The notes under the pieces: generated by a model | Databases searched by the model: none | Seen by the model: only the letters and a program-made list of their open reading frames with translations | What the model was told of the DNA's origin: nothing | Source: Clostridiales bacterium | GTDB taxonomy: Bacteria > Bacillota > Clostridia > Lachnospirales > Lachnospiraceae | Direction: 5' to 3' | Assembly (NCBI GenBank): GCA_012519195.1 | Contig: JAAYQP010000091.1 | Location: 1-36,396, forward strand | Length of the DNA: 36,396 nucleotides | Shown here: positions 1 through 36,396 of the stretch, piece by piece | Numbering within the stretch: position 1 is the first letter of the stretch | Layout: every line of letters starts with the position of its first letter | Position numbers and translations under genes: made by a program

Positions 1-146
1 AGCAATTTTGTTCGTATACTTCCAAATAGCCTACCGATCATGGATTTTCTCTGAATATTGGATCCCTGATTGACAACCTGATGACCTTTTGGTATGCCTG
101 TTTTGATTTTCTCAATAAGAGAAAGAAAAAATTCTTTCATATTCAT
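1..146 (-). CDS. N-terminal fragment, possible methyl-accepting chemotaxis protein (cut by window edge)
   Basis: An open frame reads leftwards off the window edge from an ATG at 146 and gives 48 residues beginning MNMKEFFLSLIEK. A G-rich ribosome binding site (GGGGGG, on the minus strand) lies about 10 bases upstream, which supports the start. The visible part is a short charged N-terminus ending in GSIRTKL, a pattern often found just before the first membrane helix of chemotaxis receptors and sensor kinases. No transmembrane or signalling domain is inside the window, so the family call is a guess. It was too short for the ORF track. Confidence 0.5.
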   Translation of the reverse strand, partial: MNMKEFFLSLIEKIKTGIPKGHQVVNQGSNIQRKSMIGRLFGSIRTKL

Positions 147-333
147 CTTATGTATCCCCCCCTATTTTTTTAGTAATCTTATCAAGCGCGATTAAATATT
201 ATCTATCATCCCTATAATCTTACCATATATGACATTATTTTCAAGGGGTTTTAAAGATATAAGGCAAAGTCCAATGTGAACTTCGTTCCCATAAGAGCAT
301 TTTTTCTTGCATAGGATCTTATTAGCTGCGCAA

Positions 334-371
334 GAAAAAAGGGATGATGGAAAAATATTCACATCATTCCC
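334..371 (-). terminator. Rho-independent terminator after the small membrane protein gene
   Basis: On the minus strand a stem gggaatgatg / catcatccc (one bulged base) is followed directly by TTTTTT. It starts a few bases past the stop codon at 380 and has the right orientation to end that transcript. Confidence 0.75.
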
Positions 372-379
372 TTAAAGTA

Positions 380-610
380 TTATATTTTGCTTGGAGAAGC
401 GCTGTAATGATAAAACATTGACAAAAACCCCAAGAACATACTGATTATTGCAATAATAAAGGGTAGAAAAATTTTTAATTCAGAGGAAGCATTATCTAAA
501 CTATAAAATATACATAGGGACAATGCCGCAAATGAAATAACTGCAAATAGTAAGCCTCGTGTGATCCGTCTGTATTTACTAACTCGATATTTTAGAATTA
601 TCTTTCTCAT
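380..610 (-). CDS. Small two-helix membrane protein, unknown function
   Basis: The track starts this ORF at 643, but the likely start is the internal ATG at 610, giving 76 residues beginning MRKIILKY. AGGAAGAAGGAA sits about six bases upstream of that ATG, and nothing comparable precedes the longer start. A basic N-terminus (KYRVSKYRR) is followed by two hydrophobic stretches, roughly residues 19-37 and 46-68, so this is probably an integral membrane protein with a short basic cytoplasmic head. A terminator follows it at once. It lies downstream of the flavodiiron gene, but a 143-base gap suggests its own transcript. I do not recognise a family. Confidence 0.55.
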   Translation of the reverse strand: MRKIILKYRVSKYRRITRGLLFAVISFAALSLCIFYSLDNASSELKIFLPFIIAIISMFLGFLSMFYHYSASPSKI

Positions 611-753
611 AAAATTCCTTCTTCCTTTTTTAGATTTTATCACCGTTCCATATTATAAACGAGTTAAATCTAAAAAAGGTTGCAGATTATTTCATAAAAA
701 TTGGAAAATATTTAAGTTTTTACTACAATAGTATTAAATGTTCCTCTTCCTTC

Positions 754-1947
754 TTATTCCTTTAACATGGAAGCAAATTTTTTACCAAATTCGATGCAGC
801 TTTGAAGCTGTGCTTCATCTGGTACCCACTGAAGACGAATTCCTTCATCTTCTACATTAAATCCGGCATCCTTTAAATCTTCGGTTAGTAAGCGTACGGC
901 TTCACCACCCCAACCGTAGCTACCGAAGGCTGCTGCCTTCTTATTTCTGAATTTCAAGCCCTTAACCATCTCAAGAAGACCGCTAACAGAATATAGATAG
1001 CCATTATTGATGGTCGGAGATCCTAGAAGAATTGCCTTTGACTTAAATATCTGAGTAACAATATCGTTCTTGTCTTCCTTGGATGAGTTATATAATTTAA
1101 CCGTTACCTCAGGATCTACTTCTTCAATACCAAGGGCAATGGCTTCTGCCATTCTTCTGGTTGAATTCCACATGGTGTCATAGATAATGGTAATTTGATT
1201 CTCCTGATAATCCTCCGCCCATTTTAAGTATTGTTCGATAATCTGTACAGGGTTGTCTTTCCAAATAACACCATGGCTAGGGCAGATCATGTTAAGAGGA
1301 AGGTTAAAACCAAGGACCTCATTGATTTTCTTAGTTACCAGCTTACTAAATGGAGTTAATATATTGGCATAATATTTGATCGCCTCTTCATAAAGCTCTG
1401 CTTTATCTGCAATATCATTAAAGAGAGATTCTGTTGCATAATGCTGACCAAAGGCATCGTTACTAAATAAAATATTCTCTTCTGTCATATAGGTCATCAT
1501 GGTATCCGGCCAATGAAGCATGGGAGCTTCCACAAAGATTAATTTGCTTTTACCGATCTCTAAAGTATCTCCAGTCTTTACGGTTACAAAGTTCCAATCT
1601 TGATGATAGTGACCTTTTAGAGATTTAACACCATTGGCAGTACAATAGATCGGAGTGTCCGGTATCTCACGCATCAGTTCCACAAGTGCACCACTATGAT
1701 CAATTTCTCCATGGTTTATTATAATATAATCGATTTCCTTAAGATCGATTTCCTGCTTCAATCTTGAGACAAATTCTTTGTCATAAGGCTGCCAAACTGT
1801 ATCAATCAAAACCGTCTTATCATCTCTAATCAGGTAGGAATTATAAGATGAACCTCTACGAGTAGAATATTCATTCCCGTGGAAGCATTTTAGCTCCCAA
1901 TCAATCTTACCAACCCAAGTCACTTTATCTGTTATTTTCTTACCCAT
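754..1947 (-). CDS. fprA: Flavodiiron protein (FprA-type O2/NO reductase)
   Basis: A cytoplasmic flavodiiron protein that reduces O2 to water and/or NO to N2O with electrons usually delivered by rubredoxin; in anaerobes it protects against oxygen and nitrosative stress. The N-terminal 250 residues form a metallo-beta-lactamase fold with the diiron ligands visible as H79-x-E81-x-D83-H84, H145, D164 and H225. The C-terminal half is flavodoxin-like ([12 protein letters not shown] from about 252, then GSYGWGG), which binds FMN. At 397 residues it has normal length, with no fused rubredoxin or flavin reductase domain. AGGAGG lies nine bases before the ATG. It is monocistronic in appearance, with a promoter and a CRP/FNR-like palindrome just upstream. 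Whether O2 or NO is the main substrate cannot be told from sequence. Confidence 0.95.
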
Positions 1948-2000
1948 ATCAATCTTCCTCCTAAAATTATGGTTTATTTTGATATAATAATAACATATTT

Positions 2001-2029
2001 ACTATAATGGGCATTGATTTAAATCACAA
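2001..2029 (-). promoter_or_regulatory. fprA promoter with overlapping CRP/FNR-type palindrome
   Basis: Minus strand: -35 TTGTGA, 17-base spacer, -10 TATAGT. The palindrome TTGATTTAAATCACAA (2014-2029 on the plus strand) covers the -35; its 12-base core TGATTTAAATCA is perfectly symmetric. The half-sites resemble those bound by CRP/FNR-family regulators. An operator overlapping the -35 would fit repression or sigma-contact activation; the regulator is not in this window. Confidence 0.5.
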
Positions 2030-2045
2030 TTTGAATAATTGTTAT

Positions 2046-2085
2046 GAAAAATGCTACTTTAGGTTATATTAACCAAAAGTAGCAT
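2046..2085 (-). terminator. Rho-independent terminator of the D,D-carboxypeptidase gene
   Basis: A 16-base arm ATGCTACTTT-A-GGTTA pairs with TAACC-A-AAAGTAGCAT around a three-base loop, with one mismatch. On the minus strand it is followed by TTTTT. It lies 60 bases past the stop at 2146. Confidence 0.8.
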
Positions 2086-2145
2086 CGAATATTTATACGA
2101 AGCAAAATAAAGTGGTAACCATGAATACTTGGCCTGAAAACTAAA

Positions 2146-3456
2146 TTAATATTGTAAACTCCAGAATTTTATAATCTTGTCGATACAATATTTTAAATTA
2201 ATTCGATCGACTTGGGTTAGGGCGCGTATCGGAAGCTCAGCGTATAAGTTTCCATCTATATAGTATCTGGCATATCCTACCGGTTCACCCTTCTTCAAAG
2301 GTGCTTCTACGACCTGAGGCAAATCATATTCAATATCAATGAGTTCATCGTCCCTAAGTAGTAAAGATAAATCACCCTCTAAAATTACTTTTTCCCATTT
2401 TTGCTGTCCATTCTTAACCTCAAGAGGTTTAAATTGCATAGGAACAAAAATCTGTTTGAGCTTATAATTTTCAATCCCATAATTCATCAATAGCTTTGTA
2501 TCGGTCCATTTTAAATTCTTACTTGGGGGCCAACCGCAACCAAGAACGACAGAGATTAAGGTTCGATCCGGTCTCTTTAAGGCTCCTGCGAAACAATAGC
2601 CTGCACCATTGGTAAAACCAGTTTTTATACCAATGGCTCCATCCATCATATAAAGAAATCGATTCTTATTTGAAACCGTAAAGGCCCGTTTCCCATTCAC
2701 CTCACGGAAGGAGTGGGAGGCGGTATTGGTTATTTTAATAAATTGATCGTTATGAATCGCGTAGCTTGAAATGAGAGCAAGATCCTTAGCTGTTGTATAA
2801 TGTCCTTCGGCGTCCAAGCCGTTGGGTGTAACAAAGTTTGTGTCCATACATTCAAGACTTCTTGCCTTATCATTCATCATAGTTGCAAAGCCTTCCACGC
2901 TGCCTCCAACATGCTCAGCAATCGCTACTGCAACATCATTATGGCTTTCTAACATTAAGGAATAGAGTAGATCCTTTAAGTAATATTGTTCCCCTGGCTT
3001 GACATTTAGCTGTACATCGGGCATTCTTGCGGCATAGGAGGATATGGTAACAACCTCATCTAATTTTGCATTCTCTAGAGCAATGATACAGGTCATAATC
3101 TTGGTTGTACTGGCCATTGGCATTCGTTTATAACCATTTTTCTCATAGAGGATGCGTTTATTAGAATCATCCATCAATAAGGCAGAAAGTGCATGGAGCT
3201 TTAAGTCCTTTTGCTTGGTTGGGCGGGTTTCCCCCGGTTGCGTAATGCCCGGATCTTCTAACAATTTGCGATATTCCTGCTCTCCTTCTATGGCATGTTG
3301 ATTTTCTATATTTAATTGATTAAGAAAATCGTCCTGTGTTAAGCCTGAGGAATTCCAGTCCTGATCATAGAAATCTTTTAATTGATAAAAATGAACCATG
3401 GTAAAAATGATTATAATAATGAGCCATGGGATCATTTTAAGATATTTATTCTTCAT
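2146..3456 (-). CDS. D-alanyl-D-alanine carboxypeptidase (PBP5/S11 family), membrane-anchored
   Basis: A low-molecular-weight penicillin-binding protein that trims the terminal D-Ala from peptidoglycan stem peptides outside the membrane. The three active-site motifs of peptidase family S11 are in order: S116-TTK, S171-HN and K278-TG. The N-terminus has one hydrophobic helix (about residues 8-22) that should act as an uncleaved signal anchor, followed by a roughly 65-residue spacer before the catalytic domain; a C-terminal beta-rich region follows. It is 436 residues long, typical for the family. GGAG is only one base from the ATG but an AGG lies eight bases upstream. It is downstream of scpB, separated by a 170-base gap with a tandem repeat, and ends at its own terminator. 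Confidence 0.9.
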   Translation of the reverse strand: MKNKYLKMIPWLIIIIIFTMVHFYQLKDFYDQDWNSSGLTQDDFLNQLNIENQHAIEGEQEYRKLLEDPGITQPGETRPTKQKDLKLHALSALLMDDSNKRILYEKNGYKRMPMASTTKIMTCIIALENAKLDEVVTISSYAARMPDVQLNVKPGEQYYLKDLLYSLMLESHNDVAVAIAEHVGGSVEGFATMMNDKARSLECMDTNFVTPNGLDAEGHYTTAKDLALISSYAIHNDQFIKITNTASHSFREVNGKRAFTVSNKNRFLYMMDGAIGIKTGFTNGAGYCFAGALKRPDRTLISVVLGCGWPPSKNLKWTDTKLLMNYGIENYKLKQIFVPMQFKPLEVKNGQQKWEKVILEGDLSLLLRDDELIDIEYDLPQVVEAPLKKGEPVGYARYYIDGNLYAELPIRALTQVDRINLKYCIDKIIKFWSLQY

Positions 3457-3582
3457 TCTCCGTACCTGATTATGTCCTTATTTAAATTTATTGTAAAATC
3501 TCTAGAATATTCATAGAAAATAATAGGTCGGTAGAATACTTAATATTTTATGTAATAGGCTCTAGATATCCCTACGAATTTA

Positions 3583-3616
3583 AATCATACAATCTAGTTT
3601 CAATCATACAATCTAG
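3583..3616. repeat. Tandem direct repeat, 15 bp x 2
   Basis: AATCATACAATCTAG occurs at 3583-3597 and again at 3602-3616, separated by TTTC (19-base period). It lies between scpB and the D,D-carboxypeptidase gene, just after the scpB stop. Confidence 0.85.
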
Positions 3617-3626
3617 GTAAAATAAT

Positions 3627-4196
3627 TTATATATCTAGCTTTAGCTGTACTTCTTCTTCTGCTTCTATTTTGAATTCTTCTTTTTTCTCTGGATTTAGTT
3701 CGGGAAGGGCATCCAAGGTATTTAAACCAAAATTTCTTAAGAATTCTTCCGTTGTTCCAAATAAGATCGGTCTTCCCGGAGCATCCAAACGTCCCATTTC
3801 GCAGACTAAATTATATTCAACTAATTTGTTTACCGCATGATCGGATTTAACGCCACGAATTGCTTCAATCTGTAATTTCGTAATTGGCTGCTTATATGCA
3901 ATGATGGAAAGGGTTTCTAATAATACATCGGTTAAAACATGCTTCTTGGGAACATGGGTGATTTTAATAATTGATTCATATAGTGAGGGCTTCGTACATA
4001 ATTGAAAAGATCCATCCAGCTCAATAATATGGATTCCCCTATCCTCACTTTCGTATTTATCCATCATATTATGTATAATCTTTTTTGTGGTTTCCTCATC
4101 ATGGTCGATCGCTGCTGCGATACGGTTTAGTTCCACCGCTTCTCCCATGGTAAAAAGGATTGCCTCTATTTGTGCTTCTACAAGATTAATTTCCAT
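3627..4196 (-). CDS. scpB: Segregation and condensation protein B
   Basis: Winged-helix subunit of the SMC-ScpAB condensin complex, which binds ScpA and helps compact and segregate the chromosome. The 189 residues begin MEINLVEAQIEAILF, typical of ScpB, contain two winged-helix regions (about residues 1-85 and 88-165), and include the family signature around SIIAYKQPITKLQIEAIRG. The tail is acidic and charged. The start codon overlaps the scpA stop (TAATG), with GGAGG inside the end of scpA, so the two are translationally coupled. Confidence 0.97.
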   Translation of the reverse strand: MEINLVEAQIEAILFTMGEAVELNRIAAAIDHDEETTKKIIHNMMDKYESEDRGIHIIELDGSFQLCTKPSLYESIIKITHVPKKHVLTDVLLETLSIIAYKQPITKLQIEAIRGVKSDHAVNKLVEYNLVCEMGRLDAPGRPILFGTTEEFLRNFGLNTLDALPELNPEKKEEFKIEAEEEVQLKLDI

Positions 4197-4972
4197 TAAA
4201 AGTTTGCCTCCTCCATTGGAATGATATCCTCTGCAAGATATGTGATTGTAATATCATCAAACAAACATTCCTGCTCAATTTTAATTCGACCTATCTTTAT
4301 TAGCTCTAGGATACCTAAGAAGGTTACGATAATCTCCATCCGGCTACATTGCGACTCCAAAAGGTTACGAAAGGAAAATCTTTTATGGGCTAACCCGTAC
4401 TCTTGAATCCAGATTAATTTTTTCGATAGATTAATTTCTTCTTTTTCTATTTTACCAAATTTACTTCGAATGGGATCGATCTTATCTGCCTGTTTTTTAA
4501 CGATTGATTTGTAAATCTGTTGTAGCTTGGCCAAGGTAATGTCGGATAGAAGATCTTCCACCTTGATCTCCTCTTTGTAAGCAGCGATCTCATCAGGGAT
4601 GGTTGGTTTCTTAAATAAACACCTAGAAGCATCCTGTTCTTTATCCTTTAATTCTTCTGAAATATACTTGAACATTTTATATTCCAGCAAGCGTTCTACA
4701 AGCTCCTGACGTGGATCCAGAGGCTCCTCATCCTCTTTTTCCTCTGGTGGCAGTAGCATTTTCGATTTAATGTTAATTAAGGTCGCTGCCATAACCAGAA
4801 ATTCACTCATAAGCTCTAGATTTTTTGTTTCCATTCTATTGATATAATCCAAATACTGCTCCGTTATTTCTACAATTGGTATATCATAGATATTTATTTT
4901 ATTCTTATCGATCAAATGAAGCAAAAGATCCAAAGGTCCTTCAAATACTTCAAGCTTGACTGGTATACTCAT
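4196..4972 (-). CDS. scpA: Segregation and condensation protein A (kleisin)
   Basis: Kleisin subunit bridging the SMC dimer heads in bacterial condensin. The N-terminus VKLEVFEGPLDLLLHLI and the following helical region are hallmarks of ScpA; an acidic linker and a C-terminal winged helix that closes on the SMC head follow. The track starts at 4984 (MIIHMSIP), but family N-termini match the second ATG at 4972, giving 258 residues. The ribosome binding evidence is ambiguous: AAAGG is one base from the first ATG and 13 from the second. It overlaps scpB by one base and forms a two-gene unit. Confidence 0.95.
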   Translation of the reverse strand: MSIPVKLEVFEGPLDLLLHLIDKNKINIYDIPIVEITEQYLDYINRMETKNLELMSEFLVMAATLINIKSKMLLPPEEKEDEEPLDPRQELVERLLEYKMFKYISEELKDKEQDASRCLFKKPTIPDEIAAYKEEIKVEDLLSDITLAKLQQIYKSIVKKQADKIDPIRSKFGKIEKEEINLSKKLIWIQEYGLAHKRFSFRNLLESQCSRMEIIVTFLGILELIKIGRIKIEQECLFDDITITYLAEDIIPMEEANF

Positions 4973-5064
4973 ATGAATAATCATACCTTTCTTAAAGGTT
5001 TAAAATTGCCTTAATGTAGGCACTATATTTACAAAGAGAATATAATTTAAACTCTTATTAGCTA

Positions 5065-6042
5065 CTAGCCTTCTCCTTGCAAACTAATAATAACTAACTC
5101 CGGTGGATTAAAGAGTCGTAACATACAGGAGTGGGTTCCTAGGCCACGGGATATGATCATGTCCTTACCATCCTTAGTAAATCTTCCTGCATCAAATTTA
5201 GGAAATAAAGCAATTTGTGGCGATATCAGTCCACCAAAAAACGGGAGTCGAACCAGTCCTCCGTGAACATGTCCGGATATCGTTAAATTCGCTCCCCAAG
5301 TAGTGTATTCATTGAAATAGATTGGGTTATGGGCTATTAATAGATGAAAGGAATCATCTTTTGGCTCACCCAAGCTTGCAGTAAGAGTTTCTTGTGTTAA
5401 AGTTTCTCTTTCGCCTCTCTTGTAAAATTGAGTACTTAGGGATAGGCCGTGGATCATTAGCATAGATTCGCCATCATTAACAGCTGACATTGAATTTGAG
5501 TTTCCTCTATCATGATCTATTGTACTTTTGTCAGAAGAAAGATGAACCGAAAGGGACTGGTTCTCCAGAAATATAATTCCCAGTTTTTTTAACTGACTTT
5601 TATATTCTACCCATGTAGAATATAGTGCTTCCCTTCTCTTTCTATCTGTGTCGTCCGATTGCAGATTATCGATATCGTCCAGTAACCGCTCAAAATACAG
5701 TTCATGGTTTCCGTATCCATAGTAGATTTTATATTTTTTGGACAAATTTTTCAATAGGGTAAATGCATTGCTTGGATAACAGGCTTGTCTTTTTGTAATT
5801 AAGTCTCCTGCGATCACAATAAAATCCGGCCGTATAGAATCAACTTTATGAATTAACTTCTCATTATTTTTTCCTAAGGAATGATTGTGTAGATCCGACA
5901 ATACAACAAATCTTAGTTGAACACCATGGTTTAACTTTTCTGATCTTATTTTATATTTGCTTGTAACCAAAAGTGTTTGCTCGATCTGGGACCATAAAAT
6001 TAAGAGCAAAATAAGCCCTACTGCAATCGCAATGAAGTACAT
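5065..6042 (-). CDS. Membrane-anchored metallophosphoesterase (YkuE-like)
   Basis: A calcineurin-like phosphoesterase tethered by one N-terminal helix (about residues 2-19). All metal-binding blocks are present: D50-L-H52, GD at 79-80, GNHE at 111-114, AHNP near residue 243 and SGHVHGG near 265. It belongs to the YkuE/YaeI type of enzymes, some of which act on lipid-linked substrates; the substrate here is unknown. A polar, Ser/Asp-rich insertion of about 25 residues (near 170-195) lies in the middle and is probably a surface loop. AAGGAG is five bases before the ATG. It reads towards scpA with an 80-base gap. Confidence 0.88.
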   Translation of the reverse strand: MYFIAIAVGLILLLILWSQIEQTLLVTSKYKIRSEKLNHGVQLRFVVLSDLHNHSLGKNNEKLIHKVDSIRPDFIVIAGDLITKRQACYPSNAFTLLKNLSKKYKIYYGYGNHELYFERLLDDIDNLQSDDTDRKRREALYSTWVEYKSQLKKLGIIFLENQSLSVHLSSDKSTIDHDRGNSNSMSAVNDGESMLMIHGLSLSTQFYKRGERETLTQETLTASLGEPKDDSFHLLIAHNPIYFNEYTTWGANLTISGHVHGGLVRLPFFGGLISPQIALFPKFDAGRFTKDGKDMIISRGLGTHSCMLRLFNPPELVIISLQGEG

Positions 6043-6211
6043 AAGCTCTCCTTTCCATCGGTATCGCTGACTTATGATACTTAAACATACTATTATAATA
6101 TACTAGTAAGCTCTTAAACTGTCAATAAGAGGAACAAGGAATCAATGCATAGAGGATGTAAGAAAATTGAAATGGATACACAGGTGTAACCAACACACTT
6201 TGTATGTAGCA

Positions 6212-6308
6212 TACCTTAAAAAAATACCTGCCATGATTTGTTTGTCACATATCGGAACTTATAAGGTCCGCTTATAACAAAACAAATATGGCAGGTGTTT
6301 TTCTAACG
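6212..6308. repeat. Palindromic repeat element, copy A
   Basis: About 95 bases running from an AATACCTGCCATGATTTGTT arm, through a core (cacatatcgg..ataaggtccg), to an ATGGCAGGTGTTTTT arm. It matches the reverse complement of the copy at 9655-9737 almost throughout, for example CACCTGCCATGATTTGTTTG and AAGGTCCGCTTAT. The outer arms seen in copy B are not clear here, so this looks like a degraded or shorter copy. It fills most of the gap between the dacF and phosphoesterase genes, both on the minus strand. Confidence 0.75.
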
Positions 6309-6369
6309 GTGGATTAGGGCTATAACTCTAGCCCCTTATATATTATATATTTTTTACAAGCATCAAGTT

Positions 6370-7599
6370 TTAATAGGCAAGAAAATAACGTTTTAAAACC
6401 TTTACAAAGCAATCTTTAAAGCCAGCCTTTTCGATTGCCTCAATCGCTAAAATGTCTACTGTGCCGATTTTATCATTCTCGTAGTAATAGACAATTTCAC
6501 CAATTTTATCATTCTTAGCAATCGGTGCAGGAACTTCCTCCAAGAGAACTAATTCCTTGCGGATATTTTCTGATGATTTTCCTTTTGTGCATAGATAAGA
6601 GAATTCATTGGCTGCTTTTCCTTGAACTTGATCTACAACCCCCTTTTCCACTTTAACCGGGGTGATCTCTATATCACTATTATCATCTCGGTATACGCTA
6701 TAGTTTGCAAAGCCGTAGTTTAAAAGCTTTGTTGCCTCTGCGAAACGGGTTTTTGTATCTGGAGCTGCCATGATAACTGCGATCAAATCCATATCATTTT
6801 TTCTTGCTGTAGCAGATAAACAATATTTTGCTAAGCTTGTCGACCCGGTTTTTAAACCGGTAGCCCCCTCATAGAATCGAACCAGTTTATTCGTATTGGT
6901 TAATCCAAATTCAGATTGCCCCTTCCTGGTCGTATGTATTATGGTATCCATCCATATGGTGGCATATTTACTTACTTCTGGATACTTGGTAATCAATTCC
7001 CGAGACATAAGTGCGATATCATAGGCAGAGGAATAATGATTATCTACATCTAAACCACAGCAATTCACAAAATTCGTATTGTTCATACCTAGCTCTTTGG
7101 CTTTTTGATTCATTCTTGCTACAAATTCTTCTTCGGATCCAGCAATAAATTCTGCCATGGCAGTTGAAGCATCATTTGCACTGGCGATACTGATGCATTT
7201 TATCATGGTTTCTACATTCTGGACCTCATAAGGTTCAAGATAAACCTGTGAACCACCCATGGAGGCAGCATGCTCGCTTACGGTAACCTCATCCATAAGT
7301 TTGATCTGTCCGGCTTCTAAAGCTTCAAAGATTAGCAGTAATGTCATTATTTTTGTAATACTTGCTGGCCGTAGTCGTTCATCCTTGTTTTTCTCATAGA
7401 TTATAGTCCCAGTAGAACCCTCCATTAAGACGGCTGAGGGAGTTAATAGATCCATCTGGGCATCGACCATTGCAGTTACCGGAATGACCTCGTCATCCAA
7501 ATCAGGAGATGTATTTCTAATGCCTGCATGGATGGAAATTGGGGATAAGAGGGAGAAAACCAGAGTACAAATGATTAAGAAAGCATATATTTTTTTCAT
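6370..7599 (-). CDS. dacF: D-alanyl-D-alanine carboxypeptidase, DacF type
   Basis: A second S11-family D,D-carboxypeptidase, secreted or membrane-associated, that removes the terminal D-Ala from cell-wall peptides. The catalytic motifs are S80-ITK, S140-AN and K250-TG (counted from the ATG at 7599). A signal peptide occupies the first 26 residues (MKKIYAFL to SIHA). The track opens at a GTG (7605), but GGAG lies five bases before the ATG at 7599, giving 409 residues. DacF in Bacillus acts in sporulation; that role here is inferred only from similarity and from the spore-former setting. It follows the Ig-like membrane protein gene and is distinct in sequence from the enzyme at 2146-3456. Confidence 0.88.
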   Translation of the reverse strand: MKKIYAFLIICTLVFSLLSPISIHAGIRNTSPDLDDEVIPVTAMVDAQMDLLTPSAVLMEGSTGTIIYEKNKDERLRPASITKIMTLLLIFEALEAGQIKLMDEVTVSEHAASMGGSQVYLEPYEVQNVETMIKCISIASANDASTAMAEFIAGSEEEFVARMNQKAKELGMNNTNFVNCCGLDVDNHYSSAYDIALMSRELITKYPEVSKYATIWMDTIIHTTRKGQSEFGLTNTNKLVRFYEGATGLKTGSTSLAKYCLSATARKNDMDLIAVIMAAPDTKTRFAEATKLLNYGFANYSVYRDDNSDIEITPVKVEKGVVDQVQGKAANEFSYLCTKGKSSENIRKELVLLEEVPAPIAKNDKIGEIVYYYENDKIGTVDILAIEAIEKAGFKDCFVKVLKRYFLAY

Positions 7600-7695
7600 A
7601 TTCACTCCATAATTATCTATTATTAATATTTTAATCCGAGCAATACAATTTTAGACCATTCCTAGAATATATTTGTCTATAAAATTAGGTTTTCC

Positions 7696-8250
7696 CTATT
7701 TTACCCGAACTTTACACTTTACTTCCTTTCCTTTCCACCTGGCAGTAATTACTGTACTTCCTTTGCTTTTCCCTTTCACTCTACCAAACATGGAGACAGT
7801 GGCTACATTGGGGTCACTACTCCTCCATCTTGGAAAGTGGGCAGGGCCAGTCACTTTTAATCGAGCAGAATCCCCAACGGATAAAGTGATCTTATCTTTA
7901 TTGATATCGATAACACGAACCCGGCATTTTAATTCCTTACCATCTACTTTTGCAACAATGAAGGCTTTTCCGGTTTGGTATGCAAAAACTCTTCCATTAA
8001 AGTTAACACCTGCTACTCTGAAATTCGTCGAGTGATAGGATACCCATTTGTTGATGCCATAGACAAATAGATGATATTCTTCTCCCTTTTTCAGAACGAG
8101 ATCTTGCTTATTTAAATGTAACTGGAAGGGGAGTATGATAATTTTTCGGTAAAATACAGAGCTATTACGAATAATAAAAGTAAGTATTAACAAAGTGATA
8201 ATTCCGCCAATAATTCCCTTGATCAGGTTACGTAGAGGTTTATTTTGCAC
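7696..8250 (-). CDS. Membrane-anchored protein with two bacterial Ig-like (BIG2) repeats
   Basis: A GTG start with AGGAG eight bases upstream gives 184 residues. One N-terminal helix (about 10-27) is followed by two homologous beta-rich segments: about 46-115 and 116-184. The second has the classic BIG2 pattern, with ITLSVGDSARLKV, then WRSSDPNVATVS, then GRVKGKSKGSTVITA. The first is more divergent (GRVFAYQTGKAFIVA). The extracellular part is rich in Lys and Arg and probably sits on the outer membrane face or in the wall. It precedes dacF on the same strand with a 96-base gap. No catalytic domain is present, so a binding or structural role is inferred. Confidence 0.8.
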   Translation of the reverse strand: MQNKPLRNLIKGIIGGIITLLILTFIIRNSSVFYRKIIILPFQLHLNKQDLVLKKGEEYHLFVYGINKWVSYHSTNFRVAGVNFNGRVFAYQTGKAFIVAKVDGKELKCRVRVIDINKDKITLSVGDSARLKVTGPAHFPRWRSSDPNVATVSMFGRVKGKSKGSTVITARWKGKEVKCKVRVK

Positions 8251-8467
8251 ACGATCCTCTCCTACTCTTTAGGAATATAATAGATTAATCGAACAAGGTT
8301 CGCATAGGATATTCCTAATCTTATCATAGTAATATTCAATGAAGAACTCATCTAGAACTATCTAGGATATCCCTATTAACTTACTTCAAAAACAGGTCGA
8401 TATAACAGTTAATATTCTAATAACTAGTATGAATTAGAAAATTTTAAATGTATATTTAATTTATGGA

Positions 8468-8496
8468 TTGACTAAGACTACAAAAAAGTATAGAAT
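8468..8496 (+). promoter_or_regulatory. Sigma-A type promoter of the DAHP synthase gene
   Basis: TTGACT (8468-8473), a 17-base spacer and TAGAAT (8491-8496) lie 31 bases before the ATG. No T-box, leader peptide or attenuator was seen between the promoter and the gene. Confidence 0.7.
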
Positions 8497-8527
8497 TAAT
8501 CATTAAAAACAAAGGGAGATGATAATA

Positions 8528-9556
8528 ATGAGTTTTAAGTTTATTCAGGAAGTAATTTCGCCGGAAGAATTAGTAAAAGCTTATCCCCTTCCAGAAAAAG
8601 ACGCAAAGCGTAAAATGGAACGGGATATTGAGATAAAGAAAGTAATAACAGGTGAATCAGATCGATTTCTTGTTATTATCGGACCATGCTCTGCTGATAA
8701 CGAAGATGCGGTATGTGATTATATCTCCCGCTTGGCAAAGGTTCAGGAAAAGGTTGAAGATAAACTTATTCTGATTCCCAGAATATATACCAATAAACCA
8801 AGAACTACAGGGGAAGGATATAAAGGAATCGTACACCAGCCGGATCCGGAGAAAGAGCCGGATTTACAGGAAGGTATTATTGCAATGCGAAAGATGCATC
8901 TTCGGGCGATTGCAGAAACCGGCTTAACAGCAGCAGATGAAATGCTTTATCCAGAAAATTGGCCCTATGTGGAAGATATCCTATCCTATGTGGCAGTAGG
9001 AGCACGTTCCGTAGAGGATCAGCAACACCGACTTACCATTAGTGGTATGGATGTTCCTGCCGGCATGAAAAATCCTACCAGTGGTGATTTTTCCGTTATG
9101 CTAAATTCTGTTGTTGCAGCTCAGGCCAGCCATACCTTCCTATATCGTAAGTGGGAAGTTAAAACCTCCGGTAATCCTCTGGCACATACGGTACTGAGGG
9201 GCGCAATCAATAAGCATGGGCAATCCATACCCAACTACCACTATGAGGATCTGTACCGTTTAGTGCAAATGTATCAGGAACGGGATCTGCAGAATCCAGC
9301 TATTATTGTTGATTCTAATCATGCTAATTCCAATAAAAATTATAAAGAACAGCCAAGAATTGTAAAAGAGGTATTACACAGTCGTAAGATTTCTCCTGAG
9401 ATTCGCCAATATGTAAAAGGCCTTATGATTGAAAGCTATATTGAAGGCGGTAATCAATCGATCCATGAACGGATCTATGGGAAATCCATTACTGATCCAT
9501 GCCTAGGATGGGAAGAATCCGAAAAACTAATCTATACCATAGCGGATAATATTTAA
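8528..9556 (+). CDS. aroF: 3-deoxy-7-phosphoheptulonate (DAHP) synthase, class I
   Basis: Catalyses the first step of the shikimate pathway: phosphoenolpyruvate plus erythrose 4-phosphate to DAHP, leading to Phe, Tyr and Trp. Family marks are IIGPCSADN (near residues 50-58), the KPRTTGEGYKG motif for PEP binding, and metal-site segments around VDSNHANS and near the C-terminus. The protein resembles the AroF/G/H type of enteric bacteria rather than the AroA(beta)-chorismate mutase fusion of Bacillus. The track begins at 8519, directly against the GGGAG site; the ATG at 8528 has nine-base spacing and gives 342 residues. It is the only gene on the plus strand and has its own promoter. Which isozyme letter applies is uncertain. 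Confidence 0.93.
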   Translation: MSFKFIQEVISPEELVKAYPLPEKDAKRKMERDIEIKKVITGESDRFLVIIGPCSADNEDAVCDYISRLAKVQEKVEDKLILIPRIYTNKPRTTGEGYKGIVHQPDPEKEPDLQEGIIAMRKMHLRAIAETGLTAADEMLYPENWPYVEDILSYVAVGARSVEDQQHRLTISGMDVPAGMKNPTSGDFSVMLNSVVAAQASHTFLYRKWEVKTSGNPLAHTVLRGAINKHGQSIPNYHYEDLYRLVQMYQERDLQNPAIIVDSNHANSNKNYKEQPRIVKEVLHSRKISPEIRQYVKGLMIESYIEGGNQSIHERIYGKSITDPCLGWEESEKLIYTIADNI

Positions 9557-9601
9557 TTGTACTTCTTATCTTACCTAACAATGAGTTTTCTGAAATAGAG
9601 G

Positions 9602-9788
9602 CAGGCTGTTACAAATTATATAAGGGTATACTATATACCGTAATGCACCGTTAGAAGAACACCTGCTGTGATTTGCTTTGTCATAAGCGGACCTTTTATG
9701 TCCGATATGTGACAAACAAATCATGGCAGGTGTTCTTATATCGGTGTGTGAGGTATATGTATACCCATTTTAATTATGTAACAGCCCC
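9602..9788. mobile_element. MITE-like palindromic element, copy B
   Basis: A roughly 187-base imperfect palindrome. The ends read GGCTGTTACAAATTATATAAGGGTATAC and, as the reverse complement of the right end, GGCTGTTACATAATTAAAAT..GGGTATAC. The middle arms AGAACACCTGC / GCAGGTGTTCT and an inner hairpin around gcggaccttttatgtccg complete the fold. There is no room for a coding region. It sits between the convergent aroF and xerD stops and could also act as a two-way terminator. Copy A (6212-6308) is homologous in opposite orientation. MITE identity is inferred from the terminal repeats and copy number of two. Confidence 0.65.
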
Positions 9789-9794
9789 TATTTA

Positions 9795-10670
9795 TTAGGC
9801 TCTTGGATGAGTTTTTTCATACACTACTCTGCTATTTGTATAAGAATGGGTCAGATATTGCTGGGTTGTCATAATATCATTATGTCCCATAAATTCTCTA
9901 ACACTTTCTAAATCTGCTCCATTATTAAGTAAATGCATGGCGAAGGTTTGACGAATCTTGTTTGGATTGATTCCATCGATTTCTGCCGATAAAGCATATT
10001 CCTTTAATATTTTCCAGAGGCCCTGTCGGCTTAATTTCTCACCGGAAGTGTTTAGGAATAGATAATCGATATTCCTTTTATTAAAGGTTTCCTGACGGAT
10101 GTTCAAATACTGTTCTAAGGCGTTCCTTGCTTTCTTCCCGATCGGTATATTCCTTTCATTTTTTCCTCCACAGGTTATATATTTCATCTTTAAGTTAAGA
10201 TCCTGAACTTTAAGGGAAACCAGCTCGGATACCTTTATTCCGGTAGCATACAGTAGTTCCAATATAGCCTTATCACGGATGCCTTTCGGAGTATTCAGAT
10301 CCGGTTGCTGTAATAGTTTATTCATTTCCTTGGTTCCAAGAAATTCTGGCGGTTTTCTTGTTACCTTTGGGGGACTAAGTCTTTCCGAGGGGTCATTTGC
10401 TATCTTCCCGCGCTTTAATAGGAAAAGAAAGAAAGCTTTTATTGTAGAGATATTTCTAGATACAGATGCAGGGGAATAGCCCTCTTTTTCCAGATGCAAT
10501 ACATAGGAGTTAAGGTTCGTTTCGCTAATTGTCGTAACTGAGATGTTTTCCTGTTTAGCTAAGAACATACACAACTTGTTAAGATCAGCCTGATATGCCT
10601 GAATTGTATTAGGTGAGGAACCCTTTACTTCCCTTAGATATGTTATAAAATCTAATATGTTCTGCTCCAT
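9795..10670 (-). CDS. xerD: XerD-like tyrosine recombinase with altered catalytic residues
   Basis: Similar to XerC/XerD, the recombinases that resolve chromosome dimers at dif. Residues 1-90 form the core-binding SAM-like domain and about 108-285 the catalytic domain; 291 residues is the usual length. Of the six catalytic positions, K170, R240, H263 and nucleophile Y272 are kept, but the first Arg is K146 (ATGIKVSEL, normally ATGxRVSEL) and the His of HxxR is N237 (NPNKIR). Both changes are unambiguous in the DNA (AAG, AAC). The gene is otherwise intact, with AGGAGG before the ATG, and follows spoIIM as in Bacillus, where spoIIM and xerD are neighbours. It may be a weakened recombinase or a DNA-binding paralogue. 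Confidence 0.85.
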   Translation of the reverse strand: MEQNILDFITYLREVKGSSPNTIQAYQADLNKLCMFLAKQENISVTTISETNLNSYVLHLEKEGYSPASVSRNISTIKAFFLFLLKRGKIANDPSERLSPPKVTRKPPEFLGTKEMNKLLQQPDLNTPKGIRDKAILELLYATGIKVSELVSLKVQDLNLKMKYITCGGKNERNIPIGKKARNALEQYLNIRQETFNKRNIDYLFLNTSGEKLSRQGLWKILKEYALSAEIDGINPNKIRQTFAMHLLNNGADLESVREFMGHNDIMTTQQYLTHSYTNSRVVYEKTHPRA

Positions 10671-10745
10671 TTCTTACCTCCTCTTTTGAATATAGATAGA
10701 TCAGGTACTTGCGAAACATATGATTGTCTTTATCTTATCGTTTAC

Positions 10746-11360
10746 TTATGACGAAAAGAGACGGATCACCTTTTTTAGGATATAGGATCCCGCATATGCT
10801 TCTAGGAAACTGCCAATTAGTAAAGTGATTGCAAGTATAATTAATAGGAAAAAATATGGTTTTATTATATTAAAAAATCCATTAAAATGGCTCCGATTAT
10901 CATGATAGATTTTTTTACATAACTCGTAACCTTTGAAAAGGCTTATGATTACTATGGGTAAGTAAATCAGTCCATGGGGAAATTTGTAAGCGAGAACCAG
11001 TAATAAACCTTTCATTCCATAACGCATGGTTACTGCGGAGATAAAAAAACCGGTATAAAATCCAAATGCACAAATTTTTAATGCCATGTAGGGAATTCCA
11101 AGGATGGTAATACTAAGAAGCCAGAACATACAGAATTCTTTTATATTATTTGATAAAATATACCAAAAAAGCCCTGAATAGTCGATATCACTTTCAGAGA
11201 TATTGGCAAAAACTGAATTTTGATACTCTTGTAACTGTGTTAGATAGGAATCGCTAAAAATATTGGCAGATATTACACCAAAAAACAATCCACAGATTAG
11301 TAGGATGATTGCAATCTGCACAACATTAAGACGATGTAATTGTAATTTAACCTGTCTCAT
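10746..11360 (-). CDS. spoIIM: Stage II sporulation protein M
   Basis: Membrane component of the SpoIID-SpoIIM-SpoIIP machinery that dissolves septal peptidoglycan and drives engulfment of the forespore. The 204 residues carry five or so hydrophobic segments: about 15-35, 64-80, 83-105, 118-142 and 166-190, in the family layout, with the short charged N-terminus MRQVKLQLHR. GGAG lies ten bases before the ATG. It stands between the Nudix hydrolase gene (88-base gap) and xerD (75-base gap), all on the minus strand; the spoIIM-xerD adjacency is conserved in endospore formers. Confidence 0.9.
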   Translation of the reverse strand: MRQVKLQLHRLNVVQIAIILLICGLFFGVISANIFSDSYLTQLQEYQNSVFANISESDIDYSGLFWYILSNNIKEFCMFWLLSITILGIPYMALKICAFGFYTGFFISAVTMRYGMKGLLLVLAYKFPHGLIYLPIVIISLFKGYELCKKIYHDNRSHFNGFFNIIKPYFFLLIILAITLLIGSFLEAYAGSYILKKVIRLFSS

Positions 11361-11447
11361 ACCAATGCTACTCCGTCTTCTTTTCTATATAAAATAGATA
11401 TGACAAGAAAAGAAAAATAGAACAAGCATCTTTTTTACAATCCCTTT

Positions 11448-11981
11448 TTATAGTCCCATTTTTGATTTATAGGCAAGGATAGCTGCGATTGTTTTTGCAT
11501 CAACAATCTTACCTTCGAATATCATCTTGGTAAGTTCTTCAACCGTATAGCGTTCAACCGAAACATATTCATCCTCATCCAAATTCTGTTTGGAAGGGGT
11601 TAGATCCTTAGTATAATAGATTCCTATCCGCTCATTACTGAAGGCTACCGTTGTATAGATGTCAATTAGGTGATGTGCTTCCCCGGCCTTATATCCGGTC
11701 TCCTCTTCGCATTCGCGAATTGCACAACTTTTGTAATCTTCACCTGCATTCAGTCCTCCGGCAGGAATTTCCATAGTATCCTGATCGATCGCGATACGAC
11801 TTTGCCGTACCATAAGGATTTTTCCATCCGAATCTACTGGTACCATGGCAGCAGCACCCTTATGATCAATAAAATCAAAGATAGCCTGCCTTTCTCCGTT
11901 GATTTCAATTGTGTCTTTATAATAATCTATAACGCTTCCTTTACTAACTAATTCTCTTTTTATTCTTTTGTAATGGTCCAT
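11448..11981 (-). CDS. Nudix hydrolase, probable ADP-ribose pyrophosphatase
   Basis: Hydrolyses a nucleoside diphosphate linked to another group; the closest family pattern is ADP-ribose pyrophosphatase (NudF-like). The Nudix box at residues 75-97 matches Gx5Ex7REx2EExG exactly: G-GLNAG-E, then REC-EEETGY. The preceding strand MEIPAGG is also typical of this subfamily. The 177-residue length and cytoplasmic character fit. AGAGGTG lies before the ATG. It lies between proC and spoIIM on the same strand, a common clostridial arrangement. Substrate preference is inferred from family resemblance. Confidence 0.88.
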   Translation of the reverse strand: MDHYKRIKRELVSKGSVIDYYKDTIEINGERQAIFDFIDHKGAAAMVPVDSDGKILMVRQSRIAIDQDTMEIPAGGLNAGEDYKSCAIRECEEETGYKAGEAHHLIDIYTTVAFSNERIGIYYTKDLTPSKQNLDEDEYVSVERYTVEELTKMIFEGKIVDAKTIAAILAYKSKMGL

Positions 11982-12055
11982 TTTCTACACCTCTTGCTAA
12001 AGATAATCTATATTATAAAATAAATTGGAATAAAATTAAAATGTAAATATTCCCT

Positions 12056-12859
12056 CTAGTTCTTACTAAGTTCTTTCGAGCGATTATAGCAAGCATCCGT
12101 TGCTTTCATTATAGCATTACGAAAGCCATACTCCTCCAAAGCCTTTACCGCTGCAATCGTCGTACCTCCTGGAGAACAAACCCGATCCTTAAGCCTTCCT
12201 GGATGCTCTCCTGTTTCCATTACCATGGAAGCTGCACCAAGAAGGGTCTGAGCAGCCAAGCTATATGCCTTATCTCTTGGGATACCATAGCTAACAACGC
12301 TATCTGCCAATGCTTCTATAAATAGATAAGCATAGGCTGGAGAACTACCGCTTGCACAGGCTACTGCATTCATAAGATTTTCATCAAACACCTCATACTT
12401 TCCAAAGGAAGAGAAAAAACGATCAATAATATTCCTCTCGTCCTCTGAAAAATCATCCTCTGAAAAACTAATTCCGGTCATCCCCTTTGACACTAAAGCA
12501 GGGGTATTCGGCATAGCACGAACAACCTTAATTGTTTTTGATAAGCTTTTCTTTATGGATTCAATCGTAATGCCGACAGCCAGTGAAATAATAATTTGAT
12601 TTTCATGAACAGCATCTTTTATCTCATCCAAAATATGAGGATAGATCTGCGGTTTGACCGCCAAGATCAAATATTCACATTGTTTGGTGACCGCTCTATT
12701 ATCTTCTAAATAAGGAATTCCAGTTTCCTGAAAAATAGCCTCTCTACGAGCTTTTGTAGCGCTTGTATAAATAACCTCATCCTTTCCAAAGGTATTAATT
12801 GCCGCTTTCAATAGTGGATAACCCATGTTACCAACGCCAAGAAACCCAAATAGTGCCAT
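12056..12859 (-). CDS. proC: Pyrroline-5-carboxylate reductase
   Basis: Last step of proline synthesis: reduces pyrroline-5-carboxylate to proline with NAD(P)H. The Rossmann motif is at the N-terminus (FGFLGVGNMGYPLL), followed by LILAVKPQ and VRAMPNTPALV in the expected places, then the C-terminal dimerisation domain with ASGSSPAY and SPGGTT. At 267 residues it has normal length. AAGGAG lies four bases before the ATG. It is separate from proA and proB, which are about 9-11 kb upstream, and sits downstream of an aminotransferase gene. Confidence 0.96.
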   Translation of the reverse strand: MALFGFLGVGNMGYPLLKAAINTFGKDEVIYTSATKARREAIFQETGIPYLEDNRAVTKQCEYLILAVKPQIYPHILDEIKDAVHENQIIISLAVGITIESIKKSLSKTIKVVRAMPNTPALVSKGMTGISFSEDDFSEDERNIIDRFFSSFGKYEVFDENLMNAVACASGSSPAYAYLFIEALADSVVSYGIPRDKAYSLAAQTLLGAASMVMETGEHPGRLKDRVCSPGGTTIAAVKALEEYGFRNAIMKATDACYNRSKELSKN

Positions 12860-13026
12860 AATGCTCCTTCTTTCTTATATATTCATTAGGTAATTACTAA
12901 CTTTACTACTTTATCAATTTTGTATACAGCCTATATCCTATACTTTAACCTATTCTAACATAGATGAATTAATTGGTAAACTATTTGATTTTATGATTCG
13001 AATCATATTTTTTAATGTAATAGATA

Positions 13027-13069
13027 AGGCTGTAGAGACGTCTTTTATATAATTGCCTCACTACAGCCT
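13027..13069 (-). terminator. Possible terminator after the aminotransferase gene
   Basis: AGGCTGTAG and CTACAGCCT form a 9-base stem around a long AT-rich loop, starting 17 bases past the stop at 13086. On the minus strand only a weak T-rich tract (TTATCTATTAC) follows, so it may be a processed hairpin or leaky. Confidence 0.4.
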
Positions 13070-13085
13070 ATATAATAATGTTTCC

Positions 13086-14285
13086 TTATACTAATTGATT
13101 AACAAACTCTTCGATTCGATCAAGACCTATTTTAATCTGATCAAGGGAAATAGCATAGGATAGACGGATATGATCATCAAAGCCAAAGTCTACACAGGGA
13201 ATAACTGCTACATTGAAATCCTCAATAAGTATTTTGGCAAGATTTGATACATCTCCAATCTTTGTTCCTTTATATTCTTTATTTAATGTTTCACTAATAT
13301 CAACAAATAAGTAAAAGGCTCCCTGTGGCTTTAAAGCTGAGATTAGCTTCATACTAGCCACTCGTTCATACATATAGTCTCTTCTCTTGTTAAACTCCTG
13401 ATTCATCGCATAAACAGAATCCTGTGGTCCAAGGAGAGCCTCATAGGCAGCCTTTTGGGCGATCGAGTTTGGATTCGATGTCTGATGGCTTTGAACACTT
13501 CCCATAATTTTTGCAACTTCCTTTGAAGAACCGGTATAACCAATTCTCCAACCCGTCATAGCATAGCTTTTTGCAACGCCACTGACCGTTATGGTTCGTT
13601 TATAAATTTCATCATTTAAGGAAGCAATGCTGACGTGCTCTTCATCCCCATAGATTAAGTTTTCATAAATTTCATCGGAAATCACATAGATATCGCGTTT
13701 AATAACGACTTCTGCGATAGCCTCTAATTCTTCCCTCGTATAAATCATTCCAGAAGGATTATTCGGAGAATTAATAATTAATGCCTTTGTTTTTGGAGTA
13801 CAAGCTGCATCGATCTGCTCTGCTGTTACTTTATAATTCTGTTCTTTTTCTGCACGAATGTAAACCGGAACACCGTCGGCAAGTTTTACAATTTCCGGAT
13901 AGCTTAACCAATAGGGTGTGGGAATGATTACCTCATCCCCTGGATTGCAGATTGCTTGGAAAATATTCGTCAATGCATGTTTTCCACCATTACTAATAAC
14001 AATCTGGCTAGGTTCATAGGAAATTCCATTAAACTTTAAAAACTTATTGCAAATGGCTTGTTTTAGCTCCAGTGTACCAGAAGCCGGGGTATATTTGGTA
14101 AAGCCATTCTCGATTGCTTTTATTGCAGCATTGCAGATATTATCTGGAGTGTTAAAATCAGGTTCTCCTGCACCAAATCCTACGACATCGATCCCTTTTT
14201 CCTTTAATTCCTTTGCCTTTGCTGTAATCGCCAATGTTGATGATGGCCGAACCGCCTGTGCCTTTTTCGATAGTGTTAATGCCAT
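13086..14285 (-). CDS. Class I pyridoxal-phosphate aminotransferase (aspartate/aromatic type)
   Basis: A fold-type I aminotransferase of the bacterial AspB-like (I-gamma) subgroup, probably using aspartate or an aromatic amino acid with 2-oxoglutarate. Visible marks are GAGEPDF at 38-44, the SPNNPSG motif at 173-179, SDEIYE near 203 and the PLP-binding lysine K239 in AKSYAMTGWRIGY. At 399 residues it has family length. AAGGAC lies eight bases before the ATG. It is preceded by a 400-base gap and followed by proC across a 226-base gap with a hairpin. Exact substrate cannot be fixed from sequence. Confidence 0.92.
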   Translation of the reverse strand: MALTLSKKAQAVRPSSTLAITAKAKELKEKGIDVVGFGAGEPDFNTPDNICNAAIKAIENGFTKYTPASGTLELKQAICNKFLKFNGISYEPSQIVISNGGKHALTNIFQAICNPGDEVIIPTPYWLSYPEIVKLADGVPVYIRAEKEQNYKVTAEQIDAACTPKTKALIINSPNNPSGMIYTREELEAIAEVVIKRDIYVISDEIYENLIYGDEEHVSIASLNDEIYKRTITVSGVAKSYAMTGWRIGYTGSSKEVAKIMGSVQSHQTSNPNSIAQKAAYEALLGPQDSVYAMNQEFNKRRDYMYERVASMKLISALKPQGAFYLFVDISETLNKEYKGTKIGDVSNLAKILIEDFNVAVIPCVDFGFDDHIRLSYAISLDQIKIGLDRIEEFVNQLV

Positions 14286-14644
14286 ATTGCACCGTCCTTT
14301 TCTAGTTTTAACTTATTATTTTCATTTGTAATCGATACGAGTAAATTCATTATATTTTTTCGAAAATATTTACTGTATATTTAAAGATTACTATATCGCT
14401 TTCTTTAATATTTATTACCTAATTTGAATATCTTTAACATTGTAATATATTATTTTTAAATATGCAATAAAAATAGTATAATTTCTTAAAAAAGTATCTC
14501 GCTGGGTGGTCATTTGTCTGTGTAACGCGGACTTTTTGTGCAATTTGTCCAATTATATAGTGCATAATTAATACAATGATATAATTTTGTATTGATATTC
14601 CTTCATTTCATTGGAAATGATAGTTGTTTTATTCATTTAGATGC
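14286..14644. other. Intergenic region upstream of the aminotransferase gene, after rny
   Basis: About 360 AT-rich bases without a convincing gene. It should hold the aminotransferase promoter on the minus strand, but no single -35/-10 pair stands out. A small hairpin CATTTC-ATTG-GAAATG lies near 14605-14620. No riboswitch fold was recognised. Confidence 0.4.
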
Positions 14645-14682
14645 AAAAAAACCTTGCAAATACATTTCTATATTTACAAGGT
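14645..14682 (-). terminator. Rho-independent terminator of rny
   Basis: On the minus strand ACCTTGTAAATA pairs with TATTTGCAAGGT (one G-U wobble), followed by TTTTTTT. It begins 17 bases past the rny stop. Confidence 0.85.
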
Positions 14683-14698
14683 TTTTATTTTCTAATTC

Positions 14699-16255
14699 TT
14701 ATTTTGCATAATCAGTAACTCTTGATTCTCTGATTACATTAACTTTAATCTGTCCTGGATATTCTAATTCACTCTCGATCTTCTTGGATAAGTCACGTGC
14801 TAATAATATCATATCTGCATCAGTAATTTGGTCCGGTATAACCATTACACGAACCTCCCTACCTGCCTGGATAGCATAGGACTTATCTACCCCCTTAAAA
14901 CTATTGGTAATATCTTCTAGTTGCTTCAGTCTGTTGGTATATGTCTCCAATGTTTCACGCCTTGCACCTGGTCTTGCTGCAGAAATTGTATCCGCTGCTT
15001 GGACAATACATGCAATTAATGTTTGGAATTCAACATCACCATGATGTGCCTCTACTGCATTAATTACTACTGCAGGTTCTTTGTATTTTCTACAAAGATC
15101 TACACCGATCTGTACATGAGTACCTTCCATTTCATGGTCAATCGATTTGCCGATATCATGCAATAATCCAGCACGTTTTGCAAGTCTTACATCAACTCCA
15201 ATTTCCCCGGCTAACAATCCGGATAAAATAGCTACCTCAATGGAATGCTTGAGCGCATTCTGACCATAACTTGTCCTAAATTTCATCTTGCCGATAAGCT
15301 TAACAAGTTCTGGATGAATTCCATGAACCCCTACTTCAAGCGTAGCAGCTTCTCCTGCTTCCTTAATCTGAATCTCAACTTCTTTTTGAGCCTTTTCTAC
15401 CATCTCTTCGATTCTAGCTGGATGAATTCTGCCATCAACAATCAGTTTTTCCAATGCAATTCTTGCAATTTCTCTTCTAATTGGATCAAAGGCTGATAGA
15501 ATAACAGCTTCTGGAGTATCATCAATAATTAAGTCCACACCAGTTAGAGTTTCTAAGGTTCTGATGTTGCGTCCTTCTCTACCAATGATTCTACCTTTCA
15601 TTTCGTCGTTAGGAAGCTGGACAACAGAGATCGTTGCCTCAGCAACATGATCTGCAGCACATCTTTGGATTGCTGTAACTACATAATCCTTTGCTTTCTT
15701 ATCCGCTTCTTCTTTTGCTTTGGATTCCATTTCCTTAATCATAATAGCGGTTTCATGTTTTACTTCTTCTTCAACAGTCCTTAAAAGATATTCCTTAGCT
15801 TGTTCGGAGGTTAATCCAGAAATCTTTTCTAATTCCTGTAGCTGCTTTTCTTGGAATTTTTCAATCTCTTGTTTACTCTTTTCCAATTCAGCTTCTCTTA
15901 CAGATAATCGAGATTCCCTTTTTTCCAGTGCTTCGGTTTTTTTGTCCAAAGTTTCTTCTTTGGTCAAAACCCGCTTCTCATAGCGTTGTAATTCTGCTCT
16001 TCGTTCCTTAGTTTCCCGTTCGAATTCATTTTTCGCTTTTAAAGCTTCCTCTTTTGCTTCAAGTAAAGCTTCGCGTTTCTTAGTTTCTGCAGTTTTTAAT
16101 GCTTCATCTATGATCTCTCTAGCTTTCTCTTCCGCACTACCAATTTTCGCCTCATATACCTTAATGCGATAGGCAGTTGCTATTTTCCAGGTAAGGAAAG
16201 CTACGATAACTAAGGTAACTATAATAGCAATCGCTATATATAAAGCATCTTGCAC
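14699..16255 (-). CDS. rny: Ribonuclease Y
   Basis: Membrane-anchored endoribonuclease that starts mRNA decay and matures several RNAs in Firmicutes. Domains in order: one N-terminal helix (about 4-23), a long charged coiled coil (about 30-200), a KH RNA-binding domain with [15 protein letters not shown] (about 211-275), and an HD domain with H366-D367 (LLHDIGK) and AHHGD further on, whose metals cut the RNA. At 518 residues it is normal. The start is GTG, seven bases after AAGGAGG. It has its own promoter and terminator, and is read alone between miaB and the aminotransferase gene. Confidence 0.97.
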
Positions 16256-16305
16256 AGGAGCACCTCCTTATTCAGTTTTCATTGTACAAAATATACAACA
16301 TATAA

Positions 16306-16334
16306 ATTTTATACTGTTTTTGCTAATATGTCAA
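16306..16334 (-). promoter_or_regulatory. Sigma-A type promoter of rny
   Basis: On the minus strand a consensus -35 TTGACA (16334-16329), a 17-base spacer and -10 TAAAAT (16311-16306) lie about 50 bases before the GTG start. Confidence 0.7.
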
Positions 16335-16510
16335 GTATACCATGAAATAATTTATCTATTATGTCAAAATATAGTATGTTTGCAGAATGTTACCTCCATA
16401 TATTCTAAATCTAATCTACAGTTTGTTTTTTTATTATTAGAACTTAGATCAGAGTTTTCATTATAATTAAAAGTAAATTCTTATAATTATACAAATAATG
16501 ATACAAATAA

Positions 16511-16544
16511 GGGGCTTTTGCAATGATATATTTGCAAAAACCCC
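16511..16544 (-). terminator. Terminator-like hairpin after miaB
   Basis: GGGGTTTTTGCAA and TTGCAAAAGCCCC form a 13-base stem (one G-U pair) with an eight-base loop, nine bases past the miaB stop. The following tract on the minus strand is TTATTTG, weaker than a perfect T-run. Confidence 0.7.
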
Positions 16545-16552
16545 GAATATTC

Positions 16553-17980
16553 CTATGCGGTTACTAGTTCACCCATATAATAGAAGCCCTTACTTTCCTT
16601 TAAATAAACATCAACAATTTTTCCAATTAAGGAAGTATCGCCTGGAAAATGTACAAGAAGGTTATTGCTTAATCTACCAGTAAGTAAATTTGAATCCTGG
16701 GCATTAACCTCTTCTACCAGTACCTTTTGGACCGTATGTTCTTCCTTACCTGCAGATTTTTTTGCACATTCCTGTACCAGCTTGAGCAAGCGATCAAATC
16801 GCTCCTTGGCAAGGGAACTCTCTACTTGATTCTCCATGGCTGCTGCAGGGGTTCCTGTTCTTTTTGAATAAAGGAAGGTGAAGGCATTATCGAAGCAAAC
16901 CTTTTCAACCACATCCAATGTCTCTAAGAAATCATCCTCTGTCTCACCAGGGAAGCCTACAATAAGATCGGTCGTCAGGGAGATCCCAGGAACTGCTTCA
17001 CGGATCCGATCAACAAGATCGAGATAGTCCTCCTTTGTATAACGACGATTCATAATTTTTAAAAGCCTTGTACTACCAGATTGGAGTGGTAGATGAAGAT
17101 GATTGCAGATTTTTTGGCTATCTCTCATCACATCGATTAAATCCTGAGATAAATCTTTTGGATGGGAGGTCATAAAGCGTATTCTTTCAATACCATCTAT
17201 CTTCTCGATCTCTTTTAGTAGCTGAGCGAAGGTGATTGGTTTCTCTAAATTCTTCCCATAGGAATTCACATTTTGTCCTAACAGCATGATCTCAACAACG
17301 CCATCTGCTGCTAGTGCAGTAATTTCCTCAATAATATCCTGTGGGTCTCTACTTCTTTCCCTGCCCCTTACATAGGGTACAATGCAATAGCTACAGAAAT
17401 TATTACAGCCATACATGATATTTACGCTGGCTTTAAATTTAAACTTTCTGTCGCTGGGCAGATCCTCTACGATTAAATTCGTATCCTTCCACAAATCGAT
17501 AACCATTCGATCGGATTCCAGTCTTGTTTTTAAGAGTTCTGCCAATTTAAAGATATTATGTGTTCCAAAGATAATATCTACAAATCGATATTTGGATTTT
17601 ATTTTTTCAACAGCAACCGGTTCCTGCATCATACAACCGCACAAGGCTACTAACATACTGGGATGCTTTTCCTTGAGAGTACCTATATAACCAAGATGGC
17701 CATATACTTTATTATTGGCGTTTTCTCTGACAGTGCAGGTGTTATACAGAACAAAATCGGCATCCTCAGAATCCGTCTCTTCATAACCAATCTGCTTTAA
17801 TATTCCAGATATTTTTTCCGAATCCCTGCTATTCATTTGACATCCGAAGGTAACGATATGAAAGGTTTTCTTGCGGCCGGTTTTCTTCTCTTCCAGTTCA
17901 TATCGTTTTTTTAATTCCTCTATAATTGCTTGCTGTCTTAGTGCTTCTTGTTCATTACTTATCGTATTAGTGTTATTCAT
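16553..17980 (-). CDS. miaB: tRNA-2-methylthio-N6-isopentenyladenosine-37 methylthiotransferase
   Basis: Radical-SAM enzyme that adds the methylthio group to i6A37 of tRNAs reading codons that start with U. In order: an N-terminal UPF0004 domain whose cysteines (FGCQMN, NTCTVRENA, CGCMMQ) hold the auxiliary 4Fe-4S cluster; the radical-SAM domain with CNNFCSYC; and a C-terminal TRAM domain. A roughly 40-residue helical N-terminal extension precedes the core, common in Clostridia. The track uses a TTG at 17992; the ATG at 17980, five bases after GGAGG, is more likely and gives 475 residues. It follows the M14 peptidase gene by 20 bases. Confidence 0.95.
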   Translation of the reverse strand: MNNTNTISNEQEALRQQAIIEELKKRYELEEKKTGRKKTFHIVTFGCQMNSRDSEKISGILKQIGYEETDSEDADFVLYNTCTVRENANNKVYGHLGYIGTLKEKHPSMLVALCGCMMQEPVAVEKIKSKYRFVDIIFGTHNIFKLAELLKTRLESDRMVIDLWKDTNLIVEDLPSDRKFKFKASVNIMYGCNNFCSYCIVPYVRGRERSRDPQDIIEEITALAADGVVEIMLLGQNVNSYGKNLEKPITFAQLLKEIEKIDGIERIRFMTSHPKDLSQDLIDVMRDSQKICNHLHLPLQSGSTRLLKIMNRRYTKEDYLDLVDRIREAVPGISLTTDLIVGFPGETEDDFLETLDVVEKVCFDNAFTFLYSKRTGTPAAAMENQVESSLAKERFDRLLKLVQECAKKSAGKEEHTVQKVLVEEVNAQDSNLLTGRLSNNLLVHFPGDTSLIGKIVDVYLKESKGFYYMGELVTA

Positions 17981-18000
17981 TGTATCCTCCAAAAGTATTG

Positions 18001-18969
18001 CTATATGATCAAACTGCCGAATTCCAGTATAACCAGCTTCAAATTTTCAAAAACAGGTTTCCGATAGTCCGGATTGAGAGGAAAATCGGCATTCTCATCT
18101 ACGGTTTCAATTGTTAAAGCAGGTCTACTAAAATACTCAGAAAAATAATGAACCGTATTGCCACCACTATCACCGATCTCAATTTCCTCTTCCGGATTCA
18201 TGAGCTTATAATTGGTTATTTCCTTTAATTTATTCGCTATCATTAATTGTCGTTCATTATAGGATAGTGGCATTGTATTACGGTAATAATAAATGGAATC
18301 CCCTCTTGAATGAAAATCTAAAAAACCAAGGGGACGATATGTATGAAAAATTTCAATTAAAGCCTTTGTTTCATTTTCACTTGCAACTTGATCGTTTTTA
18401 TTCCTAGCACGCCAGAGACGGCTTGGAAAATTACGATTGAGATCTACTCCCCTAGCGTTAAACTTCCACTCCTTGGCCGGGACCCCTTGTTCCAAGGAAA
18501 GCTTTTTTAGCCATGAATCACGAATTGTATCAAATCCTTCTAATGATATCATATATCCATCCGGATTTAATAGTGGAATAAATAGGATGGTAAAGGTTTG
18601 CAACAATTCATATGTACAGGAGCGATATAGCATTTGCTCATATTCTTCTTCTAGATGGGAGTTGGAAGAAGAAATTAATTGCTTTTTTAATGCTTCTCGT
18701 TTTCTTTTATGGTTTACATATAGTTTTGCATAAAATTCAATAATTCGCATTAGAACGACCGGATTAATAGTTTCTCTTCCATGGACGCCGCCGCAACAAA
18801 CCATATAATTTTTTCCCAAGCCCAACTTAAGTAAAATTATGTCACGATTGTCGTGGGACTTTCCAATCGTGACACATTTTAGAATACTATCATATTGTGC
18901 TGCTAATGCTTTTGCATCTGAAACTAATTTATCATATGGATAGATTGGATTATCCAAATCAACTATCAT
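18001..18969 (-). CDS. M14-family zinc carboxypeptidase, no signal peptide
   Basis: A metallopeptidase of the carboxypeptidase A fold. Zinc ligands are H63 and E66 in the HxxE motif (VHGRETINP) and the histidine of LDFHSRGD; the catalytic glutamate lies in LTIETVDE near residue 293. Relatives include gamma-D-glutamyl-diamino acid endopeptidase I of bacilli, which cuts cell-wall peptides, so a peptidoglycan substrate is possible but not shown. No signal peptide is visible. The start was moved from 18996 to the ATG at 18969 because AGGAG lies eight bases before it, giving 322 residues. It follows hflC and precedes miaB. Confidence 0.85.
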   Translation of the reverse strand: MIVDLDNPIYPYDKLVSDAKALAAQYDSILKCVTIGKSHDNRDIILLKLGLGKNYMVCCGGVHGRETINPVVLMRIIEFYAKLYVNHKRKREALKKQLISSSNSHLEEEYEQMLYRSCTYELLQTFTILFIPLLNPDGYMISLEGFDTIRDSWLKKLSLEQGVPAKEWKFNARGVDLNRNFPSRLWRARNKNDQVASENETKALIEIFHTYRPLGFLDFHSRGDSIYYYRNTMPLSYNERQLMIANKLKEITNYKLMNPEEEIEIGDSGGNTVHYFSEYFSRPALTIETVDENADFPLNPDYRKPVFENLKLVILEFGSLII

Positions 18970-19060
18970 TATACAGACTCCTTGTATGAAATTCAATCAT
19001 AATATTCTATGACATAGATAAGAAAATTATGAAGGAAGCTGTACTAAGTAAGTTGATATC

Positions 19061-19945
19061 CTATTCAAAGTTATAAAAGATCTGTGTAATAGGGGAATCC
19101 TTTGATAATATTAGAGTTTTCTCCTTTCCTGTAAGGGAGGATTTGGCGGCTTCAAGGGAGCGGATATAGGTGTAGAATTCACTTCTTTCTGGGTTAGAAT
19201 AAGCTTCTGAGAGAATCCTCATATATTCTGCTTCCCCTTCTGCAATAATTTTTGCAGCCTGTGTTTTAGCATTGGAAACGCTGATTGCTACCTCTCGATC
19301 TGTAGAGTTACGGATAATCTGTGCTTCCGATTCTCCCTCCGCAGTATAGGTAGCAGCCATCTGAGCCCGTTCTGATATCATTCTTTCAAACACTGCATTC
19401 TTATTATCACTAGGCAAATCCAGATGCTTTGTTTCTACTGATATTAATTCAATACCATAGTTCTCCATGGTATTTCCTATATTATCCATGTATGCCTGAT
19501 CCAGCTCTCCATCTCTACCACTGATGACATCATTTTGTGAAAGGCTACTAATTACATTCTTCATAGCATTATATACCGTTGTATCAATCCTAGTTTCAGC
19601 CAAAGCAACAGAGGAATTTAAGGTCTGTGCAAATCGAATCGGATCGGAAATCTTCCATAGTACATAGCTATCGGATACCATGGTTTTCTTATCCATAGTA
19701 ATGACATCGGATTCTGGCATATCATAGAATTTGATGTTCTTTGGGAGACTATCGGTTGTTTCCACAAAAGGAGTTTTAAAGGAGAGACCAGCTTGATCGA
19801 TTACTCGTTCAATTTTATTAAAACGTTTTATTAGGGTATACTCATCTTCTCTGGTTATTACCATGGAATTCATTAGAAGAAATATCGCACCAATGAAGAT
19901 AATTGCCAATAACACCCCGGTAGTTTTCTTGACTTTATTACCCAT
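19061..19945 (-). CDS. hflC: HflC-like SPFH/prohibitin-domain membrane protein
   Basis: Forms with HflK a membrane-bound SPFH assembly that in other bacteria encloses the FtsH protease and modulates its activity. One N-terminal helix (about 9-29) is followed by the SPFH domain (ITREDEYTLIKRFNKIERV onward) and a helical region rich in Ala and Glu (about 175-260), with the family pattern RMISERAQMAATYTAEGE. At 294 residues it has HflC length. Its ATG is two bases after the hflK stop and its ribosome binding site GGGAGG lies inside hflK, so the pair is coupled. No ftsH is in the window. Confidence 0.88.
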   Translation of the reverse strand: MGNKVKKTTGVLLAIIFIGAIFLLMNSMVITREDEYTLIKRFNKIERVIDQAGLSFKTPFVETTDSLPKNIKFYDMPESDVITMDKKTMVSDSYVLWKISDPIRFAQTLNSSVALAETRIDTTVYNAMKNVISSLSQNDVISGRDGELDQAYMDNIGNTMENYGIELISVETKHLDLPSDNKNAVFERMISERAQMAATYTAEGESEAQIIRNSTDREVAISVSNAKTQAAKIIAEGEAEYMRILSEAYSNPERSEFYTYIRSLEAAKSSLTGKEKTLILSKDSPITQIFYNFE

Positions 19946-19947
19946 AC

Positions 19948-20961
19948 TTATTCCTCCCTTTCTATCGAGGATGTATCCTCATGATTATTAGAGGAACTAT
20001 TCCCCTGATTTATTAATGGTTCTATGGGCAAAAGTTTTTGCACATCGGATTCGCCCCCCTCAATAATAATCTTAAGGGAAGGAAGTACCTCTTCCATCGT
20101 TTCATAGAACATTCTTTGTTTTGTAATCAGAGGGTTTTTCTTGTATTCCTCAAACATTTCATTAAATCGTGCTACTTCTGCCTGTGCTTCATTGATTCGT
20201 TCGGTTCTGCTTGTTTCTGCTTTTTGCAGAATCATATCAACTTCAGCCTCAGCCTTAGGAAGTTTCTCATTCCGATACTTATTGGCATTATTAACCGCTG
20301 TTTCCTTTCCCTGCTTTGCTGTTTCAACAGACTTAAAGGCTTCCATGACCTCCTCATTCGGTGGTTCTGCATCCTGTATCGTAATATTTACCAATTGGAT
20401 ACCGATATCATGCTTCTCTAATTTTAAAAGAATGGACTCTTTAATTTGTGCCTGAATCTCATTTTTACCAGTTGTAATAACACTATCTACATCGCTACTG
20501 CCAACAACCATTCGAATACTACTTTGGGCAATATTCTTAAGAATCATAACCGGCTCTTCGGATGCATATAAAGCCTTAACTGGATCAGAAACCTTATATT
20601 CTATAAAAAAGTCAACATTTACAAAGTTAAAATCCTTGGTTATCATCATGGATTCTGATTCAAGAAATGTATTCGTCGTCGAATCATATCCGATGGGAAA
20701 CCCTTTGATTGTAGTATCTACCTTCTGTACCTTCTGGATTAACGGAATCTTAAAATGTAGTCCTGCGGTACCCACCGTCTTTGCCCTACCAAAGGTTGTT
20801 ATTACCGCCTGCTCCTGCTCTTTGATTGTATAAAAAGAACCAAAAAATAATATAGTGGCTATCATAATCCCAATTATGAGTAATACAAAACTCTTCATTT
20901 TTTTAAAGAAGTTTTTAACATTACCCTTGGGCGGAAAATCATAAATCTTCTTTTCTTCCAT
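19948..20961 (-). CDS. hflK: HflK-like SPFH/prohibitin-domain membrane protein
   Basis: Partner of HflC. A short Lys-rich cytoplasmic N-terminus containing FPPKGNVKNFFKK is followed by one membrane helix (about 24-46), the SPFH domain (EQEQAVITTFGRAKTVGTAG), a coiled-coil region with the conserved NANKYRNEKLPKAEAEVD pattern, and an acidic, Ser/Asn-rich tail. It has 337 residues. AGAGGGG lies before the ATG. It follows proA by 57 bases, so it may be read with the proline operon. Confidence 0.88.
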   Translation of the reverse strand: MEEKKIYDFPPKGNVKNFFKKMKSFVLLIIGIMIATILFFGSFYTIKEQEQAVITTFGRAKTVGTAGLHFKIPLIQKVQKVDTTIKGFPIGYDSTTNTFLESESMMITKDFNFVNVDFFIEYKVSDPVKALYASEEPVMILKNIAQSSIRMVVGSSDVDSVITTGKNEIQAQIKESILLKLEKHDIGIQLVNITIQDAEPPNEEVMEAFKSVETAKQGKETAVNNANKYRNEKLPKAEAEVDMILQKAETSRTERINEAQAEVARFNEMFEEYKKNPLITKQRMFYETMEEVLPSLKIIIEGGESDVQKLLPIEPLINQGNSSSNNHEDTSSIEREE

Positions 20962-21018
20962 ACTTACCCCTCTTTCTAATTACTAATTCCTTTGTAGTGT
21001 CTATTAGGTATCAAATTC

Positions 21019-22263
21019 TTATCGTATCTGCCCATCTCCCATAATAATATACTTGGTAGTGGTTAGTGCCTTGAGTCCCATAGGTCCCCTAGCATGAAGT
21101 TTCTGGGTACTGATACCGATCTCTGCTCCAAACCCAAATTCATTCCCATCCGTAAATCGTGTTGAGGCATTGACATAGACTGCTGCTGCATCTACCTCAT
21201 TCAAGAACTTCATGGCCTTGGAATAATCCTTTGTAATAATAGCATCGGAATGCTTCGTATTGTAGTAATTGATATGGTCAATGGCCTCATCAATACTTTC
21301 GACGATCTTTAAGGAGATTATACGATCCAGATACTCTGTTCCATAATCTTCTTCTGTGGCTGGGACACATTGACTGCTTATGCTACAAGCCTCTTCATCT
21401 GCACGAATTTCAATATCCTTAGAGGAAAGTCTTTGGACTAATTGTGGAATAAACTCTTGACTGATTTTTTTATGGATAACTAGGGATTCACAAGCATTGC
21501 AAACACCAAGTCGCTGAGTCTTGGCATTGTCAATGATATCCAAAGCCATGGCAAAGTCAGCACTTTCATCAACATAGATATGGCAATTACCGGTACCAGT
21601 TTCAATAACCGGAATTGTACTATTTTCTACTACCGTACGAATTAAACCTGCACCACCCCGGGGAATTAGCACATCTATGTAACGGTTCATCCGCATAAGC
21701 TCTACAACTTTTTCCCTCGAAGTGTCTTCGATTAATTGGATTGCATCTGGTGTACATCCAGCCTTTGTCAGTCCCTCTCGAATTACTTTTACGATCGCCT
21801 TATTCGAATGAATAGCATCACTGCCACCTCTAAGGATTACAGCATTTCCTGTCTTAAAGCACAGTCCAAAGGCATCCGCTGTGACGTTTGGCCTGGATTC
21901 ATAAATAATGCCAACCACTCCTAAGGGAACCACTTTCTGTCCAATATTTAATCCATTGGGACGAATCTTAATGGAAAGTACTTCACCGATTGGATCCGGT
22001 AATGCAATGATTTCCTTTAGCCCCTCCGCCATTCCTTCCAGCCTTTCCTTGGTCAGCCGAAGTCGATCAATTAAGGAGCTTTTCATTCCATTTTTTTCTG
22101 CAATTGCAAGATCTACTGCGTTGGCAGATAGTATATCATTTGCATTTTCAAGTAATGCCTCTGCACAAAGTCTCAAAGCATTATTTTTTTTCTCCTGCAT
22201 CATCCGATTAAGAAGAACGGATGCTTTCTTAGCATTCAAACCAATCTGATTTAAATCAGTCAT
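21019..22263 (-). CDS. proA: Gamma-glutamyl phosphate reductase
   Basis: Second step of proline synthesis: NADPH-dependent reduction of gamma-glutamyl phosphate to glutamate-5-semialdehyde. A member of the aldehyde dehydrogenase superfamily; the catalytic cysteine lies in [13 protein letters not shown] and the family block [12 protein letters not shown] is clear near residue 118. The 414 residues are full length. AAGGTGGG precedes the ATG. It lies 68 bases after the 5-formyl-THF cyclo-ligase gene, in the same direction as proB, with two small genes between. Confidence 0.97.
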
Positions 22264-22331
22264 GATATCCCACCTTTCCGTAAGAATAAGAATTTGATAA
22301 ACTACAACTACCTTATTGATTACCTATTAAG

Positions 22332-22910
22332 TCAATGACATTGTATCATTTGTTTTGGTGTAATTATATAATCCACCGGAATATCATATTCCTCGGATAC
22401 GATGCTTTCTAGGATCTGAAATTCATAGGCCAAAGCTATTTTAATAAAATTATTCTTGGTATCCAGTGCTAAATAGCGATCATAATAACCGGCACCATAA
22501 CCAATCCGGTTTCCATTCGTATCAAAGGCCAATCCAGGTACCAAGATAAGTACCTTACTATTTTCTAGCTCTTTTAAATGAAATAAAAGGTCCGGGTTAG
22601 GGATCGGCTCTGGTACACCGAATTTACTGGGAACTAGATCTTCAAAATTACTTATCTGGTAAAAGTTCATATTTTTTCCTTCCACCCTTGGTACAAAAAC
22701 CTTCTTCCCATCAAATCTTGCTTTTGATATTATGGTTCTGGTATTAGCCTCAGCTTGAAAGGAAACATAGGATAAAAGTTGGTTGCTCTGCCGGTAAATT
22801 TCAGTTTGAAACAGCTGTTCTTGAATTAAATCATTCATCTTCTTCCGCTCTTCAAGGGATAGCTTTTCTCTTCGATCTTTCATAATTTCTCTAATTTGCG
22901 CTTTTGTCAT
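22332..22910 (-). CDS. 5-formyltetrahydrofolate cyclo-ligase
   Basis: ATP-dependent conversion of 5-formyl-THF to 5,10-methenyl-THF, which returns this storage folate to one-carbon metabolism. The 192 residues carry the family features: a basic N-terminus with KDRREKL, FVPRVEGK, and the C-terminal signature LVPGLAFDTNGNRIGYGAGYYD. AGGAAGTGAAGG lies before the ATG. It sits between the DUF896 gene and proA; the grouping with proline genes probably reflects shared transcription rather than shared chemistry. Confidence 0.95.
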   Translation of the reverse strand: MTKAQIREIMKDRREKLSLEERKKMNDLIQEQLFQTEIYRQSNQLLSYVSFQAEANTRTIISKARFDGKKVFVPRVEGKNMNFYQISNFEDLVPSKFGVPEPIPNPDLLFHLKELENSKVLILVPGLAFDTNGNRIGYGAGYYDRYLALDTKNNFIKIALAYEFQILESIVSEEYDIPVDYIITPKQMIQCH

Positions 22911-23010
22911 GCCTTCACTTCCTAACCGAACCTATAAAACTAGTTTACCATGTTAAAATTAATGCTGTATTAATATTTAGCTCAAAAGATTAAAAACATA
23001 TTAAAATTAT

Positions 23011-23214
23011 TTATTTCTGACCCTTTGATTTTGTAATCGTACCGTCCGGATTCACAAAGGAAACATTGTCTAGGGTACCTCTAAGATTCTTTCGAATGGC
23101 AGCGATATAATCACTACGAAGCTTGGCCTGTTCCTGCTTCTCTTCTTCTGTCAATCCTTCTGTTTTGGATTTACGATAAAGTTCATTAATACGGTCAATT
23201 TGCTTTTGATTCAT
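23011..23214 (-). CDS. DUF896 (YnzC-like) small protein
   Basis: A 67-residue cytoplasmic protein. The first 45 residues form the helical hairpin of the DUF896/UPF0291 family, with INELYRKSKTEGLTEEEK and then LRSDYIAAIRKNLRG; the tail is basic and probably unstructured. In Bacillus the YnzC gene is part of the SOS operon, but its function is unknown. AAGGAG precedes the ATG by seven bases. It lies between proB and the cyclo-ligase gene, with roughly 100-base gaps on both sides. Confidence 0.9.
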   Translation of the reverse strand: MNQKQIDRINELYRKSKTEGLTEEEKQEQAKLRSDYIAAIRKNLRGTLDNVSFVNPDGTITKSKGQK

Positions 23215-23309
23215 TATAATCTCCTTAATATAGTTCTGTTTGTTTTAACTCTCGTTCCACTAAATTATGATTACTTACGTTAATTTACCTATTGATTTTT
23301 CATGATAGA

Positions 23310-24164
23310 TTAGTTTATTGGATATTGTTTTGTTGCAATATAGTCCATAATATTAAACCCCGACTGCTTATGTGCAAGAAATAGGGTTCCGATCTCTTTG
23401 CCTGCAAGCACACGGTTGATATTATGTACATCATTACCGTTGGCTATTACCATATCCGCACCGGATGCTGTTGCAATTTTGGCTGCAGATATCTTTGTTG
23501 TCATCCCTCCCGTTCCTAGGGAATTGGTGGAAGATTTTGCCATATGAGATAATTCTTCACCAATCTCAGTTACACAAGGCACAAGCTTAGCCTCCTGGTT
23601 TTGATGGGGATCATCGGTATAGAGTCCATCGATATCTGATAGAAGAATCAGTAAGTCACCTTTCACCAAGGCCGTTACAATCGCTGAAAGTGTATCATTA
23701 TCACCAAAATCCAATTCATCTGTGGAAACGGTATCATTTTCATTTACAATAGGAATTACACCCATTCGAAATAATTCATTAAAAGTATTTTGGGCATTCA
23801 TCCTGCTAATGTCATTAATCATCGTATATTTTGTCATCAATATCTGGGCTGCAATTTGGCTGTACTCTGCAAATAATTTCTGATAAACCATCATGAGATT
23901 TGCCTGCCCAACTGCAGCGCAAGCTTGTTTTATGGATCTTTCTGTTGGTCTATGGGTAAGCCCTAGAGCTTTTCGTCCAACAGCAATAGCACCGGATGTT
24001 ACTAATATAACATCCTTACCTTGGTTACGGATATCGGTTAGAATACGAACTAAGCGTTCCATTTTATCTAGGTTTAAGCTTCCTGTCTCCGGGTGGGTTA
24101 AGGAAGCAGATCCGATCTTAATTACAATCCGTTTTTTATTCTTTAGTAACTCCCTATATTCCAT
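23310..24164 (-). CDS. proB: Glutamate 5-kinase, short form without PUA domain
   Basis: First step of proline synthesis: ATP-dependent phosphorylation of glutamate; it is normally feedback-inhibited by proline. The amino-acid kinase fold is shown by VIKIGSASLT, VTSGAIAVG, PIVNENDTVS and LLSDIDGLYT, with GTGGMTTKI near the end. The protein stops after the kinase domain at 284 residues, so the C-terminal PUA domain of the E. coli type (about 367 residues) is absent. The track starts at 24173, but AGGAGG touches that ATG; the ATG at 24164 has nine-base spacing. It follows the COG2509 flavoprotein gene by 17 bases. Confidence 0.95.
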   Translation of the reverse strand: MEYRELLKNKKRIVIKIGSASLTHPETGSLNLDKMERLVRILTDIRNQGKDVILVTSGAIAVGRKALGLTHRPTERSIKQACAAVGQANLMMVYQKLFAEYSQIAAQILMTKYTMINDISRMNAQNTFNELFRMGVIPIVNENDTVSTDELDFGDNDTLSAIVTALVKGDLLILLSDIDGLYTDDPHQNQEAKLVPCVTEIGEELSHMAKSSTNSLGTGGMTTKISAAKIATASGADMVIANGNDVHNINRVLAGKEIGTLFLAHKQSGFNIMDYIATKQYPIN

Positions 24165-24181
24165 TAAATGCATCCTCCTGT

Positions 24182-25780
24182 TTATATGGGCCTATATTTT
24201 GTAGCGATTGCTTCAAATACTTTTATTCCATCCATTGCTGCTGAAGTGATACCACCTGCATAACCAGCACCTTCCCCACAGGGATAAATACCTCCAATAT
24301 TACTTTCCAGTGCTTCGTTCCGCAGGATCCGAACCGGAGAGGATGTTCTAGATTCCACACCGGACAGAACCGCTTCTTCGTGGGCAAATCCTTTGATTTT
24401 TTGATCAAATGCAAGAATTCCTTCGATAATATCTTCTCTTATAAATTTGGGTAAGCAATTTGTCAAATTAGTAAGGCGGTAACCACCCTTACAGTTTGGA
24501 GTAACATTTCCTATTGTAACACTGTCTTTATCTCTTAACAAGTCACCGAATAACTGAACCGGTATTAATCCTTTCCCGGTTTCATAGGCCATGCGCTCAA
24601 GCTTTCTTTGAAATTCAATACCGCTTAATGGATCTGTGGAGCCAAAATCCTCTGGTTTAATTGTAACAACAATTGCACTATTTGCATTTTCACCTTCTCT
24701 GGCATAATTACTCATTCCATTCACTGCCAGCAGGCCTTGTTCGGAGGAGGCGTTGACCACATATCCACCTGGACACATACAGAAGGAATAGACTCCCCTT
24801 CCAGATGATGTCTGATGGGTTAGCTTATAATCTGCTGGAGGTAGTAATGATGCTTCCTTCCCATATTGGGATTCATTAATCATAGCCTGACGGTGTTCAA
24901 TTCGAAAACCTACGGCAAAGGGCTTTGGTCTTAGGATTAACCCCCTTCTCAGCAACATATCAAAGGTATCCCTGGCACTATGCCCAATCGCTGCTACTAA
25001 TACCTGACAGGGGATTCGTTCCTTATGATTTATCTCGATCTGAGTAAGGAATCCATCCTCGATTATCAAATCCGTAAGCTTGGAACCAAATCTTACCTCA
25101 CCACCTAATTGAATGATATCCTTACGAATATTGGCAATAACAGAGCGAAGCTGGTCTGTACCAATATGTGGTTTATTGATATATAGTATATCGGAAGGAG
25201 CTCCATGGGCAACAAAATGATCCAAGACAAAACCATGCCTGTGGGAAGTATCTTTAACCATGGTGTTTAATTTACCGTCGGAGAAAGTTCCGGCACCGCC
25301 TTCCCCAAATTGAACATTGGATTCCAAATTTAACTCTCTAGTCTTCCAAAAATGCTCTACGGAACGAACTCTTTGCCTAATCTCTTCTCCTCTTTCAATC
25401 ACGAGAGGCTGGTAACCGTTTTTAGCCAGTAACCAAGCACAATATAATCCTGCTGGTCCAGTTCCAACAACAACCGGTCGATGGGACAATGGTGCTGTGC
25501 CACTTGGCTTAAAATTATATTTTGTTTGATCTGCTATGGATATATTGACATTTCTACAGCGTTTTACAATGGATGTTTCTTTTTCCTTATGACTTTCAGA
25601 GATAGCTACATCCACCGTATAGATATATTTAATTTCACTTTTTCTAGCATCGATCGATCTTCGTACAATTTGGTATTTTACTATTTTTTGAGGAGATAAT
25701 TTAAGTGCCTTGGCAATGGCATTGATCATATCTTCCTCGGAATGACGAATCGATAATTTGATTTGTGTAATTCGTATCAT
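24182..25780 (-). CDS. FAD-dependent dehydrogenase, COG2509 type
   Basis: A flavoprotein of unknown physiological substrate, related to uncharacterised FAD-dependent dehydrogenases widespread in Firmicutes. An N-terminal region of about 95 residues precedes the FAD-binding fold (VVGTGPAGLYCAW near residue 100, with GEEIRQR and FGEGGAGTFSDGKL after it); the C-terminus has the second FAD contact YPCGEGAGYAGGI. It has 532 residues. The track's 25879 start overlaps the upstream gene by 98 bases; the ATG at 25780 is two bases from the upstream stop (TGACATG) with AGGTG before it, which indicates coupling. Distinct family from the flavoprotein just upstream. Confidence 0.85.
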   Translation of the reverse strand: MIRITQIKLSIRHSEEDMINAIAKALKLSPQKIVKYQIVRRSIDARKSEIKYIYTVDVAISESHKEKETSIVKRCRNVNISIADQTKYNFKPSGTAPLSHRPVVVGTGPAGLYCAWLLAKNGYQPLVIERGEEIRQRVRSVEHFWKTRELNLESNVQFGEGGAGTFSDGKLNTMVKDTSHRHGFVLDHFVAHGAPSDILYINKPHIGTDQLRSVIANIRKDIIQLGGEVRFGSKLTDLIIEDGFLTQIEINHKERIPCQVLVAAIGHSARDTFDMLLRRGLILRPKPFAVGFRIEHRQAMINESQYGKEASLLPPADYKLTHQTSSGRGVYSFCMCPGGYVVNASSEQGLLAVNGMSNYAREGENANSAIVVTIKPEDFGSTDPLSGIEFQRKLERMAYETGKGLIPVQLFGDLLRDKDSVTIGNVTPNCKGGYRLTNLTNCLPKFIREDIIEGILAFDQKIKGFAHEEAVLSGVESRTSSPVRILRNEALESNIGGIYPCGEGAGYAGGITSAAMDGIKVFEAIATKYRPI

Positions 25781-25781
25781 G

Positions 25782-27131
25782 TCACACCTGTTCTTTCCTT
25801 GTTGAAGCTGAAACCCCGGCGACATATCCTGAACTCCATGCCCATTGTAAATTATAACCGCCGCAGGTTCCATCCACATCTGCTAATTCACCAATGATGT
25901 ATAAATTTTTACGTAGCTTAGATTCCATGGTTTCCTCATCAAGTTGGGAGGTAGCTACTCCCCCTGCGCTTACTTGTGCATACTCAAAGTTATTGGTATC
26001 CGTAATATCCATAGAGAAGCTCTTGATTTGTTGAGCCAAGCTTTCCATATCCCTTTTAGACATTTTACCAACATTTTTTTCCGGATCTAAGCCTGCTTGC
26101 TTAATTAGTATATAAGAAAGCTTATGATTAAATAAGCCAATCATCATCTCTTCTATGTTCTTTGTGGTATCATGCCTTAACCGATTTTGAAGTATTTGAA
26201 TAACCTCAACTAGTGATCGACTCGGGAGGAAATCAATTTTTAAGTAAACTTTTTTCTGTTGATCCAATGCTTTTGCCACAAATCTACTGATCTGCATAAT
26301 TGGAATACCTGAAATTCCGTAATCAGTAAATATCATCTCTCCCATTTCCTTAGAAAGAAGGACACTACCAGTGTAGGCACTAACCAAACCAATGGTACGA
26401 ACACCGGACAGAGTTTTACAATATTTCTCGGAGGATTTTAATTGAACCAAAGCCGGCAGAGGTTTTATAATCTTATGTCCAAAATGCTTTGCCAATGGAT
26501 ATCCACTGCCATCCGAGCCTAGCTTGGGCGATGCACAGCCTCCAGTAGCAAGAATCAATTTCTTAGCATAATAGGACTTTGTTTCCATTGTTATAGAAGC
26601 ATTTGTAATCGTAGCCTTATTACTTTTCTTGGATTGGGCTTGTCTTGATCTCTTGCCTTTTTCTGCTTTCCCTTTGCCATCCGGTTCCGCATGTATTTTA
26701 CGCTCCGTAATTACTGTAAAATCTGGATCTTTAATCCCGATTACTTTCTCATTAAGGGCAAAAGTAACTCCCAGCCTTCTGCATTCCATATCAAGTACCT
26801 GAACGATACTGGCTGCCTGCTCGGAATTGGGATAAAGATAGCCCATCCTTTCCTTGGGATAGATACCCAATTCCTCAAAGAAAGTAATGGTTTGTTGAAC
26901 ATTAAATTTTGACAAAACCTTCATAGCAAAGGAGCTATCTTCTGATCGGTAACATTCCGGTTCCTGAACCAAATTAGAGAAATTACATTTCCCATTTCCG
27001 GTAGCGAAGATCTTCTTGCCAATTCGATCTTGATGCTCGATTACCAAACAGCTACTCCCATTTCTGGCTGCTGTAATTGCTGCCATTAGTCCAGAAGCCC
27101 CAGCACCAATGATAATGATGTCATATTTCAC
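25782..27131 (-). CDS. HI0933/YhiN-family flavoprotein with a basic insertion
   Basis: A two-domain FAD protein (BaiN/YhiN family). FAD binding: IIIIGAGASGLMAA at the N-terminus, KKIFATGNGKCNFSN at 39-53, ILATGG at 193-198 and a C-terminal GTCGGYNLQWAWSSG. Some relatives reduce bile-acid intermediates or act in unknown redox steps; no substrate is inferred here. Residues about 148-172 form a Lys/Arg/Ser-rich segment in the middle of the fold that looks like a disordered loop. The start is GTG with AGGAGG seven bases away, and a tiny leader ORF ends inside that site. It is coupled to the COG2509 gene. Confidence 0.87.
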   Translation of the reverse strand: MKYDIIIIGAGASGLMAAITAARNGSSCLVIEHQDRIGKKIFATGNGKCNFSNLVQEPECYRSEDSSFAMKVLSKFNVQQTITFFEELGIYPKERMGYLYPNSEQAASIVQVLDMECRRLGVTFALNEKVIGIKDPDFTVITERKIHAEPDGKGKAEKGKRSRQAQSKKSNKATITNASITMETKSYYAKKLILATGGCASPKLGSDGSGYPLAKHFGHKIIKPLPALVQLKSSEKYCKTLSGVRTIGLVSAYTGSVLLSKEMGEMIFTDYGISGIPIMQISRFVAKALDQQKKVYLKIDFLPSRSLVEVIQILQNRLRHDTTKNIEEMMIGLFNHKLSYILIKQAGLDPEKNVGKMSKRDMESLAQQIKSFSMDITDTNNFEYAQVSAGGVATSQLDEETMESKLRKNLYIIGELADVDGTCGGYNLQWAWSSGYVAGVSASTRKEQV

Positions 27132-27142
27132 TAAAAATCCTC

Positions 27143-27178
27143 CTAAACTAAATTTACAAAATCATAAGGAAGCATCAT
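27143..27178 (-). CDS. Possible leader micro-ORF before the HI0933 flavoprotein gene
   Basis: GGGAGG is followed by ATGATG and an open frame reading MMLPYDFVNLV then TAG. If the second ATG is used, spacing is six bases and the peptide has 10 residues. The TAG lies inside the AGGAGG site of the next gene (tttAGGAGG), so ribosomes ending here would cover or re-initiate at that site. No attenuator hairpin was found, and the peptide is too short to be certain. Confidence 0.35.
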   Translation of the reverse strand: MMLPYDFVNLV

Positions 27179-27567
27179 GATCCTCCCTTAATATGTTAGT
27201 TTGATAATTGCGGAACTATATTATTGAATCAATATAATATACAACATATACAGATTCTGAGCGAAGCTTGTGTACTTACACCCCAGAGAGCGAAGGCTTC
27301 GTATATATTATATAAAATTATGGTATCTTACTAGTTTCGCATTTGTATTCATCTATTAGTTCATTTCATTATATTTTAACTATATCTTTTATTCAAGTAT
27401 TTCTTATGAAGTAATTCGACGAGTATTTCTCTTAAATACAAAAAGCTAACGTCCGTATAATCCTTATGTATTGTGTAGAAGATCGTTCTACCAATGTAGT
27501 ATTGGATTTTCCGGACGGTAGCCTTGTATCATTCCATATTGATATTTGATTACAGTGACTTCTCAGA
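27179..27567. other. Intergenic region between the BofC-like and HI0933 genes
   Basis: Nearly 390 AT-rich bases. The stretch 27243-27300 contains CGAAGC..GCTTCG and a smaller GTGT-ACTT-ACAC hairpin, possibly a decayed repeat. The 87-residue ORF listed at 27432-27695 is mostly a shadow of the BofC-like gene. No tRNA, riboswitch or clear promoter was recognised. Confidence 0.4.
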
Positions 27568-28242
27568 TTAACTGGTATAGCTTTCCAGTAATCCATAGAG
27601 CTCTTCCAGGGTTTGTACATAGATTCCTTGACTAAGCTGTATCCGATCCTTTTCGTCAAGAGTTGCAGCATCGATATGAGTATAGCTGTATACACTCTTT
27701 AAATCACTATTATATACTACAACGTAGCCATTTTTAACAACCACGTAGAAACGGAAAGGAACCGCTGTAGAATCATAACTCTTACGAATCACAATCTCAT
27801 CCTTCGAAAAGGATTGTAATTCATAAGCGATTAAGCCTTTGTTATATTCGGATAAGGTCATATCATCCATGTAATCATCTAGGTATTGAATAACTTCTTC
27901 CCTTGTTAATCCAACCAAGTATGCAGGCGGCTTGAGTTCCTGGACTTCTAAATTATTTGTTGTTTTATCATAGATTTCTAATTTATATTTGGTCGTAGGC
28001 AGCACGGTCTCTTCCATGACGGTATCAACCGCCTCACTTTCATCTTCCACAGATTCCTCAACCATGGGGGTTTGGGTTGGCGCAAGATTCATCTCTAATT
28101 GTAATAGATCATTCTTTCTTTCAATCGCATTTCTATTAAATTCATATAAGGCCCGGCGATAGCTAAGATAATAGCAGGCCGTAAACAAAACGGATAAACT
28201 CAAAAAACTTAATAGATAAATATATACCTTTTTCAGCTTCAT
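27568..28242 (-). CDS. BofC-like membrane-anchored protein
   Basis: One N-terminal helix (about 8-26 from the ATG at 28242), then a roughly 70-residue acidic, Thr/Pro/Glu-rich linker, then a compact C-terminal domain. The last 40 residues (ATLDEKDRIQLSQGIYV, then EELYGLLES) resemble the C-terminal domain of BofC, the forespore protein that restrains the SpoIVB protease during sigma-K activation in Bacillus. The BofC N-terminal domain is not evident. The start was moved from 28275 because GGAG is eight bases before the ATG at 28242; the protein has 224 residues. It follows the spoVB-like gene by 52 bases. The family call is from recalled similarity and moderate. Confidence 0.55.
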   Translation of the reverse strand: MKLKKVYIYLLSFLSLSVLFTACYYLSYRRALYEFNRNAIERKNDLLQLEMNLAPTQTPMVEESVEDESEAVDTVMEETVLPTTKYKLEIYDKTTNNLEVQELKPPAYLVGLTREEVIQYLDDYMDDMTLSEYNKGLIAYELQSFSKDEIVIRKSYDSTAVPFRFYVVVKNGYVVVYNSDLKSVYSYTHIDAATLDEKDRIQLSQGIYVQTLEELYGLLESYTS

Positions 28243-28294
28243 AAGAAACACTCCTTCGGTATATATTTTCTCCATTATTTAGTTGATTATACAT

Positions 28295-29974
28295 TTATAG
28301 TAAATGCAGTTTTTGAAGAATTTTCACAATCCAATAGCCTTTAGGGATACGGTATAATTCCTCCTCACCAACGCCTTTCATAAAAATCAATAATATAAAA
28401 TATATTAAGACTGCAGCAATAATCGACAGTAGTAGTGAGATTAGATTACTACTGGTCCATAGGAAAAATCCTTGATAGATAAAATAGGTTGCAGTACCCA
28501 TGAGTCCTGCACTAACCGTAGGAATAATAAAGGTTTTTATAATTTCCTGTTGATATCCTAGATGCTTTTCTAGAGAAAACCAATTAAGAATACTAACTAC
28601 CATAGGAAATATTACATTACCAATAACTAAAGCGTAAGTACTAAGATTCGTAAACTGTAGTAACACAAATACGAGCACTACATGGATTAATAGTGCTATG
28701 GCCGAATTAAACACGGGTAGCTTTAGCCGGTCGATACCTTGTAAAATTGAGGTGGATACGGTAGATAGTGCATAAAAAATAATGGATATGCATCCTAAGC
28801 GTATGAAATTCGCAGATAACTGATAGGAATCTTTGAATAAGAGCTTAAGGATCGGGGAAGCTAAGACACCTATACCTATGGCAGAAGGTATCGCAATAAT
28901 CATATTAAATTTGATCGCCACATGCACCTTACTCTTAATTTCATCGGTATATCCCTTAACAAAAGCAGCGGAAATACTTGCTACACTGGCAGCTCCAATG
29001 GCAGATGCAATTGCAACTGGTACATTGGTTAGAGTACGGTATTTGCTGCTATAGATACCAATTAGAACAGATATATTTTCTGGACTATATAATTGGTCTG
29101 GGCTTGTTACAGTCAGTACCTCACTATCAAAAGCGGTGATTATTTTATTGCCCATAAGGTGACCAAACATAGAATTATCAATAACTCCACTTACCTGATA
29201 TACTGTCTGACTAACAATGATTGGGATGATGGTAAGAATTAGTAGTTTAAAGATATCCTTATAACCTTCCTGAACCTTAGCGCTATCCTTTCTCATCTGT
29301 TTATTTAATACAGGTTTATATATCACAAAAACAAAGAGAAGGAAAAGAAGTCCAACAAAGGCTCCGATAAAGGTTCCTAGGGTTCCACCAGCAGCTCCAT
29401 AAGCAGCAACATTAATGGAAGCACTGTAGTTTTTCATTAAGAGATAGGAAGCCACAACACTTACTATGGCATTCACTACCTGCTCCATAATCTGTGATAT
29501 CGCAGTTGGAATCATGGTATTCTTACCTTGGAAGAAACCACGAAATACGCCCATGATTGCAAATACTAGGATTGTTGGTGCTAAAACCCTCAAGGGAAGA
29601 GCCACCTGTGGGTTATCGCTCATAATAATAGCAAATGTATCTGCTCCTAGAAAGATAATCAGGGTTGATATTAATCCAACTACAATGGCAAATAGCATAG
29701 AACATAAGAACACACGATAAGCATTCTTATGTTCCCGATTACCTCTCCTTGATGCCACTAGTTTGGATACAGCTAAAGGCAAACTGTAGGAAGACAGAAT
29801 CAATACAATATTATATATCTCATAAGCATAGGCATAGATACCCATTCCTTCGTCCCCAATAATTCGGGTCATTGGAATCCGGTAAAGTAGCCCAATAATC
29901 CGAACAATCAGAGAAGCAGCGGCTAGTATACTGCCCTGCACTAAAAAATGATCACTTTTTCTTTTGGCGGACAT
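28295..29974 (-). CDS. SpoVB-like polysaccharide/lipid flippase (MOP superfamily)
   Basis: A polytopic membrane transporter of the MATE/MVF/PST superfamily with about 14 predicted helices over 559 residues. The N-terminus (VQGSILAAASLIVRIIGLLYRIP then GDEGMGIYAYAY) is characteristic of the SpoVB/YtgP group, which in Bacillus is needed for spore cortex synthesis and is thought to flip lipid-linked precursors. Which member of the group this is cannot be told. AAGGAG precedes the ATG. It lies between the DUF3048 lipoprotein and BofC-like genes, which suits an envelope or spore role. Confidence 0.88.
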   Translation of the reverse strand: MSAKRKSDHFLVQGSILAAASLIVRIIGLLYRIPMTRIIGDEGMGIYAYAYEIYNIVLILSSYSLPLAVSKLVASRRGNREHKNAYRVFLCSMLFAIVVGLISTLIIFLGADTFAIIMSDNPQVALPLRVLAPTILVFAIMGVFRGFFQGKNTMIPTAISQIMEQVVNAIVSVVASYLLMKNYSASINVAAYGAAGGTLGTFIGAFVGLLFLLFVFVIYKPVLNKQMRKDSAKVQEGYKDIFKLLILTIIPIIVSQTVYQVSGVIDNSMFGHLMGNKIITAFDSEVLTVTSPDQLYSPENISVLIGIYSSKYRTLTNVPVAIASAIGAASVASISAAFVKGYTDEIKSKVHVAIKFNMIIAIPSAIGIGVLASPILKLLFKDSYQLSANFIRLGCISIIFYALSTVSTSILQGIDRLKLPVFNSAIALLIHVVLVFVLLQFTNLSTYALVIGNVIFPMVVSILNWFSLEKHLGYQQEIIKTFIIPTVSAGLMGTATYFIYQGFFLWTSSNLISLLLSIIAAVLIYFILLIFMKGVGEEELYRIPKGYWIVKILQKLHLL

Positions 29975-30058
29975 GTTCCTCTCCTTTTATTTATCATCCG
30001 TAAATTTTACTACCTATAGTTTGTTATATCACCTTCAAGGATAATTGAAAACCCCAGA

Positions 30059-31156
30059 TTATTCTAATATAACATCTTCTACTCGGTCATTCGGGAATAT
30101 GGCAATATAGGTTTTCCCAGGATTTATAGTTAGTAGTTCTCCGGAAGCATCATAATAACGCATAAATCTGGTAGTCTCATTCTTCTTCCAGGTAATATCA
30201 ACCTTTTTACCATTCGAGATATAGTATCCGCTTCCACTGGAATCCTCGATATCCATTGTCTGATAGTCATTTCGGTCAATGTCCCACTGCTTAACAAATT
30301 GTACTATAATATTCTTAAAGGTTAGTTGTTCCTTGGTATTGGAATCGATATGAGGACCTCCAAATTGATAACGATAGTAAAGCTTATCCGAAGCATTATA
30401 TTCCAAATAAGGGGAAGTGTATGCTGAAAAATCTATCGTAACCTTATTTGCTTTTGTTTCTGCTGTCAAATCGATATCCTTCTCATAGAAGGAAAAGTGG
30501 GATTCAAAATTCTCTGGCTGCTCGGTCTCATATTTCTTCTGTTTAATTCCAGCAAGAATGCCATCCAAGCTAGCGAATGCATTATGGGGAGCCTTCATGG
30601 ACTTATCACGATAAAATACGGTTGTTCCTATACCAGTCTCTCCATCTAGATTATCAAGTCCTAACTTGGCCAATTTACTTTTTGCATACTTTGTCTTGCC
30701 ATAATGAATATAAATTGCATTGTATTCATCAGCGAAGCTTGCAAAATAATGCCTGGAGCTTCGAACGGATCCTAAGCGATCACCTGAGAAATTTTCACCT
30801 ATTCCAAGTAGTCTTGTAATACCACCCTCAACGATTGCTTCATAAACAATATCTGCCTGTCCAATGCCCCACTGATTTGATACTGTTTTAAAATTACTAA
30901 ATTGGATCGCATAGGGGCGCTTCTTACCAACTTCCTCTGGCACCCAAAGTCCTGTTAAAGAGCTTCTCATTTCTCCTTCATGGTTTTCTTCATCTGTCTT
31001 ATCTGTATCATCCAGTAAGTCCGGCGTAGGAGTTATTGTAATTGTTTTTGTAGGTTCTATATTGGCGTTATTATCCTCATCGTTATTCTTTTTCTTACAT
31101 CCTATGAGTAATAGGAACATTAAAGTTAGAAGTAAATAATAGATATACTTTCTCAT
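30059..31156 (-). CDS. DUF3048 lipoprotein (YerB-like)
   Basis: A secreted lipoprotein: MRKYIYYLLLTLMFLLLIGC is a signal peptide with a lipobox cysteine at residue 20, so the mature protein should be anchored outside the membrane. An acidic Thr/Pro-rich spacer follows, then the DUF3048 domain with RPYAIQFSNF, GITRLLGIGE and VRSSRHYFASFADEY. The function of this family is unknown; it is widespread in Firmicutes. The track starts at 31186, but GGAAAGG lies nine bases before the ATG at 31156, and only this start places the signal peptide at the N-terminus. It has 365 residues and follows ybeY by about 130 bases. Confidence 0.87.
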   Translation of the reverse strand: MRKYIYYLLLTLMFLLLIGCKKKNNDEDNNANIEPTKTITITPTPDLLDDTDKTDEENHEGEMRSSLTGLWVPEEVGKKRPYAIQFSNFKTVSNQWGIGQADIVYEAIVEGGITRLLGIGENFSGDRLGSVRSSRHYFASFADEYNAIYIHYGKTKYAKSKLAKLGLDNLDGETGIGTTVFYRDKSMKAPHNAFASLDGILAGIKQKKYETEQPENFESHFSFYEKDIDLTAETKANKVTIDFSAYTSPYLEYNASDKLYYRYQFGGPHIDSNTKEQLTFKNIIVQFVKQWDIDRNDYQTMDIEDSSGSGYYISNGKKVDITWKKNETTRFMRYYDASGELLTINPGKTYIAIFPNDRVEDVILE

Positions 31157-31289
31157 AGATTTATGCCTTTCCAGACTTTTGGTCACACCATAACACCATA
31201 GTCTTAATTATTATTTTAATCATAATCATCTTGTTCTGCTCAGATAACGCAAGCGAGAGCTTACTTATCCTCACTAAGCTATTATTATA

Positions 31290-31787
31290 TTATCGGAAGA
31301 TACCCAGCTTGTCCAACACTTCCTTCTGCCGATCTTCCATTCGAATTCTTTCTTCCTCTATCATATGATCATAACCAAAAAGGTGAAACATACTATGTGC
31401 AGTAAGAAATGCAATTTCCCTTTCAATAGAATGTCCATATTCCTTTGCTTGTTGTAGCGCTTTTTCAATGGAAATAACAATATCACCAAGAAGTAATTCA
31501 CCGGTTTCTGGATGGAAGGAATCAAAGTCAGCTTCCTCCAGTTTAGAAAAATCTCCTGGAGTATCGTATTCGACACCGGGAAAGGATAAGACATCCGTAG
31601 GTGCATCAATTCCGCGATATTGGCTGTTTATCTCCTGGATCTGTTCATTATCTGTTAGTAGAATATTAACTTCTGCCTCATAGGGACAATTTTCATAATC
31701 TAAACAGGCTTCCACTACTCTTTTCAATAAATCCTCATAGTTACAATCGAAGCTTTCTTTTACTTCATTTTCAATATTAATAGACAT
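31290..31787 (-). CDS. ybeY: Endoribonuclease YbeY (16S rRNA maturation)
   Basis: A zinc-dependent ribonuclease implicated in 16S rRNA 3'-end maturation and ribosome quality control. The zinc ligands are in HSMFHLFGYDH (H131, H135, H141), the family HxxxHxxGxDH pattern, with DAPTDVLSFP at 61-70 also conserved. A loop of about 20 residues (near 73-95) is inserted before the GELLLGDIVIS block. The 165 residues are otherwise normal. AAGGAA precedes the ATG. It is 31 bases after the HD-domain protein gene, as in the yqfF-yqfG order of Bacillus. Confidence 0.95.
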   Translation of the reverse strand: MSINIENEVKESFDCNYEDLLKRVVEACLDYENCPYEAEVNILLTDNEQIQEINSQYRGIDAPTDVLSFPGVEYDTPGDFSKLEEADFDSFHPETGELLLGDIVISIEKALQQAKEYGHSIEREIAFLTAHSMFHLFGYDHMIEEERIRMEDRQKEVLDKLGIFR

Positions 31788-31818
31788 TAGTCATTTCCTT
31801 CCTACCTATGCATGATGA

Positions 31819-33150
31819 TTAACTAAATTCCTTCTGAAAAAATTCCTTCAATAATTTATAATCCTTTACAGATATATTGGACTTATCTAAATTGCCTTTA
31901 TCAAGCCTCATTTGAAAGATATTATCTATAATTTTATTATTCGTATACTTATGATTCTGTGTTTTTTCTATGTATTCAATCGTAGATACCACATTGTCTG
32001 CCAGCATTACGATGGCTGCCTCAATCGAGGTTGGTTTCTCGTATTTAATATTATGTTGCTTTAGAATTGCCTTCAATTGGGATGGAAAATGGTACTCTTC
32101 AGCTATTTTTAGCCCTTCTTCTATGTAATTTCCCTTTTTTATTTTGCCGATCTCATGATAAAGTCCGCCAGCCTTAGCCAACATTACATCTGCTTGAATA
32201 AGCTTAGCCGCACGGCCAGCCAGATCTCCTATGGTTAGTGCATGTTGATATAAAGCTGGTGAAACTGCCTCAAGTTGTCTAAGTAGCTCATTATCCTCTT
32301 GATTTAGCAATTCATAGCTTGTCCCTAATCCAGAGTTGTTATTTTTATTAATATTACTTATTTCCTCCATTCGATTTGGGTGATCGATTGTGCTACTTGG
32401 ATCCTTTGTATCTGTTTGATCTTTTTCTTCCATAGGATCTAATTCCAGGTCTTCTTTCTTATCTTCTAGTATCGTTTCGCCTATGCTGACTTTTTCCTTA
32501 GATCTCTTGGAAATAAGATTTAGAGCAAATCGATCATAAAGAAAGCATAAGAAAAATGCGGTAGCAAGTACCGCCAAGATACTAAATAGGGAGCCTAAAT
32601 AATTATATCCTTTCTTGATATCAAATACAAAATTATGAATAATAAATGCTAGGGTTATATTTGTTGACAGAAGGATGATACTTGCATAGATTACCGTTGA
32701 TTTTTGCTTTAAATAACTGGATAGGAAACTCATTAATGCCCCCATCACAAAGAACTGTAGCACAGTTTCCAGCTGCTGGGTAAATGCAATTCCCATCAGA
32801 AAGATTAGGTTAAATTGCATTAGTAACCCCAGTTTATAATCAATCAGCATGGATACCAGTAATCCCCCAAGCATCCAAAAACATTGTATATTCGGTTGCT
32901 TAACCATATACATGAATAATATGGAACCTAAATAACTGGCCATAATCATTGCTTTTGTCAATCCATTCTCCAAGAGACTACTCATGGATAGACGCAAATA
33001 AAAGACAATAGCAAACGTTAATAATAAAATAAGCAATCCCGGCTTTAATAGATGGATTCCATAGTTATGCCGTAATAATTCCAGTAAAATCACTAGTCCT
33101 GTCGATACGATTGGAAGTATCGGTTCGAAGTAGCTTTTACTTGTTTTCAT
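31819..33150 (-). CDS. PgpH/YqfF-like membrane HD protein, shortened and with altered HD motif
   Basis: Its place between phoH and ybeY and its layout match YqfF/PgpH, the membrane c-di-AMP phosphodiesterase. Seven hydrophobic segments fill residues 8-210, followed by a charged linker (about 215-275) and an HD-like domain (about 290-395). Normal PgpH proteins exceed 700 residues and have a large extracellular 7TMR-HDED domain after the first helix; this 443-residue protein lacks it. The HD motif reads H332-E333 (YHEIGKIK), and the segment with the next two metal histidines is shortened, leaving H303, H366 and D385. It overlaps phoH by 14 bases, with AGGAG eight bases before the ATG. Catalysis is doubtful. 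Confidence 0.8.
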   Translation of the reverse strand: MKTSKSYFEPILPIVSTGLVILLELLRHNYGIHLLKPGLLILLLTFAIVFYLRLSMSSLLENGLTKAMIMASYLGSILFMYMVKQPNIQCFWMLGGLLVSMLIDYKLGLLMQFNLIFLMGIAFTQQLETVLQFFVMGALMSFLSSYLKQKSTVIYASIILLSTNITLAFIIHNFVFDIKKGYNYLGSLFSILAVLATAFFLCFLYDRFALNLISKRSKEKVSIGETILEDKKEDLELDPMEEKDQTDTKDPSSTIDHPNRMEEISNINKNNNSGLGTSYELLNQEDNELLRQLEAVSPALYQHALTIGDLAGRAAKLIQADVMLAKAGGLYHEIGKIKKGNYIEEGLKIAEEYHFPSQLKAILKQHNIKYEKPTSIEAAIVMLADNVVSTIEYIEKTQNHKYTNNKIIDNIFQMRLDKGNLDKSNISVKDYKLLKEFFQKEFS

Positions 33151-34192
33151 GGCGATTACTCCTGATCTTTTCAGATTTATAATTTAACTTATGAATTCTT
33201 CTTGTTTTTCCCTGTGATTTATGGTCCAACCGATTCTGGCGTTCTTCATAGACATCATAAGCTTTCACAATCTTTTGAACCAAAGGATGACGAACAACGT
33301 CCTGGCTGGTTAAGTAGGAAAAACCAATATCATCGATTCGATTTAATACCTTAAGGGCTATATCGAGTCCAGAGGTGGTTCCAGAAGGTAAATCCTTCTG
33401 CGTCTGATCGCCGGTAATTACAACTTTAGAACCGAAGCCTATCCTTGTAAGAAACATCTTCATCTGGGCAGGTGTTGTATTCTGCGCTTCATCTAATATT
33501 ATAAATGCATTATCTAAGGTCCGACCTCGCATATATGCCAAAGGTGCAACTTCAATTAGACCCTTCTCTGTATTCTTTGCAAAGGCATCCGGTCCCATTA
33601 CTTGATAAAGAGCATCATAAAGCGGGCGAAGATAGGGATCTACCTTGCTTTGCAAGTCTCCCGGTAAAAATCCAAGCTTTTCACCGGCTTCAATAGCAGG
33701 ACGGGTTAAAATAATCCTACCTACCTCATCATTTTTAAAAGCTGTGATCGCCATCGCCATTGCCAGATATGTTTTTCCTGTACCGGCTGGTCCTACACCA
33801 AATACAATCATTTTATTACGGATTAAATCTACATAATTTTTTTGCCCAAGGGTCTTTGGCTTAATCGGCTTTCCATTAATGGTATGACATATTAAATCCT
33901 TATCTATCTCCACTATAGATTTTTCCTTTTCTTCAAAACATAAGGATAAAGCATAGTTTATATTTTGCTCTGTGATTGTGTTACCACGCTTCGATAATTC
34001 TAAAAGCTGTTCAAATACACTTTTGGCTCGGTTTACATTTTCTGCAGAACCGACTACCTTAATCTCTCCATTTCTTGCAATTACCGTTACATTTAAGGTC
34101 CGTTCAATAATTTTTACATAGGTATCGAACGCTCCAAATACATTCCTTTCATGTTCTACTGGTAGCTCAACAATAGTTTCAATTATGCTCAT
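33137..34192 (-). CDS. phoH: PhoH-family ATPase (YbeZ type)
   Basis: A cytoplasmic P-loop ATPase often encoded beside ybeY and thought to act with it in RNA metabolism. A KH-like N-terminal region (about 1-70) precedes the ATPase domain with Walker A GPAGTGKT (134-141) and Walker B FIILDEAQNTT, then ITGDQTQKDLP. The C-terminus is very basic. The track starts at 34222, but MSIIETIVEL at 34192 is the usual N-terminus; GGAGGA lies about 13 bases upstream. It has 351 residues. The start overlaps the end of yqfD by 14 bases and the end overlaps the next gene, so three genes are chained. Confidence 0.94.
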   Translation of the reverse strand: MSIIETIVELPVEHERNVFGAFDTYVKIIERTLNVTVIARNGEIKVVGSAENVNRAKSVFEQLLELSKRGNTITEQNINYALSLCFEEKEKSIVEIDKDLICHTINGKPIKPKTLGQKNYVDLIRNKMIVFGVGPAGTGKTYLAMAMAITAFKNDEVGRIILTRPAIEAGEKLGFLPGDLQSKVDPYLRPLYDALYQVMGPDAFAKNTEKGLIEVAPLAYMRGRTLDNAFIILDEAQNTTPAQMKMFLTRIGFGSKVVITGDQTQKDLPSGTTSGLDIALKVLNRIDDIGFSYLTSQDVVRHPLVQKIVKAYDVYEERQNRLDHKSQGKTRRIHKLNYKSEKIRSNRHENK

Positions 34193-35408
34193 CAGTCTGT
34201 TCGATCCTCCACTCACTTTCATGTACTTTCTGATATTCCCATGCGGGTTCCTCTACTATAATTCTACCCTGGGTAATACATGAATTATTCTCTATTGTTA
34301 TTTCAATATTATTCTCTAAAATTGTTACACCATTTTGTTTTAGACGATCAAAATAACGCTGAACTTTATTATTCGCGATTTCTTTCGCTTCCTGTTCTGT
34401 ATACATAAGCTTTTCTTCCTCATACTCCCGTATCGTGATCATGCCATAACGAAATGGAAGGTAAAAAGAGTCGGTAACATGAAGCGTATTTTCGTTAACA
34501 ATTATATCATACTTAGCATAGGAATATCTAGGATTATGTAAAAATATTTTTTCCCTTCCCAAGCTAAAATAATATCCTGTTTTTTGCTCACCGGTAAAAT
34601 GTTTTTTTAAATATGTCATGGGAAATTTATCATAATAATCATAATAGGATTTACAAACTATGGTTGCATCTGCTACCACCGGTTGGTTGCGAATGATATC
34701 ATCGAAGTCTCCCTTTACTGTTACGATACCGGATACAAGGATATCTCCTTTTTTCACGATATCTCCCGGTTTGACCAATGGTGTCCCAGTTCGAGTTATA
34801 ATTTCCTCCACAATCGCATCCTTGGTTGCAATCATATGGCTAGGATCGATTGCTATTGTTGCTGGAGAAGGCATATTCGTTTCCGTAATTTTAATAATTA
34901 ATCTAGTACCTTTTATTTCTGCAGATACCCATCCGACATCATTATATGTCAATCGGATCTGTTCCTCAATCTCCTGGCAGTCAACCTTTTTCTTTTGAAT
35001 GCCGGTATAAATATTTTTGCTATGTAAAAATTTTATCATGGCTTCCGGGGTATACTTGGATCCTCCAAGTATCTGAATATCCCAAATGAATAAGGACATG
35101 ATATATACAAGAATACTGCAAATCAAAATGCCTGCAAAAAAGACCTTTCGTTTACGGTACCGGTGAACATAGAATGGAAGCCCTATTTTCTCCTTAATTC
35201 TTGGTATCATCCCTGTCTTTCTAGCTATCGGTTTTAGCTTTTTAAAATCCTTTGCTTGAATATGGAAACGGTAATTCTCATCGATGTTCCTCAAATCCCA
35301 AATGAGAATTCTTTTATTAAAACATAAATTAATAAACCGTTCCGGAGCATTTCCTTTGATCTGTACAGAAAGATACCCACATAACCAGTTTACCAGCTTT
35401 CGCCACAT
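34179..35408 (-). CDS. yqfD: Sporulation protein YqfD
   Basis: A sigma-E-regulated sporulation membrane protein in Bacillus, called stage IV in some annotations; its molecular role is unknown. One membrane helix (about 92-110) divides a cytoplasmic N-terminal part from a long outer part with GDILVSGIV. The track starts at 35501, inside yqfC; the true start is the ATG at 35408 (MWRKLVNWLCGYLSVQIKG), with GGGGG eight bases upstream. It has 409 residues. It follows yqfC by 46 bases and overlaps phoH. Confidence 0.92.
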   Translation of the reverse strand: MWRKLVNWLCGYLSVQIKGNAPERFINLCFNKRILIWDLRNIDENYRFHIQAKDFKKLKPIARKTGMIPRIKEKIGLPFYVHRYRKRKVFFAGILICSILVYIMSLFIWDIQILGGSKYTPEAMIKFLHSKNIYTGIQKKKVDCQEIEEQIRLTYNDVGWVSAEIKGTRLIIKITETNMPSPATIAIDPSHMIATKDAIVEEIITRTGTPLVKPGDIVKKGDILVSGIVTVKGDFDDIIRNQPVVADATIVCKSYYDYYDKFPMTYLKKHFTGEQKTGYYFSLGREKIFLHNPRYSYAKYDIIVNENTLHVTDSFYLPFRYGMITIREYEEEKLMYTEQEAKEIANNKVQRYFDRLKQNGVTILENNIEITIENNSCITQGRIIVEEPAWEYQKVHESEWRIEQTDEHN

Positions 35409-35454
35409 GATGATTCCCCCAAAGAAATTATTCTTACCATTTCTGGTAATATTA

Positions 35455-35820
35455 TTATTGGTAATAGATTGCCTGAACAAAACCGGTAATCCGCATTTCA
35501 TCCTCAGTAAAATAGAGGATATTTAAATTTCTACCCTCAATGCATATTTTGCACATCTTGGTTTGTACCTTTATGATATTACCGTTATATTCGATAATAC
35601 CTTTATAATTTTCCAAGCAAATTTCATTTCTGCCGGTGGCGGTGATAATCGGTGCACCGACTAAAATGTCCTGTGGTAGGTGCAAATGATTTGAAAGTTC
35701 CTCCAAATAATTAATTCTTTCCTTCTTCTTTCTTTTGTTTTTGCTTTCAATATCTTTATATAGATCATGAATTGCTTTTTTCTTGAATTTCTTATGGGTC
35801 GATTTCAGATTGCTTTTCAT
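35455..35820 (-). CDS. yqfC: Sporulation protein YqfC
   Basis: A small protein of the YqfC family, expressed in the mother cell in Bacillus and required for normal sporulation there; its mechanism is unknown. The core lies in residues 38-118, with LPQDILVGAPIITATGRNEI, the block NYKGIIEYNGNIIKVQT and a C-terminal beta-strand region. A very basic N-terminal extension of about 35 residues makes it longer (121) than the usual 90 or so. AGGGGG lies six bases before the ATG, which supports the long form. It is the first gene of the yqfCD-phoH-ybeY run. Confidence 0.88.
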   Translation of the reverse strand: MKSNLKSTHKKFKKKAIHDLYKDIESKNKRKKKERINYLEELSNHLHLPQDILVGAPIITATGRNEICLENYKGIIEYNGNIIKVQTKMCKICIEGRNLNILYFTEDEMRITGFVQAIYYQ

Positions 35821-35949
35821 CTACTGCCCCCTAAATCCTCTGCAGATACTGTTACCATTATATGAATTTTTCTAAATATGTAGACTATTTGGGAGGATTC
35901 TTTCTTTTTGCGAAGCAAAGATGTTAAGATAAACATTAATGTTACTAAT

Positions 35950-36108
35950 AAAGCGTATGATAATTAAGCCATCGTAGACACGCTCTCGCTCGATTGTCGC
36001 ACATAGCGGTACATAAGGTCCTGACAGATAGAGATCAATCTCTATCTGTCAGGATCCATGTACCGATGGCGCCAAAAGGTCTACTATGGATAAATTATCA
36101 TACGCTTT
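35950..36108. repeat. 159-bp imperfect palindrome
   Basis: The outer arms are AAAGCGTATGATAATT at the left and AATTATCATACGCTTT at the right, continuing through (gcc)atcgtagac / gtctactatgg with few mismatches. The inner stem CGGTACATAAGGTCCTGACAG pairs with CTGTCAGGATCCATGTACCG and ends in GATAGAGAT-CA-ATCTCTATC. No ORF fits inside. TTTTTT follows the right arm on the plus strand. Confidence 0.8.
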
Positions 36109-36183
36109 TTTCGTATAAGTATAAGATGAATTGACCAAGCAATTCACATGTCGCTAACAAGGCAGCTTGATCGCATTACGCGC

Positions 36184-36213
36184 AAAAAACTTCCAATGTT
36201 GCCATTGGAAGTT
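36184..36213 (-). terminator. Rho-independent terminator of rpsU
   Basis: On the minus strand AACTTCCAATG-GCAA-CATTGGAAGTT is a perfect 11-base stem with a short loop, running into TTTTTT. It lies 42 bases past the rpsU stop. Confidence 0.88.
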
Positions 36214-36255
36214 CTTAATTCTTACAAGGGAATTGAATTCAATTCTATTGTTTGA

Positions 36256-36396
36256 TTAATATTTACGTTTTCTAGCCGCTTCAGACTTTTTCTTACGTCT
36301 TACACTTGGCTTCTCATAATGCTCCCTCTTACGGATCTCTTGTTGGATACCGGCTTTCGCGCAGCTTCTTTTGAATCTGCGGAGAGCACTGTCTAA
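36256..36396 (-). CDS. rpsU: 30S ribosomal protein S21, C-terminal part (cut by window edge)
   Basis: The frame entering from the right edge gives the last 46 residues of S21, starting [16 protein letters not shown] and ending with the basic tail ARKRKY. About 12 N-terminal residues are outside the window. S21 is a small-subunit protein near the 3' end of 16S rRNA and aids initiation. The reading frame is intact to the window edge. It was not in the ORF track because its start is missing. A strong terminator follows, so it is probably not co-transcribed with yqfC. Confidence 0.96.

Follow-up and report, generated by a model that had tools for sequence, protein, structure and literature searches.

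The XerD recombinase (RipX, TIGR02225) of Bacillus and Clostridia has a two-domain fold, a gene linked to spoIIM, an HPRA tail and the catalytic hexad R-K-H-R-H-Y, and an active XerD is expected to come with an XerC-type companion and a Bacillus-type dif. Streptococci rely on XerS, which acts on difSL without a partner (PMC5357621). Streptococci and lactococci, where dimers are resolved by this single recombinase, also encode an XerD-like protein (NF002685) of ~245 aa that mostly reads L-K-Q-R-L-Y at the catalytic positions; the S. suis protein has been detected by proteomics (PMC4835480).

Laboratory mutants inform on what such proteins might still do. Cre K201A and R173A bind loxP and form synapses without recombining, while Cre H289A recombines at reduced efficiency (PMC4381057). 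Tn1549 Int R225K, an Arg-I to Lys change, is described as inactive and has been crystallised in complex with DNA (PMC5871717). In Pseudomonas aeruginosa, a recombinase-dead XerC raised pyocin expression only modestly as compared to the deletion (PMC8609362), a hint, by analogy, that Xer proteins may have non-catalytic roles. Our literature search (XerD with spoIIM, XerD-like with scpA/scpB, Lachnospiraceae dif sites) returned nothing useful, and no description of a Lachnospirales dif site and its recombinase was found in the literature searched.

An XerD-like gene downstream of spoIIM

The window studied here is the whole 36,396-nucleotide stretch of a Lachnospiraceae genome (contig JAAYQP010000091.1). 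It encodes an XerD-like protein, hereafter XerDL, in the following environment:

9795..10670, minus strand: XerD-like putative pseudo-recombinase (XerDL), 291 aa, full-length ORF with ATG start
10676..10684, minus strand: ribosome-binding site GAGGAGGTA (GAGGAGG) ahead of the XerDL ATG, assigned from the sequence
10746..11360, minus strand: spoIIM, upstream neighbour of XerDL, inherited
11448..11981, minus strand: NUDIX hydrolase gene, upstream of spoIIM
4196..4984, minus strand: scpA, which adjoins the dead XerD in streptococcal-type genomes
3627..4196, minus strand: scpB

The intact frame, start site and spoIIM neighbourhood described in an earlier note on this DNA are therefore all present. 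Core-binding and catalytic domains are both recognised by Pfam, as in a tyrosine recombinase fold. The predicted structure matches XerD, with XerD 1a0p as the top Foldseek match; mean AlphaFold pLDDT values are 84 and 87 in two models, residues 264-277 around the Tyr being of low confidence in both. The closest solved relative is E. coli XerD. Separately, PDB chain 9i5v_14, a match of P0001, is labelled as the ribosome-associated inhibitor RaiA although its residues 1-297 align as a Xer recombinase, which points to a fusion or a misplaced label.

XerDL shares with XerD its common descent, its spoIIM-linked position in Firmicutes, the two-domain fold and the HPRA tail, and is about 42-45% identical to outgroup XerDs. 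Unlike XerD, it lacks the catalytic Lys, Arg-I and His-II of the hexad, and its score of 300.8 bits falls below the NCBIfam TIGR02225 equivalog cut-off of 329.6. The streptococcal proteins resemble it in having lost several active-site residues, Arg-I and His-II included, while keeping Arg-II. However, XerDL scores only 68.3 bits against their cut-off of 178, is longer, and lies ~5 kb from scpA/scpB with other genes intervening, whereas in 14 Bacilli loci the NF002685 gene is directly upstream of scpA-scpB in all 14 (Tyr kept in 13/14). Since the losses differ from those of XerDL, they are independent; as judged from sequence, the streptococcal XerD-like proteins are a convergent precedent for XerDL.

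The linkage to spoIIM raised the idea, put forward in the earlier note, that this copy was re-employed in spore formation. XerDL indeed follows spoIIM by 75 bp on the same strand, and no terminator-like site was found between the two genes. On the other hand, spoIIM linkage is also found with catalytically intact XerDs and hence reflects inherited synteny. In addition, the presence of XerDL does not depend on that of SpoIVA in 52 near-complete genomes from outside the genus (21 with both, 4 with XerDL only, 23 with SpoIVA only, 4 with neither; Fisher p = 1). We therefore consider a sporulation role most improbable.

At its other end, the XerDL stop codon is immediately followed by a ~190-bp palindromic MITE-like element with ends GGCTGTTACA (9600-9795, and again at 6216-6342 of the window). 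About 15 other similar copies are found in the genome, mostly at 73-89% identity.

Three catalytic positions are changed in XerDL

The codons of the catalytic positions are:

10233..10235, minus strand: K146 (AAG), Arg-I position, invariant Lys in the genus
10164..10166, minus strand: G169, which aligns with the catalytic hairpin Lys that was lost; most genus-mates have D or E
10161..10163, minus strand: K170, initially assigned as the catalytic Lys; genus-mates have K, R, F or P
9960..9962, minus strand: N237 (AAC), His-II position
9951..9953, minus strand: R240, Arg-II, kept
9882..9884, minus strand: H263, His-III, kept
9855..9857, minus strand: Y272, nucleophile position, kept

The Arg to Lys change at 146, the His to Asn change at 237 and the retention of R240, H263 and Y272 are as first reported. 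Two changed residues is nevertheless an undercount. K170 had been taken as the catalytic Lys, a choice that an alignment of the N-terminal side alone can produce, but column 170 is not conserved, and the residue that corresponds to the Lys is D, E or G; three of the six catalytic positions are thus changed, the third being the hairpin Lys. The hairpin reads C.GKGNKER in active outgroup Firmicutes XerDs (Bacillus, Pelotomaculum, others) and C.KGNRER in Alkaliphilus. In most other Lachnospirales it becomes C.DGNKER or similar, the Lys being replaced by Asp, Glu, Ser, Gly or others. In the genus of the window it reads C.[DEG][KRFP].ER, one residue shorter than in other Lachnospirales, which places G169 of XerDL at the position of the catalytic Lys. 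Because the hairpin is shortened, aligning the Lys column is a judgement, yet no alignment yields an invariant hairpin Lys.

Position 146 is Lys in 26/26 genus sequences of the tree set and position 237 is Asn in 24 and Ser in 2, which excludes a sequencing error. Two genus-mates (L026 in G023, L030 in G029) have lost His-III as well, and their sequence around the Tyr is shorter or rearranged.

The Cre and Tn1549 mutants are changed at the same positions as XerDL, but singly and in the laboratory, while the XerDL changes are natural, combined and conserved. Given that K201A, R173A and R225K are inactive, the joint absence of the Lys and Arg-I makes DNA cutting very unlikely, and leaves binding or pairing possible. 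From these residues, XerDL has very probably lost catalysis.

Could XerDL nonetheless be a weak or partner-dependent recombinase, cutting one strand when activated, for instance by the XerS-like protein described below, through Arg-II, His-III, Tyr and perhaps K170 or K146? In favour of this, no row of our tree has lost Arg-II or Tyr, the Arg-I to Lys change is conservative and occurs in all four independent events, and Cre H289A still recombines. Against this, XerDL combines both types of change that inactivate Cre (K201A) and Tn1549 Int (R225K), and position 170 is variable. Such an activity seems unlikely to us.

The losses are old and nested

A tree of 125 rows, built by a quick method with the catalytic columns removed, gathers 95 Lachnospirales-type rows in one group (SH-aLRT 98), none of which has the hairpin Lys. 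His-II was lost on the branch joining Anaerocolumna-like sequences (R.QRHY) and the genus of the window (support 96), and Arg-I became Lys at the base of that genus (support 100). The order of loss is hence nested: Lys across Lachnospirales, then His-II, then Arg-I. Four changes are counted for each of the three residues, independent cases including L049, L140 and Paenibacillus L143, and the Lys is missing in every row in which Arg-I or His-II is lost. The two substitutions, which the earlier note had viewed as single-base steps, are therefore not recent, being at least as old as the genus.

Other lineages have lost the Lys separately. In Paenibacillus, the spoIIM-linked XerD reads K-S-H-R-H-Y in Paenibacillus sp. 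XY044 (L143) and R-G-H-R-H-Y in Paenibacillus terrigena (L157). A further Lys-less group, with Gly at this position, comprises XerDs of Butyricicoccus and Oscillospiraceae (L146, L160, L162).

XerDL is under purifying selection

In close genus pairs, dN/dS is 0.03-0.10 for XerDL, 0.06-0.17 for spoIIM and 0.02-0.05 for the XerS-like gene, values that are rough because synonymous distances are often near saturation. Such strong purifying selection bears out the view that XerDL is not an ordinary pseudogene.

Conservation is moreover unusually distributed. One segment stands out:

10356..10520, minus strand: second half of the XerDL DNA-binding domain, residues 51-105, unusually conserved in the genus

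In active outgroup XerDs, the catalytic domain is more conserved than residues 51-105 (0.62 versus 0.43). In XerDL of the genus, the order is reversed (0.65 versus 0.73). As divergence is unequal between the groups compared, the ratio of residues 51-105 to catalytic domain is the meaningful figure; it is 0.69 in active XerDs but 1.1 in XerDL. No such reversal is seen in the XerS-like protein of this genus (catalytic domain 0.83, N-terminal part 0.73). New invariant sites have also appeared in the XerDL DNA-binding domain within the genus. This pattern suggests that sequence-specific DNA binding is reasonably likely to have been retained. That only DNA binding was kept, a possibility raised in the earlier note, is the likeliest reading of XerDL, although the conservation of Arg-II, Tyr and, in most cases, His-III would not be expected of a protein that does nothing but bind DNA.

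XerDL was not found in 27 of 52 near-complete genomes of the order outside the genus, nor in 6 of 34 genus genomes, some of these absences possibly being assembly gaps. Its role is thus dispensable. A relic in slow decay, without present function, would account for these absences and for the two genus-mates that also lack His-III and are altered around the Tyr. However, all XerDL sequences have open frames, the low dN/dS and the new invariant sites are not those of a decaying gene, and the median dN is lower than that of spoIIM (0.287 versus 0.382). We regard decay as highly unlikely and retain a DNA-binding role as the favoured reading.

An intact XerS-like recombinase is nearly universal in the order

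The assembly containing the window (96% complete, 320 contigs) encodes three PF00589 proteins: XerDL, an XerS-like protein (P0002) and an integrase on a mobile-element contig. XerDL and P0002 are the only two complete Xer-type genes, and no XerC-type gene is present among the three proteins. P0002 (354 aa) has an intact R-K-H-R-H-Y. Of 99 genomes, 88 have a relative of P0002, almost invariably as a single copy; all 27 aligned sequences have the five pentad residues, and the Tyr is present in all 26 that cover its position. In G007, a genome in one contig, the XerS-like gene lies at the GC-skew switch.

Like XerS of streptococci, the Lachnospirales protein is a single recombinase of ~354 aa with a dif, here a candidate, located at the terminus and in many cases close to the gene. 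At 189 bits, however, it falls short of the 267 required for XerS. A recombinase of XerS size (reading frame of 330 aa or more with a near full-length match; matches outside Lachnospirales are weak) occurs in 9 of 11 genomes with a degraded XerD and in 3 of 17 with an intact one (p = 0.0015), and without two Anaerocolumna-type genomes in 7 of 9 with a degraded XerD (p = 0.0085), these counts ignoring relatedness.

A candidate dif at the replication terminus

Comparison of the non-coding terminus of two genus-mates, G007 and G006, revealed a conserved near-palindrome, the candidate dif, whose aligned consensus is AACTATTCGCAAAACnnnnGTTTAACGAATAGTT. The site begins 9 bp from the cumulative-skew maximum in G007; in G006 it lies no more than 55 bp away. 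Of 99 genomes searched with the pattern, 31 have it, once in each except G030 (two), as compared to three matches for the reversed control. Relaxed patterns, which also give control matches, add G010, G018, G080, G083, G085, G093 and G096, and weak matches in G022 and G027 that may be due to chance. The distance to the local skew maximum is 1.2 kb in G085 and 5.7 kb in G096, both members of the order. In Anaerocolumna sp. AGMB13025, an exact match stands at 3,406,057 of 6,817,888 bp, i.e., at 50.0% of the chromosome record, and 20 kb from the XerS-like gene. This gene is 1.3-6 kb from the candidate in G034, G036, G037, G085 and G088.

The candidate differs from difSL, being a near-palindrome with another sequence and spacing. 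The near-universal intact XerS-like gene and the site at the terminus uphold the supposition that the dif recombinase is probably encoded elsewhere than beside spoIIM; AACTATTCGCAAAACnnnnGTTTAACGAATAGTT is probably dif and probably used by P0002. Its near-identical arms suit one recombinase acting on both sides, a further argument against XerDL as a catalytic partner.

In the assembly of the window itself, the core dif patterns have no match. The sole relaxed-pattern site, a dif-like hairpin (2052-2083) on a mobile-element contig (L245, G000:C137, 1-5728) that encodes the integrase and an AAA/RepA-like protein, is a poor candidate and was rejected as dif. A k-mer and motif search of the flanks of the XerS-like gene returned only coding motifs of a neighbouring gene. 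The Bacillus-type 28-bp dif was not found in this genome, and in ten Lachnospirales gave only one match with 3 mismatches (G007), far from the terminus. As controls, exact matches were obtained in two Bacillaceae and none in Brevibacillus or two Paenibacillus, so that this pattern is not universal.

Discussion

On balance, XerDL is likely to be an XerD that ceded dimer resolution to another enzyme and persists as a DNA-binding pseudo-recombinase without catalytic activity. Its gene is the vertically inherited, spoIIM-linked xerD of Firmicutes. In Lachnospirales, dimers are most likely resolved by one XerS-like enzyme, which would act at the terminus on a near-palindromic dif of its own. Relieved of catalysis in this view, XerD shed first the general-acid Lys, next His-II and finally Arg-I. 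Its core-binding domain probably continues to contact specific DNA sequences, and the protein may also retain the ability to pair sites, as Cre mutants altered at one catalytic residue do. The dispensability of XerDL and the lack of a convincing dif in the assembly of the window weigh against this explanation.

A broader proposal is possible but rather doubtful: the whole order Lachnospirales would have swapped XerCD/dif for an XerS-like enzyme and a distinct 34-bp near-palindromic dif, the displaced XerD surviving as a conserved protein without catalysis that would bind at dif or the terminus, and the same exchange would have occurred independently in streptococci. If true, replacing XerCD while keeping a dead XerD would be a repeated evolutionary route. 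In XerDL, a key genome-maintenance enzyme has lost active-site residues naturally and in a definable order while remaining under selection. The candidate dif and its putative recombinase are a concrete pair for a large order whose members live in gut and soil, and both this pair and the series of losses can be tested directly.
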